A stretch of 64,000 nucleotides of DNA from Candidatus Sysuiplasma jiujiangense (GTDB lineage Archaea; Thermoplasmatota; Thermoplasmata; Sysuiplasmatales; Sysuiplasmataceae), in contig JAHEAD010000003.1 of the NCBI GenBank assembly GCA_019721075.1, positions 1 through 64,000 of the forward strand, read 5' to 3'. The notes under the pieces were generated by a model. It worked only from the letters and a program-made list of their open reading frames with translations, was not told where the DNA came from and searched no databases. Both the position numbers and the translations under genes were made by a program. Of this stretch, positions 1 to 64,000 are shown piece by piece. Within the stretch, counting starts at the first letter, position 1; each line of letters begins with the position of its first letter.

Positions 1-460
1 CAATCATGTCGTATTCGCCGTCAACCGTGCCGTCTATCTGCAGTACCCATCTGCCGAGCAGCTGTTTGAGCCTGTCGCCGCCCTTCTCATGTATGTTTGC
101 AAAGACTTCAAGCGCTGTGCTGGAGAGGCGCCTGACATGCCTCTCCGATATGCCTATATCCAATGCGCGTGCAATCTCACTGCAGCTGCGGCCGCCAATG
201 AAGCGCATTGTCGCCGCTGACGCCATCACATCATTGGCATAGGTGCAGTGCCCGTTGACAATGTTTTTCAGCCTCCCGGAACGGAAGACAATGCGGGGGT
301 GGCCATTCCCGCATTGTCTCATGTGCTCGACAGCGACGAAGCAGCCCATATCCGCCGATCTGACGTTCCTTCTCTTCGTCTTGTACGCCAGGAGTTCGGA
401 CGAGCACACCGTGCATTCAGTGGACTCCGTGGTGAAGTGCAGTTCCACCAACAGAATCAC
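1..460 (-). CDS. IS transposase, N-terminal part (cut by window edge)
   Basis: This frame reads from a GTG at 460 off the left edge. The start overlaps the stop of the upstream ORF (GTGA), which suggests translational coupling. A Cys pair (CTVC) and further Cys/His residues form a probable N-terminal zinc ribbon. A helix-turn-helix-like stretch follows (SCSEIARALDIGISERHV), and then a segment reading LQIDGTVDGEYDMI, which would supply the first acidic residue of a DDE-type catalytic core. This is the order of many archaeal insertion-sequence transposases: zinc ribbon, HTH, DDE. I cannot assign an IS family, and the right half of the protein lies outside the window. It marks the edge of the accessory region at 0-6.6 kb. 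Confidence 0.6.
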   Translation of the reverse strand, partial: MILLVELHFTTESTECTVCSSELLAYKTKRRNVRSADMGCFVAVEHMRQCGNGHPRIVFRSGRLKNIVNGHCTYANDVMASAATMRFIGGRSCSEIARALDIGISERHVRRLSSTALEVFANIHEKGGDRLKQLLGRWVLQIDGTVDGEYDMI

Positions 461-771
461 TTGAATCTGAGCAGCAGCTTCTTCAGTTTCATGTCATTCT
501 CAATGATGATCTTCGTGATGGGCCACACATCTGTCTCCACGCCCATCTTCTTCAGTATGCGCTGCATCTCGACATCCGTCAGTTCCGTGTCTATGAGCCT
601 CCGCACATACGGGAGGAGCTGCTCGGGTGTCAGCTCCTGTATGGACTTCGGACTCTTTCCGAGATAGCCCACATATTTCATCACGACCTTGCCGCCAACC
701 CTCTTTGCATCCCACAGTTCGTAGTACTCCCTGCCTGCCTTCGTCCTTCTCTTCTTCGGATATACGGTCAT
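457..771 (-). CDS. Small basic protein upstream of the transposase (IS orfA-like)
   Basis: A 104-residue basic protein that starts MTVYPKKRRTKAGREYYELW. The N-terminal 50 residues (YYELWDAKRVGGKVVMKYVGYLGK) resemble the short beta-rich segment found at the N-terminus of several IS transposases. The C-terminal half is helical and charged. Its stop overlaps the start of the transposase frame by four bases, so the two are probably co-translated parts of one element. The gene starts just downstream of a TATA-like palindrome. The function is inferred from position and composition only; no catalytic residues are seen. Confidence 0.55.
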   Translation of the reverse strand: MTVYPKKRRTKAGREYYELWDAKRVGGKVVMKYVGYLGKSPKSIQELTPEQLLPYVRRLIDTELTDVEMQRILKKMGVETDVWPITKIIIENDMKLKKLLLRFK

Positions 772-774
772 AAC

Positions 775-790
775 AGTAGTATATACTACT
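775..790. promoter_or_regulatory. 16-bp perfect palindrome over the IS promoter
   Basis: The sequence AGTAGTATATACTACT is a perfect palindrome four bases upstream of the IS orfA start at 771. It contains a TATATA core. It may be an autoregulatory operator of the insertion sequence, overlapping its promoter, but no regulator is identified. Confidence 0.4.
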
Positions 791-867
791 AACTATTTAG
801 ACTCTTCGGTCCGAGCACACTGGCAATTCAAAAATCGAATCAAAAACGCTTATTTTCCTAACCCTTT

Positions 868-2580
868 ATGGCCGCCATAGGTGTCGACATAGGGTTGAAA
901 TACTCGATCAGATGCTCAGAGATGATTGCGATGACGATCAAGCAGCCCGAGATTCAATCTAAGAAGTATCATCACTTGATTTCAGACATAGAGCAAGGTT
1001 ACCTGAAAATCCCCAAATTCCAGCGCGACTTCGTTTGGAAGGTTGACCAAGCAGCATCCCTGATTGACAGTGTGCTAAAGGGCTATCCGATCGGTACGTT
1101 CATTCTTTGGAAGACTCGAGAAGAGCTTCGCCATTACAAGGAGATCGGAAAAGCCAAACTCCCCGAAGTTCCGAAAGGAGATGCAGTCACGTATGTCTTA
1201 GACGGCCAGCAACGTATAACGGCCCTCTTTGCAACTCGCATGGGTCTGAGAGTGGACCGCGAAGGAAAGAAGATAGACTTTGGCTCAATCTTTGTCGACC
1301 TCTCGCTAGACCCCCAAACCAGCGATTCTCTTACCACGACTGAGCATGACGTGGGTAACCTCATTTCCGTGAAGGATCTCTTGACTGGGTCTATATCCGA
1401 CTTTGCTGGTTCTTATCCGAAGCGCGATCTTGAGAGGATCGACCTCTACAGATCCCGTCTCACTGGTTATGACTTCTCGACAGTTGTAATATCTGACCAC
1501 CCGATTGATGTTGCGGTCGATGTGTTTACCCGCATCAACACTGCCGGCACGGAGCTCACACTCTTTGAGATAATGGTCGCCAAGACGTATGATGAGACCA
1601 GACGTTTTGACTTGGCGGAACGGTACAACCTTCTGGTTGAGGGCGATGGATTCGAGACCAAATGTCTCAGGGACGCAGGATTCGAAACTATCCATGACAT
1701 AACCGTACTTCAATGTATTTCGGTTTGTCTTTCCAAAGAGGCTCGCAGGGAGACCATCCTCAAACTCGAGAAGACCAAATTCATAGACTCTTGGGACGAT
1801 GTTGTAGATGGAATATTCTCGGCAGTGGACTACATTTCGACCAAGTTTAGAATTCCCGTCTCTGGCCTTCTTCCCTACGATTCACTATTAGTTCCATTTA
1901 CCTATTTCTTCACACAAATGAAAGGAAATCATCCATCTGCGGCCCAAGACAAGCTCCTCTCTCAATATTTCTGGCGAGCTGCCCTGTCGGGGAGATTTAC
2001 ATCAGCCACGGAAACCAAGTTAGGGGCTGACGTTAAGAGAATGGATCTTATCCTCAATGAAACGACTCCGGACTATTCGGACTATGATCCCATCGAGATC
2101 GATGTTGATTCTCTCAAACAGACCTACTTCTCGGCGGGGGAGAGTTTCTCCAAGGCGATCTTATGTCTTTACGCCTATTTTGAGCCAAAATCATTTCGTA
2201 ACGACTCGAAGGTCAAGCTTGACAACTCTTGGCTAAAGATAAGTACGAGCAAGAATTTCCATCACTTTTTCCCTAAGGCTTTCTTGAGAACGCAAACTTT
2301 ACCCAGTGGGAAACACTGGGACGACTGGGAAATGAATGTCGTCCCGAACATCACCTTAGTCGACGATTATCTTAACAAGCGTGACATTGGCGCCAAGCCC
2401 CCAAGCAAGTACATTCGGGCCTTTGCCAAGACTAACCCACGCCTCGAATCAACACTGAAGAGCCATCTTATCGGTGACCTTGGGGAGTTTGGAGTCTTGA
2501 ATGATGACTACGAGAAGTTTCTTACAAAGCGGTCAGAGTTAATTTCAGACGCACTGAATGCGCGAATCAACCCTCCGTAG
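868..2580 (+). CDS. DUF262/DUF1524 HNH protein (GmrSD-like restriction enzyme)
   Basis: The N-terminal DUF262 domain is recognisable by IPKFQRDFVW (residues 48-57) and LDGQQRITAL (111-120), the ParB-like nucleotide-binding motifs of GmrS/DndB-type proteins. Near residue 463 a His pair (FHHFFPKAFL), followed by NVVPNITLVDDYLNKRDIG, matches the HNH nuclease of DUF1524 (GmrD). Both halves are therefore fused in 570 residues, as in many single-chain type IV restriction enzymes that cleave modified phage DNA. The start is uncertain: ATGs at 922 and 931 also fit, and the TATA-like cttatttt at 850 is too close for 868 to be leaderless. Codon use looks more AT-rich than in neighbouring genes, consistent with transfer. 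No partner gene lies beside it. Confidence 0.8.
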   Translation: MAAIGVDIGLKYSIRCSEMIAMTIKQPEIQSKKYHHLISDIEQGYLKIPKFQRDFVWKVDQAASLIDSVLKGYPIGTFILWKTREELRHYKEIGKAKLPEVPKGDAVTYVLDGQQRITALFATRMGLRVDREGKKIDFGSIFVDLSLDPQTSDSLTTTEHDVGNLISVKDLLTGSISDFAGSYPKRDLERIDLYRSRLTGYDFSTVVISDHPIDVAVDVFTRINTAGTELTLFEIMVAKTYDETRRFDLAERYNLLVEGDGFETKCLRDAGFETIHDITVLQCISVCLSKEARRETILKLEKTKFIDSWDDVVDGIFSAVDYISTKFRIPVSGLLPYDSLLVPFTYFFTQMKGNHPSAAQDKLLSQYFWRAALSGRFTSATETKLGADVKRMDLILNETTPDYSDYDPIEIDVDSLKQTYFSAGESFSKAILCLYAYFEPKSFRNDSKVKLDNSWLKISTSKNFHHFFPKAFLRTQTLPSGKHWDDWEMNVVPNITLVDDYLNKRDIGAKPPSKYIRAFAKTNPRLESTLKSHLIGDLGEFGVLNDDYEKFLTKRSELISDALNARINPP

Positions 2581-2969
2581 TCTGCGGAGGCACTGTCCAT
2601 ACTCGTTTGCAAACTCACTTACATGCCATACCATCAAATAGGCTGAGTCATCCTTACTTCGGATCTTTGTTTACAATGAAGAAGGAAAAGAGTTTTGAGT
2701 CACGCTACTAGTCATATGGAGAAATGGGATAAATAGCAGGCCATGCACTATCCGGCCTCAATTGAATTCTTTATCAACGGACGTAAACGCACCAAAGGGG
2801 CCGAATCCCTCCACGCCCGCCATGTTAAGGCAGCTGTCGACCTATTGGTTCCGCTGCTGTTTTGAGTCAAGGGTTCCAGCCCTTTTGATCCCACGTCTCC
2901 ATTCCACAACTTGACTTGGGAAAGGAGCGAGCACTGCGTGCTGACAAAATATGAGCTGTCCTGATACCG
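2581..2969. other. Gene-free stretch between restriction gene and first TA module
   Basis: About 390 bases without a supported gene. It contains the first of three 38-bp direct repeats (2783-2820). Otherwise I see only low-information sequence with a run of imperfect complementary segments around 2840-2910. Confidence 0.5.
2783..2820 (+). repeat. 38-bp direct repeat, copy A (tRNA 3'-end-like)
   Basis: This copy begins GTAAACGC and ends CCGAATCCCTCCACGCCCGC. It is exactly the same length as copies at 3725-3762 and 4710-4747 and in the same orientation. The first eight bases and most of the last 20 are shared; the middle varies. The right half resembles the T-loop and acceptor 3' strand of a tRNA, as in integration (att) sites. 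No matching full tRNA lies in this window. Confidence 0.65.
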
Positions 2970-3371
2970 TCAAAAACTCAGCATTTCGAGATTTGTTTCC
3001 TTTTCAATGACTGCAAAGTGCCTGATGTCGTTGGTCAATATTACACATCCGCTATTCAGGGCCTGTGCTGCTATGAGTATGTCCATATCGGGAACTCTCC
3101 CGCCCTTTAATGAAAGCCTTGCCATCATATCAGAAGCAGTTCTTGAGTCGTCATGAGTAAAAGGCAATGTTGCTGCATTGTTGAAAAACGCGCTAACCTC
3201 CTTATAATGGGATTTCAGGCTTTTCCCTTCTGAAAACCTTTCGCCCATCAATACTTCGTATGCGCATAATGAGCCAGTATAGATCTCGTCTGCCTTTTCA
3301 ATTGCAAGAAGGACCTTGGTGTTGTTGGCAAACAACTCTATTATAGCCGAAGAATCGAGAAACAGTTTCAC
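2970..3371 (-). CDS. vapC: PIN-domain toxin ribonuclease (VapC)
   Basis: A 133-residue PIN domain. The acidic metal-binding residues are visible: D6 in FLDSSAI, E39 in CAYEV, D95/D97 in RVPDMDILIAA, and D115 in ILTNDIRHF. VapC toxins cleave RNA, often tRNA or rRNA, and are neutralised by the VapB encoded with them. The start overlaps the end of the upstream antitoxin gene by four bases, the usual vapBC coupling. It lies between 38-bp repeat copies A and B. Confidence 0.9.
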   Translation of the reverse strand: MKLFLDSSAIIELFANNTKVLLAIEKADEIYTGSLCAYEVLMGERFSEGKSLKSHYKEVSAFFNNAATLPFTHDDSRTASDMMARLSLKGGRVPDMDILIAAQALNSGCVILTNDIRHFAVIEKETNLEMLSF

Positions 3372-3574
3372 AGTCTCGCCTTGAGACCACTTCTTACCTT
3401 CAACACTGCCTTATGCAGTTCCAGAGCTTCATTCCTGTCGATCAAACCCGCGAATTTCAAAATGGACACTTTGTTGGTCTGCTTTGTGCTATCAGCCAGC
3501 TCAGAGAGAAGTTCGGAAAAGCTCTTGTTTCCCTTGATTCTAATGAGTTTTTCGTAGGCCTGGTCGTTGATCAT
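3368..3574 (-). CDS. vapB: VapB antitoxin (DUF217/UPF0330 type)
   Basis: A 68-residue protein that opens MINDQAYEKLIRIKGNKSFS, the pattern of the DUF217 VapB antitoxins (ITDEAYERLK..KG..SFSE). The N-terminus is expected to bind DNA and the basic C-terminus to wrap the toxin. An in-frame TAA lies 9 bases upstream of the ATG, which fixes it as the first possible start. A TATA-like CATATAAC on the minus strand at 3600-3607 sits about 27 bases upstream, so the transcript is probably leaderless. Three 11-bp direct repeats just beyond the TATA box are a likely operator. Confidence 0.85.
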   Translation of the reverse strand: MINDQAYEKLIRIKGNKSFSELLSELADSTKQTNKVSILKFAGLIDRNEALELHKAVLKVRSGLKARL

Positions 3575-3607
3575 AATTGTCTTAATATTACCACCTTAGT
3601 GTTATAT

Positions 3608-3647
3608 GTATACAATCTGTATACAGTCTGTATACAATCTGTATATT
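3608..3647. promoter_or_regulatory. Three-and-a-half 11-bp direct repeats, putative vapBC operator
   Basis: The unit GTATACAATCT occurs at 3608, again at 3619 with one change (GTATACAGTCT), and again at 3630. It is followed by a partial copy (GTATATT). Each unit carries the palindrome GTATAC at exactly 11-bp spacing, about one helical turn. The array lies directly upstream of the TATA box of the minus-strand vapB at 3574. A cooperative binding site for the VapB-VapC complex is the simplest reading; this is inference from position and phasing. Confidence 0.55.
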
Positions 3648-3724
3648 TAGCTATCCCTCTTTATTCCCGCAAAACAGTCCTCTTCGAAATTCGGAAAGAG
3701 GGGAGGAGCCTGAAAGGATACGAT

Positions 3725-3762
3725 GTAAACGCGCTTCTTGAGTCGAGTCCCACCACGCCCGC
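3725..3762 (+). repeat. 38-bp direct repeat, copy B
   Basis: This copy begins GTAAACGC and ends GTCGAGTCCCACCACGCCCGC with the variable middle GCTTCTTGA. It has the same length and orientation as copies A and C, and separates the minus-strand vapBC from the plus-strand one. Confidence 0.65.
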
Positions 3763-3970
3763 TCTGTTCAGGCGCGCGCCCGTTTATTTCTTCGATTTCC
3801 CCTTCGAGTCGAAAGGCATAATTCAGTCCTTACTTTCCGCTTAGGAGAGTCGTCTTCTAAAAAGATTGGATGTTGCCTGTTTCGATCCTGTCAGTAGTCT
3901 TCTGTTGCCCAAACACAGAATCCAGCCTGCCAGAAAACCGGACCGTGCGTTCGGCAGGCCCATGCCAAGT

Positions 3971-3991
3971 GATATAAGTGTGTGCACACAT
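3971..3991 (+). promoter_or_regulatory. TATA box and adjoining palindrome before vapB
   Basis: GATATAAG at 3971-3978 is a TATA box about 26-33 bases before the ATG at 4004, fitting a leaderless transcript. Immediately after it comes TGTGTGCACACA (3979-3990), a perfect palindrome placed where a repressor would block initiation. It is a candidate VapB operator. Confidence 0.5.
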
Positions 3992-4003
3992 ACACATACT
4001 TGT

Positions 4004-4237
4004 ATGGCAACGAAAAATATCTCCATCACAAATGAAGCATACGAGTCACTGAAACGAGAAAGGAGGGGGAATGAAAGTTTCACTGAAGTCATCCTCAGAT
4101 TGGCCCATACGAGGGGCAGCCTGTCAGATTGCTTTGGGATCTGGAAGCTGACAGATCATGAGGAGACCAAAATCAATATGGAGCTGTCGAAGGGATGGCA
4201 AGCGATGAGGGAGAGGATCAGGAATGAAGTGCCTTGA
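4004..4237 (+). CDS. vapB: VapB antitoxin (DUF217 type)
   Basis: A 77-residue protein that begins MATKNISITNEAYESLKRER, the DUF217 antitoxin signature. The frame is open 46 codons further upstream, but the ATG at 4004 is preferred because the family begins here and because a TATA box lies 26-33 bases before it. The C-terminal part is amphipathic and charged, as expected for toxin binding. Its 3' end overlaps the vapC start by 14 bases. Confidence 0.85.
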   Translation: MATKNISITNEAYESLKRERRGNESFTEVILRLAHTRGSLSDCFGIWKLTDHEETKINMELSKGWQAMRERIRNEVP

Positions 4238-4616
4238 CACAGACTTCCTGATAGCCATCCTGAGAGGGAAACCTGAGGCAAGGGGCAAGCTCAGAGAGCT
4301 GGATGACGAGGGTAGGCAGGCAACCACGATAGTAAACTCGTTCGAGCTCTTCTATGGCGCTCACCGCTCAAGGGATAAGAAAGGAAGCGTACGGAAGGTG
4401 AAGAATCTTCTGGAAAGACTTGACGTACTTCCACTGAGCATGGAATCTTCGGAGCGGGCGGGAGAAAACTCGGCTTACCTGGCTTCACAGGGGGAATCTG
4501 TCGACTTTCGAGATGCCATGATAGCTGCTGTTGCAGTATCGAATGGTCTTACGCTGGTAACAAACAATAAGAACCATTTCTCACGCTTCCAAGACTTGGA
4601 ACTTGAATCATGGTGA
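4224..4616 (+). CDS. vapC: PIN-domain toxin ribonuclease (VapC)
   Basis: A 130-residue PIN domain with D5 and D7 in CLDTDFLI, E41 in NSFELF, and D94/D97 in SVDFRDAMIAA. The fourth acidic position is Asn-Asn (N114/N115 in LVTNNKNHF), which is common in this VapC subgroup. It overlaps the upstream antitoxin and lies between repeat copies B and C. Orientation is opposite to the previous module, so the repeat array does not dictate transcription direction. Confidence 0.9.
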   Translation: MKCLDTDFLIAILRGKPEARGKLRELDDEGRQATTIVNSFELFYGAHRSRDKKGSVRKVKNLLERLDVLPLSMESSERAGENSAYLASQGESVDFRDAMIAAVAVSNGLTLVTNNKNHFSRFQDLELESW

Positions 4617-4709
4617 AGGACAATGAGCGGAAGTTTCTCCACGAGAAGTGTTCACTTCATTCACAGACTTCGGCTCCGCTGGACAAATGCATCTCAAGCG
4701 TGACACTGT

Positions 4710-4747
4710 GTAAACGCATTAAGAGAACCGAATCCCGCCACGCCCGC
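4710..4747 (+). repeat. 38-bp direct repeat, copy C
   Basis: This copy begins GTAAACGC and ends ACCGAATCCCGCCACGCCCGC. It is 985 bases after copy B, as copy B is 942 bases after copy A. The third toxin-antitoxin module follows it. Confidence 0.65.
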
Positions 4748-4835
4748 TGGGCAATGTACGGAGTCCGGGATTCGACAGACTGCTACCTGGCCAATTGCAG
4801 CGATCTGTACAGAAAACAGTATGGAATCGATACGG

Positions 4836-5279
4836 TCAAAACAAGAGGCAATGATCTTCAATCTGCTCTTGCCGTTCCGGATGCAGTTTATAACCCAGTG
4901 TCCTGAAATCGGAATCGAATGCGAACACGTCAGTTATCCCGAGAGCGTCCATGGCTACTGAACTTGAGCAGTCTGCAAAACTCAGCATCCTGTCTTTGAA
5001 TCTGAGGAGCTTTTCCAGTGCGAGGGAAAAGTCGTTCTCGCCAATCCGGAGGGTCTTCACGTTTGAGCTCTGAGCGACAGACCCGGCAAAGCGCGCGGCC
5101 AATTCCGTTCCCTTCCTGATCCTCAACAGGGTATATGTTTCTGCAAGAACGTAATCCGTTGTGATCATCTTACCGAATTCGCCGGACGATATGGCTTCGA
5201 GGAAAGCTATTGCAGGAGCATGGTTGATGTTGTCGGCCACGGCGAGAGCATACCATGCGCCAGTGTCGGCGAATATCAT
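4836..5279 (-). CDS. vapC: PIN-domain toxin ribonuclease (VapC)
   Basis: A 147-residue PIN domain beginning MIFADTGAWYAL, with D5, E47 in VLAETY, D103 in SFADCSS, and D122/D124 in AFDSDFRTLGY. It belongs to a different PIN subgroup from the two modules to its left (TGAWYAL... FDSDF). The antitoxin is upstream on the same strand and its frame runs on into this gene. The product should act as an RNase inhibited by that antitoxin. Confidence 0.88.
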   Translation of the reverse strand: MIFADTGAWYALAVADNINHAPAIAFLEAISSGEFGKMITTDYVLAETYTLLRIRKGTELAARFAGSVAQSSNVKTLRIGENDFSLALEKLLRFKDRMLSFADCSSSVAMDALGITDVFAFDSDFRTLGYKLHPERQEQIEDHCLLF

Positions 5280-5514
5280 TTTTGCAGCCGTAAATTATGA
5301 TATCATTATCAGTCGATGTCTTTTCCTTCCTGCCTGCCTTTCCTGTCATTGGAAACGCCCTGAAAAATGGATCTTTAACATCAACATTGTCTGAGAGCAA
5401 ATGCGATTTCAGTGCTTCTCTTATGACTTCCTGCAGGGTCTTGTGCTCGTCAGTGGCCCTCTTTTTCAGGAGAAGATGCTCCGCTTCTGGAATCTCGGCC
5501 TGAACTAGTTTCAT
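5170..5514 (-). CDS. vapB: Antitoxin paired with PIN toxin, possibly with read-through C-terminus
   Basis: The protein starts MKLVQAEIPEAEHLLLKKRA and continues with a helix (LQEVIREALKSHL) that looks like a ribbon-helix-helix/VapB-type antitoxin. In similar modules the antitoxin ends around a sequence such as STDNDIIIYG, next to the toxin ATG. Here no stop occurs there, and the frame continues about 33 more residues inside the toxin gene in another frame. The functional antitoxin probably comprises the first 75-80 residues. A TATA-like AATATATTG lies about 30 bases before the ATG at 5514. The frame is open further upstream, but that part is not antitoxin-like. Confidence 0.65.
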   Translation of the reverse strand: MKLVQAEIPEAEHLLLKKRATDEHKTLQEVIREALKSHLLSDNVDVKDPFFRAFPMTGKAGRKEKTSTDNDIIIYGCKNDIRRHWRMVCSRRGRQHQPCSCNSFPRSHIVRRIR

Positions 5515-5644
5515 AATTAATGAACCATTTTCCACATATCTCAATATATTGGAGTTACTGAAAAACCGGCTGCCAAAGCACCGGGCCGGTTTGCAATTTT
5601 CAACATTGTTTGCCTTCCAGTCGCACAGGGATTGTGCCACCTTA

Positions 5645-6640
5645 TCAGAAATTGCGAATCAGAAGTTCAAGAGCGCCGGTCCGGCCGGAACCGTTGCAGT
5701 TTATTGCACGCAGGGCCTTCAATTTTTCATAGTAATAATTATGTCCCGCAGGTCTCGTCCTGTCGAAGAGCCTTTTGACGAAAGCCGAATCAGCATTGCT
5801 CACAACAACCTTGCAGCCTCTTTCCGTTAGTATGCTGACAATCTCAGCAAGCCTTGCCTGATCGGCTCCGGTAAACAGAGAGGCGTTGTAACCTGTAAAA
5901 CCCCTGTTGCTGTCAGAGTAGTAAGGCGGATCGAGATAAACAAAATCGTTCTTTCCTGCATTCTGAAGAAGTACTTCGGCATAATCACGCCGAAGCAACT
6001 CGATCCCCTCCCTGTTCAATAGGGCATGAATATTCCTGAGGTTCTTTTCATGGAACAGTGTAACGTCCGGGTAGTCCCCGTAAGGGACGTTGAACTCCCC
6101 TTTGCTGTTGACCCTGTACAGGCCGTTGAATGAGGTCTTATTCAGGAAAATAAACCATGCGGCCCTTTCGACAGGACTGGACTCAAGACCGGGCGGTAGT
6201 GAGCGGATACTGGTATAGAATAATTTTTTGTCTGATCTGCTGTTACGAATAGCCCTGAAATCCCTTTGAAGTCCTGTGAGCTGCCCGATGAGGTTGCCCA
6301 AATCATCGCGTATCACCTCATATGCGTTGATCAGATCGGCATTCAAATCAGAGACTGTTGCCTTCAGGGATGGTTTCAGGTACGCCAGGTGAAAAAAGAC
6401 GGATCCGCCACCCAGGAAGGGCTCAAAATAGCGATTGAAGGATTTCGGAAAATAGCACTCCAGGCGCCTGATGAGCTGAGTTTTGCCCCCTGCCCACTTT
6501 ACAAACGGAGTGCACTTCGGCACATCATGAGGAATGCGGTGCGTCGCCCTGCCACGGCGGCTGCTCATTGCCGGGACCGAAGCATGGAGCAATCTGGTTC
6601 CGCCTGACATCGAATCTTTACTCCCCGGGATAACTCGCAC
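5645..6640 (-). CDS. DNA adenine-N6 methyltransferase (Dam/D12 class)
   Basis: This transfers a methyl group from S-adenosylmethionine to adenine in DNA. The SAM motif appears as FVKWAGGKTQL (residues 46-56) and FEPFLGGGSVFFHL (72-84). NKTSFNGLYRVNSKGEFN (167-184) and the catalytic VYLDPPYY (234-241) identify the D12 class that includes Dam and M.DpnM; many members modify GATC. The first ~40 residues are not conserved, so the start may be M25 (6568). No restriction partner sits beside it, so it is either an orphan methylase or protects against one of the HNH enzymes in the window. It ends the first accessory region. Confidence 0.9.
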   Translation of the reverse strand: MRVIPGSKDSMSGGTRLLHASVPAMSSRRGRATHRIPHDVPKCTPFVKWAGGKTQLIRRLECYFPKSFNRYFEPFLGGGSVFFHLAYLKPSLKATVSDLNADLINAYEVIRDDLGNLIGQLTGLQRDFRAIRNSRSDKKLFYTSIRSLPPGLESSPVERAAWFIFLNKTSFNGLYRVNSKGEFNVPYGDYPDVTLFHEKNLRNIHALLNREGIELLRRDYAEVLLQNAGKNDFVYLDPPYYSDSNRGFTGYNASLFTGADQARLAEIVSILTERGCKVVVSNADSAFVKRLFDRTRPAGHNYYYEKLKALRAINCNGSGRTGALELLIRNF

Positions 6641-6830
6641 CGTCCTCAGGAAACTTTTCGGTATATTCAGTCTTATCCCTGACTGCGGTTTGCGGCATCG
6701 GCAGCAGGAGCGGCCTGCCTCTGTTCCTCAAATATCATATTCCGCTCAGCCGGTCTCCTGCCGCCTGGTATTACCGTTCAACACCACCGGACAGACTCGT
6801 TCTGCCTGAATGCATCCCGACAGTATGCCG

Positions 6831-6971
6831 TTAAACCATGGCATCGTGCATCAGCCCGTCGGAGAACCGGACATGCTCGCACCTGCAGAACGCGGGGAAT
6901 TGCCCGCATGTGGGGCAGGCTCCGACGCTGTCCGTGGGCCTTCCGCACTTACAGAACCTGGCATGAGGCAT
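6831..6971 (-). CDS. 46-residue Cys-rich putative zinc protein
   Basis: This reads MPHARFCKCGRPTDSVGACP and continues with TCGQFPAFCRCEHVRFSDGL. Six cysteines fall in the pattern CxC, CxxC, CxC (residues 7, 9, 19, 22, 29, 31) with a following His at 33, which suggests one or two zinc sites. A stop follows at 6831. The gene lies upstream of and on the same strand as the methylase, separated by about 190 bases. I do not recognise the family. The regular Cys spacing in a short frame argues that it is real; function unknown. Confidence 0.5.
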   Translation of the reverse strand: MPHARFCKCGRPTDSVGACPTCGQFPAFCRCEHVRFSDGLMHDAMV

Positions 6972-7189
6972 TTACCGCACCGGCTTTGCTGTATCTGTTA
7001 ATGGCCTTTCGAAATGATTAACTTTTTCGTTCTACCTGCATTGCCCCTTAATTAGGCTGCTTCCCGTTTGCAGGGCAAAAACAATGCTGTGAAAATGATC
7101 TGCCGAATTTCAGAATAATGCCAGTCCGGAAGCGAAACTGCAGAGGAGCACGGCCATGTCAGGCTGCTGGGGGCAAATGACGCAGCATG

Positions 7190-8683
7190 TCAGTCCATCA
7201 GGACATAAAAGTCGAGAAACCGGTTTGGGCTGGAAAAGAGCGGAAGCGGCGAATACTCCCATGAATGGTTTCTTGACCTCATTATGAAGACGCGCATCTC
7301 ATCTGCCGTGTTCAGATTGCTGTAGGCAACCCGAAGCGCTGCCAAAAGCGACTCTCTCTTCTCGGCGAACAGCCTCTTCAGCGAAGTGAACGGAAGGGCA
7401 AGTCTGTTCTCGAAGCAGGACTTAACCGTCTCCACCGCATCCGGTCCCCGCGTTGAACCGTTCATGACATCCATCAGCAGCGGGTAATGCAGTGAAATGT
7501 AGAAATTGTTCTCCTCACAGAGGAGCGCAGCACGATAATCCGGATACTGCCTGAACACTTCGGAATTTAGCAGGAGCGGAGTTCCGATTTCGCCCTTTTC
7601 GGGATAGTCGAGGCTCTTCACAAAATCGTCATATGCAGCAACAGCCGAACGAAGCGAAGGAAGCAGGAGCGTCTGCGAGCCATGCCGTTCAGAGAATTTC
7701 TTCACGACGGCCGCCATAATCTTCCTTCTGCGTATTATGTCCGACTTCATCGATGCGGCCTGATCGTCGGGAATGAACTTCAGCAGGCTGTTGAGGTTGA
7801 AAGAATTTGCATGCCTTATCAGTGTGCACTCCATCAGTTTACCTGAAGGCAGATCCGCTCCGTTCTTCAGCCTGACGGAAAATTCCTCGTTTGACACGGC
7901 ATCGGTGAAGAGGGCGCTATTTTTCCTGAAACGTGAAATTGTGAAGAGCGAATTTCTCTGGTTCAGGACGCTTTCAAAGATCGGTCTCACCCTGTCGCTC
8001 ATGAGCCGCCTGAATTCGGCAAAATACCATTCAGGCGGAAGAAGCTCGACGGCAGGAAGGACAAACCTGGAATTGAACCACTGGAGAAATTCCATTTCCC
8101 TGACAGCAGGATCGGCAAGAGCCCTGACCTGCTCCTCCCCGGAATACATACCGTCAAACCTCTTTCCGGCGCTTTCCGCAGTTCCCGGGAAAACAAGGGA
8201 GGAGGCCCTGTAAATCTCCGCTTCGGCCTGAAAATGACTGTTTATGGAGGCATAGATGCTCCTTTCCTTCAGAATTCTCGAATAGCTGTCGAGAAGCATC
8301 GGCCTGAATACAGGATAGTTCCTGATTACCATCTCATCCAGGTATCTGTGGCCCTTTTCGGATGCTTCATTCAGGAGATCCAGCAGCTTTTTAAGGGCTT
8401 CCTTCGCAGCCTCCGGAGAAAAAGAGTGTTTCTGTATCTTCGTCCCGAAAAGTAGCTTTACGAGATTGTCTGCGAGTGTGTCCCTGCCTGCAGGCGTATA
8501 ACCGCTGTCCAGCGCGTTTTCAACGGACGACCTGATTTCATTTTCAGAAATCTTCTGTGTGTTCTGAAAATACACGTAGAGCACAAACTCTGCAAGCAGC
8601 AGGGGATCTGCGGAAAGTGCAGCGTCAAGGTCGGCCGGCTTTTCCTGAGGCATGATACAACATGAGGGCCAGTTTGCGGTCAT
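7190..8683 (-). CDS. Uncharacterised 497-residue, mainly helical protein
   Basis: I do not recognise this protein. It is predicted soluble, with no signal peptide or long hydrophobic segment. It is rich in alternating Leu/Phe and charged residues typical of an all-helical fold. Conserved-looking stretches include LLPPEWYFAEFRRLM near residue 215 and NSLLKFIPDDQAASM near 295. The start at 8683 is doubtful, because the first ten residues (Cys-rich) look non-native; M11 at 8653 is a good alternative. Long stretches without genes lie on both sides, so there is no operon context. Base composition matches the host genome. Confidence 0.7.
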   Translation of the reverse strand: MTANWPSCCIMPQEKPADLDAALSADPLLLAEFVLYVYFQNTQKISENEIRSSVENALDSGYTPAGRDTLADNLVKLLFGTKIQKHSFSPEAAKEALKKLLDLLNEASEKGHRYLDEMVIRNYPVFRPMLLDSYSRILKERSIYASINSHFQAEAEIYRASSLVFPGTAESAGKRFDGMYSGEEQVRALADPAVREMEFLQWFNSRFVLPAVELLPPEWYFAEFRRLMSDRVRPIFESVLNQRNSLFTISRFRKNSALFTDAVSNEEFSVRLKNGADLPSGKLMECTLIRHANSFNLNSLLKFIPDDQAASMKSDIIRRRKIMAAVVKKFSERHGSQTLLLPSLRSAVAAYDDFVKSLDYPEKGEIGTPLLLNSEVFRQYPDYRAALLCEENNFYISLHYPLLMDVMNGSTRGPDAVETVKSCFENRLALPFTSLKRLFAEKRESLLAALRVAYSNLNTADEMRVFIMRSRNHSWEYSPLPLFSSPNRFLDFYVLMD

Positions 8684-9061
8684 TAATTAACATTTGCGGA
8701 GAAACGGCTGCAGAATGCACGCCCTGGATTGAAGGGGAATAAATTCCCATGCCCTTATGTGCCTGCGTTCCGGCCTGCGTGTTTGACTGCCTGCAGCAGC
8801 GTGCAGGAGTCGGCCATCAATGCGGAGGCACAACTGCGGCCATCGCTTTGCCATGGGACGGGACGCTGTCTATGCACAGTGAAATCAGCGCAGAACTCAC
8901 TCAATTGCACAGGAAGAGCATTTCGGACATGAAAGGCCTCCTTCCCGGCCTGCACGTGAATGCAGGCCCGTGAAATAACATGGACCTGCGGCGGGTGTCG
9001 GATTCCGGATGCCGGAGCGCATTAGAAAACTTGCGGCCGGATCGTGCAGAGTTCCGGGCGC
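8684..9061. other. Gene-free stretch
   Basis: About 375 bases. Several short overlapping open frames exist on both strands, but none has a ribosome site, a recognisable motif or neighbour support. I see no RNA gene in it. Confidence 0.5.
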
Positions 9062-9976
9062 TCAGCCGCTCAATTCACTTATCAGTTTCCTGAGACCCTC
9101 TTCGACAGTTGTTTCTGCTGTAAAATTGAGCTCCCTCTTTGCTCTGGAGGTGTCGGCGAGTGTCCTGAAGATGTAGTTCCTGATAGGGTTCTTCACATAC
9201 TCAGGCTCAAGTTTCCTGCCCGTGGCCTCCGAAATCATGGATACCATCTGGTTAAGCGATGTCTCCCTCCCCGTTCCTACGTTGTAGACGCCGTTGACAA
9301 TCTTCGATCTGGCAGCCGCTATGTTTGCCTTTGCAATGTCATCGGCAAAGATGAGATCTCTCGTCTGTTCCCCGTTTCCGTAAATCAGGGGCCTTCTTCC
9401 CTTTCCGTCAAGCTCAAGCGCGTCCCAGAGAAACTGCGAAATCATATTGGCTATCTTTCCCTTCTTCCTCTCGCCGATGCCGTAAACGCTGAAATAACGC
9501 AGGAATACTATGCCGACGCCGGTGACAGCAGAAAACGAATTTCCGAGATTTTCCATTGCCAGCTTTGATGCGGCGTACATATTCGGTGCGGCTGTTATGA
9601 ACTGATCTTCCCTTGAAGGGAGCGGCAGACTCCCGTAAATGCTGGAAGTGGATGCTGCCACAACCTTTGAAACATTTTCGATCTCCGCGTTCCTGAACAC
9701 GTTGATGCTGCCTATGGTATTGACAGCGACGCCCTCTGTCGGATCGGGATAGAACATGGGCGAAGATGATGCTGCCGCCTGATGGAAAACGTAATCGCAC
9801 CCGCCGATTGCCTTTTTTAGCGCCTTGGGGTCCATAATGCTCCCCTTCACGAAATCGACATCCGGATCGTCGCATCTCACTATGTCGATGCCGGCTACAT
9901 CCCAACCCCTCTTCCTGCAGGCTGCTGCAATACGCGCGCCTATAAGTCCGGATACGCCTGTGACCAGTGCCCTCAT
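9062..9976 (-). CDS. NAD-dependent nucleotide-sugar epimerase/dehydratase (GalE-like SDR)
   Basis: An extended short-chain dehydrogenase. The nucleotide-binding TGVSGLIGARI is at residues 6-16, AAS(T)SS(I)YG at 108-115, and the catalytic pair Y134/K138 is in MYAASK. DYVFHQAA and YFSVYGIGERKKGK are typical of UDP-glucose 4-epimerase and related enzymes that interconvert nucleotide sugars for surface glycans. The 304-residue length fits. The exact substrate cannot be read from the sequence. It follows purC on the same strand after about 33 bases. Confidence 0.85.
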   Translation of the reverse strand: MRALVTGVSGLIGARIAAACRKRGWDVAGIDIVRCDDPDVDFVKGSIMDPKALKKAIGGCDYVFHQAAASSSPMFYPDPTEGVAVNTIGSINVFRNAEIENVSKVVAASTSSIYGSLPLPSREDQFITAAPNMYAASKLAMENLGNSFSAVTGVGIVFLRYFSVYGIGERKKGKIANMISQFLWDALELDGKGRRPLIYGNGEQTRDLIFADDIAKANIAAARSKIVNGVYNVGTGRETSLNQMVSMISEATGRKLEPEYVKNPIRNYIFRTLADTSRAKRELNFTAETTVEEGLRKLISELSG

Positions 9977-10009
9977 ATTTTCACTTCCTTTTTTTATTCG
10001 TGCGGCGAA

Positions 10010-10924
10010 TCAGCTGAAGGATTCGCCTGTTATTCTTTCAAACATGTCGGTGTACAGTTGCGTTGTCTTCTTAACGATGTCCCCGGGGAGAGCAGGTATA
10101 GGCGGTTCCGGTTCATGCGCCGATCTCGATGCTTCCAGTTTCGAGTAGTAGCCCGTGTTCCTGTAATACTGCCTGACGAATTCCTTGCTGAGTTCCTCTA
10201 TCTTCCCCTGCGCATATGCATCAAGATCCCACCATCTGTCTTCATCGCAGGTCCCGAAGGTGTCCACGAGGACGGGATTCCTCACCCTGTCGAGGGCGAA
10301 TTCCTTTTTGCCGTCGACATGTATCAGGCCCCTTTTTCCCACTTCCTCCTGAACTGCAGTGTCTATGTTCAGTATCAGAGTGCGGATCTTATCCAGCTCT
10401 TCTGCAGAAAGGCCAGATATTGACTTTGCCTCTTCAAAAGAAAGATGCCTGTCCGTTTTCTCAAACTTGGTCGTGAGTTCAAAATAGGGCTGAGGGAGTT
10501 CTTCACCGTAGCTGACTGCATGGCCCGGCGGAAAGCCGAGTTCAGCCGCCTTCACTTCTCCCTTTGCGACACGATCCATCAGGCTGCCGGCTGCGTAGTA
10601 TCTCATCACGAATTCAAGCGGTATAAGATAATGTCTCGTTTCGCCGTTGATCTTTGCATAATCGGTTATGACATCGAAGCGTCTCACGCGCATCCTGTTG
10701 GATGCGACGAGTTCGGTAAAATGTGTGTTGACGCCCATATCTTTGACGAACTGAAACCAGAAAGCGCTGGTCCTGCAGAGCGACTCACCCTTATGGGGCA
10801 CCGTCACTGGTATGATCTTGTCGAATACAGATATCTGATCCGTAAAAACGAACTCAAGCGTCGAAGAGTCCACTGCATATACCTCTTTGACTTTGCCCTT
10901 TCTGAGAAGCTGCAAATAATTCAC
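10010..10924 (-). CDS. purC: Phosphoribosylaminoimidazole-succinocarboxamide synthase
   Basis: PurC (SAICAR synthase) joins CAIR and aspartate using ATP in purine biosynthesis. The N-terminal GKVKEVYAVD, the DQISVFD segment, and HPGHAVSYGEELPQPY-like and DFELGFD-equivalent regions (KKEFALDRVRNPVLVDTFGTCDEDRWWD) fit the long, eukaryote/yeast-like form of the enzyme, and 304 residues is its usual length. The start is a GTG with a GGTG-type ribosome site close by; a TATA-like element (AGTTAATAAG) lies about 55 bases further upstream. Other pur genes are not present here. Confidence 0.92.
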   Translation of the reverse strand: MNYLQLLRKGKVKEVYAVDSSTLEFVFTDQISVFDKIIPVTVPHKGESLCRTSAFWFQFVKDMGVNTHFTELVASNRMRVRRFDVITDYAKINGETRHYLIPLEFVMRYYAAGSLMDRVAKGEVKAAELGFPPGHAVSYGEELPQPYFELTTKFEKTDRHLSFEEAKSISGLSAEELDKIRTLILNIDTAVQEEVGKRGLIHVDGKKEFALDRVRNPVLVDTFGTCDEDRWWDLDAYAQGKIEELSKEFVRQYYRNTGYYSKLEASRSAHEPEPPIPALPGDIVKKTTQLYTDMFERITGESFS

Positions 10925-11077
10925 CGCCTTTTTGAGGTTCTTTCAGCGTCCATAAAATTGGTGCTTATTAACTATTGCCTAGAAACAGCGGACAGCGGTT
11001 CTTCCGCGAAGTCTGTGCGCGGCTGACGCAACGGCAAACGCAGCATCGGCTGGCTTGCATTGCAGCGCAGAATGATT

Positions 11078-11962
11078 TCAGATGGCACCCTGTGACTTGA
11101 GTTCACGTTTCAGCCTGGCGGTTTCCTTTTCGGTCATGTGCCTGAGCGGCGGCCTTACGAAACCGGCATTCACGCCTTTCAGTTTCATAGCCTCCTTAAT
11201 CGGCTGAATGCGCGGATCTGTCAGGAGGGCCCTCAGCCCGGAAATCCTTGACTGGATTGTCATTGCCTTTGAAAATTCGCCGTCCTGGAAAAGTCTGTAA
11301 AGGTGCACGTAGCTTTCAGGGAATGCATTGGAATAACCGCTCACGCATCCGTCCATGCCTGTGATGAGGCCGGGAAGGAAGTAGTCGTCCGTGCCGCAAA
11401 AAACTATCCTGCCGTCTGGCTTTCCGTAAACAAGCTGCTGAAGGTTTCTGAAATCGCCGCTGCTGTCCTTTATGCCTATAATGCTGGAATGTTCCTCCAT
11501 GATTTCAATCGCCGTCTCGGGACTCAAATGGACGCCCGTCATCGGCGGGATGTGATACATGAACATGGGCAGATCGGTAAACGAGGATATAGTTGAGTAA
11601 TACTTCATTACCGCCTCCTGGTCAGGTTTGTAATAGCTCCCTGGAACGGCCGCAATTGCGTCTACGCCCGTCTCCTTTGCATGGAGCGAAAGTTCCTTCA
11701 CATCTTCAATTGCGTTGGCTCCGACATGGACTATCAGCGGTACCTTGCCGCTGCACCTGTCCGCACATATCTCAGCCAGTCTCTTCCTCTGCCTGACCGA
11801 CATGGAGATGCCCTCCCCCGTTGTCCCGGCAGCATAGATTCCGTCTATTTTCCTCGATATAAGATAATCAAGCACATCGACGAGTCCTGTTTCATCCAGC
11901 TCGCCTGACAAGGTGAACGGGGTTATCATTGCAGTAAACACACCGGAGAATTTTTCTGTCAT
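11078..11962 (-). CDS. DapA/NAL-family aldolase (dihydrodipicolinate synthase or KDG aldolase)
   Basis: A Schiff-base class I aldolase with a TIM barrel. AAGTTGEG (residues 44-51), the catalytic tyrosine in MYHIPPMTG, and the lysine in IIGIKDSSGD are all present, and the length of 294 is standard. The family includes dihydrodipicolinate synthase, 2-keto-3-deoxygluconate aldolase and N-acetylneuraminate lyase. In archaea of this type, KDG aldolase of the Entner-Doudoroff branch is as likely as lysine synthesis. The gene stands alone, divergent from the moa operon, so context does not decide. Confidence 0.88.
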   Translation of the reverse strand: MTEKFSGVFTAMITPFTLSGELDETGLVDVLDYLISRKIDGIYAAGTTGEGISMSVRQRKRLAEICADRCSGKVPLIVHVGANAIEDVKELSLHAKETGVDAIAAVPGSYYKPDQEAVMKYYSTISSFTDLPMFMYHIPPMTGVHLSPETAIEIMEEHSSIIGIKDSSGDFRNLQQLVYGKPDGRIVFCGTDDYFLPGLITGMDGCVSGYSNAFPESYVHLYRLFQDGEFSKAMTIQSRISGLRALLTDPRIQPIKEAMKLKGVNAGFVRPPLRHMTEKETARLKRELKSQGAI

Positions 11963-12052
11963 TAAAACCGGTTTCTGAATGCAGTTATCATATTAATCTT
12001 ATTTCCCTTAAATCGGTCAAGCTTGATAAACAAACAGGTATTAATCCTCTGC

Positions 12053-12307
12053 ATGAAGATGTCAGTGATGCTGTTTGCACGGTTCAGGGAGCTTGCACGA
12101 TCTGATGCAATACAGGTGGAGATGCCGGGAGACGGCAGCTGGACTGTGGAACTGCTGAAAAAACAGATCTCCATCCAGCACCGGTCGCTTTCCGCGATGA
12201 TGGATTCATGTCTTGTGGCAGTCAACGAAGTATTCGCCGGGAACAGCGCAAAGATCTTCCCGGGAGACAGCATTGCGCTGATGCCGCCGGTGAGTGGTGG
12301 ACTTTGA
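12053..12307 (+). CDS. moaD: MoaD-like molybdopterin synthase small subunit
   Basis: A ubiquitin-fold sulfur carrier (MKMSVMLFARFRELA... GDSIALMPPVSGG). MoaD carries the thiocarboxylate used by MoaE to build the dithiolene of molybdopterin, and its C-terminal Gly-Gly must be free. Here one more codon (Leu) follows Gly-Gly before TGA, which is unusual; see findings. The ATG at 12053 is chosen because the domain starts there and TATA-like elements lie upstream; an earlier ATG at 12023 is in frame. It is the first gene of a five-gene molybdenum-cofactor operon. Confidence 0.82.
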   Translation: MKMSVMLFARFRELARSDAIQVEMPGDGSWTVELLKKQISIQHRSLSAMMDSCLVAVNEVFAGNSAKIFPGDSIALMPPVSGGL

Positions 12308-12309
12308 GA

Positions 12310-12735
12310 GTGGAACTGCGCGACGGTCCTATCACGGAGCGGATGGCGCTCGGAAAACTCAATACGGCAGGGTGCGGATCAACCGTACTGTTCACGGGAC
12401 GTGTCAGGCCTTCGGAAAACGGCAGGAGAATTGATTCCCTCTATTATGAGTGCTATCGGAGCATGGCAGAGAAACTGATTTCGGAAATACTGGAAAATGC
12501 GATCAGAAGATACAGGCTGTCTGATGCTGCCGTCATTCACCGAATTGGAAGTGTCGGTGCGGGAGAGCTCAGCATCGTTGTAGCCGTTTCGTCAGTGAGG
12601 AGAAGGGAAGGCTTCAGGGCGTGCGCCGGGATCGTGAAGAGTATCAAGGAAAAAGTACCGATCTGGAAAAAGGAGATCGGGGAGGTTGAGGAATGGCAGT
12701 CAGAAAGGGTGCAGGAACCGAAACATCGATGGTGA
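12310..12735 (+). CDS. moaE: Molybdopterin synthase catalytic subunit
   Basis: MoaE converts cyclic pyranopterin monophosphate to molybdopterin with sulfur from MoaD. Characteristic features are TVLFTGRVRPSENG, the HRIGSVGAGELSIVVAVSS motif, RREGFRACAGIVKSIKEKVP, and IWKKE with the catalytic lysines. The start is the GTG at 12310 (a TTG two codons earlier overlaps the moaD stop). The family begins here, so the longer open frame to 12208 is ignored. It overlaps the moaC start by about 40 bases. Confidence 0.92.
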   Translation: MELRDGPITERMALGKLNTAGCGSTVLFTGRVRPSENGRRIDSLYYECYRSMAEKLISEILENAIRRYRLSDAAVIHRIGSVGAGELSIVVAVSSVRRREGFRACAGIVKSIKEKVPIWKKEIGEVEEWQSERVQEPKHRW

Positions 12736-13169
12736 ACATCACCTCGAAACCAGTCGTGCGAAGGGTTGCAGTGGCCGAAGGGAGGATAAGGCTGCGGAAG
12801 GCAAGTATCGCATCGATTCGCGGGAAGAACAGAAAGGGGGATGTCCTGACGGTGGCCGAGATTGCAGGCATAGCAGCCGCAAAAAGGACATCCGAACTGA
12901 TACCGCTGTGCCATCAGATACCGCTGACGGGAGTTCAGGTGAAATTCAGGATAGACAGCGCAGGCGTCCGCTGCATGTGCAGGGTTGAGGCCAGATGGGG
13001 CACCGGCGTTGAAATGGAGGCGCTTGCAGCGGTGAACGCGTCGCTGCTGACCATCTGGGACATGGTGAAGAAGACGGAAAAGGATGGGGAGGGGCAGTAT
13101 CCTTTCACGTGCATGAGCGACATAAGGGTTGTGTCGAAGGAAAAGGAGGGATCCGCTGGCAGTCCATGA
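12693..13169 (+). CDS. moaC: Cyclic pyranopterin monophosphate synthase accessory protein
   Basis: MoaC acts with MoaA at the first step of molybdenum-cofactor synthesis. MVNITSKPVVRRVAVAEG, IPLCHQIPL with its catalytic His, and GVEMEALAAVNASLLTIWDM are diagnostic. The true start may be M13 (12729), which begins at MVNIT. At 158 residues it has the normal length. moaA is not in this window. Confidence 0.93.
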   Translation: MAVRKGAGTETSMVNITSKPVVRRVAVAEGRIRLRKASIASIRGKNRKGDVLTVAEIAGIAAAKRTSELIPLCHQIPLTGVQVKFRIDSAGVRCMCRVEARWGTGVEMEALAAVNASLLTIWDMVKKTEKDGEGQYPFTCMSDIRVVSKEKEGSAGSP

Positions 13170-13656
13170 CCACAGGGAAACTTCGCCGCAGAAGGTTTTG
13201 TTCGGCATCGTGACGGTCAGTGACAGCAGGACACACGAAACCGACAGTTCGGGCACAATCATAGAAAAACTTGTCTCCGCCGCGGGCCACAGTGTTGCAG
13301 TGCGCAGCATCGTGAAGGATGACGGCCGGGAAATACTCTCCGCGCTGACTGCATCGATTGACGGAGGAGCGGAGGCTGTAGTGTTTACGGGCGGCACAGG
13401 CATAACATCCAGGGATGTGACTTATGAAACGCTAAGACCGCTTATGGAAAAATTACTCGACGGATTCGGTGAACTGTTCAGATATCTGAGCTACATGAAA
13501 ATAGGAAGCGCTGCAATAATGAGCCGCGCATTCGCCGGCGTAATCAAGGGAAAGATTGTTTTCTGCCTTCCGGGCTCACCTGAGGCTGTGAGTCTTGCGA
13601 TGGAGGCCATAATACTGCCTGAGATCGGTCACATAATAAGGGAGATCCGCAGATGA
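13129..13656 (+). CDS. moaB: Molybdopterin adenylyltransferase (MoaB/MogA family)
   Basis: The protein activates molybdopterin by adenylation. FGIVTVSDSRTHETDSSG, VVFTGGTGITSRDVTYETL and the C-terminal FCLPGSPEAVSLAMEAIILPE mark the MoaB/MogA fold. The frame is open from a TTG at 13129 that overlaps moaC; the exact start is not clear because no ATG precedes the conserved core. The stop overlaps the moeA start (ATGA). Confidence 0.9.
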   Translation: MCRRKRRDPLAVHDHRETSPQKVLFGIVTVSDSRTHETDSSGTIIEKLVSAAGHSVAVRSIVKDDGREILSALTASIDGGAEAVVFTGGTGITSRDVTYETLRPLMEKLLDGFGELFRYLSYMKIGSAAIMSRAFAGVIKGKIVFCLPGSPEAVSLAMEAIILPEIGHIIREIRR

Positions 13657-14861
13657 GCGGCAACTGGAACTACAGAACACTTGAACAGGCGGTGAGGACG
13701 GCTGTAGCACATACCAGGGGCATCGGGCGGTCGGAGTTTGTACACATCGATGACGCCCGCGGGAGGATACTGGCACAGACTGTGAGGGGCAGAATAAACG
13801 TGCCGCCATGGGACCGGTCGACGGTCGACGGGTATGCAATAAGGAGCGCTGACACATCTGACGGAAGGATGGTCACGCTTGGGATCATCGGCCACGTGAA
13901 GGCGGGCGACTCCTTCAGAGGGAGTGTCGGAAAGGGGGAGTGCGTCGGCATCGCAACAGGCGCGCCGATGCCTGAAGGTTCTGACGCTTCGGTCATGTTC
14001 GAGCGTGTGGATGAAAACGCGGATGAGGGAAAAATCTCCTTCTCATTCAGGGTGCAGAGGGGAGAGAATGTTTCGTTCAGGGGCATCGATATAGCAAAGG
14101 GGGATGTTGTTGCGGCGAAAGGGCAGAGGATAACGGCAGGAATCCTCGGTGCGCTCGCGTCACAGGGCATGGCAAGAGTGAGGGTGACGGCAAGGCCTGT
14201 CGTAGCTGTAATACCCGGGGGTGACGAGGTTTCCCCGGTGGGACGGAAGACGCGCAGGGGACAGATATATGATGTCAATTCGCACACCATAGCATCCGTT
14301 GTTGAAAAAGCAGGAGGGAGGGCCTTCATAATGGATACTGTGGCAGATGACAACGATGAGGTACGCAAAGCGCTTGTTTCAGCGCTTAAATATGACGCCT
14401 GCGTATTTGCAAGCGGAAGTTCGGCCGGCCAGAGGGATTTTGTTGCCGGTGCAATCGAAAAGGAGGGAAGACTGCTTTTCCATGGCGTGAGAATGAGACC
14501 CGGAAGACCTACGATGTTCGGCGTTGTAAGGGGCAGGCCCGTGTTCGGACTGGCGGGCCATCCGGTCTCCTCCTTCCTCGGCGCACACTATCTGGTCGCA
14601 CCAGCCGTCAGAAAAATGTCGGGGGCAGGAAACAGCCAGCCTGCCATTGTGATTACGGCCCCATTCTCGGGAGAGAGCAGAGGCGATAACGCCACAGAGC
14701 GGCTCATACCGGTGAAGGTGGTTGATGGCCGATGCATTCCGGTTTTCAAGGAATCGGGTGCCATAACAAGCATCTCGATGGCTGACGGAATTGTCAGGCA
14801 GCCTGCGGGAAAGGATATCGGCAACGGTGACATTGTGGGCGTTGAACTGCTGAACTGCTGA
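13653..14861 (+). CDS. moeA: Molybdopterin molybdenumtransferase
   Basis: MoeA inserts molybdate into adenylated molybdopterin. Residues 50-60 (NVPPWDRSTVDGYAIRS) are the classic MoeA signature. IATGAPMPEGSDASV, the GDE(V)SPVG segment and YDVNSH follow in order, and FGLAGHPVSS is near residue 292. At 402 residues it has the standard four-domain length, without the PBP-like C-terminal extension of some archaeal forms. It is the last gene of the moaDECB-moeA operon; all genes overlap or nearly so. A molybdo- or tungsto-enzyme must exist elsewhere in the genome. Confidence 0.94.
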   Translation: MSGNWNYRTLEQAVRTAVAHTRGIGRSEFVHIDDARGRILAQTVRGRINVPPWDRSTVDGYAIRSADTSDGRMVTLGIIGHVKAGDSFRGSVGKGECVGIATGAPMPEGSDASVMFERVDENADEGKISFSFRVQRGENVSFRGIDIAKGDVVAAKGQRITAGILGALASQGMARVRVTARPVVAVIPGGDEVSPVGRKTRRGQIYDVNSHTIASVVEKAGGRAFIMDTVADDNDEVRKALVSALKYDACVFASGSSAGQRDFVAGAIEKEGRLLFHGVRMRPGRPTMFGVVRGRPVFGLAGHPVSSFLGAHYLVAPAVRKMSGAGNSQPAIVITAPFSGESRGDNATERLIPVKVVDGRCIPVFKESGAITSISMADGIVRQPAGKDIGNGDIVGVELLNC

Positions 14862-14885
14862 TGGAAGACACCGGCGGATCTTCAG

Positions 14886-15308
14886 CTACACCTCTATCAT
14901 CCTTAGTTCTTCGCCTATCCTGCATTCCACCGGTCCGAGGTCGCGTATTATCTTGAATTTCTGTTTCTGCACGCCCTGCGGAAAACAGCACCTGTAACTG
15001 GGGCAACCGACGAAATTGCAGCTCCTCCTGTCCGGAACTATGACCGATCCCTCTACAACCTGCTTCCTGCGTACGGCTATCCTGTGTGTTATCTCTTCGA
15101 CCCTGACAACCCTGACACCGCCTTCATGAATCGCGCAATCGTCGTGATGCTTCGATCTGACTTCAACTACCCTGTAATGCTGTCCCGGTTCAAGATTCAG
15201 GCAGGCTACCTTGAGTCTGCAGTCACGGCATTCAGGAGAGGGCCCGTTGAAAATGAATGCACCTCCCTCCCTGGCGATATGTTCACCAATCAGCGTAATT
15301 CCGGGCAT
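14886..15308 (-). CDS. UPF0179 family Cys-rich protein
   Basis: A 140-residue archaeal protein of the UPF0179 family. It opens MPGITLIGEHIAREGGAF and has a Cys cluster CRDCRLKVAC (residues 27-36), C58, and a second cluster CNFVGCPSYRCC (97-108). The cysteine pattern suggests metal or Fe-S binding, but no activity is established for the family to my knowledge. It is convergent with moeA, whose stop lies 25 bases away. Confidence 0.8.
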   Translation of the reverse strand: MPGITLIGEHIAREGGAFIFNGPSPECRDCRLKVACLNLEPGQHYRVVEVRSKHHDDCAIHEGGVRVVRVEEITHRIAVRRKQVVEGSVIVPDRRSCNFVGCPSYRCCFPQGVQKQKFKIIRDLGPVECRIGEELRMIEV

Positions 15309-15578
15309 CCTTTTACCTCAGTCGCTTCTCCAGATCCGACTGTAAGACATACACGGAGGGGCAATAGCAGACTGACGCATATTATATGTTTGCTATCCGT
15401 AAACCTGCAGACCGGATTCAGTGGAAATGCCAGTCAGCACCAGCCTGTCTGGCGCACACCAGCCTGCGCATATAGAGACAGCACATGTCAAACTTTGGAA
15501 ACCAGGAGGAAACGGCTATAGACGTGTCCGGTTGACGGATACGGTATAGTTTGATGTGTCATGAACCGGCAGAACACA

Positions 15579-15839
15579 TCAGGATTCTCTCCCGGATGTT
15601 GAAAGACTGCCGATGTCTCCGGCATTCCTCGGAAGGCGCGAAACCACCTGTTTCAGCACATCGATCGAGACGGTATAGAATTGCTCCGGATCCCTTTCCA
15701 CCCACCCCGGATAGCGTGTTATAAGGGGAGAGGGATAGTCCTTCTGCGCTGCCGCCACTACACGATATGAATCTCCCACTGCGAGCGCCTTTACAGAGCT
15801 TGTTCCCACATCCAGGCCGATCGAATACATCTGACTCAC
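15579..15839 (-). pseudogene. FGGY-family sugar kinase, truncated N-terminal fragment
   Basis: The fragment starts MSQMYSIGLDVGTSSVKALAV, the N-terminal ATPase motif of xylulokinase-type FGGY kinases, and continues through the usual GWVERDPEQFY segment. It stops at LSTSGRES, where intact kinases read (S)GQ. No further kinase sequence follows on this strand. Intact members have about 500 residues, so only 86 remain. It directly follows the broken permease and probably shared an operon with it. Confidence 0.75.
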
Positions 15840-15866
15840 CCGGCAGCCTTCGGGCCGGAAAGCATT

Positions 15867-17286
15867 TCAGACAGAGAACTTACCTGCCTCCCGGATCAGT
15901 TCCGGATTTTTCCTTATCTGGTATTCTATAATGATAACGCCCAGAATTACATAGACGGGAAAGATGAGTGCGCCGTAGAGCAGAATGCCGGAAGGCAGGG
16001 GGACGAATGTGGCGTAAACTATCACAACTGTCATTGCAATTACGACCAGCGGGATGATGACATGGAAGAACCAGTGAACCCTGCCGAGGACTCTCCTGGC
16101 GAAAATCGGTACCCCGGCGGAAGTGGCCATCTTGACAACTATCCAAGAGAGCGTGGAGGTTATTGCCAGCGATATTGTGACATTCAGGGGACCCAGGAGA
16201 AGGCCGGCTGTCAGCGTCACGACTGTTCCTATGACAAATGTCAGTATCAGTACCCTGTGGGGCGTGCTGTACTTTTCATGTACCTTTGCCATAGACTTTG
16301 GAAATACCATACCGTCCCTCGCCATGGAGTACCACATCCTGCTCACGTCAGTCATACCGGCCACGCCGCAGGAGAAATAGCTGTTCATTATGAATCTCGC
16401 CAGTATGATGCCGCCCACCGGGCCGAGGTACCTGTCCCAGACAATCTGGCCAGGATTGGAAAATGTCCCGAATGTTGCCATGTTCGAAATGCCCCATCCG
16501 ACTGTGAGCGCGTAGGATGCCACAATAAGAGTGATGCCTCCCACCAGAATACTTCCGAAAAACGCCTTCGGCAGGTTTCTCTTCGGGTCCTTTATCTCCT
16601 CCCCAGACTTGCGGGCGATATTGCACCTGTCATTGAGTCGGCGGCGAAAAGAAGACCGAAGAAGAGCGGGAGCACAAGGTCATGCGTCGGCGCAAGCGTG
16701 AAAACTGTCAGCGTATTTCCGCGGCCGACATCGAAAATTATCAGCAGGCTGGACGCCAGAAGGAAAAGAGCTTCCGCCCCTCCGGTATACAGAACATAGC
16801 GCAGCGAAGGCTTGATTCCGTAATAGGCGAGCAGGAAAATGGCTATCTGCGGTATAAAGAAGAAGCCGACCCAGAGATATGGTATGGTCTGGAAAAAAGG
16901 AAAATAGAGATAGAGCGTGGTCGCAAAACCCAGGGAGCCGAAGAGTGAATATGTATAGAGCTCATGGAACTGCTGGAACCAGGCGCCATATGCGGAAGCC
17001 CCCCTTGCGCCCAGCCCGTGGGGAATAAAGGTGTAGTAGCCCCCGAGCTTGCGACATTCTTGGAATACGAGTAATTTGTATTACCGACCATCAGATACAG
17101 CACGACGCCAAGAACCATCGCCAGGGGCATAGCGCCGTAGGCGACAATCGCCACGCCTATCAGAAGGGATGCAACATCCGCTGCAGGAGCGGAGTGCGAA
17201 AAACCGAGAAATATTGCATGCCAGGGACCTACGCCATTGCGCATAAGACCCGGCTTCCCATCTTCCGACGGGTGGCCGGAATGCAT
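15867..17286 (-). pseudogene. APC-family amino-acid permease, disrupted by two frameshifts
   Basis: Three consecutive frames on the minus strand together spell one amino-acid/polyamine permease. The first (17286 to about 17045) reads IFLGFSHSAPAADVASLLIG and ends near YSKNVA. The second (about 17050 to 16630) reads GGYYTFIPHGLGARGASAYG through FGLLFAADSMTGAIS. The third (16630 to 15867) reads ARKSGEEIKDPKRNLPKAFF and the remaining membrane helices. Each junction lacks one base relative to the expected frame. Either the gene is a recent pseudogene or the assembly has two indels. The truncated kinase directly downstream favours decay. Confidence 0.7.
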
Positions 17287-17601
17287 TCCAACTGCACCCG
17301 GGCACTTTCGATATCGACCGTTTCAGCCTGCATATTAATCCCCGGCGGGCATTTGAGGTCATATTAATACCTTTTTCCTTACTGCCGGGCAGCTGAACGA
17401 ATCAGCTGAAATGTGCGGACAATTTCTTCGCAGATGATATTTTATTCATCTAAATCTTCACAAATTAGATTTTGTTTTAACATTCCTGCGAGAATGAAAA
17501 AGGAGCAGTCATGCGGGGCGGCCGGCATTCCGGAGACCGGGAAGGAGCGAAGCAGTCCATTCCGTTGAAGCATCCCGGGTTATGCGCCGCAAACGGCATA
17601 T
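17287..17601. other. Gene-free stretch between permease pseudogene and egsA
   Basis: About 315 bases. An AT-rich part at 17440-17490 contains an imperfect inverted repeat (ATCTAAAT and AATTAGAT separated by about 8 bases) that could be an operator or promoter for the minus-strand permease. Nothing else is supported. Confidence 0.35.
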
Positions 17602-18669
17602 TCAGATTACGCCTGTCTTCTTTGCAAGCTTCCGCGCCGAATTCAGATCAAGTCTTTTCAAATCAAGTATTGTATAGCGGTCATTCCGCACAGTTCTTGC
17701 AGCCACAAGTGCACTTATTATGTCCTTTTCAGGAATACCGAGTTCGTCTGCTGATACCGGGCAGCCCAGTGTGATAAGTGTGTCCCTTATCTTCTCCCAT
17801 CCGCCGCCATGAAGTGCCATCATCATTATGGCACCGACGCCGCACTGCTCGCCATGGAGCGCACCTTTCTGCGTGATAGCATCGAGTGCATGCGAAAAAA
17901 GATGTTCGGAACCGCTGGCAGGTCTCGACGAACCTGCGGCACCCATCGCGAGTCCCGACGCTATTATCGGCCTGACGGCAAGCCAGGCCGATGTTTCATC
18001 GTTTTCCCTGATCCTCCGCGCTGATGCCATGATTGATTCGCAGGCGTACCTGGACAGGGACGCAGCCGTGGTGCTGTAAATTCCGGCACCCTTCTTCACG
18101 GCAAGTTCCCAGTCGAGAAGGGCAGTCGAATTGCTGACCACATCAGCACAACCGGCCGCGAGCATCCTGTAAGGAGCCTTTGATATTATGACTGTGTCTG
18201 CAACGACTGCCATCGGCATTACGCCTTCCATCGACAGCGGCCTTCCTTCCTTTTTTATGGAGACACGGGGAGAAGCGATTCCGTCATGCGATGCCGAGGT
18301 CGGCACACTTATGAAATCTGAGCCGCATTCCTTCGCGGCCATCTTGCCGAGATCGATTTTGCTTCCGCCCCCGACACCGAGAATAACCTCGGGCCGGAAT
18401 TTCCTGGCGGAGGCGCAGACTGCATGCAGGTTTTCCAGTGTTGCATCGCCGACAATCTCGGTCCTTGTCCGGAGACCGAGTTTTTCGACCATGGAAGCTA
18501 TCCTGCCGCCTGCTATTTTGAAGGTGTGGTCGCCTGTTATGACGAGACACTTCCTCCTGTAACCGAGTTCCTCAATGACAGCCGGAAGTCTCCTTAGGAC
18601 GCCATGGCCCGCAAGCACTTCCCTCGGAAATACCATCGCCTTGTATTTTGTGAAGTGGTCTGCCATCAT
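17602..18669 (-). CDS. egsA: sn-Glycerol-1-phosphate dehydrogenase
   Basis: EgsA reduces dihydroxyacetone phosphate to sn-glycerol-1-phosphate, which sets the stereochemistry of archaeal ether lipids. VILGVGGGSKIDLGKMAA (residues ~93-110), FISVPTSASHDGIASPRVSI, and the zinc-binding SGSEHLFSHALD and LHGEQCGVG segments are all present. Length 355 is normal. It is the last gene of a minus-strand run beginning with a regulator at 19805. It is strong evidence for an archaeal host. Confidence 0.95.
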   Translation of the reverse strand: MMADHFTKYKAMVFPREVLAGHGVLRRLPAVIEELGYRRKCLVITGDHTFKIAGGRIASMVEKLGLRTRTEIVGDATLENLHAVCASARKFRPEVILGVGGGSKIDLGKMAAKECGSDFISVPTSASHDGIASPRVSIKKEGRPLSMEGVMPMAVVADTVIISKAPYRMLAAGCADVVSNSTALLDWELAVKKGAGIYSTTAASLSRYACESIMASARRIRENDETSAWLAVRPIIASGLAMGAAGSSRPASGSEHLFSHALDAITQKGALHGEQCGVGAIMMMALHGGGWEKIRDTLITLGCPVSADELGIPEKDIISALVAARTVRNDRYTILDLKRLDLNSARKLAKKTGVI

Positions 18670-18708
18670 CCGTTCTCACCCGATCAAAACAGCCCGGTGC
18701 GGTCCCGA

Positions 18709-19044
18709 TTACTTCAGCCTGTAGCCAGATGCTACGGCATCGATGCGTTCGGCGAGCTCGAAATCCAGGAGGCTTATGCCGCTCGACACGGTGCCGTCAG
18801 GATTCCTGATTTTATGTGTCGAGAGCCTGATTTCCACCCTGCTGTACTCATTCCTTATTTCAGGATGATGATCTATTTTTTCAATTTCCAGGGCGATTCT
18901 TGCGATGAAGGAGAACGCATCCTCGAAATTACCGAATGTCATTACCCTCAAAAGTTTCCCCTCTTCCATCTTCCAGCCATGGAGGGAAGCCAGTTTTGCC
19001 GATATCTCCCCGTCGCCGAGTTTTCTGTTCTCCATATTCACCAC
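18709..19044 (-). CDS. Pterin-4a-carbinolamine dehydratase (PCD/DCoH)
   Basis: A 111-residue PCD-fold protein. The motif KIDHHPEIRNEYSRVEIRLSTH contains the catalytic His pair, and GISLLDFELAERID closes the domain. The family dehydrates 4a-hydroxytetrahydropterin made by aromatic amino-acid hydroxylases. No hydroxylase is nearby, so the role may be in another pterin pathway. It lies 39 bases upstream of egsA in the same run. Confidence 0.85.
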   Translation of the reverse strand: MVNMENRKLGDGEISAKLASLHGWKMEEGKLLRVMTFGNFEDAFSFIARIALEIEKIDHHPEIRNEYSRVEIRLSTHKIRNPDGTVSSGISLLDFELAERIDAVASGYRLK

Positions 19045-19071
19045 ATCACCGTGACCTGGACAGGCTTCCGT

Positions 19072-19353
19072 TCACCCGTAGAATGCCGGTTTGACTTCCT
19101 TGGACTCCTTCTTCTCGGCCTTCTCCTGCTTCACTATGTCCACATAGAAAACGGAATTGCATGGAAGCAGACGGACTGTTCCCTTGTCCTCTCCATCGCT
19201 TATCCTGACAGAAATGGCGCTCTCATCACCGAAGGGCACATACCCGAGGAAAATCCCCTCTGTCTCAAACTGCTTGTCAGATCCTGCCGCGCTTACAATC
19301 CTGTATACCGATCCTTTTACCAGCGAAAAATTTTCACTGTCATCATTTTTCAT
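19072..19353 (-). CDS. Conserved small beta-rich protein of unknown function
   Basis: A 93-residue protein starting MKNDDSENFSLVKGSVYRIV, with an alternating hydrophobic pattern (TEGIFLGYVPFGDESAISVRI, NSVFYVDIVK) that looks like a small beta barrel. A Lys/Glu-rich tail ends PAFYG. No family is recognised with certainty. It overlaps the regulator gene by four bases (ATGA), so the two are probably translated together and the protein may work with it. Confidence 0.65.
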   Translation of the reverse strand: MKNDDSENFSLVKGSVYRIVSAAGSDKQFETEGIFLGYVPFGDESAISVRISDGEDKGTVRLLPCNSVFYVDIVKQEKAEKKESKEVKPAFYG

Positions 19354-19805
19354 TTATGTGCCTCCGAAATATTCTGAATGTGATCCACTGTCTTCCTGTA
19401 TGATTCCATCGCCGCCTGAACATTTGATTCGGTGAAATTCCAGGCCTTGCTTATATTTCCGTACCTTATCCTGTATCCTTTCTTCCGCTGACCGTCCTTT
19501 TCTATATAAACTTCCTCAAGTATGTCCAGGCTCTTCAGCTTGTTCACGTGCCTGTACACGGTGGCCTTGGTCGCACTGATATCCGCTGAAATTTCCTCCA
19601 CAAGCCAGGCCCTGTCAGATCTGCGCAGGAAGTAATCCCTGAATATACGGAAGGGAATGCTGTTTTCGACAGCCAGCGCATCATTTCTGGGTGTATAACC
19701 AGGAGGCAGGTAACCTATCTGGGACAGGAATATCGACAGGATTTCATCCAGATCCTGCAGTGGTGTAAGCGGAGTATTTGAAACGACAGAAATTTCAAAC
19801 GACAT
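19350..19805 (-). CDS. Winged-helix transcriptional regulator
   Basis: A 151-residue protein with a winged helix-turn-helix between about residues 65 and 115 (VEEISADISATKATVYRHVNKLKSLDILEEVY). This resembles ArsR/TrmB-like regulators in which the recognition helix lies in ATKATVYRHVNKL. The first 50 residues (ILSIFLSQIGYLPPGYTP) may be a ligand or dimer domain. As first gene of the run ending with egsA, it could regulate lipid or pterin metabolism. AT-rich DNA upstream at 19806-19850 is the likely promoter. Confidence 0.75.
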   Translation of the reverse strand: MSFEISVVSNTPLTPLQDLDEILSIFLSQIGYLPPGYTPRNDALAVENSIPFRIFRDYFLRRSDRAWLVEEISADISATKATVYRHVNKLKSLDILEEVYIEKDGQRKKGYRIRYGNISKAWNFTESNVQAAMESYRKTVDHIQNISEAHK

Positions 19806-19906
19806 CTATAATCGATAGAGCATTGACATATAAAAATTTAATACAGTCGAATCACTACATGCTGCCGGCCGCTACGGACTGATTTGCTGAAGGAAGGCAG
19901 AGACAG

Positions 19907-20341
19907 TTGCTGAAAATGGTATTGATCGGTTTCAGGACAGAATCAGTGGATGCAATGGTCCTGTTCTATTCTGCCGTCCTTGAACTGAAACTGCTGAAGA
20001 GGGATGAAGAAAGTGCACTCTTCGACAGCGGCGGAGTTACGCTGGAAATCAGAAAAGGCAAACCGGAGGCGGTGCAGGAATTACGGTTTGAAACCGACGA
20101 TATAGACGGGGAGGTAAAAAGGCTCAGGTCAAAGGGAGCTGACCTGGAACTGTTCGAGATAGGGCTGAACTCCAGAGGCGACGCAGTACTGTCGGAGATT
20201 GCAGAAACCTTCTGGGGAAGATTTGCATCACTGAGCGACCCTGACGGAAACAGGATTGTTGTGTCCGAGCATGACGATGAGTGGTTCCCCTACTTTCCGC
20301 AGTGGTACCGCAGAGAGGACTATCGTCCGACAAAAGGATGA
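19907..20341 (+). CDS. VOC-superfamily (glyoxalase-like) protein
   Basis: A 144-residue protein with the two-repeat vicinal-oxygen-chelate pattern: GFRTESVDAMVLFYSAVLEL at the start and FASLSDPDGNRIVVSEHDDE near the end. Members include glyoxalase I, dioxygenases and antibiotic-binding proteins; the substrate cannot be inferred. The start is either the TTG at 19907, which has AAGGAAGG before it, or the ATG at 19916. Confidence 0.75.
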   Translation: MLKMVLIGFRTESVDAMVLFYSAVLELKLLKRDEESALFDSGGVTLEIRKGKPEAVQELRFETDDIDGEVKRLRSKGADLELFEIGLNSRGDAVLSEIAETFWGRFASLSDPDGNRIVVSEHDDEWFPYFPQWYRREDYRPTKG

Positions 20342-20409
20342 CAGAAAAGTGGTGCAATCAATGAGCTTATAAATGTGAAATGACGTTACCCCTGACGGGA
20401 TGCACTTTG

Positions 20410-20640
20410 ATGGCTATCAAAGGTAAGGGTGACGAGTGGGTATACGTCTATGCAATAAAAAGCGAAACGCAGTCGCATGTCAGAACTGTCAGCATAACCG
20501 GCGAAAAAATCTTCTGCGACTGCCTGGCATATGACAGGCTTGGGACATGCGAGCACCTTGAGAGAGCCTGGAGACTTCACAAGCGGGAGGAATCCAGGAA
20601 CAAATTCACCGGCCTTGAACTGATACCGAAGAAAGACTGA
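20410..20640 (+). CDS. SWIM zinc-finger protein
   Basis: A 76-residue protein consisting almost entirely of a SWIM domain. The CxCx(n)CxH zinc motif is visible as FCDCLAYDRLGTCEHL. SWIM domains bind nucleic acids or proteins. A TATA box (CTTATAAAT, 20364-20372) lies about 40 bases before the ATG at 20410, which is preferred over an earlier in-frame start at 20380. The gene stands alone. Confidence 0.75.
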   Translation: MAIKGKGDEWVYVYAIKSETQSHVRTVSITGEKIFCDCLAYDRLGTCEHLERAWRLHKREESRNKFTGLELIPKKD

Positions 20641-20765
20641 AGCGCAGGACTGCGGCACTTCATGATTTTGCCCGGTGTTCGGCATATGCTGCAGGGCGGA
20701 AGCAGTGCTGCTGCCTGCCATTAACATTGCCTAAAGGAAGCGGGCATTTCGGGAATCATATTTAG

Positions 20766-21737
20766 ATGCAAAGCCCATGCCCTCTTCAGATGGTTGATCC
20801 TCTCAGCACAATCGGCAGCCGGAAACACCGGGAAGCGCTCGCTGCGCTAAGGGACATCATGGGGACCGTGAAGACAAGCAGGGATCTGCGTAACATGGTA
20901 CCCGGTTTTCGGACACAGAAAGGCATCTACAAGCCGGGCGATTCCAGTTATGCGCTCTGGATCAGACATACGGAAAGAGGAACATACGAAGACAGCGGGC
21001 TGAATGTTCAGCCTGACGGCTCATGGTCGTACAGGTACATGCCGGAGGCACGAAACGGGAAAACAGATATGTCACTGAGCACCAACAGGGCACTCTGGAA
21101 TTGCATGAAAGACCGGGTGCCTGTCGCCGTGTTCCTTCAGAAGAACGTGCCTGATCTTGAGAGAAGCTATGAGATAATGGGACTCGCATACATCGACGGT
21201 TTTGACGGGACCCATTTTACCGTCAGAGGGGAGGCAATAGATGTCGATGCGAGTCCCATGGACAATGAGGAGCCTTCGCCGTTCCAGCCGTTCGAAACCG
21301 GACCGCCGGATTTATCGGCGGCTGTCAGAAGGTTGAGGGAAATCAGATTTGGAATCGCCGTGAGAAGAGCATATCATGAACGCTGCAGTCTTTGTGAGCT
21401 TGGCTACAGATTTCACGGTGAGGCGATCGCGGTAGAAGCTGCCCATGTGATTCCGGTCGCGGATCGGGGAACATCGAAGGACATCAGGAACGGAATACTG
21501 CTCTGCCGGAATCATCACTCGCTTTTTGACAGGAATCTCTGGACGTTTGACGAGGATCTCAGGGTGATTGTTTCAGAGGATGAATATTTCCGGAAATCAG
21601 CCGCAAACAACTGTGTCCTCAGGACCGAGGGAAGAAAACTGCCCAACCTGCCTGAAAATCATTATGACAGGCCGGCGACCGAAGCAATCCGGTTCAGGCT
21701 CGACAGATTCTACAAAGCAGATGCGCCGAAGGTATAA
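20766..21737 (+). CDS. HNH endonuclease with PUA/SRA-like N-terminal domain
   Basis: The C-terminal part reads RCSLCELGYR, then EAAHVIPVADRGTSKDIRNG and LLCRNHHSLFDRNLW, an HNH nuclease with the His-Asn-His core. The N-terminal 190 residues (GIYKPGDSSYALWIRHTERG ... WSYRYMPEARNG) resemble the SRA/PUA-like domains that recognise modified bases in type IV restriction enzymes. The protein is therefore probably a modification-dependent nuclease in phage defence. It is not adjacent to other defence genes. The domain call of the N-terminus is less certain than the HNH. Confidence 0.8.
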   Translation: MQSPCPLQMVDPLSTIGSRKHREALAALRDIMGTVKTSRDLRNMVPGFRTQKGIYKPGDSSYALWIRHTERGTYEDSGLNVQPDGSWSYRYMPEARNGKTDMSLSTNRALWNCMKDRVPVAVFLQKNVPDLERSYEIMGLAYIDGFDGTHFTVRGEAIDVDASPMDNEEPSPFQPFETGPPDLSAAVRRLREIRFGIAVRRAYHERCSLCELGYRFHGEAIAVEAAHVIPVADRGTSKDIRNGILLCRNHHSLFDRNLWTFDEDLRVIVSEDEYFRKSAANNCVLRTEGRKLPNLPENHYDRPATEAIRFRLDRFYKADAPKV

Positions 21738-21927
21738 TCAGCCGCAGTATTATTCCGGCAGCTGTTCCGGTCCCTGCGGTTTGAGATCAGATAGAGTCAG
21801 GCCGACCCCGAGGGCCGCTGATAGACCGCTGATCATGACATGATTGGACATGACTGGAAAAGGCTGAGCGGCACATGCATCAGGGCTACGCAGAAAGAAA
21901 GGGAAGGTATCGGGCAGCGGATTTGCT

Positions 21928-22284
21928 TCAGTTGGGGGTCATATGCCTGCTTATGGCTTCCTTTATCACAGACTTTGGAACGGCACCTATGATTGTGTCC
22001 ACATGACTGCCGTTCTTGAATATGAGAAGCGTCGGTATGCTCATTATGCCGAATTCCTGTGGTACGTTCGCGTTTTCGTCAACATCAAGCTTCCCGAAAA
22101 CAACTTTTCCCTTCAACTCCTTTGCAAGTTCCTCAACAGAAGGAGCAATCATCTTGCAGGGCTGGCACCAGCCGGCCCAGCAGTCTACTACTACCAGAGG
22201 ATATTTCTTTACCGTGTCATGAAATGTCCTGTCGTCGACAACAACCGGTTTATCGGGACTCCCGTTATCAGTCATTCTGTTCAC
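21928..22284 (-). CDS. trxA: Thioredoxin
   Basis: A 118-residue thioredoxin with the redox site WCQPCK (active motif CxxC) at residues 39-44, preceded by VVDCWAGWC and followed by the cis-Pro segment MSIPTLLIF. It acts as a cytoplasmic disulfide reductant. The gene follows deoxyhypusine synthase after about 50 bases on the same strand. The start could be M1 or M4. Confidence 0.93.
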   Translation of the reverse strand: MNRMTDNGSPDKPVVVDDRTFHDTVKKYPLVVVDCWAGWCQPCKMIAPSVEELAKELKGKVVFGKLDVDENANVPQEFGIMSIPTLLIFKNGSHVDTIIGAVPKSVIKEAISRHMTPN

Positions 22285-22337
22285 TCCGTATTTTGAAGCG
22301 CGGATGCTGGTAATTAACCTTTACGTCACCGTTTTGC

Positions 22338-23390
22338 CTACGAAATCACGAGCTTTCCCTGCCGGTCCCAGTCGAAACTGAGCCTCTTCCTTCCGCGATG
22401 GAGCCTCTTCTCGATAACATATGCCGCTATCAGCGGAAGACCTATGCTTGCCTCGACATACGCCGTTGCAGTCGTTGCCTTCTTCTGTATTTTCCCCCAG
22501 GATCTTGCCTCGTCGAGCGTGCTGCCGCTGAGCCCTCCCCAGTGCGGGGAATCTGTCGTTATCTGCAGAGCGTAACTGTGTCCCTTTATCTCGGTATTGA
22601 AGGCATAGCCGGCCATTACCTCTGCATCGTTTATCCAGTTCTTCGGCGTTCCTCCGCCCACATAAATTACACCCGTCTTCCTTGAATTGAGTATGACTTC
22701 GACAATCTCGTAGTTGTCCTTTATCGAGTCGAGGACGAAATGCTCCTTCATCCCCTTCTGCCTGGCATGCAGCAGAGTGAGTCCGATGCCTATAGAGCTG
22801 TCGTTCAGCGCCGGGCTGAACACCGGCACACCCCTCCTGTATGCGGTATAGAGTATCGAATTGCTGTCGCTGAGCTTTGACGAAAGGGAGGACATGACCT
22901 CACGCGAAGAATAGGAACCGGGAGGCATTTCATTGATGATGGCTGCGATATACCTGTCTGTTTCCTCGAATTTTATCTCGTCAACATATGTATCGTATAT
23001 CCTGTCGATGGAAAGATCCCTGAGAACACTGTCATCTGCCTGGGGACTTCCGACGTAATGCTTGAATCCCCGGGCCTGGTAGAGATCCTGGTACAGAACA
23101 GCTCCGGTGGAGACAATCACATCGACAAGGCCAAGATCCACGAGATCCCTTATGATCTTCCTGAGACCGGCAGCGATGAGCGGACCCGACAGCCCGAGAA
23201 TGACTGTCGGCCTGTCAGCATCGGTGAGCATGTTTTCGTATACATGGGCGGCCTGTCCGATGTTGCGTGCCTGAATGGAAGCGCCGCTGAATGCCTCAAC
23301 AAGATCCGATATGCGTCTGACTTTCATCAGATCAATGCTTTCTACCTGCTTGGAAAGAAGGGATCGCCTTGTTACCTTTTCCTTTGCCAT
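22338..23390 (-). CDS. dys: Deoxyhypusine synthase
   Basis: DHS transfers the aminobutyl group of spermidine to a lysine of aIF5A, the first step to hypusine. The NAD-binding VILGLSGPLIAAGLRKII (residues ~63-80), VIYVGGGTPKNWINDAEVM, and the active-site lysine region ITTDSPHWGGLSGSTLDEAR, followed by SWGKIQKKATTATAYVEAS, are all conserved. Length 350 is normal. Promoter-like AT-rich DNA at 23400-23440 is shared with the divergent ribA. Confidence 0.94.
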   Translation of the reverse strand: MAKEKVTRRSLLSKQVESIDLMKVRRISDLVEAFSGASIQARNIGQAAHVYENMLTDADRPTVILGLSGPLIAAGLRKIIRDLVDLGLVDVIVSTGAVLYQDLYQARGFKHYVGSPQADDSVLRDLSIDRIYDTYVDEIKFEETDRYIAAIINEMPPGSYSSREVMSSLSSKLSDSNSILYTAYRRGVPVFSPALNDSSIGIGLTLLHARQKGMKEHFVLDSIKDNYEIVEVILNSRKTGVIYVGGGTPKNWINDAEVMAGYAFNTEIKGHSYALQITTDSPHWGGLSGSTLDEARSWGKIQKKATTATAYVEASIGLPLIAAYVIEKRLHRGRKRLSFDWDRQGKLVIS

Positions 23391-23589
23391 GCTACCGCAG
23401 ATGCAATACTTTTAATTAAATAAATAACTCCGCAGGAAACGGCTGCCTGCAACGCAACCGGTTTCGGCATGGAGCGCCGGAAGCGGAGTGAGCACAACCA
23501 CGCTTTCGGCGAATGACATGCTGAGGAAGTCTCACATAAAACAGAAAACTAAATAACAGGAAACATACAAGCGGGAAACGAGGAATTTA

Positions 23590-24288
23590 TTGAAGAGCAA
23601 AAGCAAAACGGTCAACAGGGATGCTGCGGTGTCAGGTAAAGCGGATCGTTTCAGAAGAACCGCCGAAGCGAGACTGCCTACCTCATCAGGAAATTTCAGG
23701 GTCATCGCATTTGAAGATATGGAATCTGAAAGGGAGCATCTGGCAATAATCAGCGGGAACGTAGCCGGGGGTGAACGGGTACTGGTTCGGATACATTCCG
23801 AATGCCTGACCGGAGACGCCCTCGGATCGCTCAGATGCGACTGCGGAGAGCAGCTGAAGAAATCACTCGAAATAATAAGCAGGAGGAGGAAGGGAATACT
23901 GCTTTACCTGCGGCAGGAAGGGAGGGGAATAGGCCTGATGAACAAACTGATGGCCTACCACATACAGGATCTCGGAGCGGATACCGTCGAGGCAAACCTG
24001 ATCCTCGGTTTTGAGCCGGATGAACGCAGTTATGATGCTGCTGCATTCATTCTCAGGGATCTTGGCGTAAAATCTGTAATGCTGCTGACCAACAATCCTG
24101 ACAAGATCAACAGCATGAAGTCTCTGGGAATAAAGGTGGCGGGCAGAATCCCGCTGGTTGTCGGCCTGAACAAAACAAACATCATGTATGTTGCCACAAA
24201 AAAAAGGAAAATGAATCATATGATAGACGAAAAACAGCTTTCGCTCGGGAACGCCGTTAAAAGGAGCTTCAGGAAAGGTCAGAGGTAA
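23590..24288 (+). CDS. ribA: GTP cyclohydrolase II
   Basis: RibA opens GTP to the first riboflavin precursor. VRIHSECLTGDALGSLRCDC carries the three zinc cysteines. YLRQEGRGIGLMNKLMAYH and RIPLVVGLNKTN complete the domain. It is a stand-alone RibA without fused RibB and has an N-terminal basic extension of about 30 residues. The start is a TTG. The stop overlaps the converging peroxiredoxin gene by ten bases. Confidence 0.93.
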   Translation: MKSKSKTVNRDAAVSGKADRFRRTAEARLPTSSGNFRVIAFEDMESEREHLAIISGNVAGGERVLVRIHSECLTGDALGSLRCDCGEQLKKSLEIISRRRKGILLYLRQEGRGIGLMNKLMAYHIQDLGADTVEANLILGFEPDERSYDAAAFILRDLGVKSVMLLTNNPDKINSMKSLGIKVAGRIPLVVGLNKTNIMYVATKKRKMNHMIDEKQLSLGNAVKRSFRKGQR

Positions 24289-24731
24289 CGGGCTACCTCT
24301 TCGGAATGTCCCTCCGGATTCACCCTGGGAAAGATCTTTTTGATAATTCCTTTCTCGTCGATTACAAATGTGCTTCTCTGTATTCCCAAACTCTTTCGGC
24401 CGTACATGTTCTTTTCAACGAGGACTCCGTAATTTTTGCAAACGCTGCCGTCCTCATCTGAAAGCAGAAGAAAATTCAGTTTGTATTTGGATTTGAACTT
24501 CCTGTGAGAATCCTGACTGTCGCGGCTTATACCGACGACTGCGGCACCGCGGGAAAGGAGACCTGACATTGAGTCCCTGAAACTGCACGCTTCCACCGTG
24601 CATCCCGGCGTATCATCCTTTGGATAGAAATAAACAACGACCTTCTTTCCGCCGAAGTCACTGAGCTTGTGCACCAAGCCATCATCCCCCCTGAGGGAGA
24701 AAGCGGGGGCAGCGTCTCCTTCTCTGAGCAT
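24279..24731 (-). CDS. Peroxiredoxin (BCP/PrxQ type)
   Basis: A thiol peroxidase. The peroxidatic cysteine lies in FYPKDDTPGCTVEACSFRD, and the second cysteine of that segment fits the resolving Cys of PrxQ. The ATG at 24731 (MLREGDAAPAFSL) is chosen, because the family begins there; the frame is open upstream to 24800. The promoter region between it and the divergent GlcD-GlcF gene is AT-rich (ATTATAATTC near 24770). Confidence 0.9.
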   Translation of the reverse strand: MLREGDAAPAFSLRGDDGLVHKLSDFGGKKVVVYFYPKDDTPGCTVEACSFRDSMSGLLSRGAAVVGISRDSQDSHRKFKSKYKLNFLLLSDEDGSVCKNYGVLVEKNMYGRKSLGIQRSTFVIDEKGIIKKIFPRVNPEGHSEEVARYL

Positions 24732-24836
24732 ATGGGGATGAATAGCATAACTGTACTTTATAGTTGACTGAATTATAATCGGCTGAAAAATAGAGCGCAT
24801 TAAATAGATGATTGACGGAATTCACAGACGGCATTT

Positions 24837-27617
24837 ATGGCAGGCGCAGTGTCGGCAGGCATCGTCGATCTGTGGAATTCGCACAGGACGGAACTCGAGA
24901 AGAGCATTACAGGGAGGGTGGCAGACAGCCCCATCCAGACACAGACGTATGCCTCGAACGCGGGAATTTTTGAATTGCGCCCGCTCGCTGTAATAACGCC
25001 GGAGCATGAGGAGGACGTTGCCTCCATTATGAAATTCTGCTCCAGGTATGGACTGCCCGTTACCGCAAGGGGAAGCGGCACAAGCGTTACAGACGCGGCG
25101 GTCGGGCAAGGAATAATAGTCGATCTGGGCAGAAAAATGAACGACATAACATCGGTAGACCTTGACAGAGACGAGGTCGAGGTTCAGGCTGGAATGACGA
25201 TAGAGGCATTGAACAGCGAACTCTCGAAATACGGAAAAATGCTCCCGCTGTACCCGGTGAAAGGAAGGGGCTGCACGGTAGGAGGATGCATTGGAATAAA
25301 TGCAGGCGGATTCCTTTCGGCCGGATACGGCAGCATTGACGGTATGCTGATTTCACTCAAGGTGGTACTGCACGACGGCACAGTGACCGAATGCGGCACT
25401 GGCAGTTTCGCCGGCGGTTCACGGCTTCTGGAAATGGCCGTCAGCGTATCAGGCGCCGGTTCCGCAGTCCGCCTGTTTGCCGGAAGCGAGGGAAAAATAG
25501 GAATCATAGTTTCGGCCAGACTGAAAATGGTCGACGTGCCCCGGGAGGAGAAGATTAGTGCCTATTTTTTCAGGAATCTTGAGGACTGCACGGCGCAGGC
25601 GGTTGCGTCGAAATTCAGCGGATGCATTTCGGCCATGTTTGCAGACTCCCTTGTAATGTCATCGCTCACATACAGACTTGGAGACTTTTCTTTTCCGAAG
25701 GAAGCCGACGGGTGCATCATTGCGGTTATGCCCGGAAAAGGCAGCCTTCCGGATCCGGCAGTTCTCGGGGCGATAGAGGCAAGAATGCTGAATGTCAGCA
25801 GCGAACGCCTGTTTGCCGCCATTGCAGACAGCATTCATACGCTGTCGAGGCCGGTTCCGAACGGCCGCTATGTTGTCATGATTGAAGGTTTAAGAATCGG
25901 TGCCGGCGGAGCGAATCAGTTCTGCAAGTTTCTGCTTAACACTTCAGACGAGGAAAATACCCGGAAAATAATATTCGGTGATGCAGTTACCGGAACCGTT
26001 TACTTCAGGCCGTTCCTCAACATGACTGATGAGAGGGACAGAAGGAAACATGAAACGATGCTCAGGAAGGCTGCCGGATATGCCCATCGCCTTAATGGCA
26101 GCGTTACCTCAGAGAACGGGCTTGGCCTTCTGCTTTCGCCCGGATTCAGGGAAAATGATTCCGCCTTCCTGAAGAGAATCCTTGTACTGAAAACTGTGAT
26201 GGATCCGGGTAATCTGTTGAATCCGTCTGCACCGGAGGCAGACGCTTCAAAAGCGCCATATCGTGCCGCGGCCACGCACGCGGAGGAAAAGAAGGATACG
26301 CTTCTGAACTGGAACGTTCCGGATATACAGTCGGTAACGGGCCGGGGATTTCTGAACTTTGAGGAGGAGGTCAACGCCTGCCACGGATGCGGGGAATGCA
26401 GGACAATTTCATTCATCGAAACGCAGTGCCCCGTCTACAAGGCGATAGGGGGTGAGATAACATCGCCGAGGGGAAGGAACAATCTGGTAAGATTGGCAAA
26501 TTCAGGTTCCGCTGCGCCTGGAATAAAAATTGATTCAGATGAGTACGCAACATCCGTATTCGATTACTGTGTGCAGTGCAAGATGTGCGTCATAGAATGC
26601 CCGAGCAATGTGAACACGGCGAAAATAATGATGGAAGCGCGGGCGCAGTATATCAGAAAGGCCGGTGTTGGGCGAATCGGGAGGGCGTCAAAATTCTTTT
26701 CCGATTATGAATTCTACACTATTGTGGCTTCGAGCGTTGCAAGCCTTTCCAACAGGCTCATAACCTCGGGAAAGGCACGTTCGCTGCTCGAGCATGCCTC
26801 CGGCATTGACAGGAGAAGGAGAATACCGGAATTTGACAGTCAGACCTTCTCCGAATGGTTCAGCAGGCATGAAGCAAAACCGGGAAGGAAGGGAGTGGTC
26901 GCCTACTATTCAGACATTTATGCGAACTATTTTGACTCGGCGGTCGGGATAGCGACAGTCGAACTGCTGGAAAGGGCAGGATACAGTGTCATCTATCCAA
27001 AGCAGCGATTCACGGGACTGCCTCTGATATATCTCGGCATGATAAGGGAGGCGAGGAGATATGTGTTTGACAACGCGAGCTTCCTGTTTCCCTATACTTC
27101 GAAGGGAATGAAAATTGTATGCTCGTCCCCTTCCGCAGTAATGGCCCTGAGACATGATTATCTCAGCATTCTCGCGGATGACAGGGCGATGGCCCTCTCG
27201 AAGTCTGCGACAGACATAATAGAACTGTTACATGACGACATTCAGGGCAGCAGGCTGCAGTACAGTTTTGCTCCCCTCAGGCAGAAAATATACTACTTCC
27301 CCTCCTGCCATGCCAGGGCACTGGGCAATCATACCAGGACCAGGTCCCTCCTTGAACTCATTCCGGAGACAGAGGTGGAGATGCTTCAGGAGGGGTGCTG
27401 CGGCGCCGGCGGAAGTTACGGTTTTGCAAAGGAAACATTTTCAATGTCTATGGACATGGGCTCCCATCTCTTTGGCGTGGTTTCATCCAAACTGAAAAAT
27501 GGAGGAATACTTGTGACTGACGGAGAGGAATGTGCCCTGCACTTACGTCAGGGAACGGGCATAAGACCGGTGCTGGCGGTGACAGTTCTGGCGGCACAGC
27601 TGTCCAGGGCGTCCTGA
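24837..27617 (+). CDS. FAD-linked oxidase/Fe-S fusion (GlcD-GlcF, lactate or glycolate dehydrogenase type)
   Basis: A 926-residue fusion. Residues ~40-470 form an FAD_binding_4 oxidase (LPVTARGSGTSVTDAAVGQG, GCTVGGCIGINAGGFLSAGY) with its C-terminal cap ending DPGNLLNP. Two ferredoxin-like clusters follow: CHGCGEC...C near 515 and CVQCKMCVIECP near 578. The CCG module comes last, with YFPSCHARALGNHT near 823 and QEGCCGAGGSYGFA near 860. The first CCG copy (around residue 690) lacks cysteines. Such enzymes oxidise 2-hydroxyacids and pass electrons to the respiratory chain. The substrate (D-lactate, glycolate) is not readable. Confidence 0.88.
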   Translation: MAGAVSAGIVDLWNSHRTELEKSITGRVADSPIQTQTYASNAGIFELRPLAVITPEHEEDVASIMKFCSRYGLPVTARGSGTSVTDAAVGQGIIVDLGRKMNDITSVDLDRDEVEVQAGMTIEALNSELSKYGKMLPLYPVKGRGCTVGGCIGINAGGFLSAGYGSIDGMLISLKVVLHDGTVTECGTGSFAGGSRLLEMAVSVSGAGSAVRLFAGSEGKIGIIVSARLKMVDVPREEKISAYFFRNLEDCTAQAVASKFSGCISAMFADSLVMSSLTYRLGDFSFPKEADGCIIAVMPGKGSLPDPAVLGAIEARMLNVSSERLFAAIADSIHTLSRPVPNGRYVVMIEGLRIGAGGANQFCKFLLNTSDEENTRKIIFGDAVTGTVYFRPFLNMTDERDRRKHETMLRKAAGYAHRLNGSVTSENGLGLLLSPGFRENDSAFLKRILVLKTVMDPGNLLNPSAPEADASKAPYRAAATHAEEKKDTLLNWNVPDIQSVTGRGFLNFEEEVNACHGCGECRTISFIETQCPVYKAIGGEITSPRGRNNLVRLANSGSAAPGIKIDSDEYATSVFDYCVQCKMCVIECPSNVNTAKIMMEARAQYIRKAGVGRIGRASKFFSDYEFYTIVASSVASLSNRLITSGKARSLLEHASGIDRRRRIPEFDSQTFSEWFSRHEAKPGRKGVVAYYSDIYANYFDSAVGIATVELLERAGYSVIYPKQRFTGLPLIYLGMIREARRYVFDNASFLFPYTSKGMKIVCSSPSAVMALRHDYLSILADDRAMALSKSATDIIELLHDDIQGSRLQYSFAPLRQKIYYFPSCHARALGNHTRTRSLLELIPETEVEMLQEGCCGAGGSYGFAKETFSMSMDMGSHLFGVVSSKLKNGGILVTDGEECALHLRQGTGIRPVLAVTVLAAQLSRAS

Positions 27618-27644
27618 TTTCCGGCGGCCTGAAATCCGGGCTGA

Positions 27645-28157
27645 ATGAAGAGCAGCGGACATAGGAGCATCGTGATGACAGGGAAGGCAGTTTTCATCGA
27701 CAGGGACGGCACAATAATCGCCGACTGCCCTTATTGCAAATCGAAGGATCAGGTAAGGGTCATTCCAGCCTCAGCTGAAGGCATAAGAATGCTCAACAGA
27801 CTGGGCGTCCTTGTCATAGTCCTGACAAACCAGTCCGGCATCGGGCGCGGTTATTTTACGGTTGACCAGATGAACGAAGTTAATGATGAGATGACAAGGC
27901 AGCTGAGGGAATACGGCGCAGAGATAGATGCTATTTTTCACTGCCCGCATAAACCGGAGGACGGCTGCGGCTGCAGGAAACCTGAAACCGGCCTCATAGA
28001 AAGAGCCAGAAGGGAATTTCACACGGAGGACGAATTTGTGATCGGTGACAGGGATGACGTCGACGGCGAGCTTGCAAGACGTGCGCATCTCAGATACAGC
28101 ATAGTAGGGGACAGGACAGTAAAGGACATAGTGACGGAATACCTGAAACCGGCATGA
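27645..28157 (+). CDS. gmhB: D-glycero-D-manno-heptose 1,7-bisphosphate phosphatase family (HAD)
   Basis: A HAD phosphatase of the GmhB/histidinol-phosphatase group. AVFIDRDGTI contains the nucleophile and proton donor. VLTNQSGIGRGYF and the zinc loop CPHKPEDGCGCRKPETGLI are diagnostic, and VIGDRDDVDGELARRA ends the core. It probably acts in nucleotide-heptose or related glycan synthesis, which fits the two glycosyltransferases downstream. The start may be M11 at 27675. Confidence 0.87.
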   Translation: MKSSGHRSIVMTGKAVFIDRDGTIIADCPYCKSKDQVRVIPASAEGIRMLNRLGVLVIVLTNQSGIGRGYFTVDQMNEVNDEMTRQLREYGAEIDAIFHCPHKPEDGCGCRKPETGLIERARREFHTEDEFVIGDRDDVDGELARRAHLRYSIVGDRTVKDIVTEYLKPA

Positions 28158-28470
28158 AAACCGGCCTTCCTGATTTATTGCCTGCGGCATTGACTGTGCG
28201 TCTGCGTCAGCCGCAGGTTTCGGTGGCCGGACTGTTTCCGCACATGATCCCAAGATCTGTTCAAGCATGTGAATTCGGGATCATCATTTGAAATTCCTGG
28301 TAGTGCATTGGAGTGATACGCAGACGGCGAGCAAATCAGCCCATGTCGGCTGTTCCGGTCGGAACCGCAATGAGGATCATTCCGATAGTTTTATTGCTAC
28401 AATCAAAGTTTGAGCGGACCAATTGCACCTCATCTCTTGTCCGTAAACAAAAAAAGGGGATTGCCCTCAA
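28158..28470. other. Gene-free stretch with a possible terminator hairpin
   Basis: About 310 bases after gmhB. CCTGCGGC (28181-28188) and GCCGCAGG (28210-28217) are perfect 8-base inverted arms just after the stop and are followed by TTTC; this may be a terminator. The rest leads into the glycosyltransferase promoter (AGTTTTATTG near 28388). Confidence 0.35.
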
Positions 28471-29268
28471 TTGGATGCAAGCATTGTCGTTACTGTCAGA
28501 AACGAGGCTAGGAATATAGAAGGACTGCTTGACAGCCTCGTCAGGCAGACGGGCGACAAGGAAATAGTGGTTGTCGATGCATTCAGCTCGGACGGAACTG
28601 CAGAAATAGCAGGGAAATATGCCGCCGCTTACCCGTACATAAAACTTTACCGGTGGCCTGGAAAGAGAGGGGAAGGAAGGAATTACGGCGTATCGAAGTC
28701 CTCGGGGGATTACGTTGTCTTTATCGACGGCGACTGCATTGCGTCCGAACACTGGCTGTCTGAAATAATCTCTTCGCTTCGTGTGTCGGATGTGGTGGCC
28801 GGCAGGACCGTCTATATCGGCAGAGCCGCATACCTCGGATTCGAAAGGGTTGAACTGTACAGGAAAGGAATGGATGTCACCTATCCTTCGTGCAACCTGG
28901 CCTACAGAAGGAAGGTTTTCACTGAACTTGGCGGTTTCGACAGATGGTTCATAACTGCCGAGGACATCGACCTCAACATCAGGGCTGTAGACAGCGGGCA
29001 TGCAATAAACTACAACGATCTCGCTGTCGTAAGAAGCAGGACAAGAGACAATATTTACGGTTTCTCAAGGCAGGCCTTCTGGAACGGCGCCGGGAGAAAG
29101 CAGCTCACGCTAAAACACGGCAGCCTGTGGAAAAACTACAGACCGCTCGACATGTTCAGGAGGAAGATGAGCTTCCATGGCCTGCTGCGTGTGTCAATGG
29201 CGCTGCTCGGTTACCTGGGATACAAACTGTTCGGCGAAAAAAGAACAGCTTCCACTAAAAAGAATTAA
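28471..29268 (+). CDS. Family 2 glycosyltransferase
   Basis: A GT-A fold enzyme. It begins DASIVVTVRNEARNIEGLLD, with DAFSSDGT and the metal-binding VFIDGDC (a DxD-type motif). SCNLAYRRKVFTELGGFDRW and AEDIDLNIRA provide the acceptor-side ED motif. A C-terminal hydrophobic segment (LLRVSMALLGYLGYKLF) may anchor it to the membrane. The start is a TTG. It probably acts in surface glycan synthesis together with the next gene, which follows after 32 bases. Confidence 0.87.
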   Translation: MDASIVVTVRNEARNIEGLLDSLVRQTGDKEIVVVDAFSSDGTAEIAGKYAAAYPYIKLYRWPGKRGEGRNYGVSKSSGDYVVFIDGDCIASEHWLSEIISSLRVSDVVAGRTVYIGRAAYLGFERVELYRKGMDVTYPSCNLAYRRKVFTELGGFDRWFITAEDIDLNIRAVDSGHAINYNDLAVVRSRTRDNIYGFSRQAFWNGAGRKQLTLKHGSLWKNYRPLDMFRRKMSFHGLLRVSMALLGYLGYKLFGEKRTASTKKN

Positions 29269-29300
29269 TAACCCAGCAATCTTAAACTCGGCAGGATCAA

Positions 29301-29984
29301 TTGATTTCAATCGTTATTCCTACAATAAACGAAGAAGATTCCATTGCGGGAGTCATTGACAGGATCAGAGAGAGCATGAGCTCTGTTGACGAGCCGTATG
29401 AAATATTAATCATTGACACGAATTCCAGCGACAGGACAGTGGAGATAGCAAGAGAACGGGGCTGCAGGATCATCAGGGAGTCGGAAAGGGGTTACGGCAG
29501 GGCATACAAGACCGGCTTCGCGGCTTCGGCAGGAACAACCATAATAGCCCTTGACGCTGATGCCTCATATCCGCCTGAGGCAATACCCGCACTTTTTTCC
29601 GTTTTTAAACGGGAGGGGCTGGACTTCCTTACAGCAAACAGATTCTCCTCCATGAACAAGGGGGCAATGAGCAGGACGCACCGTTTTGGAAACTGGATTC
29701 TGAACGTTGCGACAAGATTCCTTTTCAGTGTTTCGGTGAGGGATTCGCAGAGCGGCATGTGGATACTGAAAAAGGATGCTTTTGAGCGGCTGGATGTACG
29801 GAGCGACGGATTCCCCTTTTCCGAGGAAATAAAGATAAAGGCTGCAAAGAGGCTGAAGTTTGCAGAAGTTCCTGTTCATTTCATGGAAAGACAGGGAGAA
29901 AAGAAGCTGAATACCTGGAAGGACGGCTGGAACAATCTGAAATTTCTTCTGAAACTGCGATTTTCGAGACGCCTGCGCAACTGA
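29301..29984 (+). CDS. Family 2 glycosyltransferase (dolichol-phosphate mannosyltransferase-like)
   Basis: A compact 227-residue GT2 enzyme. SIVIPTINEEDSIAGVIDRI, IDTNSSDRTVEIAR and IIALDADASYPPEAIP (DxD) match DPM1/AglD-type enzymes that load a sugar onto a polyprenyl phosphate. RQGEKKLNTWKDGWNNLKFL is the usual C-terminal motif. No transmembrane helices are appended. The start is a TTG. Confidence 0.87.
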   Translation: MISIVIPTINEEDSIAGVIDRIRESMSSVDEPYEILIIDTNSSDRTVEIARERGCRIIRESERGYGRAYKTGFAASAGTTIIALDADASYPPEAIPALFSVFKREGLDFLTANRFSSMNKGAMSRTHRFGNWILNVATRFLFSVSVRDSQSGMWILKKDAFERLDVRSDGFPFSEEIKIKAAKRLKFAEVPVHFMERQGEKKLNTWKDGWNNLKFLLKLRFSRRLRN

Positions 29985-30045
29985 GAATCGATTCGTTTAT
30001 CGGAAGCAGCATACGATTAAAGCAATTCCCGGTTTACTATAATGG

Positions 30046-30055
30046 TATTTAAATA
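30046..30055 (+). promoter_or_regulatory. TATA box of the TBP gene
   Basis: TATTTAAATA lies about 50 bases before the tbp ATG, giving a short leader of about 20 bases. GGTG at 30090-30093 may serve as its ribosome site. Confidence 0.6.
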
Positions 30056-30100
30056 GTTATTTAAGCACTCATGAAATTCCTTAATCCGCGGTGTTAACCA

Positions 30101-30649
30101 ATGCCGAACATCAAAATCGAAAATGTCGTTGCATCAACTTCACTCGGTGAAGAGCTGGATCTGCAGGCAATAGCGCTGGCGCTCGAAGGCGCGGAATACG
30201 AGCCGGAACAGTTTCCCGGACTCATCTACAGGCTGAAGGAGCCGAAGACGGCAACCCTGCTTTTCAGGAGCGGAAAGGTTGTATGCACGGGTGCAAAGAG
30301 TCTCGAGGAAGTAAAGCTCGCCATAAGCAAGGTTTCAAAACAGATTGAGAAGGCCGGGATTATAATAAAGATCGAGCCCAAGATCGAGGTGCAGAATATT
30401 GTTGCATCGTCTGACCTGGGCCAGGAAATCAACCTGAATGCCATCGCAATAAGTCTCGGCCTCGAGAAGGTTGAGTATGAGCCGGAACAGTTTCCGGGGC
30501 TTGTATACAGGCTCGACTCGCCGAAGGTTGTCGTCCTCCTTTTCGGGAGCGGAAAGCTTGTATGCACGGGTGCGAGGAAACCATCCGATGTCGGTGACGC
30601 CGTTCAAAAGATAATGATAGAGCTCCAGGGCGCGGGCTTGCTGCACTGA
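30101..30649 (+). CDS. tbp: TATA-binding protein
   Basis: TBP, the general transcription factor that bends the TATA box. The two direct repeats of its saddle are obvious: IENVVASTSLGEELDLQAIA ... EQFPGLIYRLKEPKTATLLF ... SGKVVCTGAKS, and VQNIVASSDLGQEINLNAIA ... EQFPGLVYRLDSPKVVVLLF ... SGKLVCTGAR. Length 182 is standard for archaea. The TatD-like gene begins two bases after its stop. Confidence 0.97.
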   Translation: MPNIKIENVVASTSLGEELDLQAIALALEGAEYEPEQFPGLIYRLKEPKTATLLFRSGKVVCTGAKSLEEVKLAISKVSKQIEKAGIIIKIEPKIEVQNIVASSDLGQEINLNAIAISLGLEKVEYEPEQFPGLVYRLDSPKVVVLLFGSGKLVCTGARKPSDVGDAVQKIMIELQGAGLLH

Positions 30650-30650
30650 G

Positions 30651-31499
30651 ATGAGCTATCCGGTATTCGACAATCACGTACATCTGCGCAGGGAAGGACG
30701 TTTCATAGCCGCTGCAGATGAATTCAGGCGCAGGGGCGGTACGGGAATGATGCTTGTAAATCTGCCCCCTGCGGTCCCGGTTACTGAGAGTTCATATTTC
30801 GAGATAATGTATAGCGCTGCTGAGAAACTCAGAGATGAAGTGAAGAGCACGCTGGGGCTGACGGTTCTCCTTGCAGTGGGGCCATATCCCGTCACTCTGC
30901 TGGAGATGGCGGAAAAACTGGGCATTGAGGAAGCGGAGGGAAGGATGACTTCGGCTGCAGTGCTTGCCGCACGCCATGTGGTGGAAGGCAGGGCGGATGC
31001 GATCGGTGAGGTGGGCAGGCCGCATTTCCCCGTTCCGGAGGAAATCATGGAGGCAAGCAACCGCATACTCCGGGCATGCATGGAAGAGGCAAAAGGGGCC
31101 GGATGTGCGGTGATAATTCATGCTGAAGATCCGAGTCCGGAAAGCATGTCGGATCTCGCGCGCAGGGCTGACAGGGCGGGACTGGACAGGGGAAGAGTTG
31201 TCAGGCACCACTGCACTGATCTCATACTGCCAGGGGAAAATCATGGCCTCTTTCCCTCCATAACCGCAAAGAGGGATACTGTGGCGCAGGCTGCGAAAAA
31301 GGGAAGCAGATTCATGCTGGAGACAGATTATATCGATGACCCGCGCAATCCGGGTGCGTTCCTGGGCATCGGAACGGTGCCGAAAAGGGTGAGGGAACTG
31401 GTCGACGCGAGCGGTTCGGACGATAAAATTGCCTGGAAAGTCGGATTTGAGAATCCGTCCGCGGTTTACGGCAGCGACAGGTTTCCGTCCGGCAGATAG
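30651..31499 (+). CDS. TatD-related metal-dependent hydrolase
   Basis: A TIM-barrel amidohydrolase. VFDNHVHLRREG near the start provides the metal-binding HxH. AIGEVGRPHF, VIIHAED and FMLETDYIDD give the remaining ligands. It resembles the archaeal TatD-related hydrolase group (COG1099) rather than DNase TatD itself. The substrate is unknown. It appears co-transcribed with tbp. Confidence 0.82.
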   Translation: MSYPVFDNHVHLRREGRFIAAADEFRRRGGTGMMLVNLPPAVPVTESSYFEIMYSAAEKLRDEVKSTLGLTVLLAVGPYPVTLLEMAEKLGIEEAEGRMTSAAVLAARHVVEGRADAIGEVGRPHFPVPEEIMEASNRILRACMEEAKGAGCAVIIHAEDPSPESMSDLARRADRAGLDRGRVVRHHCTDLILPGENHGLFPSITAKRDTVAQAAKKGSRFMLETDYIDDPRNPGAFLGIGTVPKRVRELVDASGSDDKIAWKVGFENPSAVYGSDRFPSGR

Positions 31500-31503
31500 C
31501 TCC

Positions 31504-31791
31504 CTATCTTATTGTGAAGCACTCCGGCGAATCTGTGCACGCGATCTCATTGGCATCGATGCGTGTTATCCGCGCGTACGGATTTCCCTTCCTGCACAGT
31601 TCGAGGACAGCGTACACCGCGTCCCTTCTTCCCTGAAAGACAGCCTCGACACTGCCGTCGCTCAAGTTCCTGATCCATCCCTTCACGCCGCCGCCGTCGG
31701 CGAATCTCTTTGCATATGCACGGAATGAAACACCCTGAACGGTTCCATAAAAAACGGCATGCAGGCATATATCCGCTTCTTCCACGTGCAT
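31504..31791 (-). CDS. Acylphosphatase
   Basis: A 95-residue acylphosphatase. GTVQGVSFRAYAKRFADGGG contains the catalytic Arg in the P-loop-like turn, and VKGWIRNLSDGSVEAVFQG has the catalytic Asn. It hydrolyses carboxyl-phosphate bonds. The ATG at 31791 is preferred, because the family begins a few residues later and an AAATAATTAAC promoter element lies about 25 bases upstream; the open frame continues back to 32124 across truA. Confidence 0.9.
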   Translation of the reverse strand: MHVEEADICLHAVFYGTVQGVSFRAYAKRFADGGGVKGWIRNLSDGSVEAVFQGRRDAVYAVLELCRKGNPYARITRIDANEIACTDSPECFTIR

Positions 31792-31839
31792 GTCTTTGAC
31801 AGGGCAGTAGTTAATTATTTCTCCGCTGCGCATTAGCCC

Positions 31840-32640
31840 ATGTCGTGTCCAATGACGAGAATCGCGCTGAAATTCGGCTATGACGGCAGCTGCTTCAGCG
31901 GTTACCAGAGACAGCCGGCGAAGAGGACGGTAGAAGGGGACATAATACTGGCTCTGCAGCAACTCGGAGCAATAAAGGATGTGGAAAGCTCCGGATTCCA
32001 GAGCGCAAGCAGGACGGACACTGGCGTTCATGCCGTAGCGAATGCAATGGCATTCACAACCGAATTTGATCCGCTCGAGCTGATCAGCGCACTTAACGCA
32101 AAGTGTGAGGACATATACTTCCATTCATACATTGAGGTTCCGGCCACATTCAATCCGAGGAGGGCGCGGATGCGCCATTACCGCTACCTCCTTCCGGAAC
32201 ATCTGGACGAAACGAAGCTACAGCAGACCTTTGATTTGTTTGTGGGAGCGAACGATTTCAGGAATTTTGCCAAGAGCGACGCTTCCGGCCGATACAGAAA
32301 AATTGATGTCATAACGGTGGCCAAAAGGAACGGATGGACAGTGGTTGACTTCATGGGAAAAAGCTTTCTTCACAACATGATCAGGAGAATAACCGGAGCG
32401 GCGCTCGGCGTAATGGACGGAAAGACAACACCTGATGAAATCAGGGAGGCGCTGAAGGGGGAGAAGGTTGAGAGCTTCGGCCTGGCGAGGCCTGAGTTCC
32501 TGATACTGATGGACGTGGATTACGGAATGATGTTCCACCCCGCTGCCACATCGGCGAAAACAAAAAAGCAATGGATTCAGAGGCTCTACAGGCTCAGGGC
32601 ACTGGAATATCTTTATAGGGAGTTCAAACTGGAAGTGTAA
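31840..32640 (+). CDS. truA: tRNA pseudouridine synthase A
   Basis: TruA modifies uridines 38-40 of tRNA anticodon stems. RIALKFGYDGSCFSGYQRQP opens the domain, and SASRTDTGVHAVANAMAF carries the catalytic Asp. SFLHNMIRRITGAALGV is the second hallmark. Length 266 is normal. It heads a run truA - AK6/Fap7 - CDP-alcohol transferase with tight spacing. The start is the ATG at 31840 or 31855. Confidence 0.93.
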   Translation: MSCPMTRIALKFGYDGSCFSGYQRQPAKRTVEGDIILALQQLGAIKDVESSGFQSASRTDTGVHAVANAMAFTTEFDPLELISALNAKCEDIYFHSYIEVPATFNPRRARMRHYRYLLPEHLDETKLQQTFDLFVGANDFRNFAKSDASGRYRKIDVITVAKRNGWTVVDFMGKSFLHNMIRRITGAALGVMDGKTTPDEIREALKGEKVESFGLARPEFLILMDVDYGMMFHPAATSAKTKKQWIQRLYRLRALEYLYREFKLEV

Positions 32641-32644
32641 TGCG

Positions 32645-33184
32645 ATGATGCGTGTTGTTGCACTTACCGGAACGCCTGGGACCGGCAAAACAACCGTGGC
32701 CGGAAAGCTCTCCGGCATGGGTTATTCGGTTGTGCAAGTCGATGAACTCATACGTTCACTTAATGTCCGCACGACCGCAGAGAGGGGGAAGTCCTGCATC
32801 GCAGTTGATGTCACGGATCTGAAAAGAAAGGCGACCTCGCACTGGAATGCTGTCCGGGAAAAGCAGGTTATAGTGGCAGGACACCTTTCGCATTACGCAG
32901 GTGCCGAAGGGGCGGTGGTGCTGAGGTGCGCTCCTTCAGTTCTGGAAAAGCGGCTCGAGGCCAGGAGATGGAGCAGAGAGAAGATAATGGAAAACGTTCA
33001 GGCGGAAGTCCTGGACGTCATACTCGTCGAAGCTGCCGAAAGCCTGGGCTGGGTACGCGAAATAGACACAACACGATCCACGCCCGCGGAAACCGCCGCC
33101 GCAGTAAGGGAAACGCTTGAGGGGAAAATGAATAATCATCCTGTTGCGTCACGTTGGTCCGGTGAGATTGAAAAATGGTTTTAG
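32645..33184 (+). CDS. Adenylate kinase 6/Fap7-type NTPase
   Basis: A small P-loop kinase. ALTGTPGTGKTTVAGKLS is the Walker A loop. VQVDELIRSL, IVAGHLSHYA and LRCAPSVLEKRLEARRW match the hCINAP/Fap7 family, which acts in 40S/30S ribosome maturation at rpS11 and has adenylate kinase activity. Length 179. Its end overlaps the next gene by ten bases. Confidence 0.9.
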   Translation: MMRVVALTGTPGTGKTTVAGKLSGMGYSVVQVDELIRSLNVRTTAERGKSCIAVDVTDLKRKATSHWNAVREKQVIVAGHLSHYAGAEGAVVLRCAPSVLEKRLEARRWSREKIMENVQAEVLDVILVEAAESLGWVREIDTTRSTPAETAAAVRETLEGKMNNHPVASRWSGEIEKWF

Positions 33185-33807
33185 ACAGGGCAAGGGAAGC
33201 TTCCGAAAGACTGCTCTCCCCTGTTGCAGTGCGCATGAGCAAGTGGAATCCAAACAGGATCAGCTGGTTCTCTTTCCTGCTTGCTCTGTTCGCCTCTCTT
33301 TCGATAGTGGGATCGTCCGCACATACCGCGTATCTTCTTCTCGGAGGCATTATTTTTCTGGCGGCAAGCGGCATACTGGATGCCCTCGACGGGCTGGTTG
33401 CAAGGCTTTCAGACAGAAGCGGCCCGAAGGGAGACTTCCTCGATCACATACTGGACAGGTATTCGGACATTGCTCTCATTCTGGGTTTCACATTCAGTTT
33501 CTATTCCGGCAGCGTTGCGCTGGGCATCTTTGCACTGACGGGCATATTCATGACGAGCTACCTTGGAACACAGGCACAGGCTGCGGGGCTGAAGCGAAAT
33601 TACGGCGGAATCCTCGGGAGAGCTGACAGAATCGTTTACATGCTGGTTGTCCTGCTGCTCGAATACATTTACGGCGGTACACACTATGGAGCACATGGAG
33701 CGACATTCCTGTTTCTTACTCCCTTTGACTGGCTGCTGCTGTTCTTCGGGGTGGCGGGAAACATCACTGCTGTCTGGAGGGCCCTTTCTTCGTGGCGACA
33801 GCTTTGA
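33175..33807 (+). CDS. CDP-alcohol phosphatidyltransferase (archaetidylinositol-phosphate synthase-like)
   Basis: An integral membrane enzyme with about six hydrophobic segments. The signature DxxDGxxAR...GxxxDxxxD is complete: DALDGLVARLSDRSGPKGDF followed by LDHILDRYSD. The family joins CDP-archaeol to inositol phosphate, serine or glycerol phosphate. The genomic association and the length of 210 suggest archaetidylinositol-phosphate synthase, but the substrate is an inference. The 3' end overlaps priL on the other strand. Confidence 0.87.
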   Translation: MVLDRAREASERLLSPVAVRMSKWNPNRISWFSFLLALFASLSIVGSSAHTAYLLLGGIIFLAASGILDALDGLVARLSDRSGPKGDFLDHILDRYSDIALILGFTFSFYSGSVALGIFALTGIFMTSYLGTQAQAAGLKRNYGGILGRADRIVYMLVVLLLEYIYGGTHYGAHGATFLFLTPFDWLLLFFGVAGNITAVWRALSSWRQL

Positions 33808-34846
33808 ATTCCCTGCCTTTGGTTATATAATATGTCATAGGGTGCTTCATCCATTCTTTGGCACAGAGAGAATCCGGATTGAAACAGATGCCGTACGACT
33901 TCATCGTGCTGCATTCAGGCACAGAATATTCTGTGGAGGAGATGCGGCCCGTTATGTGCTCTATCTGGTATCTTGTTACATCGGCCCTGAAGTCAGGCAC
34001 TGAGCTGAAAAGATCGAATATCTGCTCGGCTGTCATGCCTATCGCATGCAGAAATGTCACGATGGCGAATCTTCCCATCTGCGGCACGTTCTGTGATGTC
34101 CGGATCTGGTTCAGTATGGCCTTCATGCAGGGGGGGTAGCGTCTTTCGTCGATTTCGCCAAGATTATTTTTCTGGAATTCCTCCTTCATCTGATTCAAGG
34201 CGATGACAACCTCCCTGATTTCTGCATCCAGTGCGCTTCTGATCTCGTCCGTGTATGCCGGAAGCCTTTCGGAGAGGCGATCCGTTACGGCCTGCTCGAT
34301 AAGCCTGACAAGACGCTGCCTGTCTACGGCAACATAACCCCTGTGCAGTTTCTGATAAAGCAGTTTCCATTCAGGCGATCTCATTTTGGAGGATAATTTC
34401 AGGAATGATGTGAAGTGTATGGTGTACACGCCATCATCCCGGGTCTCGCCGACAACGATGCCGAACTCCTTTGCAAGCCTGAAGAGCACGGAATTGTTCC
34501 GTCCGATCAGCTCACCCGCCCTCTTTCCTTCCGTAACCGCTACACGGTTTACAAGGAATCTGTCGCCTATAACAGAGCAGATCATTCTGGAAACTGCAAA
34601 TGAAAGTATTTCCTGGTTGCACTGCTCCTCGCTGGACAGGAGTGCCTCGGGAATTTTCATCTCACGCAATGAAGAGAGGACTCGTTCCTTCCCCCTGACT
34701 CTTACCATTTCATAAACAGGGCTCCTGAGTATTTTCGGGAGATCGAACTGTTCCTGTCTCTTTGAAATATAATCCCTTACATCGCTGATATAAGGAAAAA
34801 GAGCCATTGTCCTCAGATCTACCATTCCGGCCAGCATTTCAGCCAC
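33764..34846 (-). CDS. priL: DNA primase large subunit
   Basis: PriL pairs with PriS to make replication primers. The C-terminal Fe-S domain is recognisable by four cysteines: C240 (YPPCMKAI), C312 (VPECSTMKSYG), C321 (GICFNPDSL) and C328 (LCAKEWMKHP). The helical N-terminal domain precedes it. Length 360 is usual. A TATA element (TATTTATAAC on the minus strand near 34868) suggests a leaderless start at the GTG (34846) or at the ATG three codons later. priS is not in the window. Confidence 0.92.
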   Translation of the reverse strand: MAEMLAGMVDLRTMALFPYISDVRDYISKRQEQFDLPKILRSPVYEMVRVRGKERVLSSLREMKIPEALLSSEEQCNQEILSFAVSRMICSVIGDRFLVNRVAVTEGKRAGELIGRNNSVLFRLAKEFGIVVGETRDDGVYTIHFTSFLKLSSKMRSPEWKLLYQKLHRGYVAVDRQRLVRLIEQAVTDRLSERLPAYTDEIRSALDAEIREVVIALNQMKEEFQKNNLGEIDERRYPPCMKAILNQIRTSQNVPQMGRFAIVTFLHAIGMTAEQIFDLFSSVPDFRADVTRYQIEHITGRISSTEYSVPECSTMKSYGICFNPDSLCAKEWMKHPMTYYITKGREFKAVATKKGPSRQQ

Positions 34847-34911
34847 GGAAGAGAGTCCCGGCGTTATAAATAGTGCAGCCCGGATGACCGCAAGCCGGTC
34901 CGCAACCGAGT

Positions 34912-35178
34912 TCAGAGAAGAGTAATTTCCACAGATTCAACGCTCTGTATCCCGCCGATTGAAGCCAGTGCCCTTTCCACCTCATCGGTAGTGCCTTCCC
35001 TGTCTTCCGCCACAATCATTATTTCGTAAGAACTGAGACCGAACGCTATCGGCACCACCCTGCTGTCGCGGAGTTCGGCTCCGTTCGGCAGTCTCCTCGC
35101 TATTTTCTCATCAATGCCTTCAAAATTAAATTTCTCAGAGTCTGGCATGAGCCTGTAAGTCATTACAACCTTTCCCAT
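34912..35178 (-). CDS. ef1b: Elongation factor 1-beta
   Basis: aEF-1beta is the nucleotide-exchange factor of aEF-1alpha. The 88-residue ferredoxin-like fold is plain: MGKVVMTYRLMPDSEKFNFE, the basic/Pro turn VVPIAFGLSSYEIMIVAEDR, and the C-terminal GGIQSVESVEITLL. It lies nine bases after the small zinc-ribbon gene on the same strand, a pairing seen in many archaea. Confidence 0.94.
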   Translation of the reverse strand: MGKVVMTYRLMPDSEKFNFEGIDEKIARRLPNGAELRDSRVVPIAFGLSSYEIMIVAEDREGTTDEVERALASIGGIQSVESVEITLL

Positions 35179-35187
35179 CAGAACACC

Positions 35188-35358
35188 TCAGGGTCCCGAA
35201 AATCCGCAGGAGACGCAGGTATACCTGACGCCCTGATCACGGCACTGGGCACAGCGCCCTATCCTGGTCTGTCCGCAGCTTGGGCAGAGAAAAGTGACCG
35301 TGCCTGTGCCAACGAGTCTTATACCGCACGAACTGCAATTTGCATCCTCGTCTGTCAT
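35188..35358 (-). CDS. Small four-CxxC zinc-ribbon protein (HVO_2753-like)
   Basis: A 56-residue protein that reads [20 protein letters not shown] and continues with four CxxC pairs: C8/C11, C25/C28, C36/C39 and C48/C51. The arrangement matches the short archaeal proteins that bind two zinc ions and sit just upstream of the aEF-1beta gene, such as haloarchaeal HVO_2753, which is linked to motility and biofilm formation in that group. The function here is not known. The stop overlaps nothing, and aEF-1beta begins ten bases on. Confidence 0.85.
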
Positions 35359-35549
35359 AAACGGAATTCTGAAAGTTTACACATATTTAAGCACATGGAG
35401 AAGCGGGGGCTGCCCGATGGGAAACGGCTGAACTGAAAAATCAGGCATATTTTTGCCATCGCATCATGCGCCGGATTATCCCGGACGGATTATCGGCGCA
35501 CAGTGGCTTTGTGCAAAAAAGTCCGTAACCTGTGAAAAAACCTCCGACC

Positions 35550-35586
35550 TGTGAAAGAAGTGATTGAAAACAGATGTTCTTTCACA
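35550..35586. repeat. Perfect 10-bp inverted repeat
   Basis: TGTGAAAGAA (35550-35559) and TTCTTTCACA (35577-35586) are perfectly complementary arms with a 17-base spacer. A related direct copy, CCTGTGAAAAAA, lies at 35529-35540. The element is upstream of the tRNA-Lys promoter. It could be a protein-binding site or a hairpin; no T-tract supports termination. Confidence 0.4.
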
Positions 35587-35638
35587 AGGCTGCGCACAGG
35601 CTAATCATTTAATAATGACTGGTCATTGGCGATGTCAA

Positions 35639-35746
35639 GGGGCCGTAGCTCAGCTAGGTAGGGACAGTATCCCCTGGAAAGAGCAACTGGCTTTTAACCA
35701 GAAGGTCCGGGGTCCGAAAGCTATGCCGGAAATCCCCGCGGCCCCG
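35639..35746 (+). tRNA. tRNA-Lys(TTT) with two non-canonical introns
   Basis: The acceptor GGGGCCG pairs with CGGCCCC. The anticodon loop CTTTTAA gives anticodon TTT. The D-arm (GCTC/GAGC) holds 29 loop bases and the T-arm (CGGGG/CCCCG) holds 21. Both excesses fold as bulge-helix-bulge introns. In the D-loop, TAGG pairs with CCTG, flanked by bulges TAG and GAA, so the intron is 35661-35678 (18 nt). In the T-loop, TCCG pairs with CGGA, flanked by bulges AAA and AAT, so the intron is 35719-35732 (14 nt). Splicing gives a standard seven-base T-loop TCCGAAT. No CCA is encoded. A TATA-like CATTTAATAATG lies upstream at 35606. Confidence 0.85.
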
Positions 35747-35985
35747 AATATATCCGCGGATGCATAAACGGTGGAAGATGATCGCTGAAAAAGAATGAAA
35801 GCGGGGCTGCCAGTCTTTATCATCCCAACATGAAAACTGCTTTCACGGCGCTTCTGAGCAGCGTAAAAATGATTCGATTGATCATCTGACCGCAACACGG
35901 CAGGCGATTACGGCAAAGCGGAAGAGGAAATTGCCGGATAGCATTAAATCACAACAGTTCATCCCAAAGGCAGAGAGATGATAAC

Positions 35986-36909
35986 TTGGCGGACAGCAAG
36001 GGAGTTATACTCCATAACGGCAAATATGTTGAGTGGAAGGACGCCAGAGTCCATGTGTCAACCCATGGGCTGCTTTACGGGAGCGGTGTTTTCGAGGGCA
36101 TCAGGGGCTATGCCGGAAACGACAGTGCCCAGGTCAATGTATTCAGGCTCAGGGAGCATGTTGAAAGACTTTACAGAAATGCTTCGATCCTAAGACTGAA
36201 ACCGCCTGTTGACAGTGAGAGTTTTGCCAGGCAGGTGGTCGAACTTCTCAGGAGGAACGAATTCCATGCTGACGTTTATATCAGGCCCATGATCTACTTC
36301 GGCGAAGGAGGAATAGGCATAAAACCGACAAATCACTCAACCGATTATTTCGTATTCGCCACCAAGTTCGGAAATTATTTCGGCGAACCGAAGGCACTCA
36401 ATGTGGCAGTCAGTTCCTGGGTCCGTTCGAGCAACAGCGCATCCCCTCCCAGCGCGAAGATAAGCGGCGCCTACGTCAACAGCATGCTCGCTTCGGTTGA
36501 CGCAAAGGAGTCGGGTTTTGACGAGGCCATAATGCTGACCCAGAACGGTTATGTATCGGAGGGATCGGGAGAAAACATATTCATTGTGAAGAAAGGGCAG
36601 CTTGTCACACCCCCTGTCTCTGCCGACATACTTGAGGGCATTACCAGGGAATCTGTAATGGCACTGGCATCGGATGCAGGCATACCGGTAATTGAAAGGG
36701 ACATAACCAGGACCGAACTCTATACATGCGAGGAGATGTTCCTGTGCGGAACCGCTGCCCAGATAACCCCCGTGGGAAGTGTCGACAGACGGACCATATC
36801 CGGCGGCGTCATAGGGAGGATAACCTCAGGACTCATGAAGTCCTTCGAAAATGCGGTGAGGGGAAGAGACAGAAAGCACATGGACTGGCTGACACCCGTT
36901 TATGAGTGA
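35986..36909 (+). CDS. ilvE: Branched-chain amino-acid aminotransferase
   Basis: A fold-type IV PLP aminotransferase that carries out the last step of Val, Leu and Ile synthesis. VHVSTHGLLYGSGVFEGIRG at the start and PSAKISGAYVNSMLASVDAK with the PLP lysine are diagnostic. GFDEAIMLTQNGYVSEGSGE and LCGTAAQITPVG complete the site. Length 307 is standard. The start is a TTG, with AT-rich promoter DNA (AGCATTAAATCAC) about 40 bases before it. It stands alone downstream of the tRNA-Lys. Confidence 0.94.
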   Translation: MADSKGVILHNGKYVEWKDARVHVSTHGLLYGSGVFEGIRGYAGNDSAQVNVFRLREHVERLYRNASILRLKPPVDSESFARQVVELLRRNEFHADVYIRPMIYFGEGGIGIKPTNHSTDYFVFATKFGNYFGEPKALNVAVSSWVRSSNSASPPSAKISGAYVNSMLASVDAKESGFDEAIMLTQNGYVSEGSGENIFIVKKGQLVTPPVSADILEGITRESVMALASDAGIPVIERDITRTELYTCEEMFLCGTAAQITPVGSVDRRTISGGVIGRITSGLMKSFENAVRGRDRKHMDWLTPVYE

Positions 36910-37094
36910 CTCTGCCCGGCTTGCATGAATGTACTGTCGGACGTTCGGCAGCCATGGACGGACTTTCCCGAACATGGTACAGGGATATGCGTATGTGAAA
37001 ACGGGCTTCCCGTGCATAATGATAAATAGCACTCAGGCGATAATACTGTCAGCCGATACAAGGGCGTTCGTCAGACAGAGAACAACGAACGGAG

Positions 37095-37418
37095 GTGTTT
37101 GAGACGGTTGAGTCCGAAAGGGTTACGATCAGGCTTGATAATGAAAGTCTAAATGCGCTTGAAACGCTGGTTTCCAGCGGGAAATATTCCAATATTTCCG
37201 AGGTGATGAGAGCAGCCATTGATCAGTTCATAGATAGAAATTTTTCGCCAAGGCACATTGAGAAGATAACAGTGGAACTGCCCAAGGGAAATGCAGTGGA
37301 GCTGCAGCGTCTCGTAAGAAAGGGCGATTCCGTATCCGTAGACGATGCGATAAGAAATGCCGTGCGCGAGTATCTCAGACGGAGACTGTCTCCTAAAGTT
37401 CTGGAGAAGAAAAGATAG
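37095..37418 (+). CDS. Tandem ribbon-helix-helix regulator beside ftsZ (CdrS-like)
   Basis: The 107-residue protein contains two ribbon-helix-helix units: SERVTIRLDNESLNALETLV ... ISEVMRAAIDQFI, and HIEKITVELPKGNAVELQRL ... VDDAIRNAVREYL. A single chain would therefore form a complete RHH dimer. Haloarchaeal CdrS, a short RHH protein that controls cell division, is encoded with ftsZ2, and this gene ends 13 bases before an ftsZ paralogue. The start is a GTG directly after a GGAGG ribosome site. A TATA-like GATAAATAG at 37021 precedes it. Confidence 0.78.
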   Translation: MFETVESERVTIRLDNESLNALETLVSSGKYSNISEVMRAAIDQFIDRNFSPRHIEKITVELPKGNAVELQRLVRKGDSVSVDDAIRNAVREYLRRRLSPKVLEKKR

Positions 37419-37431
37419 CCAGCCGGATGAA

Positions 37432-38394
37432 ATGAAGAATCCATTTTGGGAAGATGCCGGGTATCCGGCAAAAGACGGGCTCAGCATAATGGCCGTCGGT
37501 TGCGGCGGAGCCGGAAACAACACGATAGACAGCCTCTCGAGGGGAGGGGGTGTCATTGCAAGGACCCTGGCTATCAACACCGATGCGGCCCACCTTCTCA
37601 GAATTTCAGCAAACAGGAAACTCCTGATAGGGAGGGAGGCGACAAAGGGCAGGGGAACCGGGGGAGACGTGGAGCTAGGCAGGCGCCTGTCGGAGCAGGC
37701 GAGAGAGAGCATAGCCGCTGAACTCAGAGGGTCGGACGTGGTGTTCATTATTGCAGGCATGGGAGGCGGCACAGGCACGGGATGTTCGTCGGTGGTTGCA
37801 TCTGCCGCAAGAGACATGGGAGCTCTTCCAATTTCAATTGTCTCCATGCCGTTCAGTTTTGAAAGGGCGAGGCTTGCACGCGCGAAGGACTATGTCCGGG
37901 AGCTCATATACAGCTCGGAAAGCACCGTCCTGCTGGAAAACGACAGAATTGCCTCGGTCTTCCCTGAGCAGAACATATACAATGCATTTGCCGTGATGGA
38001 TACGCTTGTCTCGGGCCTGATTGACAATATCACCGGCACACTCCTCAGGCCATCGGTGATGAATATCAATTATTCCGATCTCCGTTCTGTCATGCGTTGC
38101 GGAAAGACGGCAACGATGATTTTCGGGGAAAACAGCGACGCATCGTCACTCGTCAGTGATTCGTTAAGGAGACCGCTGTTCCAGAATTCAATAAGCGATG
38201 CCAGGGGTGCCCTGATCCATCTTTCGGGCGGGAGGCGTATGACGCTGGAGAAAGTTCACAAAGTGCTGGAACAGGCACATAACGCATTCTCCGGATGCCG
38301 CAACATAATTCTTGGCGCAAGAGAGGACGGAAGGGATGATGACGTAATGAGCCTGACAGCAATCATCACGGGCATAACAGCGGACGGTTTTTAG
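37432..38394 (+). CDS. FtsZ paralogue (FtsZ2-like) with altered T7 loop
   Basis: A tubulin/FtsZ GTPase. AVGCGGAGNNTIDSL (residues 21-35) and the signature GMGGGTGTGCSS (109-120) bind GTP. In the T7 synergy loop, which hydrolyses GTP in the neighbouring subunit, the pattern NxDxxD reads NINYSD, with Asn at the first acidic position. It may therefore polymerise with slow turnover or act as a modulator of the canonical FtsZ at 39316. The ATG at 37432 is chosen because it follows the regulator gene directly. Length 320. Confidence 0.88.
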   Translation: MKNPFWEDAGYPAKDGLSIMAVGCGGAGNNTIDSLSRGGGVIARTLAINTDAAHLLRISANRKLLIGREATKGRGTGGDVELGRRLSEQARESIAAELRGSDVVFIIAGMGGGTGTGCSSVVASAARDMGALPISIVSMPFSFERARLARAKDYVRELIYSSESTVLLENDRIASVFPEQNIYNAFAVMDTLVSGLIDNITGTLLRPSVMNINYSDLRSVMRCGKTATMIFGENSDASSLVSDSLRRPLFQNSISDARGALIHLSGGRRMTLEKVHKVLEQAHNAFSGCRNIILGAREDGRDDDVMSLTAIITGITADGF

Positions 38395-38397
38395 CCT

Positions 38398-39099
38398 TCA
38401 TTTTTCGCTCAGCGCCCGCAGTGTCTTGGAAAGGACGCCCATCATTATGAAGAATTCCCACTTGGACATGTTTGCCCGCCCGATCAGCCTTCTGAACATC
38501 AGCCTTGCCTTTTCCCTCTTATGGGGAGGGTAGTCAACAGCATCCAGCAGAAGGGCGAAATACTCATTGACCTTCTTCCTGTCCAGCTCGACCGATCTCT
38601 TTATTGCATACGGCTCATATCCGCTCAAAAAAAGCTCATACAGTATAACGGAAACTGCATGGGAAAGGTTCATTACAGGATATTTTTCGGAAGTCGGTAT
38701 GCTTATGAGCATATCACATGAACCGAGTTCAGGGTTTGAGAGACCAAGCCCTTCCGGACCGAAAAGTATTGCAAAAGTCCTGCGTTTGTTCGCAGCATAT
38801 TGCGCAAACCCGTGCGGCGTCTCGAAATTTCGAAGAAAACGTCTCTCCCCCGTATTTCTGATGCCGGTGGTCCCCACTACTGTGTCACAGCCCTTCAGGG
38901 CGTCATCGAGCTGCGTGACGATGACAGCGCTGTCGAGGATGAAATTGCCATGCTTTGCCCTTTTCCTTCCCTCGTCCCCGATTTTCACGGGGGAAACGAG
39001 GTAGAGTTCGGACATGTCGAAATTCGCCATCGCGCGTGCGACTGCACCGATGTTACCCTCATTTTCGGGCCTTACCAGAACGATCCTGAATCTGGGCAT
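38398..39099 (-). CDS. trmJ: SpoU-family tRNA 2'-O-methyltransferase (TrmJ)
   Basis: A SPOUT methyltransferase. It begins MPRFRIVLVRPENEGNIGAV with the catalytic N-terminal Arg/Asn/Glu region. FAILFGPEGLGLSNPEL and ISIPTSEKYPVMNLSHAVSV are the SAM-binding knot motifs. The arrangement fits TrmJ, which methylates position 32 of tRNA. The ATG at 39099 is chosen; the open frame upstream to 39258 is not conserved. It lies between the two ftsZ genes on the opposite strand. Confidence 0.85.
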   Translation of the reverse strand: MPRFRIVLVRPENEGNIGAVARAMANFDMSELYLVSPVKIGDEGRKRAKHGNFILDSAVIVTQLDDALKGCDTVVGTTGIRNTGERRFLRNFETPHGFAQYAANKRRTFAILFGPEGLGLSNPELGSCDMLISIPTSEKYPVMNLSHAVSVILYELFLSGYEPYAIKRSVELDRKKVNEYFALLLDAVDYPPHKREKARLMFRRLIGRANMSKWEFFIMMGVLSKTLRALSEK

Positions 39100-39315
39100 T
39101 GCAGGGGGATTGCTGACCCATATGTTAAAACGTATTGCGGGGAACGGACACATCCAGTGTTTCTGAAAGATTCCGAGCGGCAGCACGCGGATGGCAACAG
39201 GAAAGGCGGTCCGGTGAGTAGAGCATGCCGATAGAAACATTAAAATGAGGAAATTCATTAAGGTGTAACAGCACTGATTCGCTCGGTGCGACTGATGGGA
39301 TGCGAGGTTGAACTT

Positions 39316-40425
39316 ATGAAATCTTTAGTGAATGATGCCATATCGAGAGTTCCTGCGGATGAAATGGAGTCAGTGCAGTCTTACACTGAGGAAAGCTACA
39401 GTGCTGAAGATGACGAATTAATCAAAATACTGTCTGGTCTCAGGACAAACATCAAGATCATAGGCTGCGGCGGTGGCGGCACAAACACCATCGACAGGCT
39501 TGTCGAAACTGGAATTACGGGTGCGGAAATGTATGCTGCAAACACCGACGCCCAGCACCTCCTTATCATCAGATCGCCTCATAAGATACTTCTGGGAAGA
39601 AGGAGCACGAGAGGGCTAGGTGCCGGAGCTCTCCCGCAGGTGGGAGAGGAGGCCGCACGGGAAGCCGAAGACGACATAAGAAAGTCGATTCAGGGCGCGG
39701 ATATTGTTTTTATAACTGCAGGACTCGGCGGGGGGACCGGAACAGGGGCCGCTCCTTTCATAGCACAGCTGGCGAAGGAAATGGGCGCGCTGACGATAGC
39801 CATATGCACCTCCCCGTTCAAGGCCGAGGGTGCCATAAGGGCTGAAAATGCCGAGTGGGGACTTGAAAGGCTCAGGAACGTCGCGGATACCGTAATTGTC
39901 ATTCCGAACGACAAGCTGCTTGAACTCGTACCCAGGCTCTCGCTTAATGCAGCTTTCAAGGTTGCCGATGAGGTACTGGTGAGAAGCATAAAGGGCATCA
40001 CGGAGGTTATCACAAAACCCGGCCTGGTCAATCTGGATTTCAATGATCTAAAGACAATCATGAAGGGCGGCGGCGTCGCGATGATTGGACTTGGAGAGGG
40101 AGAAGGCGAAGAAAGGGCAAATGATGCGGTAAACGAGGCCATCAATTCACCCCTGATAGACGTGGATATATCTGGTGCGAACGGTGCACTTGTCAACGTC
40201 GTCGGCGGAAACGACATGACAGTGAGCGAGGCTGAAAAGGTTGCTGAGATGATACAGACAAAGATCAGTCCTTCCGCGAGGATAATCTGGGGAGCGGCAA
40301 TTGACCCTACACTTGAAAAGAAGATGAGAGTCATGGTAGTCCTGACGGGTGTCAAGTCGAAGCACATTCTGGGACCTGCCGACAGTGTCCAGACCAAGAG
40401 CATCGACATGGACTTCATAAAATGA
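39316..40425 (+). CDS. ftsZ: Cell division protein FtsZ
   Basis: Canonical archaeal FtsZ, the GTPase that builds the division ring. IKIIGCGGGGTNTIDRL, ITAGLGGGTGTGAAPF and the T7 loop NLDFNDL are all intact. The acidic N-terminal tail (residues 1-45) is typical. ATG 39316 has GAGG nine bases upstream, making it a better start than 39286. Length 369. With the paralogue at 37432, the locus encodes two FtsZ proteins, as many euryarchaea do. Confidence 0.95.
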   Translation: MKSLVNDAISRVPADEMESVQSYTEESYSAEDDELIKILSGLRTNIKIIGCGGGGTNTIDRLVETGITGAEMYAANTDAQHLLIIRSPHKILLGRRSTRGLGAGALPQVGEEAAREAEDDIRKSIQGADIVFITAGLGGGTGTGAAPFIAQLAKEMGALTIAICTSPFKAEGAIRAENAEWGLERLRNVADTVIVIPNDKLLELVPRLSLNAAFKVADEVLVRSIKGITEVITKPGLVNLDFNDLKTIMKGGGVAMIGLGEGEGEERANDAVNEAINSPLIDVDISGANGALVNVVGGNDMTVSEAEKVAEMIQTKISPSARIIWGAAIDPTLEKKMRVMVVLTGVKSKHILGPADSVQTKSIDMDFIK

Positions 40426-40499
40426 GCTGAAAGAGGCACAACAGCCGGAAGCAGAATCAAAACAAAAATCAGATATAGTCTCCGGATGTAAACGCCGGC

Positions 40500-41036
40500 A
40501 TGACAACCGACAGAAAATTCTGTGCCTTTGCAAGAGATTCCAGAGGAGGGCTCGGTCTGAGCGCCGTACCGGAGAGCGGATTCTGCATTTCAGCCTTCCT
40601 GATAATACGTCCGAATGCCGGCGGGCACGGCGTCCTTATGGGCCACATCAATCCGGAAGGGCCGTGGGATCATATCGGTGCTCTGGATCCTGACAGGATC
40701 GAGGCGCACAGACACGGCTGGATGCTTCCATCGAGCCATCTCATTTACGGCGAATCGCCTGACGAATGCGCCAGGAGAATTGCGCGGGAACAGCTCGCCA
40801 TGGATGACATGAGATTCGAGGGACCCGCCATATACTCCGAGGTTTATGAGCCGCGGAGACATCCCGGCAGGAAGAACCACTGGGATCTTGAGTTCATGTA
40901 CACCGGACAGACAGATCGGGAAAGACTCCATCCTCCGCGCGGCATATGGGCTGACCTGAAATTTGTTGATCCTTCGGCCGTTCAGACCGGCGATATTGCA
41001 CGCTCACATGAGGATATACTCGCACGTTTAAAGTGA
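40500..41036 (+). CDS. Nudix-like protein with degenerate Nudix box
   Basis: A 178-residue protein with a hydrophobic core (GFCISAFLIIRPNAGGHGV) and a helix GESPDECARRIAREQL in the place of the Nudix box. Compared with the consensus, RE is RI and EE is EQ, so two of the metal-binding glutamates are replaced. It may have changed metal requirement, or bind rather than hydrolyse nucleotides. The family assignment rests on this helix and the overall pattern. It lies after ftsZ and upstream of the repeat-bearing cassette. Confidence 0.55.
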   Translation: MTTDRKFCAFARDSRGGLGLSAVPESGFCISAFLIIRPNAGGHGVLMGHINPEGPWDHIGALDPDRIEAHRHGWMLPSSHLIYGESPDECARRIAREQLAMDDMRFEGPAIYSEVYEPRRHPGRKNHWDLEFMYTGQTDRERLHPPRGIWADLKFVDPSAVQTGDIARSHEDILARLK

Positions 41037-41133
41037 TGAAGAGCCTGCTGTGATGTCTGGTTCGTGGCCTGTGGTAGAAGCCGGGAACGGAACGGCATCT
41101 GCCCTGAGCCCTTAACCCGGCAAAGATTAAGTT

Positions 41134-41190
41134 GGGGCTTTGCTCCCAAAATACCGAAAATAGCTGAATTTAGGAACAGATGGGTTTCAG
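41134..41190 (+). repeat. Dispersed repeat R1 upstream of cassette gene 1
   Basis: It begins GGGGCTTTGCTCCCAAAATA and ends near ACAGATGGGTTTCAG. It is similar to R2 (41952-42016) and to the complement of R4 (44885-44957), and like R4 it is upstream of, and codirectional with, one of two paralogous genes. Confidence 0.5.
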
Positions 41191-41308
41191 AGGGGAATTC
41201 CTTTCCAGCAAAAAGTATAAGGCTGCACTCGCAGTATTAGAATGTCCGGCATGGCAATTATGTCCTGAATTCGAGTTTTGTGGAGCAGTATGGTTCGGAG
41301 GCACAGTT

Positions 41309-41920
41309 TTGATTAGGGGCAACAGGAAAGCTTTGAAAGGCATTACGGTAGTTGTGGTCGTTCTCATTATGGTGGCCGGCATTTATGTAATCGGTTTCAC
41401 CGGCAGGAAGGGCACTGTCCATGTTATATATGCAAAGGGGCAGAAGCTGTACGGACTGAGCAACCTGCTTTCCGAATATGATATAATAGTAAACGTGACA
41501 GGCGGCAGCACGGTTGAAGGGACATGGTCATCACCATGGCACATAATGCCATCGATGGATCTGAATGCGTGGTTCACCGGCAATTCGACAAGTAACATTA
41601 AAGCCTATCCTATTATCAACAGGACCGGCCCTCGACTTGCCGCTCTTTCATTCAGGGAGGCGCCGCCACCGTCTGCCTTCCCGACCAATGGTTCTTTTGT
41701 AATCCGTATCACCTTCCTGAAGGATGGCCGGTTCACTATGTCGGGACATTATACATACATATTCAACCAGACCGTATTCTACAATGCAAGTCTCGCACTT
41801 CCGCCGATCGCATTGAAATACGGACTGCTGCTTGACTTCGTCTTCATTTATCCGACAAACAGCACGCTATCAACACCATACCTGCTCATCGCCAGGAATT
41901 TCATCATTATTTCAGGATAA
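41309..41920 (+). CDS. Membrane-anchored extracellular protein, cassette copy 1
   Basis: A single N-terminal hydrophobic segment (GITVVVVVLIMVAGIYVIGF) is followed by about 170 residues facing outside. It contains several potential N-glycosylation sites (NST, NGS, NQT, NAS). It is a paralogue of the gene at 44117-44743: both contain KLYGL, a (Y)(D/N)(I/L)(I/V)VN stretch, STVEGxWSxxWHIMP, PTNGSFxI, and a C-terminal LKYGLLxxFVF. The start is set at the TTG at 41309, just before the membrane segment; the upstream frame to 41180 overlaps repeat R1. Function unknown. It sits between the Nudix-like gene and secE. Confidence 0.7.
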   Translation: MIRGNRKALKGITVVVVVLIMVAGIYVIGFTGRKGTVHVIYAKGQKLYGLSNLLSEYDIIVNVTGGSTVEGTWSSPWHIMPSMDLNAWFTGNSTSNIKAYPIINRTGPRLAALSFREAPPPSAFPTNGSFVIRITFLKDGRFTMSGHYTYIFNQTVFYNASLALPPIALKYGLLLDFVFIYPTNSTLSTPYLLIARNFIIISG

Positions 41921-41951
41921 CCGCATGCAATGATGCCATTCTGGTCTGTTT

Positions 41952-42016
41952 GGCTTTGCCCCTGAAATACCAAACGCAGAGGGATTCAGGAGCAGAATGG
42001 GTTTTGGGGGCAAAGC
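41952..42016. repeat. Dispersed repeat R2 with terminal inverted repeats
   Basis: A 65-bp element bounded by GGCTTTGCCCC and its near-perfect inverse GGGGCAAAGCC. The interior (TGAAATACCAAACGCAGAGG, then ATTCAGGAGCAGAATGGG) is shared with R1 and the complement of R4. It lies between cassette gene 1 and secE. The terminal inversion makes it resemble a miniature mobile element. Confidence 0.55.
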
Positions 42017-42093
42017 CTTAGTTGGGAAAAGAATATTAAGCAGAATGCTTGATGCATTGAGCAGAAAGCGTAAGCGCTACAGGCAACGGAAAG

Positions 42094-42360
42094 GTGAATA
42101 ATTTGGATAACACCAACTCCTCGTTTGACTTTACCGAGACGACATACGAAGTCCAGCGCAAACTGGAGGAGCGTTTCAGAAATGTCGGAAAGGGGAAGTA
42201 TGGCAGAATATTCAAGATGGCCAAGAAGCCGACAATGGATGAATATGTCAGGGTGGTCAAACTGGTCGCGCTTGGATTGATCCTGATTGGCGCCCTCGGG
42301 TTTCTGCTCTACTGGCTCTGGACCTACTTCCCGCATTACGTTCCGGGCCTGTTCGGCTGA
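42094..42360 (+). CDS. secE: Protein translocase SecE/Sec61-gamma
   Basis: An 88-residue protein with an amphipathic helix (MAKKPTMDEYVRVVKLVALG), followed by one transmembrane segment (LGLILIGALGFLLYWLW), the SecE layout. It has an N-terminal extension of about 35 residues. The start is a GTG at 42094, with a TTG three codons on. It is the first gene of the conserved secE-spt5-L11 cluster. Confidence 0.9.
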   Translation: MNNLDNTNSSFDFTETTYEVQRKLEERFRNVGKGKYGRIFKMAKKPTMDEYVRVVKLVALGLILIGALGFLLYWLWTYFPHYVPGLFG

Positions 42361-42374
42361 AAGGGGTAATTGTT

Positions 42375-43241
42375 TTGACGTCATTTGATCTTGAATCGAA
42401 GATGACTGAAGGTCAGGGAGGAAAACACTTCAGGGTAGATACTGACAGCCCTGCAGAGGTTGTTGCTCCGATCGGTGTGCAGTCTGAATTCATTTACAGA
42501 ATTGAGGTGGAGAGCGAGAGCCAGTTTACAATAGAGGTCAAATCGGAGCTCAGTTCAGATGTGGAAGGTTCCCCCGAATGGCAGGTGAAGCTTTACCTGG
42601 ACGGCATACTGAAATGGGACAGTCTCACCAATCTTCCGAGCGTGTTTGAAGCGAAGCTCGGGCAGGGAAGGCATTTTGCAACCCTTCAGGTATCTGTTGC
42701 ATCCGGCGCCTCTTACGGTGACAGGACAGCGGTTTCGCTGACTGTATCCTCGAAGGGAATCACCGAAACAAGAAATTTCAGGGTGGCTGTGAGACCGTCA
42801 ATCCTGGCGGTGAAGGCGGCGATAGGACAGGAGAGAGAAGTTGCCGATTCCATAGCAGCAAAGGCGAAGACAGGGAATCTTGGCATCTATTCGGTTCTCC
42901 TGCCGTCCACAATAAGAGGATACGTTTTTCTCGAGGCGATGAACACAGACAAGATTGAAAATGCGGTGAGGGGAATAAGGAAATCGCATGGCCTCGTCAA
43001 GGGGGAGACATCGCTTGACGAAGTAAGTCATTTCCTGACGCCGAAGCCGACCGTCAGCGGTATTGTCGAAGGGGACATAGTCGAACTCATATCCGGACCG
43101 TTCAAGGGCGAAAAGGCAAGGGTGCAGCGTATCGACAACGCAAAGGAAGAGATAACGGTTGAACTTTTTGAAGCGGTGGTTCCCATACCGGTGACGGTAA
43201 GGGGAGACCATGTCAGGGTTCTTGAAAAGGAAAGGCAGTAA
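42375..43241 (+). CDS. spt5: Transcription elongation factor Spt5 with a long N-terminal extension
   Basis: The C-terminal half is a standard archaeal Spt5/NusG. The NGN domain (residues ~140-225) includes LLPSTIRGYVFLEA, and the KOW domain reads VEGDIVELISGPFKGEKARV. It couples RNA polymerase to elongation and, in archaea, to ribosomes. The first 135 residues form an extra beta-rich domain (FIYRIEVESESQFTIEVKSE, VKLYLDGILKWDSL, FATLQVSVASGASYGDRTAV) that looks Ig-like. Usual archaeal Spt5 has about 150 residues; this has 288. The start is a TTG 15 bases after secE. Confidence 0.88.
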   Translation: MTSFDLESKMTEGQGGKHFRVDTDSPAEVVAPIGVQSEFIYRIEVESESQFTIEVKSELSSDVEGSPEWQVKLYLDGILKWDSLTNLPSVFEAKLGQGRHFATLQVSVASGASYGDRTAVSLTVSSKGITETRNFRVAVRPSILAVKAAIGQEREVADSIAAKAKTGNLGIYSVLLPSTIRGYVFLEAMNTDKIENAVRGIRKSHGLVKGETSLDEVSHFLTPKPTVSGIVEGDIVELISGPFKGEKARVQRIDNAKEEITVELFEAVVPIPVTVRGDHVRVLEKERQ

Positions 43242-43265
43242 TTGTGCTATTTGAGGTAGAGCAAG

Positions 43266-43739
43266 ATGGCAGACAGAATAAATGTTCTGGTTGATGCAGG
43301 AAAGGCAACACCTGGTGCACCGCTGGGTCCGGCTCTCGGGCCGCTTGGCGTGAACGTGGTTAAAATCGTTGCAGAGATCAATGAGAAGACGAAGCAGTTC
43401 AGCGGAATGAAGGTGCCGGTAACAATTGAGATCAATGCGGACAAGACGTTTCAGGTTCAGGTGGGCACGCCTCCGACGACGGCCCTCATACTGAAAGAGA
43501 TAGGCGCAGAGAAGGGCTCTGGAAGTCCAAAAGGCACCAAGGTGGGAAATCTCTCACTTCCGCAAATTCTCAGGATAGCCGAAATGAAGAAAGAGGCGTC
43601 GCTCGGCTCTAGCACCAAGGCAAGGGTCAAGGAGGTTGTCGGCACATGCGTTTCGATAGGTGTCACGGTTGAAGGGAAGGAACCGAAGGCGATCATTGAC
43701 GAAATCAACTCCGGTTCATGGGACAGCAGGCTGAAATAG
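43266..43739 (+). CDS. rpl11: Large ribosomal subunit protein uL11
   Basis: L11 binds the GTPase-centre rRNA. VDAGKATPGAPLGPALGPLG (residues 8-27) is diagnostic. MKVPVTIEINADKTFQVQVG and the C-terminal RNA-binding domain (LPQILRIAEMKKEASLG) follow. Length 157 is normal. Usually L1 follows directly; here about 1.3 kb with an inverted foreign gene intervenes. Confidence 0.96.
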   Translation: MADRINVLVDAGKATPGAPLGPALGPLGVNVVKIVAEINEKTKQFSGMKVPVTIEINADKTFQVQVGTPPTTALILKEIGAEKGSGSPKGTKVGNLSLPQILRIAEMKKEASLGSSTKARVKEVVGTCVSIGVTVEGKEPKAIIDEINSGSWDSRLK

Positions 43740-44116
43740 CACACACGCCGTTTAACCTGAGGTGTTCCGGCTTGCATGAAGCGGGGGAACGGAACAAATT
43801 GTATGTTCCATTTATCCCTGCAGGGGATGACCTCAATATTCAGGCATTATTTCATCGCCGGTAACGGCCCGGCTGGCTGTACCGACACGCACGGCTGACA
43901 GCCGGTCATATCCAAAAGATGCAAATCCGCAGAATTCGGTAAGGGGGCTTCCGACTTTGGGAGCAGAATACATTTCAGGAGCAAAGCCGGTCACTTGGCT
44001 TTGCCCCTGAAAACCATACTACTCTTAAAATCAAGTTTTTGCTTCTAAATTCTGCCGTTTCTGAATCTTAGGAAAGAAATACTCGAAAACAGAGCACTGC
44101 ACTCACTACGATCTTC
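43740..44116. other. Gene-free stretch after uL11, containing repeat R3
   Basis: About 375 bases without a gene. The right two-thirds hold repeat R3. The left part reads GCATGAAGCGGGGGAACGG and similar, and has no recognisable feature. Confidence 0.5.
43951..44060. repeat. Dispersed repeat R3 with 16-bp inverted repeat
   Basis: TTTCAGGAGCAAAGCC (43973-43988) and GGCTTTGCCCCTGAAA (43997-44012) are inverted copies with 15 of 16 matches and an 8-base spacer. GGGAGCAGAAT lies on the left flank and a degenerate repeat interior on the right. R3 looks like two head-to-head members of the R1/R2/R4 family. It is downstream of cassette gene 2. Confidence 0.55.
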
Positions 44117-44743
44117 TCAGGAGCGAACGACAGCGAAAGCCTGAGTGACGTTAAGATAGGGTGTAGCAAAATTCGTCGTATTCATCCAGGCCGGGGCATA
44201 GACGAATACAAACGAAAAGAGGAGACCGTATTTGAGTTCGGCGTGCGGATATATTATATCCGGATTGAACCTGTAGACAGTCGGTCCTGCAAGTGTGCAG
44301 TAGCCTGACAGTCTGAAGCCCCCACCGGCAACAAAGGTAACAGTGATGCGAAACGATCCGTTTGTCGGATAGTATGACGGCGGCGGCGGAAAATGATTCG
44401 CAATCAATTCAACCTGTGCGGGCCCTGTGTGATTCACAAGCGGTACCACTTCAGGAGGACTGGTTGTGCTGTTTACAATCAGCGTATTTGGACCAGCATC
44501 TGGCATGATGTGCCAATCCGTGGACCATGCTCCTTCCACGGTTGAGTTCGAACTTATATTCACCACAAGGTTGTACGCGGAAGTCACCTGTGAGTTCAGC
44601 CCGTAGAGTTTGGTTTTCGCAGGATAGATTACCTCACTCTTTACGGCTGCAGGCTGGAGTCCTGCGTATATGACGACAGTGATCAGCATCGCGGAAACTG
44701 CTGCTGCGGCCAATATCAATATCGGTGACCTAACTCGCCCCAT
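44117..44743 (-). CDS. Membrane-anchored extracellular protein, cassette copy 2
   Basis: A paralogue of 41309-41920, in the opposite orientation. The N-terminus is a clear membrane anchor (ILILAAAAVSAMLITVVIYA). The external part contains KLYGLNSQVTSAYNLVVNIS, STVEGAWSTDWHIMP, YYPTNGSFRITVTF and LKYGLLFSFVFVYAP, with many NxS/T sites. It breaks the normal L11-L1 gene adjacency. Function unknown; a surface or envelope role is the only reasonable inference. Confidence 0.72.
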   Translation of the reverse strand: MGRVRSPILILAAAAVSAMLITVVIYAGLQPAAVKSEVIYPAKTKLYGLNSQVTSAYNLVVNISSNSTVEGAWSTDWHIMPDAGPNTLIVNSTTSPPEVVPLVNHTGPAQVELIANHFPPPPSYYPTNGSFRITVTFVAGGGFRLSGYCTLAGPTVYRFNPDIIYPHAELKYGLLFSFVFVYAPAWMNTTNFATPYLNVTQAFAVVRS

Positions 44744-44884
44744 GCACCGTCACCTATCCGCCAAGCTGTTGCGAATATTTCCACTGTATTGTACCATGTC
44801 GTAATTGATTTGAAGGCACATGCATCATATAATAATGCCTGGATATGCTGTCTTCTACTTTTTGCTGGAAAAGACTTTCCCTCT

Positions 44885-44957
44885 CAAACCCATTCTGCTC
44901 TTAAAGTCAAAAATCTGCTCTTAAATTTTCTCCGTTTGGGTATTTCAGGAGCAAAGC
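44885..44957 (-). repeat. Dispersed repeat R4 upstream of cassette gene 2
   Basis: Read on the minus strand it begins GCTTTGCTCCTGAAATACCC and ends AAGAGCAGAATGGGTTT. It matches R1 and R2 with an internal duplication of AAGAGCAGA. It is upstream of cassette gene 2 in the same relation as R1 to gene 1. Confidence 0.5.
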
Positions 44958-45037
44958 AGGCGACAGGCAAAGGTTTAAATTCATCCATTGCTAACCTCTT
45001 TTCACTGTAGGAGAACCGAAGGTTCGCCGCACTACAG

Positions 45038-45688
45038 GTGTGTGATTGTCTGGCAAATGAAGAAACAGTTGAAGCTGTGAAGAAGGCACTCTCGTTAGCG
45101 CCGCAGAGGAAATTTGAGGAAAGCGTTGAGATTGCCATTAATTTGAAGGATGTTGATCTTTCAGTACCGAAGAACAGAATACAGGAGGACATCATTCTGC
45201 CCAGCGGCAGGGGAAAGGATGTCAGGGTATGTCTCTTCGGCGGGGCGGAGATGGCGCTGAAGGCAAAAAACGTGGCTGACCTGATCATATCTCCTGAGGA
45301 TTTCAACAGATACATGGATGACAAAAAGGTGGCAAAGAAACTCGCAAGGGACTACGACTATTTTGTTGCAGAGGCGCCGCTGATGGCCACCATCGGTAAA
45401 AGGATGGGAGTTGTCCTCGGCCCCAGAGGGAAGATACCGAAGCCGCTTCAGCCGGGCATTGATCCGGCACCGGCAATAACTACACTCAAGAAAACAACGA
45501 CTGTCCGGTCGAGGGAAAAGAGGACGTTCCAGACGCTTGTCGGAACGCGCAGGATGAAACCCGAGGAAATAGCCGAAAACGTGGATGCAGTACTGAACAG
45601 GGTCATCGGGAAGCTTGAAAAGGGGAAATTGAACCTCGATTCCGCATATGTCAAAACGACGATGGGGCCCGCCGTGAGAATAATGTAG
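45038..45688 (+). CDS. rpl1: Large ribosomal subunit protein uL1
   Basis: L1 forms the mobile L1 stalk and often represses its own operon through an mRNA leader. EESVEIAINLKDVDLSVPKN, GKRMGVVLGPRGKIPKPL and GTRRMKPEEIAENVDAVLNR are conserved. Length 216. The start is a GTG. The leader (44960-45037) is short, and I see no clear L1-binding mimic. Confidence 0.95.
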   Translation: MCDCLANEETVEAVKKALSLAPQRKFEESVEIAINLKDVDLSVPKNRIQEDIILPSGRGKDVRVCLFGGAEMALKAKNVADLIISPEDFNRYMDDKKVAKKLARDYDYFVAEAPLMATIGKRMGVVLGPRGKIPKPLQPGIDPAPAITTLKKTTTVRSREKRTFQTLVGTRRMKPEEIAENVDAVLNRVIGKLEKGKLNLDSAYVKTTMGPAVRIM

Positions 45689-45696
45689 GTGAAAAA

Positions 45697-46548
45697 ATGG
45701 CACATACCAGGGAGTGGAAGGAAAACAACCTCAGGGCGCTTTCCAGCACCATCAGAAATTCACGTGTTGTTGGCATCGCAAGCATCAGGGGGCTTCCTGC
45801 ATCGCAATTCCAGCAGATCAGAAAGAAGCTCTACGGCGTCGCTGAAATTCATGTTTCAAGAGGATCAATACTGAGACGCGCGATTGAGGACGCGGCAACC
45901 GAGAAGAAGGGCCTCAAAGAGCTTGAGAATGAAATATTCAATGACCAGACGGCAATAATTTCGTCGCAGGAAAATCCCTTCAAGCTCTTCAAAACACTTG
46001 AAAGAAACAAGACACCGCTGGCTGCCAGGGGCGGTGAAACAGCGCCATCCGATATCGAGATAAGGGCCGGAGAAACTTCTTTCAAGCCCGGGCCCATTGT
46101 AGGTGAACTACAGAAAGCTGGCATCCCTGCCGCAATAGAAGGCGGAAAAGTTGTCATAAAGAAGGACAAACTGCTTGTAAAGGCGGGGGAACAAATCTCG
46201 CCCGGCATTGCTTCGGCACTTACAAAACTTGAGATTTATCCATTGATAGCCGGCCTTGACGTGAAAGCAATATTCGAGAACGGGCTGGTATTCAGAAAGG
46301 ATGTTCTGAATGTGGATGATACAAAGACCATGCATGATATCGCAACAGCTTATTCCGGCGCGTTTGCGCTCGCGGTCAAAGGCAGGTATTTCACAGGCCA
46401 GACAGTCGCGTACCTTATCGGGGAAGCGCATGGCAATGCAGTCGGCCTTAGTCTTTCCGCAGGCATTCCAACGAAGGAAACAGTTGGCCTGCTGCTGGCC
46501 AGGGCTGCGTCCGAAGCCGTTGTGCTCAGGGATAAGACAGAAAAATGA
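45697..46548 (+). CDS. rplP0: Large ribosomal subunit protein uL10 (P0)
   Basis: P0 anchors the L12 stalk dimers. VVGIASIRGLPASQFQQIRK, GPIVGELQKAGIPAAIEGGK and PLIAGLDVKAIFENGLVF are typical archaeal L10. Length 283 is shorter than many archaeal P0 proteins. Its C-terminus ends soon after the L12-binding helices and lacks the acidic DDDMGFGLFD-like tail. It follows L1 by eight bases. Confidence 0.95.
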   Translation: MAHTREWKENNLRALSSTIRNSRVVGIASIRGLPASQFQQIRKKLYGVAEIHVSRGSILRRAIEDAATEKKGLKELENEIFNDQTAIISSQENPFKLFKTLERNKTPLAARGGETAPSDIEIRAGETSFKPGPIVGELQKAGIPAAIEGGKVVIKKDKLLVKAGEQISPGIASALTKLEIYPLIAGLDVKAIFENGLVFRKDVLNVDDTKTMHDIATAYSGAFALAVKGRYFTGQTVAYLIGEAHGNAVGLSLSAGIPTKETVGLLLARAASEAVVLRDKTEK

Positions 46549-46586
46549 ATAAGTAACCTAAGAATTGATACGGAGAAGGATTTGAA

Positions 46587-46895
46587 ATGGAATACATATA
46601 CGGTGCTCTGCTTCTGCACAGTGCTGGAAAGGAAATAAACGAAGAAAGCGTATCGAACATAATAAAGGCGGCAGGCGTAGAACCTGACCCGGCCAGAGTG
46701 AAGGCTCTAACTGCCTCCCTGAGCGGAATCAACATAGAGGAAGCAATAAAGAGTGCGGCAGTATCCTCTGCGCCGGCACCTCAGCAGGCACACGCTCCAC
46801 AGGAGAAGAAGGAAGAGAAGAAGAAAGAGGAAAAGAAGGAAGAGGCGGTTTCGGAAGAAGAGGCTGCTGCCGGACTTGGCGCACTGTTCGGCTGA
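46587..46895 (+). CDS. rpl12: Ribosomal stalk protein P1/L12
   Basis: The 102-residue protein starts [20 protein letters not shown], the dimerisation domain of archaeal L12. It has an Ala/Pro hinge, a Lys/Glu-rich region ([20 protein letters not shown]) and the C-terminal AGLGALFG that contacts translation factors. It ends the ribosomal cluster. Confidence 0.96.
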
Positions 46896-47087
46896 ATTCT
46901 GCGAATTCCTATCCGGCCGATATGCTTTCCTCTCTGCACGATTAGCTCATGCTCTTCCGGCAATAGCAGGGGCGGAGGAGCGCTTTTTTAAAGGCGGATT
47001 CGCGCCCCGCGCTTATGATTCTGCTCGAATGGAAATATGCATCCGAACAGGAACAAATACCCCCGGTCCCATATATTTTACAGATAC

Positions 47088-47097
47088 ATTTATATAT
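47088..47097 (+). promoter_or_regulatory. TATA box before gar1-tfb
   Basis: ATTTATATAT lies about 40 bases before the gar1 ATG at 47137. GGTGA at 47128-47132 is a plausible ribosome site. Confidence 0.55.
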
Positions 47098-47136
47098 GAG
47101 TGGCAAAGTGGTGGAATATAAACTTTTGGTGAACTG

Positions 47137-47415
47137 ATGCGTCTCCTCGGTGTGAGCAGGTGTGCCTCTTCGGCAGCACGTATTGTTGTTGAGGCAAAAT
47201 TTGTTCCTGATGAAAATCAGAATGTTTTCGACAGGCGGGGGAGAAGCATCGGATTCGTCAAAGAGATAATCGGAAGGGTTGATGCACCTTTCGTTTTGAT
47301 CAGCACACAGAAAAATTTCGGCACCGGAAATCTGAGCGGCCTTGAAGTGTATGTTGAGGAAAGTGTTACGAATGGCAAGAGCAAAGGAGACAAGGGAAGG
47401 AACAGAAGAAGTTGA
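47137..47415 (+). CDS. gar1: H/ACA RNP protein Gar1
   Basis: Gar1 completes the H/ACA pseudouridylation complex. The 92-residue beta-barrel reads [34 protein letters not shown] and a basic tail. In many archaea gar1 precedes tfb, as here, and the genes overlap by 44 bases. Confidence 0.88.
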
Positions 47416-48313
47416 GAGATGCCCTGAATGCGGAAGCACCCATCTTGTGCGGGACTACGAGAGAGGGGAACTCATCTGCGAAGAGTGCGGACTCGTTATA
47501 GACGACCAGCTGATCGACCAGGGACCCGAGTGGAGGGCTTTCGACGTTGAGCAGGGAGAAAAAAGGGCGCGTACAGGAGCTCCGATGACTTACACCATTC
47601 ACGACAAGGGACTGTCGACGGAAATATCATGGAAAAACAAGGACAGCTACGGCAAAAGCATTCCCACAAGGAACAGAGCGCAGCTATACAGACTGAGAAA
47701 ATGGCAGCGAAGAATAAGAGTGAGCAATGCAACAGAGAGAAATCTGGCCTTCGCGCTCGGGGAGCTTGACAGGATGGCTTCAGCGATGGGGCTTCCCAGA
47801 AATGTCAGGGAAACAGCCGCAATGATCTACAGAAAGGCAGTGAACAACAATCTCATACGCGGCAGGAGCATTGAGGGAGTGGTCGCTGCATCGCTTTACG
47901 CAGCATGCAGGCAGTGCAATGTACCGAGAACGCTTGACGAAGTCGCAGGATCCAGCAGAGTCGGAAGAAAGGAAATCGGCAGAACATACAGATTCATGAC
48001 CAGGGAGCTGAAACTTAAGCTCATGCCGACTAAGCCTCAGGACTACGTGTCGAGGTTCTGCAGCGAGCTGAAACTTAGCGGTGATGTCCAGGCCAGAGCC
48101 ACTGAAATACTGAAAGAGGCGAGCAAAAGGGAGCTGACTTCGGGACGCGGGCCCACCGGTGTTGCCGCCGCTGCCATCTACATCTCATCCATAACGGCAA
48201 ATGAAAGACGGACACAGAGGGAAGTGGCAAACGTCGCAGGCGTTACGGAAGTCACCATAAGGAACAGGTACAAGGAACTCACGGAAAAACTCGGAATCGA
48301 AGTCGAATTGTGA
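47372..48313 (+). CDS. tfb: Transcription initiation factor TFB
   Basis: The TFIIB homologue. The N-terminal zinc ribbon [20 protein letters not shown]...C is followed by the B-reader/linker ([20 protein letters not shown]) and two cyclin folds ([20 protein letters not shown] and the second near residue 210). [20 protein letters not shown] is the BRE-binding helix-turn-helix. The ATG at 47372 ([10 protein letters not shown]) is chosen. Length 313. Confidence 0.96.
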
Positions 48314-48322
48314 GTCCACAAG

Positions 48323-49387
48323 TCAGAGAACAAATCTCCTGAGTTCAAGATAGTCTACGGCCGAACCGCCGGTACGTGCGAAAAGTATCTCTTTCCTCAC
48401 ACCATGCGCTAGCCGTACAGTACCTGAAATGTCGGGCCAGGTTGATACGTAACCGGGGGGAACGGCAATGACCAGGTACTTCGCATGCGCCTTTTCCGGG
48501 TCATCGTCATACGCCCTGAAATGCGATCCGTACTTGAAGCCCGTCTTTACAATGAACCCCCTGCCTTTGAGATCCTCGTAAACTGAAACCTTCTGGCCGA
48601 ATGCAGGATCCAGTCTTTGAGACAGGTCCACAAGAGAGTTGAGCGGAACATGCCGCCCGGTCTTTGCGCTCGTAAGTCTCAGGCATTTTGCCGCCATCAG
48701 ATGGACAGCTTCTATAAGAGACAGCTGCAGCCCGCTGCCGAGTCTGTTACCGTAAAAGCCTTCGGCTCTCAGCGTGTCTGCGCCTTCGCCGTCTGGAATT
48801 ATTACCCTGTCGGACAACAGTATGCCGGAAAATTGGCGGGAAAGTTTTTCAGCAGCGTGTGCCCGGGGCTTCTGTGTCCTGATTCTGTAGTAGGTGATAT
48901 CGCCTTCCTCGTCCACAACTGACATGACAATCTCCTTTCCGGTGCCTTCGCTCCCCTTTGCGGCAGAAATAAGGAGGTCTATATCGAAAAGCTGCCGTTC
49001 GGATGCTACAATCACATAGGCTTCCGGAGATGCATTCTTGGGTGTGTCGCCCCTTCTGTAAAGGGTGAAATCAATTCCGTTTTCCTCATCCTCTGAAAGA
49101 TTGACGATTACGCCGCTCCGCCTCATGTCGCTGTATACAATATACCTGACTTCGAAATTCCTTATCCTCCTGGAAGCGTATGTTACAAGTTCACCGAAGC
49201 CCATTGCCCTGCCTCCGGGACCGGCGATATTCAGCCTTTCGCTCTCGAAGAGATACAGCGCCTCAAGCAGGTTCAGCTTGAGAGAGCCTCCGCTCTGCGG
49301 CTCGCCAAAGCAGCCCTTGTTGTGTATCCTGCTTGCTTCCGACTCATCCTTTATCAGTGCAGAGTCCTTCAGGAATGTCGCGACCAT
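48323..49387 (-). CDS. endA: tRNA-splicing endonuclease, fused two-repeat type
   Basis: EndA cuts bulge-helix-bulge introns from tRNA. The C-terminal repeat carries the catalytic set: Y293 in HFRAYDDD, H301 in KAHAKYLVIAV, and K332 in RLAHGVRKEILFA. The N-terminal repeat (residues ~35-170) has the same fold pattern (LLEALYLFESERL, VRYIVYSDMRRSGVIVNL), but lacks the triad. This is the fused alpha2-type architecture seen in Thermoplasma and Archaeoglobus. Such enzymes are usually held to prefer canonical introns, which makes the tRNA-Lys of this window notable. It converges with tfb, stops 10 bases apart. Confidence 0.92.
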   Translation of the reverse strand: MVATFLKDSALIKDESEASRIHNKGCFGEPQSGGSLKLNLLEALYLFESERLNIAGPGGRAMGFGELVTYASRRIRNFEVRYIVYSDMRRSGVIVNLSEDEENGIDFTLYRRGDTPKNASPEAYVIVASERQLFDIDLLISAAKGSEGTGKEIVMSVVDEEGDITYYRIRTQKPRAHAAEKLSRQFSGILLSDRVIIPDGEGADTLRAEGFYGNRLGSGLQLSLIEAVHLMAAKCLRLTSAKTGRHVPLNSLVDLSQRLDPAFGQKVSVYEDLKGRGFIVKTGFKYGSHFRAYDDDPEKAHAKYLVIAVPPGYVSTWPDISGTVRLAHGVRKEILFARTGGSAVDYLELRRFVL

Positions 49388-49484
49388 TGAAAGTGCAGTA
49401 CAGTGGTCACTGATAAATAGTCACTCCATAAGTTCCGGGCCGTGTGATGGAAACAAATTAAGCACCCATCGCTATACACCGGCT

Positions 49485-49766
49485 ATGGCACACGATCAGG
49501 TTGAAAAAATAACGGCTAAAATAATGCAGGAAGTACAGGAAGCTGAAAAAAAACTGAGGAAGAGTGTTAAAGAACTGGAGGGCCTGTCCAGAAAGTCTGT
49601 CAAACTGCTTGAAGGAGGGAAGCCGATAGCCGGAGACCTGATGTCACTGGCGGATGCGATCGCAAAGGATATTGAGAAGACTGCCCCCTTGCTGGCCAGA
49701 GATCTCATTGAAGCCGAAAAGAAGGTTGTGGAGAAGACAAGGGAAAAGATGCGCAGAAAGAAGTAG
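49485..49766 (+). CDS. Small coiled-coil protein
   Basis: A 93-residue, highly charged helical protein (KIMQEVQEAEKKLRKSVKEL, LIEAEKKVVEKTREKMRRKK). It has heptad-like repeats and no membrane segment or cysteine. I do not recognise a family. The ATG at 49485 is chosen because the upstream part of the open frame is antisense to endA. The next gene begins about 15 bases downstream. Confidence 0.6.
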   Translation: MAHDQVEKITAKIMQEVQEAEKKLRKSVKELEGLSRKSVKLLEGGKPIAGDLMSLADAIAKDIEKTAPLLARDLIEAEKKVVEKTREKMRRKK

Positions 49767-49780
49767 ACATCGTAACAGGG

Positions 49781-50128
49781 GTGAGTTTATTGACTGGAAA
49801 TACAGAAAAGAATGATCTGGAGAACGTGATGAGCTCGTATTACGGGAACGAGACCGTGACTGCAATAGTGCAGCTGAAGGTGGACACAAAGGAGGCGGAC
49901 ACCATTGCGATGACGGTCGCAAAGCATGAGGCAATTTTTGATGTTTTCATGGTTACAGGAGACGCGGATATAGTGGTCAAGGCGAAATTCACCAACTATT
50001 CGCATGTGAAGAAATTCCTTGTTGATACCCTGGGCTCGATCAAGGGCGTCAAGGAGCTGAAGACTATGATGGTGGTAACAGCATTCAAGGAAAACGGAAA
50101 AATGGAGGATATCGGCGCAGTAAGATGA
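49781..50128 (+). CDS. Stand-alone Lrp/AsnC-type RAM domain protein
   Basis: A 115-residue protein with the effector-binding fold of Lrp/AsnC regulators (ETVTAIVQLKVDTKEADTIA ... AIFDVFMVTGDADIVVKAKF ... TLGSIKGVKELKTMMVV) but no helix-turn-helix. Such SARP/RAM-only proteins bind amino acids or modulate Lrp regulators. The GTG at 49781 or TTG at 49790 is the start. Confidence 0.8.
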   Translation: MSLLTGNTEKNDLENVMSSYYGNETVTAIVQLKVDTKEADTIAMTVAKHEAIFDVFMVTGDADIVVKAKFTNYSHVKKFLVDTLGSIKGVKELKTMMVVTAFKENGKMEDIGAVR

Positions 50129-50333
50129 ACTGGCAGCTATCAGAAGCGGCAATTCACTTCACATATCGGACAGTTTGCCGGCCGTATTTCCCGCCCATGC
50201 CGGTATGGCAACAGATTTAAATAGGTTCAGTATGGGAAAGGCACTGCAGGGCAATGCAAAAGTAAAATAGATAATTCGGGTACAATGAGACTGCAGAAAC
50301 AGGACAGGATAAAAAATGGTTGGTGAACTGATA

Positions 50334-50588
50334 ATGTCGAACGAGGAGAGAATGAAGCAGATTATTGATGTTTTGAACCAGCTTGCGGAAGACACTTCAG
50401 TTCCGCGGAACATAAGGAAGGGGGCGACCGACGCAATAAACAAGCTCATGTCAAAAAATGAGGCGCTTGATGTCAGATCTGCAAGCGCAAACATCATACT
50501 GGACGAACTTGCAAACGATCCGAACATACCGCTGCATGGAAGGACAATTATCTGGAATATCATGAGCCAGCTGGAAACGCTGAAGTAA
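50334..50588 (+). CDS. UPF0147 family protein
   Basis: An 84-residue helical protein (MSNEERMKQIIDVLNQLAED ... SVPRNIRKGATDAINKL ... NDPNIPLHGRTIIWNIMSQL). It matches the UPF0147 family, which is widespread in archaea and has no established function. ATG 50334 is used; an earlier in-frame TTG/ATG at 50316 exists. It ends just before tRNA-Gly. Confidence 0.85.
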   Translation: MSNEERMKQIIDVLNQLAEDTSVPRNIRKGATDAINKLMSKNEALDVRSASANIILDELANDPNIPLHGRTIIWNIMSQLETLK

Positions 50589-50592
50589 ACCG

Positions 50593-50663
50593 GCGGCTGT
50601 AGTCTAGTGGTAGGACTGAAGCTTCCCAAGCTTCAAACTCGGGTTCGAATCCCGGCAGCCGCA
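50593..50663 (+). tRNA. tRNA-Gly(CCC)
   Basis: The acceptor GCGGCTG pairs with CAGCCGC. The anticodon stem is GAAGC/GCTTC with loop TTCCCAA, anticodon CCC. The T-arm TCGGG TTCGAAT CCCGG is intact and the discriminator is A. No intron and no encoded CCA are seen. Its 3' end (CCCGGCAGCCGCACA) recurs in degenerate form at three sites downstream, which mark a toxin-antitoxin array. Confidence 0.93.
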
Positions 50664-50791
50664 CATTGTATTTCTGAGCACCAAACACGACCAGGTGACC
50701 GCGTCTCCACCCAAGTGGCTGAAGTGGGTTTGGACCTATAGCGGTGGTGGGTAGGGTCAATCTTTATAGCTTAATAAATTAATCTATATCC

Positions 50792-51022
50792 ATGGCAAAG
50801 CTAATCGCGATTTCGGAGGATGTGTACAACAGACTTAGCAAACTCAAGGAAAGGGAGAAATCAAGGTCATTCACAGCAGTCATATCTGAACTTCTAGAGG
50901 CTAAAGAGAGAGATATCACGGATCTGTTTGGCGCTTGGAAGATGAGTGAAAAGGAAGCATCCGAACTAAATAGGCGGATCAGAAAAGAGAGAAGAGAGTC
51001 GTTTTCGAGAAGTGGTTTATAA
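50792..51022 (+). CDS. vapB: VapB antitoxin (DUF217 type)
   Basis: A 76-residue protein that begins MAKLIAISEDVYNRLSKLKE, the DUF217 antitoxin signature, with SFTAVISELLEAKERD following. The promoter is visible: TTTATAGCTTAATAAATT lies just before the ATG, so the mRNA is probably leaderless. It is the first module after tRNA-Gly. The base composition is more AT-rich than the flanking core genes. Confidence 0.87.
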   Translation: MAKLIAISEDVYNRLSKLKEREKSRSFTAVISELLEAKERDITDLFGAWKMSEKEASELNRRIRKERRESFSRSGL

Positions 51023-51023
51023 C

Positions 51024-51407
51024 ATGACAATTTTCGATACTAACATTGTTATTGACTATCTGAGGGGGAAGCAGCAAGCTTCGGAGATTATGGCGGATAA
51101 ACACTCCGAGATAGCAATTACAGTTATCACTGGTTACGAACTGCTCAAAGGTTACAGAACTAAGAAGGAAGAAACGACCGTCAACGAGTTATTAAACAGA
51201 GTCAGGATATACTGCATGGACAACAAGTCAATGCGCGTGTCAGGCAGCCTATACCGAGAATTGAAGAGCCGCAGAAAATTGAAGAATGAAGCGGATGTGT
51301 TGATTGCCGGCATTGTCCTGGCAAACAACGAAACTCTCATTACGGCAGACAGTGACTTCTCTGAACTTGAGGAAGCAATGGGTGAAAGCCTAATACTGCT
51401 GGAATAG
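51024..51407 (+). CDS. vapC: PIN-domain toxin ribonuclease (VapC)
   Basis: A 127-residue PIN domain with D5 in IFDTNIVIDYLRG, E39 in TGYELLKG, D91 in NEADVLIAGIVL, and D109/D111 in LITADSDFSEL. The ATG at 51024 lies two bases after the vapB stop. It is expected to cleave RNA when free of VapB. Confidence 0.9.
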   Translation: MTIFDTNIVIDYLRGKQQASEIMADKHSEIAITVITGYELLKGYRTKKEETTVNELLNRVRIYCMDNKSMRVSGSLYRELKSRRKLKNEADVLIAGIVLANNETLITADSDFSELEEAMGESLILLE

Positions 51408-51434
51408 GCAAATCCCAATTATGAAGCACAAACC

Positions 51435-51473
51435 CAGATTCGAACCTTAATGCGTATATCCGGGAGCCGCACA
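51435..51473 (+). repeat. tRNA-Gly 3'-end-like repeat, copy a
   Basis: 39 bases: CAGATTCGAACCTTAATGCG followed by TATATCCGGGAGCCGCACA. The ends match the tRNA-Gly T-loop and acceptor strand (TTCGAA...CGGCAGCCGCACA), with about 14 extra bases between them. It follows the first VapBC module. Confidence 0.6.
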
Positions 51474-51714
51474 CATTCAAAGATCGCAGAAAATTCGAAC
51501 TTGGAGTGAATAGTTGCTCCCGTGAAGTCCTGATACCTGAGATTCTAAGTCGCCATATCTTGGAATGCGAATAACCTGAACGAGACGCTCCAATCACTGG
51601 TATGGCGTGAAATGCAGAGTCCGTTCCAGGCGCTGCAATCCACAACGAGTGTCGGATAAATTACCATTATACCAGCAGAAAGATTAAATGGCATTATGGT
51701 ATATACATAGATCA

Positions 51715-51981
51715 ATGGAAGAAATAGCCGGCATAGACAGGGCGGGTAGGATAGTAATACCGAAGGAAATCCGAAAGGCGGCCGGAATCGACGAAGGTGC
51801 GAAGATTCTTATCACGATCTCTGGAGGCGGTCGCATAATACTCCAGAAATTGGATGTGAAATCAATAGCTGCGCGCCTTGAAAAAGAACTGGAAGGCAAA
51901 GACATCGATGAAATAACCAGCCGTATCAGGAAGGACGTAAATGCGCTTATCAGAAAGGCCTATCCGGTCCTTTCTCCTTGA
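51715..51981 (+). CDS. AbrB/SpoVT-type antitoxin
   Basis: An 88-residue protein with the swapped-hairpin AbrB DNA-binding domain (MEEIAGIDRAGRIVIPKEIR), followed by a helical toxin-binding tail (ARLEKELEGKDIDEITSRIR). The ATG at 51715 follows a TATA-like TATATAC by about 14 bases. It overlaps the PIN gene by 41 bases. Confidence 0.87.
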   Translation: MEEIAGIDRAGRIVIPKEIRKAAGIDEGAKILITISGGGRIILQKLDVKSIAARLEKELEGKDIDEITSRIRKDVNALIRKAYPVLSP

Positions 51982-52414
51982 TACAAACGTCTTTGTAGCT
52001 GCTGTGAGGCATCCAAGCAGGGAAACAGGCACACTTCGCTTCCTACTGGAAGTTATACAGAATGACAATTTGTCACTTGTTGGAAACGAATTTTGGGTAG
52101 AGGAGATGCTGCGTTATGCAGAGGAATTTCATTCCGAAACAGCAGCCTTGCTTGTTGAAGCACTACTCGGCAGGGCGCGTATGATACAGGTTGGAAACAA
52201 CTTCGTTTCCATATGTACCAAATATATGCCTGCAAACGATCCGGCAGACATTCTTCATGCAGCTACTTGCCTTCAGGAACGTGCAATCCTCATCACCAAT
52301 GACAAACACTCCAATCGGATAAGTGATGAGCACATCATCGAGGTCTGGAGCATAACCAAGGCCATCAGGTCCGGCATTGTAACGGCCAAAGCCGTCCATC
52401 ATGCTAAAGACTGA
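51941..52414 (+). CDS. vapC: PIN-domain toxin ribonuclease (VapC)
   Basis: A 157-residue PIN domain with D14 in FLLDTNVFVAAV, E54 in FWVEEML, D100/D103 in ANDPADILHAATCL, and D121 in ILITNDKHS. The C-terminus is longer than in the neighbouring VapCs. It is the second module of the tRNA-Gly array; its subgroup and antitoxin class differ from the first module. Confidence 0.88.
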   Translation: MRLSERPIRSFLLDTNVFVAAVRHPSRETGTLRFLLEVIQNDNLSLVGNEFWVEEMLRYAEEFHSETAALLVEALLGRARMIQVGNNFVSICTKYMPANDPADILHAATCLQERAILITNDKHSNRISDEHIIEVWSITKAIRSGIVTAKAVHHAKD

Positions 52415-52483
52415 AATCGACCGCTTAATGCAAAATGGCGCTGGTCATTTAAACGTGTTCTCTAAGCATGTACCATCCAATCT

Positions 52484-52523
52484 CAGATTCGAACCCTGAT
52501 ATGTATATCCCGGCAGCCGCACA
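52484..52523 (+). repeat. tRNA-Gly 3'-end-like repeat, copy b
   Basis: 40 bases: CAGATTCGAACCCTGATATG followed by TATATCCCGGCAGCCGCACA. The last 15 bases are identical to the 3' end of tRNA-Gly(CCC) plus its flank. A partial copy of the left end (GAGATTCGAACCT) recurs at 52541-52553. Confidence 0.65.
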
Positions 52524-52634
52524 TAGTCCACACTGGCCTGAGATTCGAACCTAAAGTGAACGGAAAGTCTGGGGCCCCTTTCGCAATGTCTAAAATCAGG
52601 GCTACACACCCTACCAGAGAAATGCGACGCATTT

Positions 52635-53057
52635 TTACGGAGATTCCTTACCGGGTTCTCTCAACCATGGGGTATAAACAAGACCTAGCAGGATGCCTTC
52701 TGGGCTGAGAAATCTGGAGACGATCTGACCGTAAGGCTCCTTGTACGAGTCCAGGAGGAGTGTGTGACCCTTTCTTTTCATTTCTTCAGAGGCCGCTTTC
52801 ACATCTTCTACTTCAAACTCCAGCCACGCCTGCGGTCTGGGGATATCATCCGGCCAAATCTTTCTTCCAAAACAGCCTTCTGCTGCCAATGAAAGTGGCC
52901 ATATGGCAAACCCTTTGCAACCATCAACATTCTGACCGTGCATATACCCCCCCTCATATTCTTTGAATTCTATTTCAAGATCCTCCGAGTATAATTTCCT
53001 GGATAGGGATAAGTCATCAGTTACGGGTCCAAAGCCCGCTATAAACAATATTTTCAT
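52635..53057 (-). CDS. VOC-superfamily (glyoxalase-like) protein
   Basis: A 140-residue protein with one clear VOC repeat (MKILFIAGFGPVTDDLSLSR ... WLEFEVEDVKAASEEMKRKG, RFLSPEGILLGLVYTPWL). It lies within the second array in the direction opposite to the toxin modules. Substrate unknown. The ATG at 53057 is preferred to 53084. Confidence 0.78.
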   Translation of the reverse strand: MKILFIAGFGPVTDDLSLSRKLYSEDLEIEFKEYEGGYMHGQNVDGCKGFAIWPLSLAAEGCFGRKIWPDDIPRPQAWLEFEVEDVKAASEEMKRKGHTLLLDSYKEPYGQIVSRFLSPEGILLGLVYTPWLREPGKESP

Positions 53058-53084
53058 TGAGTTTGAAAGCTGGGTCAATGCCAT

Positions 53085-53534
53085 AAGTCTTATTGTAATT
53101 GCAGCATTATAGGCTCAATAGCCTATTTCTTGAACCTATGAGAGATCGAACAGGTAGTCGGAGGACTCCCTCGTCTCTGATATCCCGTTTTTCATGGAGT
53201 AATCTCCTGAGAAGCAGCTTATGCCTTAGCCACTCATTAGCAGTTAGCCGATTGCGATGAGTGGGCTCCAATTCACACGTTTTCCGATGCCAAGTATGTT
53301 TTGTTTCGACACTGCTCGTCTTCTTTAAGGAAGACGAGCTTTATTTGAAGGAAGGAACTTCACACTCAGGTTGAAACAACAGGCGCAATTATCCTGTTTC
53401 CTTATGGAAGAGCATGGTCAGTAGACTTGTAGACTTTTTCACCATTTTTGTCGCCCGTCAACTTCTATGAGCTTACGTGTCAACCTTAGTAAATGAAAAC
53501 ACTAAATATATGAAAAATAATAATTGTTTTTGAT
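53085..53534. other. Gene-free stretch with a strong hairpin
   Basis: 450 bases without a gene. A 10-bp hairpin lies at 53314-53339. The part from 53491 to 53534 is the promoter of the next antitoxin and is duplicated at 54439. Confidence 0.5.
53314..53339 (+). terminator. Perfect 10-bp hairpin followed by T-rich DNA
   Basis: GCTCGTCTTC and GAAGACGAGC are perfectly complementary with a six-base loop TTTAAG, followed by TTTATTTG. It looks like an intrinsic terminator, but no gene precedes it on the plus strand, so it may instead be the end of a lost element. Confidence 0.4.
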
Positions 53535-53771
53535 ATGTCTAGTAAAAGCAAAATATCCAGGGGATTCCTGACAGTCGTTCCAAAAGAGGTGCGCAGGAAA
53601 GTCGGCCTCAAAGAAGGTGATACAATTGAATGGACTGTCAATGGAGAGTCGATAAGAGTCCTGCCGCACAAGAAAGTGTGCATTGACGACATTATCGCCA
53701 TCGCATCCCATGGCGGGGATGCGGTGGTTTCCAAGAAAGAAATTCAGGCGGGAAAGCGTGATCGTCGCTGA
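53535..53771 (+). CDS. AbrB/SpoVT-type antitoxin
   Basis: A 78-residue protein. MSSKSKISRGFLTVVPKEVR and KVGLKEGDTIEWTV form the AbrB hairpin domain. The tail VCIDDIIAIASHGGDAVVSK should bind the toxin. Its first 73 bases and about 44 bases of upstream DNA are duplicated at 54439-54553. It overlaps the PIN gene by 14 bases. Confidence 0.87.
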   Translation: MSSKSKISRGFLTVVPKEVRRKVGLKEGDTIEWTVNGESIRVLPHKKVCIDDIIAIASHGGDAVVSKKEIQAGKRDRR

Positions 53772-54144
53772 CTCCTCATATTTCATAGCGCTTGCCGACA
53801 AGAAGGATCAGTGGCATCGTAATGCTGTTGCAGTCAAAAGCCGGATTCCGCAAGAGTTCAAGATTTCGACACTGACTGTATCTGAAGCGGTTACCGCAAT
53901 CGGATACAGAGCCGGAGGAAAAGCAGCAAGGACACTTTATGATTATTTCGCCGACAACTGTTCAGTGGAGACTGTTGACAGACAATTGATGGATCTGGCC
54001 ATGACTGTTCACCTCAGGTTCGACGGAATCCTTTCTGTTGCCGATTCGGTTTCTGCCGCGATAATGACCAGGGATGGATTCAGGCAAATAGTGTCTTTTG
54101 ATAGCGACTTCGACAAGATCAAGGGGATACAACGTATCTACTAG
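53758..54144 (+). CDS. vapC: PIN-domain toxin ribonuclease (VapC)
   Basis: A 128-residue PIN domain with D5 in VIVADSSYFIAL, E43 in LTVSEAVTA, D96 in LSVADSVSAAIM, and D115/D117 in VSFDSDFDKIKGIQRI. The GTG at 53758 is chosen as start, because the PIN fold begins there and the overlap with the antitoxin (14 bases) is the usual one; the open frame upstream is antitoxin in another frame. Confidence 0.86.
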   Translation: MIVADSSYFIALADKKDQWHRNAVAVKSRIPQEFKISTLTVSEAVTAIGYRAGGKAARTLYDYFADNCSVETVDRQLMDLAMTVHLRFDGILSVADSVSAAIMTRDGFRQIVSFDSDFDKIKGIQRIY

Positions 54145-54288
54145 GCAGGCGCGCTCATTACTGCTGACCAACTCAGGAAATTGCCAGCCACAGAGTGTGC
54201 CTTTGTCCCTGCAGGCGGAGCAAGGTGTCCAGGTCTCTCACGATTAGTGGTCGAGAAGTCTGCCGCATTTCCTTAATGATTCCGTGAA

Positions 54289-54327
54289 GGAATCGAACCT
54301 TGATGCGTATATTTCGGCAGCCACACA
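54289..54327 (+). repeat. tRNA-Gly 3'-end-like repeat, copy c
   Basis: 39 bases: GGAATCGAACCTTGATGCGT followed by ATATTTCGGCAGCCACACA. It shares the interior AACCTTGATGCGTATAT with copies a and b and ends the third module. Confidence 0.55.
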
Positions 54328-54438
54328 TAGTTCTGGTTCGGATTCACCTGCGATCAGATGGTTTCATGAACGCTGAATGGAAATACACCCTCATGTGATG
54401 AGCGCATCCTACATTTTTCAACCGCCCGGAGTAACCAG

Positions 54439-54607
54439 TAGATGAAAACATTAAACAAATGAGACAATAATTATTATTGATATGTCTGGCAAAAGCAAAA
54501 TATCCAGGGGATTCCTGACAATCGTTCCGGGAGAGGTGCCCAGGAAAGTCGATCGGAAAAGCTTAATCAATACCTCCGGAATATCCGCTTGCTGTGACAC
54601 GAAATAA
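54439..54607 (+). pseudogene. Truncated copy of the AbrB antitoxin gene and its promoter
   Basis: 54439-54553 repeats 53491-53607 with few changes, including the upstream AT-rich promoter and the first ~24 codons (MSGKSKISRGFLTIVPGEVP). The duplication ends abruptly after CAGGAAAGTCGATCGG. The frame then reads unrelated residues to a stop near 54605. No PIN gene follows. It is the remnant of a fourth module. Confidence 0.75.
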
Positions 54608-54758
54608 AAGGTGCGAACTCTGCGGGAACGAGTTTGTGTGCGGCGGCCTGTCAGGATGCTGGTGCAGAAACATCAGCATATCCGCACAGAGGAGACAGAT
54701 TCTTTCCTCAATAGCAGAGGATTGTGTCTGCCGGAATTGCATTTCGGATAAAAAATGA
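54594..54758 (+). CDS. Cysteine-rich CWC family protein
   Basis: A 54-residue protein starting at a GTG: MTRNKRCELCGNEFVCGGLS, then GCWCRNISIS and CVCRNCISDKK. The CxxC...C...CWC...CxCxxC spacing matches the short cysteine-rich CWC proteins (Cysteine-rich_CWC), probable metal binders without a known role. A TATA-like GCTTAATCAA lies at 54561. It directly follows the antitoxin remnant. Confidence 0.75.
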   Translation: MTRNKRCELCGNEFVCGGLSGCWCRNISISAQRRQILSSIAEDCVCRNCISDKK

Positions 54759-54842
54759 TCCGGCCAGAACAAATAACAGTGACGGGAGTCCCGTTACTGC
54801 AAACGCGGAAATCCGTAATGCCGAAGAACGGATGCACATACA

Positions 54843-55628
54843 ATGACCTCAAATACCTACCCGACTGGAAATCACTCAAGAGCCGCGTCTAAATTCGTCG
54901 AGCTCTTCAGCAGTGAGAAGAGGATCGTTGCCATACTGCTTGTTGGATCCTGCGCGCGGGGATCAGCGAGCCCGGACTCATGTCTGGACATAACAGTCAT
55001 GATGGACGATGAACGGGATGCAGATGTTTTCGCAAAGCATGTAGAGAGCATCTGGAACACCACGGAGGAAAGTTCTGAACTGCAACGGACAGGCAGATTT
55101 TCGAACCTCGACCTCAACTTCACCGATGGGAAATTCAGACCTGGCAAGAGAGGCTGGACTTCAGGACCGGACTCTTTCGAAATTGAAGTGGGCAATACTT
55201 ACGTCTACTCTGTGCCGCTGTTTGACAGGGACGGGGCATTTGAAGAACGAGGAAGGGCATTTCTGCCCTATTACGATGATGAGCTGAGAAAGGAAAGACT
55301 CGCAAATATCGAGAAATATTTCTACAACAACCTTGACCACATACCGCTTTACGTCAGGAGAGGACTGCATTTCCAGAGCCTGGAGAGACTGATCAATGCC
55401 TCCAGGGAATATCTGCAGGCACTCTTTGTTTACAGCAGAATTTATCCAATTTCCTACGACAAATGGATCAGATTCCAGCTCGTGGATATGCTGAAGAGAT
55501 CTGACATTTATTTCGAACTTGTTGAAATGTTCCAGATAAAAAGGATCGAGAGCAACGAGCTCATTGACAAGAGCGCCAGGCTGAGGGACATGGCGGAGAG
55601 AGATCTGGGGTTCTCCGACTTCGGCTGA
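54843..55628 (+). CDS. Nucleotidyltransferase-fold protein
   Basis: A 261-residue protein with a pol-beta-type nucleotidyltransferase core: LLVGSCARGSASPDSCLDIT (GSxxRG...D motif), and a likely third acidic residue in NLDLNF. The C-terminal 130 residues are helical (LERLINASREYLQALFVYSR), as in aminoglycoside- or toxin-related nucleotidyltransferases of this group. The second Asp of the usual DxD is less clear. Substrate unknown; it could transfer nucleotides to a small molecule, protein or RNA. Confidence 0.72.
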   Translation: MTSNTYPTGNHSRAASKFVELFSSEKRIVAILLVGSCARGSASPDSCLDITVMMDDERDADVFAKHVESIWNTTEESSELQRTGRFSNLDLNFTDGKFRPGKRGWTSGPDSFEIEVGNTYVYSVPLFDRDGAFEERGRAFLPYYDDELRKERLANIEKYFYNNLDHIPLYVRRGLHFQSLERLINASREYLQALFVYSRIYPISYDKWIRFQLVDMLKRSDIYFELVEMFQIKRIESNELIDKSARLRDMAERDLGFSDFG

Positions 55629-55684
55629 ACCTGTGAGACTCCTTTTGATACTGCACCCCGCTTTTCATTGCACGGAATCAGATA

Positions 55685-55927
55685 TCAATCAGATATCAGC
55701 CTGGAGCCGGACTCGGTTATGAATACAGTGAAATCGTCAGGTCCGTTTTCTTCGACAAGTATCGCCTCGTTCTCACTGAGCTTGTGAATCCTCTTTGCAA
55801 GGTCTGCGTATGCTATGCCTTTTACAACCTTTCCTAGCTCAAAAAGGAGCTCTTCCTTGTCAATTCCAGCCTTTCCTTTTTTGCTTGCGATCTTGAGGAT
55901 GTCTATGTCAATTGCGCTGAGATTCAC
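55685..55927 (-). CDS. Small winged-helix-like protein
   Basis: An 80-residue protein (MNLSAIDIDILKIASKKGKA ... YADLAKRIHKLSENEAILVE ... TVFITESGSRLIS). The helix-helix-wing order resembles a single winged-helix domain, perhaps a transcription factor. I cannot name a family. It diverges from the ROK kinase at 56028. Confidence 0.6.
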   Translation of the reverse strand: MNLSAIDIDILKIASKKGKAGIDKEELLFELGKVVKGIAYADLAKRIHKLSENEAILVEENGPDDFTVFITESGSRLISD

Positions 55928-56027
55928 AGTTTCACCGCAGGAGCATAGTGATTATATCCGTTAAAGTTTATCCCTGCGATTCGCGAAAACACTTTCCGCC
56001 GTAGTCTGGTCGCGGGAGACATATAAG

Positions 56028-57002
56028 TTGGCCGAAAAGAAGTTTGCACTCGGATGCGATGTGGGAGCAACAAAGGTTTCTGTCTCGCTGGGCACGCAGC
56101 CCGGCATCATTGCAGACAGGATGGTTGACAGGACGCACAGAATGGAGTCCCCTGATGAAATGATATCGGAAATATCCGGTATGGCCCACAGGATGATGGA
56201 CAAAAACCAGCTGAACATATCCGACTGCCTGGGGATCTGCTTCGCGTTCGCAGGATTTACTAACAGCGAGGAGGGTGTCATCATAACCTCTCCAAACATC
56301 AAAGGCTGGCGCAGAACACCTGTAAGGTCAATGCTGGAGAAGGAAATGAAGGTGCCTGTAATTGTTGAAAATGACGCGGACGTCGGAGCATACGGGGAAT
56401 TCAGGCATGGAGGAAGCATCAGCAGCGAAGATTTCATGTATATGACGATCAGCACCGGCATAGGCGCGGGAATTATAATCGGAGGCAGGCCGTACCATGG
56501 GCAGAATCATAACGCAGGGGAGATTGGCCATACGACTGTGCTGGCAGACGGCCCCAAATGCAACTGCGGCAAGAACGGATGCCTGGAAACATTTTCTTCG
56601 GGTCTGGGAATAGAGAGGGCTGCAAACGACAGGCTGCAGACGGAGAGAACATCTCTGAGGAGCAGGGCGGATGACAACGGAGGGAGGGTCGACGCCAGGA
56701 TTGTGTTTGAGGAGGCAAGGAAAGGAGATCTGCTTTCCCTTGAAATTGTTGATACCGCGTGCAGGTATCTGGGGATGTCGATATCCACCGCAGTCATGCT
56801 TCTCAGCCTTTCGAGTGTTGTCATCGGCGGAGGACTGTCAAACGAGGGAGAATTTCTTCGTGAAAGAGTCGAGCATCACATGAGGAAGAACATTCCCGCG
56901 GGGCCAAACGAAAATGCAAGACTCCTCGTTTCAAAGAAACCGCTTGATGTTGTCGATCTTGGCGCACTTCAGATGGTTTTCGACGCTTTCGCGGGCCGGT
57001 AA
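56028..57002 (+). CDS. ROK-family sugar kinase (glucokinase type)
   Basis: An ATP-dependent hexose kinase. ALGCDVGATKVSVSLG is the phosphate-1 motif. IVENDADVGAYGEF has the catalytic Asp. NAGEIGHTTV and CNCGKNGCLETFSSG form the ExGH and zinc-binding CxCGxxGCxE motifs. It has no DNA-binding domain, so it is an enzyme rather than a repressor. The start is a TTG. The substrate may be glucose or N-acetyl sugars. Confidence 0.9.
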   Translation: MAEKKFALGCDVGATKVSVSLGTQPGIIADRMVDRTHRMESPDEMISEISGMAHRMMDKNQLNISDCLGICFAFAGFTNSEEGVIITSPNIKGWRRTPVRSMLEKEMKVPVIVENDADVGAYGEFRHGGSISSEDFMYMTISTGIGAGIIIGGRPYHGQNHNAGEIGHTTVLADGPKCNCGKNGCLETFSSGLGIERAANDRLQTERTSLRSRADDNGGRVDARIVFEEARKGDLLSLEIVDTACRYLGMSISTAVMLLSLSSVVIGGGLSNEGEFLRERVEHHMRKNIPAGPNENARLLVSKKPLDVVDLGALQMVFDAFAGR

Positions 57003-57087
57003 CTTCATTTCGCCATGTAAAACCGGAAACCTAGGTTTAAAAAGTGACATGGGATACTATATGACAGGCAGGCAGGTGGCATTTCCA

Positions 57088-57402
57088 ATGAACCCAGAAA
57101 AGAATCTGTTGACGAGCAAGATGGAAGTTGAGATAGATCTGTTGAAGAGGCATGTTGCCGTTCTGAAGGCAATTATCGGCAGCCAGCCGATAGGTATCCT
57201 CAAATTATCGGAGCAGCTCAGCTATCCGCAGCACAAGGTAAGATATTCGCTTCGAATCCTTGAACAGGAAGGGCTTATAGTTCCGTCGCCGAATGGAGCG
57301 GTGACCACATCGGAGATAAGGCCGTTCCTGGAGCATCTCAAAGGTGTCCTCATGGAGATGAGCGAAACAGTCAACCAGCTGAAACTGGCAGTCGGCGAAT
57401 GA
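57088..57402 (+). CDS. Winged-helix transcriptional regulator (conserved archaeal)
   Basis: A 104-residue protein. An N-terminal helix (MEVEIDLLKRHVAVLKAIIG) is followed by a winged helix-turn-helix (GILKLSEQLSYPQHKVRYSL, RILEQEGLIVPSPNG) and a C-terminal coiled coil (HLKGVLMEMSETVNQLKLAV). The ATG at 57088 is chosen because AGGTGG lies 8 bases upstream; other in-frame ATGs lie at 57049 and 57061. A TATA-like GGTTTAAAAAG is at 57033. Confidence 0.78.
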   Translation: MNPEKNLLTSKMEVEIDLLKRHVAVLKAIIGSQPIGILKLSEQLSYPQHKVRYSLRILEQEGLIVPSPNGAVTTSEIRPFLEHLKGVLMEMSETVNQLKLAVGE

Positions 57403-57457
57403 CCTCGGACCCTTCAAAAAGACTTAATACCATTCGGCTTTTGGACGATGTGTGACT

Positions 57458-57545
57458 GCCGTTGTAGCTCAGCTGGCAGAGCGTGTGGCTGTTAATTGAT
57501 GCAGCTACCATAAGGTCGACGGTTCAAATCCGTCCAACGGCGCCA
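57458..57545 (+). tRNA. tRNA-Asn(GTT) with 12-nt intron and encoded CCA
   Basis: The acceptor GCCGTTG pairs with CAACGGC, the discriminator is G and CCA is encoded. The D-stem GCTC/GAGC and T-arm GACGG TTCAAAT CCGTC are normal. The anticodon loop has 19 bases. CTGT pairs with GCAG around bulges TAA and CTA, the canonical bulge-helix-bulge, so the intron between 37 and 38 is 57495-57506 (12 nt). The spliced loop is CTGTTAA with anticodon GTT. Confidence 0.9.
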
Positions 57546-59588
57546 CTAAATAGCATCCATCTCTCTTTCCAGTATCGCCAGTTCCTGTCTTCCGAGCGTT
57601 TCCCTGCCAACCGAGACGAGAAGAAGCGAATTTCTTTCAGACATCTCATCCATCATCCTTCTTATCAGCCGGACGGTTCCTTCAAAGTTTGTATTGCTGA
57701 TGACGTACTGCAGATCGTCGATGTTGACAATGACCTGGACACCTGCCCTGGAATATTCCTCCAGAAAACTCTTTATTTCGTACTCTATTTTCTCAAGTGA
57801 CGGAACGAGTGTTGTCTCCTTTTCGCTTTCCCTGTCAGTCAGCCAGACAACCCTGGCATTTGCCAGCCCCGGATATTTGTTCCTCAGCCTGGACGGGTTC
57901 ATCCGCGTTATGTCGAGCGCCGCCCAGTTTTCAGACAGCTTTTCCTGGACCAGCAGGTGGCATAGGTCCGGCCGATCCTCCTCAATCAGGTATCCATGAC
58001 CGGATTTGAGCTCAACATGCTCCCTGTTTTCCTTCTTCTGCTCCTGTGAACCGTGAACTATCCTTTTTGCAATTTCGACGGAAGGGGGAAGTTTCATAAG
58101 AACACTGTACGCTACAATCCTGTTCAGGGCGCCTGTAAGTTCCCTGATATTTTCTTCAAAGGACTCGGCTATGAATTTAACAACGGCAGCGGGCACTGAA
58201 TAGTTCTCCTGCTTGATCTTCATGTCAAGTATTCTCTCCCGCATTTCAAAGTCAGGCCTGCGTATGTCCACGATAAGACCCGACTCGAGCCTGGAAGCAA
58301 TCTGTCCGTCGAGACCTTTGATCTCCTTTGGCAGCCTGTCCGATGCGCAGACAACATGCTTGCCCTCCTTCAGCATTGAGCTCATCACGGCAAGGAATTC
58401 GGCCTGTGCCTCCTCCTTTCCCGCCAGAAACTGAATATCGTCGAGAAGAAACAGATCAAGGTTACTGTATCTCTTGACTGCAGAATCGCGGCCGCCGGAT
58501 CTACGGCTTTCGGCAACCTCGTCACAGAATCTTTCTGCTCCTGTATAGAACACGTGGGCGCCCCGATTCTGTGAAACAAATCTGTTGCCAATGGCGTTGA
58601 GCAGGTGAGTCTTTCCCAGACCGGATGCGGAATAGACATACAGAGGGTTGTAGTTTTCCTCCTCCCCGTTGGCTATTGAAAGAGATGCGGCATACGGGAA
58701 TTTGTTCCCTGCTCCGACAACATAGTTTGAAAACTGCATTGACGGATTCAGACCGCTATGGACGGCATTCCTGGTGGAGTAGCCGCATGAACTGCAGATG
58801 CCTCCGGACATCCTGCTGTTGCAACTCGGGCAAAGGTTTGAACCGTTGACCGTCTTTTCAGCTCCGAATACAAGTGAGTAGACGCCGTCGTAATCTCCCT
58901 GAACCTCTGAATAATTGCCGCCAGATCCTGACTGCTTTTTTGCCCTGCGCCTGTCGTCTTCTGCAGGCCCTTTTCCGATCTGCTCCACTTTCATTGAAGA
59001 AGTAATCGCACCGTCGATGCGTTTGTCTGGCTTTTGCCGGATGGCGCCGGAAACATCCTCTCCGGCATCGGCCGCTTCGGTCCCGCTCCAGGAATAGGTC
59101 GTTTCGCCTTCATTGCCTGATGCCTCCCGTCCGATTGTTCCGGCACCCCTGGCGATCGACTCTTTCGGAGAAACCACGGTCCTGTCTGCCGCCCTGTCTT
59201 TCAATTTTTTAAATTTTTTTTGCCTTTCCGTATGCTCCGGCACGGATGGCTCAACGGCGGGTCCGGCCTCCTGGCCGGGAATGTAATATACCCTGAGCTT
59301 GCTCATTTTATTAAGCGCCTCATGCCAGACATTTTTCAGTGCCTCTCTTCCCTGCTTTGCCTCAACTGTCCCTTCGGGAAGCGATTTCTTGTAAAGTGCC
59401 TCTGAAACGGAACCGTTTTTGAAGGATATGTAGCCGCGGATTTTCTCCCTGCCTTCTGAGCGTTCGAGTATAATGACTGCTGAATGCCTGCCTTTCTTGA
59501 GTTCATCGGACAGTGTCTTCATGCTGTCTGCTCCGCCTGAAACCGTCCTGATGGCATTCGTTCTTGAGCGATCGCTATCCAGTTGCAT
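57546..59588 (-). CDS. DnaA-type AAA+ ATPase fused to DUF835 (archaeal)
   Basis: A 680-residue multidomain protein. (1) Residues ~23-103 form a small beta-rich domain with GxIxF-type features (RGYISFKNGSVSEALYKKSL). (2) A charged linker spans ~105-245. (3) A zinc ribbon has C253/C256/C265/C268. (4) A bacterial DnaA ATPase domain spans ~280-500: NPSMQFSNYVVGAGNKFPYA, PLYVYSASGLGKTHLLNAIG (Walker A), LFLLDDIQFLAGKEEAQAEF (Walker B), sensor CASDRLPKEI, Arg finger region ASRLESGLIVDI and sensor II NIRELTGAL. (5) DUF835 is at ~530-680 (GYLIEEDRP ... ITRMNPSRLRNKYPG ... ILEREMDAI). The DnaA DNA-binding domain IV is absent. The first Gly of the P-loop is Ser. DUF835 is a typical archaeal signalling domain of unknown role. 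Confidence 0.88.
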   Translation of the reverse strand: MQLDSDRSRTNAIRTVSGGADSMKTLSDELKKGRHSAVIILERSEGREKIRGYISFKNGSVSEALYKKSLPEGTVEAKQGREALKNVWHEALNKMSKLRVYYIPGQEAGPAVEPSVPEHTERQKKFKKLKDRAADRTVVSPKESIARGAGTIGREASGNEGETTYSWSGTEAADAGEDVSGAIRQKPDKRIDGAITSSMKVEQIGKGPAEDDRRRAKKQSGSGGNYSEVQGDYDGVYSLVFGAEKTVNGSNLCPSCNSRMSGGICSSCGYSTRNAVHSGLNPSMQFSNYVVGAGNKFPYAASLSIANGEEENYNPLYVYSASGLGKTHLLNAIGNRFVSQNRGAHVFYTGAERFCDEVAESRRSGGRDSAVKRYSNLDLFLLDDIQFLAGKEEAQAEFLAVMSSMLKEGKHVVCASDRLPKEIKGLDGQIASRLESGLIVDIRRPDFEMRERILDMKIKQENYSVPAAVVKFIAESFEENIRELTGALNRIVAYSVLMKLPPSVEIAKRIVHGSQEQKKENREHVELKSGHGYLIEEDRPDLCHLLVQEKLSENWAALDITRMNPSRLRNKYPGLANARVVWLTDRESEKETTLVPSLEKIEYEIKSFLEEYSRAGVQVIVNIDDLQYVISNTNFEGTVRLIRRMMDEMSERNSLLLVSVGRETLGRQELAILEREMDAI

Positions 59589-59654
59589 GAAATTTCATGA
59601 TCTGAAACTTGTCGTCATTAAAAACATCATTCTTTTGAATTTGAGATGTGATAA

Positions 59655-60929
59655 TCAGACATAGCCCATTTTGCTAATCTCTGAACGTGCCAGCAGCAGA
59701 AAGGCAGCAAGCAGCGCAAGCGCAAAACCGAATATTTCGGCACCGGCGGCAAGACCCGAATAGAGAATAAGTATGCCTAGTGCGAGGTTCCCGCCTCCCC
59801 TTCCCATTCCGCGGAGAAGGTATGCGTTGCCCTTCACCCTTGCCATATGGTCGTGATCGACAGTGGACTGAATATATGAGTTATAACCGTTGTAAAAAAT
59901 CGGATCGAAAGAGCCTACCAGGAACCATATCATGTCAGTAAGCACAATACTGTGCACTGTCACCGGGCTGAGCGCTATCAGAAAGCCTTCGACAAAAGTG
60001 GTCAGCAGCATTACGCGGCCAATTCTCGGTGTAGGATTCAGCTTGCCAAAAATGAAATTGCCGGCAAAACCGCCCGCAAGGAGCAGTGCATTGAGTATTC
60101 CGTACTCGGTCACATCGTCATGCAGATAGGTGAACGATATGACCGTTATCAGGAGAATCGGTGCGACAGAGAAAAATCCCTGCAATCCCGAGACGAAGAA
60201 GAGCTCTCTGAGATCCTTTCTTGCGCCATGCATAACATATCTCCATCCCTCGATCAGGCTGGAAGAGAGGGCACCGGCAGAGAGGGAGCGTTTTTCCGTA
60301 TGCGGGACATTGACTGTCCTCATAATCGCAGCCGAAGCCAGAAAAGTAATCGCATAAATTGTTGAAACACCCTGGACACCCACAATCGCGATGACAATGC
60401 CCGCAAGCGCGTTGATGAATATTGTTGAGCCGCCACCAAACGCCTGCATCAGCGAGTTTGCCTGGAGCAACTTCTGCCTCTTCAGAATCAGCGGGAGCAT
60501 CGCTGATTGCGCAAGCCAGGGAAAATCCCAGAGAAATGCCATAAGGAATGCAATAAGCAGAATGAGCGGGACTGTCACAGCCCTGAAAATTATCAGTACG
60601 GTTACGATGACTGCAATGCCGGCCTGTATCGGAAATACCTTCGTGATAAACAGCTTTTTGTTTGATGTGCTGTCTATGAGCGGCCCGACCACGGCGGTAA
60701 GCGAATATGTTGAAAATTCAACAAACAGGACACCGCCTGTGACTGCGGCAGAATGACTCGTCGTTATGACAAGCCATGTAATTGCCAGCTCGAACATGCC
60801 GTATCCCAGATCGGCCGAAAGGGTGGATGCCCAGAATCTGAGGAAGTTTCGGTCCTGGAACAGTGCAGAATAATTTCCGCGACTCATCCTTCCGCCAATC
60901 CGGGATCCGGAATAATATGCCTTTGTCAT
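59655..60929 (-). CDS. Major facilitator superfamily transporter
   Basis: A 424-residue membrane protein with about 12 hydrophobic segments. N-terminal LFQDRNFLRFWASTLSADLG and the loop-2 region following LTAVVGPLIDSTSNKKLFI correspond to the MFS fold of the MFS_3/enterobactin-exporter group. It is predicted to export or import a small solute driven by protons. Specificity unknown. A TATA-like element is not clear. The upstream neighbour is tRNA-Thr on the other strand. Confidence 0.85.
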   Translation of the reverse strand: MTKAYYSGSRIGGRMSRGNYSALFQDRNFLRFWASTLSADLGYGMFELAITWLVITTSHSAAVTGGVLFVEFSTYSLTAVVGPLIDSTSNKKLFITKVFPIQAGIAVIVTVLIIFRAVTVPLILLIAFLMAFLWDFPWLAQSAMLPLILKRQKLLQANSLMQAFGGGSTIFINALAGIVIAIVGVQGVSTIYAITFLASAAIMRTVNVPHTEKRSLSAGALSSSLIEGWRYVMHGARKDLRELFFVSGLQGFFSVAPILLITVISFTYLHDDVTEYGILNALLLAGGFAGNFIFGKLNPTPRIGRVMLLTTFVEGFLIALSPVTVHSIVLTDMIWFLVGSFDPIFYNGYNSYIQSTVDHDHMARVKGNAYLLRGMGRGGGNLALGILILYSGLAAGAEIFGFALALLAAFLLLARSEISKMGYV

Positions 60930-61016
60930 CGTAAAACGGCGGAAAGATTGAAATTCAATGCTGCCTGAAAGGCAGCGAACATAAAAAATACTTTCAAATC
61001 TTAGTCCGGGCCGGAA

Positions 61017-61090
61017 GCCACTGTAGCTCAGATGGCTAGAGCGACGGTTTCGTAAACCGTAGGTCGGGGGTTCAAATCCCTCCAGTGGCT
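61017..61090 (+). tRNA. tRNA-Thr(CGT)
   Basis: The acceptor GCCACTG pairs with CAGTGGC. The D-stem is GCTC/GAGC, the anticodon arm ACGGT TTCGTAA ACCGT gives anticodon CGT, and the T-arm ends CCCTC. No intron is present. The discriminator is T and no CCA is encoded. A run of A/T (ACATAAAAAATAC) upstream is its promoter. Confidence 0.92.
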
Positions 61091-61670
61091 ACTGACAACG
61101 GTTCATATGGAAGTGTGCCATAAAAAGAACTCAGGAACCGGAGAGACTAATGCATGTGCAGCATGTCTTGGTAACTGAACTCCGCAAAACGTTTATCATT
61201 CTGATGACCGGTTTGTCTTCAATAATACCCGGGTCAGTTCAGGATCACGCTAATCGCCGGTGGTTACCGGCTAGCCGGCCCAGTGGACAATTCGGCGAAG
61301 ATAACGTCAGATATAATGATGCAGCCTTAGCCCGGCTGAGACAGGGCGAATTTCTTATCAGAAACTTCTGGCTTTCGTTCGAGCCTACCCGGCTTGGGTG
61401 GATGAAAGTCGACTCGTACAGGCCTGAGATTCCTCTGGGCGAAGTGGTGCGGGACATTGCAGTCTGGCAGGTTGTCGAATCGCTGCACACCGGATTTAGG
61501 GCCGGGAGATGGTTACATGTCTGTTCGGCTGGCAGGATTACGTCATCACAAACGGATATGACGTGAAACTTGGGCCGGAGGAGAGAGGATAACTTAAGAT
61601 TAAAACCTGCGCCCGTCATGATGAAAGGCACACAATAGTTTTTTACTGTATGCTTCGATACACTCTCCAT
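61091..61670. other. Gene-free stretch after tRNA-Thr
   Basis: About 580 bases. Open frames of about 140 codons exist on both strands around 61150-61670 but have no recognisable domain, and the two frames shadow each other. GCCGGTGGTTACCGGC near 61256-61271 is a short hairpin. This may be decayed mobile DNA downstream of a tRNA. Confidence 0.4.
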
Positions 61671-62144
61671 ATGGAGAAGAATACTGTCTCTAACCCCCTC
61701 AAACTCAAATCGGTTCTTGTCGCCATCGACTCATCAAAGAAATCCATGAAAGCGCTTGAGTTCTCCTTCCGTCTTCTGAGCAGCAACAAGGAAGGCAAGC
61801 TTTACATACTCAACGCCGTGAACCCGGTGCTGCTGCGCGTCAGCGGTGATGCACCGCAGACTGGCATCATGGTCATCGAGAAGCAGGAAGAGGAGCTGAG
61901 GGAAGCGAAACAGCTCATAAATCATGCAGTCGCGCATGCGAAGGCGAACGGTATACTGAATGTTGAGGGAATAGTCAAGGAAGCAGATCCGGTAAGGGCA
62001 ATAATACAGACAGCCGATTCGGTGAAACCGGATCTGATCGTCCTGGGAAACAGGGGGAGGGGGTTCAGGAGAGGTATTTTCTTCGGTTCCGTTTCACAGA
62101 GAGTTGCCGCCGATTCGCCTGTATCGGTGATGATCGTCAAGTGA
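61671..62144 (+). CDS. Universal stress protein (UspA family)
   Basis: A 157-residue UspA fold. SVLVAIDSSKKSMKALEFSF opens the domain, and LIVLGNRGRGFRRGIFFGSVS is the ATP-binding G-x2-G-x9-G-(S/T) motif, followed by SPVSVMIVK. It is expected to bind ATP and act in stress survival. The ATG at 61671 (MEKNTV) is preferred to an upstream TTG/ATG at 61650. Its stop overlaps the converging alcohol dehydrogenase by eight bases. Confidence 0.9.
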   Translation: MEKNTVSNPLKLKSVLVAIDSSKKSMKALEFSFRLLSSNKEGKLYILNAVNPVLLRVSGDAPQTGIMVIEKQEEELREAKQLINHAVAHAKANGILNVEGIVKEADPVRAIIQTADSVKPDLIVLGNRGRGFRRGIFFGSVSQRVAADSPVSVMIVK

Positions 62145-63141
62145 TGTCCAGTACTGCGGCACCGTTTATTCTCGATTCCCTGAGAGCGAGGAGCGCCTCA
62201 TTTGCCCGGAGCATCGGATATTCCTCCAGGACGCTCCTGATTTTCAAACTACCTGCAAGTCTCATAAATTCATTCGCGTCTGCCCTCGTGTTTGCCTCTA
62301 CCGTTATAACCTTCTTTTCATGGAACAGATGCTTCTCATAATCCATATCCGATACCGCATTCATATGAATCAGCGGTATCGAGAGCGTGCCGCCGGGCTT
62401 CAGGCATTCAAGTGCATCTTTCATTGCAATACCGCTCGGTGCAAAGAGCAGGGCAGAATCAAGTTTTTCCCTGAGGGCTGAAGGGGCATCGCCCGATACA
62501 AATGACCCGGAGGCACCAAGCCTCCGCGCTAGCTCCAGGTGTTCTTCGGATCTGGACACGGCGGCAACTTCATAGCCGAGCATGTATGCGACCTGGCAGA
62601 TTATATGAGCCGAACTGCCAAAACCGAATATACCTATTTTCCCGCCGGGCGAGGGTCTTGCAATCTTGAATGCGCGGTAACCGATAATACCGGAACACAT
62701 CAGCGGTGCAGCCTGCGCGGAGGAAATTTCATCCGGTATGCGCAATACATAGGAGGAACGGGCAAGAACAAACTCGGCGAATGCGCCGTTTACGGTATAG
62801 CCGGTAAAAATCTTTTCCGGGCACAGATTTTCCCTTCCGGAAACACAGTATTCGCATCTGCCGCATGTGCCGTGAAGCCAGGGCACTCCGACCCTTTCAC
62901 CCGCTTCAACCTCAGTAACACCGCTGCCTGTGGCAACGACCCGTCCGATGCCCTCATGCCCGGGAATCAGCCGTTTGTCTGTCACGCCGAGATCGCCCTC
63001 GGCGATGTGCAGGTCTGTTCTGCAGACACCGCAGTTTTCCACCTTCACAAGCACTTCCCCTTCCGCGGGATTGCCGATTTCGACATCTTCCTGCTCCAGC
63101 CAGTAACCCGTCTTTCTGCTCGCAAGAGTCATTGCCTTCAT
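62137..63141 (-). CDS. Zinc-dependent alcohol dehydrogenase
   Basis: A 334-residue medium-chain dehydrogenase. VENCGVCRTDLHIAEGDLGV and GHEGIGRVVATG hold catalytic zinc ligands. CGRCEYCVSGRENLC is the structural zinc loop. GIFGFGSSAHIICQVAYMLG binds NAD(P). It most resembles the AdhP-like 'CGVCRTDLH' subgroup. The ATG at 63141 (MKAMTLASRK) is the family start; the frame upstream to 63315 is antisense to the next gene. It shares a short divergent promoter region with that gene. Confidence 0.92.
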   Translation of the reverse strand: MKAMTLASRKTGYWLEQEDVEIGNPAEGEVLVKVENCGVCRTDLHIAEGDLGVTDKRLIPGHEGIGRVVATGSGVTEVEAGERVGVPWLHGTCGRCEYCVSGRENLCPEKIFTGYTVNGAFAEFVLARSSYVLRIPDEISSAQAAPLMCSGIIGYRAFKIARPSPGGKIGIFGFGSSAHIICQVAYMLGYEVAAVSRSEEHLELARRLGASGSFVSGDAPSALREKLDSALLFAPSGIAMKDALECLKPGGTLSIPLIHMNAVSDMDYEKHLFHEKKVITVEANTRADANEFMRLAGSLKIRSVLEEYPMLRANEALLALRESRINGAAVLDIT

Positions 63142-63210
63142 CGTAACACAGATAAAAATTAACAGTTCTGGAACTAATAGTTTTTTATCGGATGGCTCAA
63201 TCCCCAATGC

Positions 63211-64000
63211 ATGATAGGCGTTCAGGAAGTCAACCCGGCTGTTACGGACATAAAGAAGTTCATAATCCAGTTCGGCGAGCTGGTAAGAGCTTCCGGAGAG
63301 GATCTTCCAGCGCAATGGGCAGAAGAAAAGATAGACTCGATAAAGAACAGGCAGGAATACTGCTATGCGGCCGTCGATGGGAACAGGATCCTGGGCATTG
63401 CCGTGTTCAGCCAGAAGGAGGGAAGGGGTTTCTCATTTGTGTCGTGGGAAAACGAGGAAGTTGACAGGGAAGCGCTGCTTTTGCTTGTCAGAGAATATGT
63501 CAGCCGGCTCTCCCCAAGCTCATGGCTGAGAATCAGCGGAATACATCCGAATATACCTGAAGAGACGATGACATCCGTATGCGCCGGCCTCGGATTTCAG
63601 AAGAAGAAAAGAATCGAAATGTCAAGGGGTCTGGCAGACATACCGGAGGCGACTGAGCCGGAAGGCTCGTTTGCTCTTGTCCCTATAACGGATTTCACTG
63701 AAAGCGTCCTTTCAAGACTCGACTGGGAAAGCTACAGGAACACGCCCGATGAGGGCCTCTTCGCGAACAGTGCAGAGGAAAATGAGAAGATGATGCATTC
63801 TCTTCTTACGGGGGACTACGGACCGGTGATAAAGAACGCATCCGTATGTGCAGTGAACGACGGTAACCCGATTGCGATGATTGCCGTTACCGACATGGGT
63901 GACAAGGCATTTCTTGCAGATCTGAGCGTATCGCAAAATTACAGGAGAAAGGGACTGGGACGTTTCCTGATAACCAGGGCAATGAAGGAGGCTGCTCTGC
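63211..64000 (+). CDS. GNAT-family acetyltransferase, cut by the window edge
   Basis: The frame from the ATG at 63211 reads MIGVQEVNPAVTDIKKFIIQ and is open for 263 codons to the edge. The right end, AFLADLSVSQNYRRKGLGRF followed by LITRAMKEAAL, is the GNAT acetyl-CoA-binding motif A. The preceding ~200 residues may be a first, degenerate GNAT-like domain. Substrate unknown. A TTTTTTATC element at 63181 gives a short or absent leader. Confidence 0.75.
   Translation, partial: MIGVQEVNPAVTDIKKFIIQFGELVRASGEDLPAQWAEEKIDSIKNRQEYCYAAVDGNRILGIAVFSQKEGRGFSFVSWENEEVDREALLLLVREYVSRLSPSSWLRISGIHPNIPEETMTSVCAGLGFQKKKRIEMSRGLADIPEATEPEGSFALVPITDFTESVLSRLDWESYRNTPDEGLFANSAEENEKMMHSLLTGDYGPVIKNASVCAVNDGNPIAMIAVTDMGDKAFLADLSVSQNYRRKGLGRFLITRAMKEAAL

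Follow-up and report, generated by a model that had tools for sequence, protein, structure and literature searches.

A bacterial-type DnaA domain III ATPase joined to DUF835 in archaea of the class Thermoplasmata

The genome of Candidatus Sysuiplasma jiujiangense encodes a protein in which the ATPase core of bacterial DnaA (domain III) is followed by a DUF835 domain, and this protein belongs to a lineage-wide family and is not a stray acquisition. The identities of its domains are nearly certain. DnaA is taken as a mark of bacterial replication, while the archaeal initiator is Orc1/Cdc6, an AAA+ ATPase of the initiator clade. The role of the DnaA-DUF835 protein is probably that of a regulatory switch and not that of a second initiator. 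Our more specific proposal, to which we give about an even chance, is that ATP drives it as an oligomeric switch within a regulatory network of the KaiC type, and that it derives from a captured bacterial DnaA core.

Domain architecture and identity of the ATPase core

The window, that is, the whole stretch of DNA analysed here, comprises the first 64,000 nucleotides of contig JAHEAD010000003.1. The gene, the parts of its product and the adjoining upstream gene are listed in Table 1.

Table 1. Coordinates of the DnaA-DUF835 gene, its encoded domains and the upstream gene in the window
Feature	Position	Strand	Basis or remark
DnaA-DUF835 fusion protein	57546..59588	-	ATG start, 680 aa
N-terminal beta domain, DUF4388/DUF2226-like, aa 12-105	59274..59555	-	AlphaFold pLDDT mostly about 90 or more; weak Pfam match
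Linker, predicted disordered, aa 107-249	58842..59270	-	pLDDT <50
Four-Cys zinc knuckle, Cys 253, 256, 265, 268	58785..58832	-	Sequence; Pfam DZR 0.011
DnaA domain III AAA+ core, aa 280-513	58050..58751	-	Pfam, residue alignment, AlphaFold, fold search
DUF835, KaiC/RecA-like fold without P-loop, aa 523-680	57549..58022	-	Pfam 8.5e-19; pLDDT 95; Foldseek
MFS-type transporter, directly upstream	59655..60929	-	In the window's own family only; probably outside the system

The original prediction of a DnaA core combined with DUF835 was confirmed by domain search, both Pfam matches being above the cut-off: Bac_DnaA at aa 280-441 (3e-49) and DUF835 (PF05763) at aa 546-677 (68.1 bits against a cut-off of 33.1). 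The N-terminal beta domain and the zinc knuckle are likewise present as described, with weak matches to DUF4388 (aa 30-97, 0.0097) and to the double zinc ribbon (aa 246-272). Each Cys of the knuckle is retained in 33 of the 53 aligned class members. Neither DnaA domain I (DnaA_N) nor domain IV (Bac_DnaA_C) gave a Pfam match in the 680 residues, and DUF835 occupies the position that domain IV has in DnaA. The absence of domain IV had been noticed from the translation, and it extends to the 53 aligned members of the class, none of which has a Bac_DnaA_C match.

The DnaA motif of the protein is NPSMQFSNYVVGAGN and the motif series of domain III was found to be complete: Walker A (K326, T327), Walker B (D383, D384), sensor I (D417), the box VII arginine finger (R433) and sensor II (R482). 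The NCBIfam DnaA model TIGR00362 scored 275.6 bits over aa 271-520, which is under the full-length cut-off of 343.9, as is expected when domain IV is missing. The closest solved structures are exclusively of DnaA domain III (8bv3, 1e-58; 2z4r, 2e-43; 1l8q, 5e-37), with Hda at just 6e-7. The AlphaFold model of the core matched domain III of B. subtilis DnaA with an E-value of 6e-24 and a TM-score of 0.94, Hda coming behind and other AAA+ proteins far behind. Profile and fold comparisons both keep the core with DnaA, and neither draws it towards Cdc6, RuvB or any other clade; the Orc1/Cdc6 model TIGR02928 picks two other genes in the same genome and not this one.

The AAA+ core resembles domain III of the bacterial proteins (B. 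subtilis 8bv3/8btg, T. maritima 2z4r, A. aeolicus 1l8q/3r8f) throughout its length, with 44% identity to 8bv3 in the fold alignment. The differences from bacterial DnaA lie in the lack of domains I and IV, in the added N-domain, zinc knuckle and DUF835, and in single residues, among them Ser in place of Trp288 of box VII. The protein shares with Hda a DnaA-like AAA+ core without a DNA-binding domain. However, the Hda model TIGR03420 gave only 78.6 bits (cut-off 194.8), the N-terminus is different, being a separate beta domain, and Hda has no KaiC-like tail. The suggested likeness to Hda/DnaC-type regulators therefore pointed to the wrong family.

Residue conservation, the KaiC-like tail and a split gene pair

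How much of the DnaA machinery has been kept? Residues were counted in 54 rows of the class, in E. coli numbering, with 16 bacterial rows for comparison. Walker A is present in all rows (K178 and T179, 54/54), as is D235 of Walker B, while D236 is found in 51, sensor I D269 in 48, sensor II R334 in 49 and the arginine finger R285 in 46, with Lys in another five. The P-loop reads SASGLGKT, as had been pointed out; its first Gly is replaced by Ser in 32 of the 54 rows, which makes this a trait of the lineage rather than evidence of decay. The residues that contact ssDNA behave differently: position V211, occupied by Ile or Val in 14 of the 16 bacterial rows, has Ile in only 14 of the 54 class rows, and R245 has given way to Glu or Asp in 25 of them. 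The window protein has A359 and E393 at these two positions. Both positions belong to the initiator-specific motif (ISM), whose erosion is uneven, K243 being retained in the window protein and I211 in some relatives. This pattern indicates that the machinery of ATP-driven assembly has been kept, while both DNA-contact surfaces have been lost or eroded.

Could the protein still be a true bacterial-style initiator, obtained by horizontal transfer and working alongside Orc1/Cdc6? The intact ATPase motifs and the DnaA-type fold speak for it, but domain IV is missing from all 53 aligned class members, the equivalog cut-off of TIGR00362 is missed, the ISM residues are not conserved, and Orc1/Cdc6 is retained in all 20 DnaA-bearing genomes tested. 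The window's genome has two such genes, one 68 kb off on the same contig and the second on another contig, so the DnaA-like protein does not replace the archaeal initiator. We consider this explanation very improbable.

The C-terminal domain leads in another direction. Modelled alone, DUF835 has its best fold matches in FlaH, Elp456, BcsE-complex subunits and KaiC (Foldseek: FlaH 8.6e-6, KaiC 2e-5, TMq 0.5-0.66), and the consensus of 48 DUF835 sequences contains no Walker A P-loop of the form GxxxxGK[ST]. DUF835 has been listed as an inactivated KaiC in a study according to which archaeal signalling combines bacterial components with a KaiC-based core into a hybrid (PMC5847659). The addition of DUF835 stands as first proposed, and its "sensory-type" label does not, since both that study and the fold matches make it an inactivated KaiC-like domain. 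The DnaA-DUF835 protein fits this hybrid scheme and shares the KaiC-like fold without P-loop, but the same paper gives DUF835 together with REC and PAS domains, and DnaA has no occurrence in its text.

In two families outside the class (f47 and f55), the same parts are found as tandem genes. The upstream gene consists of the N-domain (hhalign 98.9%, E 1.6e-17) and DUF835 (hhalign 99.8%), and the downstream gene codes for a divergent DnaA-like protein (43-69 bits) corresponding to the DnaA core (hhalign 99.8%). In 7 of the 12 pairs the two genes share exactly 4 nt. That one lineage has these parts fused and another has them side by side is good evidence of joint function. The DnaA-like proteins of these two families seem to have lost the arginine finger and sensor I and may therefore not oligomerise as DnaA does. 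The idea of a recruited ATPase switch agrees with this split form and with the residue pattern.

Distribution, inheritance and gene neighbourhood

Genes in the window for PriL, glycerol-1-phosphate dehydrogenase, a tRNA-splicing endonuclease and deoxyhypusine synthase mark its genome as archaeal. In the family of this genome, 8 of 8 genomes gave a strong Bac_DnaA match; across the class, 108 of 300 genomes and 42 of 91 genera did so, at 1e-15 or better. Among the 53 aligned members, Bac_DnaA is present in 53 and DUF835 in 52. Our archaeal survey covered one phylum. In the DnaA tree computed without long branches, which replaced a tree of all rows whose base was unresolved, 40 class rows lie on one side and bacteria with other archaea on the other (UFB 96, SH-aLRT 85), a placement that does not extend to the families f41, f50, f57 and f61 outside the class. 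One clade of all DUF835-bearing rows was not rejected (p-AU 0.87), and within the class, rows of the same family mostly cluster. A single acquisition followed by inheritance and loss would be the simplest reading.

Bacterial DnaA contigs do enter some archaeal bins, and contamination of the metagenome bin was therefore weighed. The window gene, however, lies on an archaeal contig, the same gene occurs in 108 genomes of the class, and the class rows form a clade apart from bacteria. Contamination has a negligible probability and is refuted for the window gene; it is true of locus L107 only. That locus (G524, 3096-4466) encodes a bacterial DnaA of full length, which includes DnaA_N and DnaA_C, and has a gyrB gene nearby; its contig is bacterial and contaminates the bin of an archaeal family.

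An origin from viruses or mobile elements was also rejected: the scan of viral contigs with the core alignment gave matches only at 38% identity or less, and the phage and plasmid searches gave no record in which one place covered 80% of the protein. The scan of genome contigs with the whole protein returned two bacterial DnaA genes only. Further archaeal DnaA architectures, mostly without DUF835, were seen in f41, f57 and f61, where DnaA-core proteins reach about 1200-1400 aa (L088, L096, L097, L100, L110), with 425-aa forms in f41 (L091, L094, L095).

In bacteria, dnaA and gyrB are classic neighbours at oriC, as is visible at the E. coli locus (L136). Among the matches listed, gyrB lies within 10 kb of the archaeal gene in 26 of the 28 tabulated class genomes that have both on one contig, in eight families (f1, f3, f19, f20, f29, f30, f32, f33). 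In the window's genome, gyrB and gyrA follow shortly after the end of the window, some 5-9 kb away from the gene, and in six genomes of f3, f20 and f29 the main orc1 is 41-48 kb away. Together with the bacterial parallel, this would suit a regulator of replication or topology, in which the DnaA core would work with Orc1/Cdc6, MCM or gyrase near the origin, in a Hda-like or DnaA-like manner. We see such a role as a possible but rather unlikely one. The gyrase block is one inherited synteny block, much of which is clearly unrelated (thiC, OGG and Lhr-type genes), and there is no gyrase link in f7, f11, f14, f18 and f23, despite the same protein architecture, so that the proximity may be passive. 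Since 286 of the 300 class genomes have gyrB, whether they carry DnaA or not, co-occurrence is uninformative and linkage alone was used. The loss of domain IV and the eroded ISM residues also argue against this role. No dnaN- or recF-like gene is prominent among the recurrent neighbours and the linkage is not known to be ancestral, so that transfer of a dnaA and gyrBA block is unsupported.

KaiC-family ATPase genes recur near DnaA-DUF835 loci in several families. In the window's genome, one of them directly follows gyrA (G000:C3:68993-69658, +). Against the switch that we prefer, the KaiC partner is a mere neighbour and not a universal one, the genome itself has many KaiC genes (10 matches), and the proximity of gyrBA and orc1 points at least equally to chromosome biology as to signalling.

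In most of the 29 class loci, the adjoining convergent downstream gene encodes a zinc-ribbon protein with helical repeats. This neighbour, and the patchy presence of the DnaA gene in the class, which shows that it is dispensable, would be compatible with a relic, or with a promiscuous AAA+ adaptor in cell division or an unrelated assembly, for example together with the convergent gene. A relic would hardly show such strong conservation of catalytic residues, and convergent neighbours are not co-transcribed; we find this explanation improbable.

Several other features were observed in the surroundings. A tRNA gene (57458-57545, +) is convergent with the DnaA-DUF835 gene and ends directly before its stop codon; its anticodon call, gtta, is odd, and the simplest reading is an intron-containing tRNA-Asn. 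Three PIN-domain proteins are encoded at 51012-54144, one adjoining a MazE/AbrB-type antitoxin gene, in a VapBC-like cluster, and a 261-aa nucleotidyltransferase-domain protein at 54843-55628 (+) has no NCBIfam match. The gyrB ORFs of G195:C11, G199:C27, G219:C68, G077:C8, G187:C4 and G186:C45 have 820-1120 aa instead of the usual about 640, with the gyrB match spread over the extra length, and inteins or insertions are probable.

Proposed mode of action and significance

We favour the switch over control of replication or topology. Domain content, fold, the conservation and erosion of residues, inheritance and the split pair are the observations behind it, and from these we infer oligomerisation, a KaiC partner, a role in signalling and a pathway as follows. 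A bacterial-type DnaA domain III would have been captured early in the archaeal lineage and built into a native KaiC-type network. ATP-bound DnaA cores would stack via the arginine finger and sensor II, like those of bacterial DnaA, and ATP hydrolysis would disassemble the stack. The assembly may display inactive KaiC-like DUF835 domains where DNA-binding domain IV once was, with the N-terminal beta domain and zinc knuckle held out on a long flexible tether. DUF835 could dock on active KaiC-family ATPases or on other partners, and signals from the N-domain or from a partner would determine whether ATP or ADP is bound and thereby govern an output complex.

The proximity of the origin and gyrase genes keeps a link with replication possible. 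A broader scenario, which we put forward as doubtful, is that DnaA came from bacteria, perhaps with the gyrase genes, and became a lineage-wide second layer of initiation or supercoiling control near the Orc1/Cdc6 origin, driven by KaiC-type signals.

In the literature searched, we found no text that joins DnaA with DUF835 or describes an archaeal DnaA; the KaiC-hub paper (mBio 8:e01959-17) may list the fusion. DnaA is unmentioned in the 2022 census of archaeal gyrase and in the Methanomassiliicoccales genome paper. The component domains are already in Pfam, and what is new here is the lineage-wide spread of the DnaA-DUF835 family.

The split pair is a small two-protein system that is directly testable. 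With gyrase and orc1 nearby, it is reasonable to ask whether the protein is linked to chromosome control. That an archaeal lineage has long kept a DnaA core which in every case lacks domain IV, and in almost every case carries an inactive KaiC domain, suggests a further use of the DnaA ATPase as a DNA-free switch.
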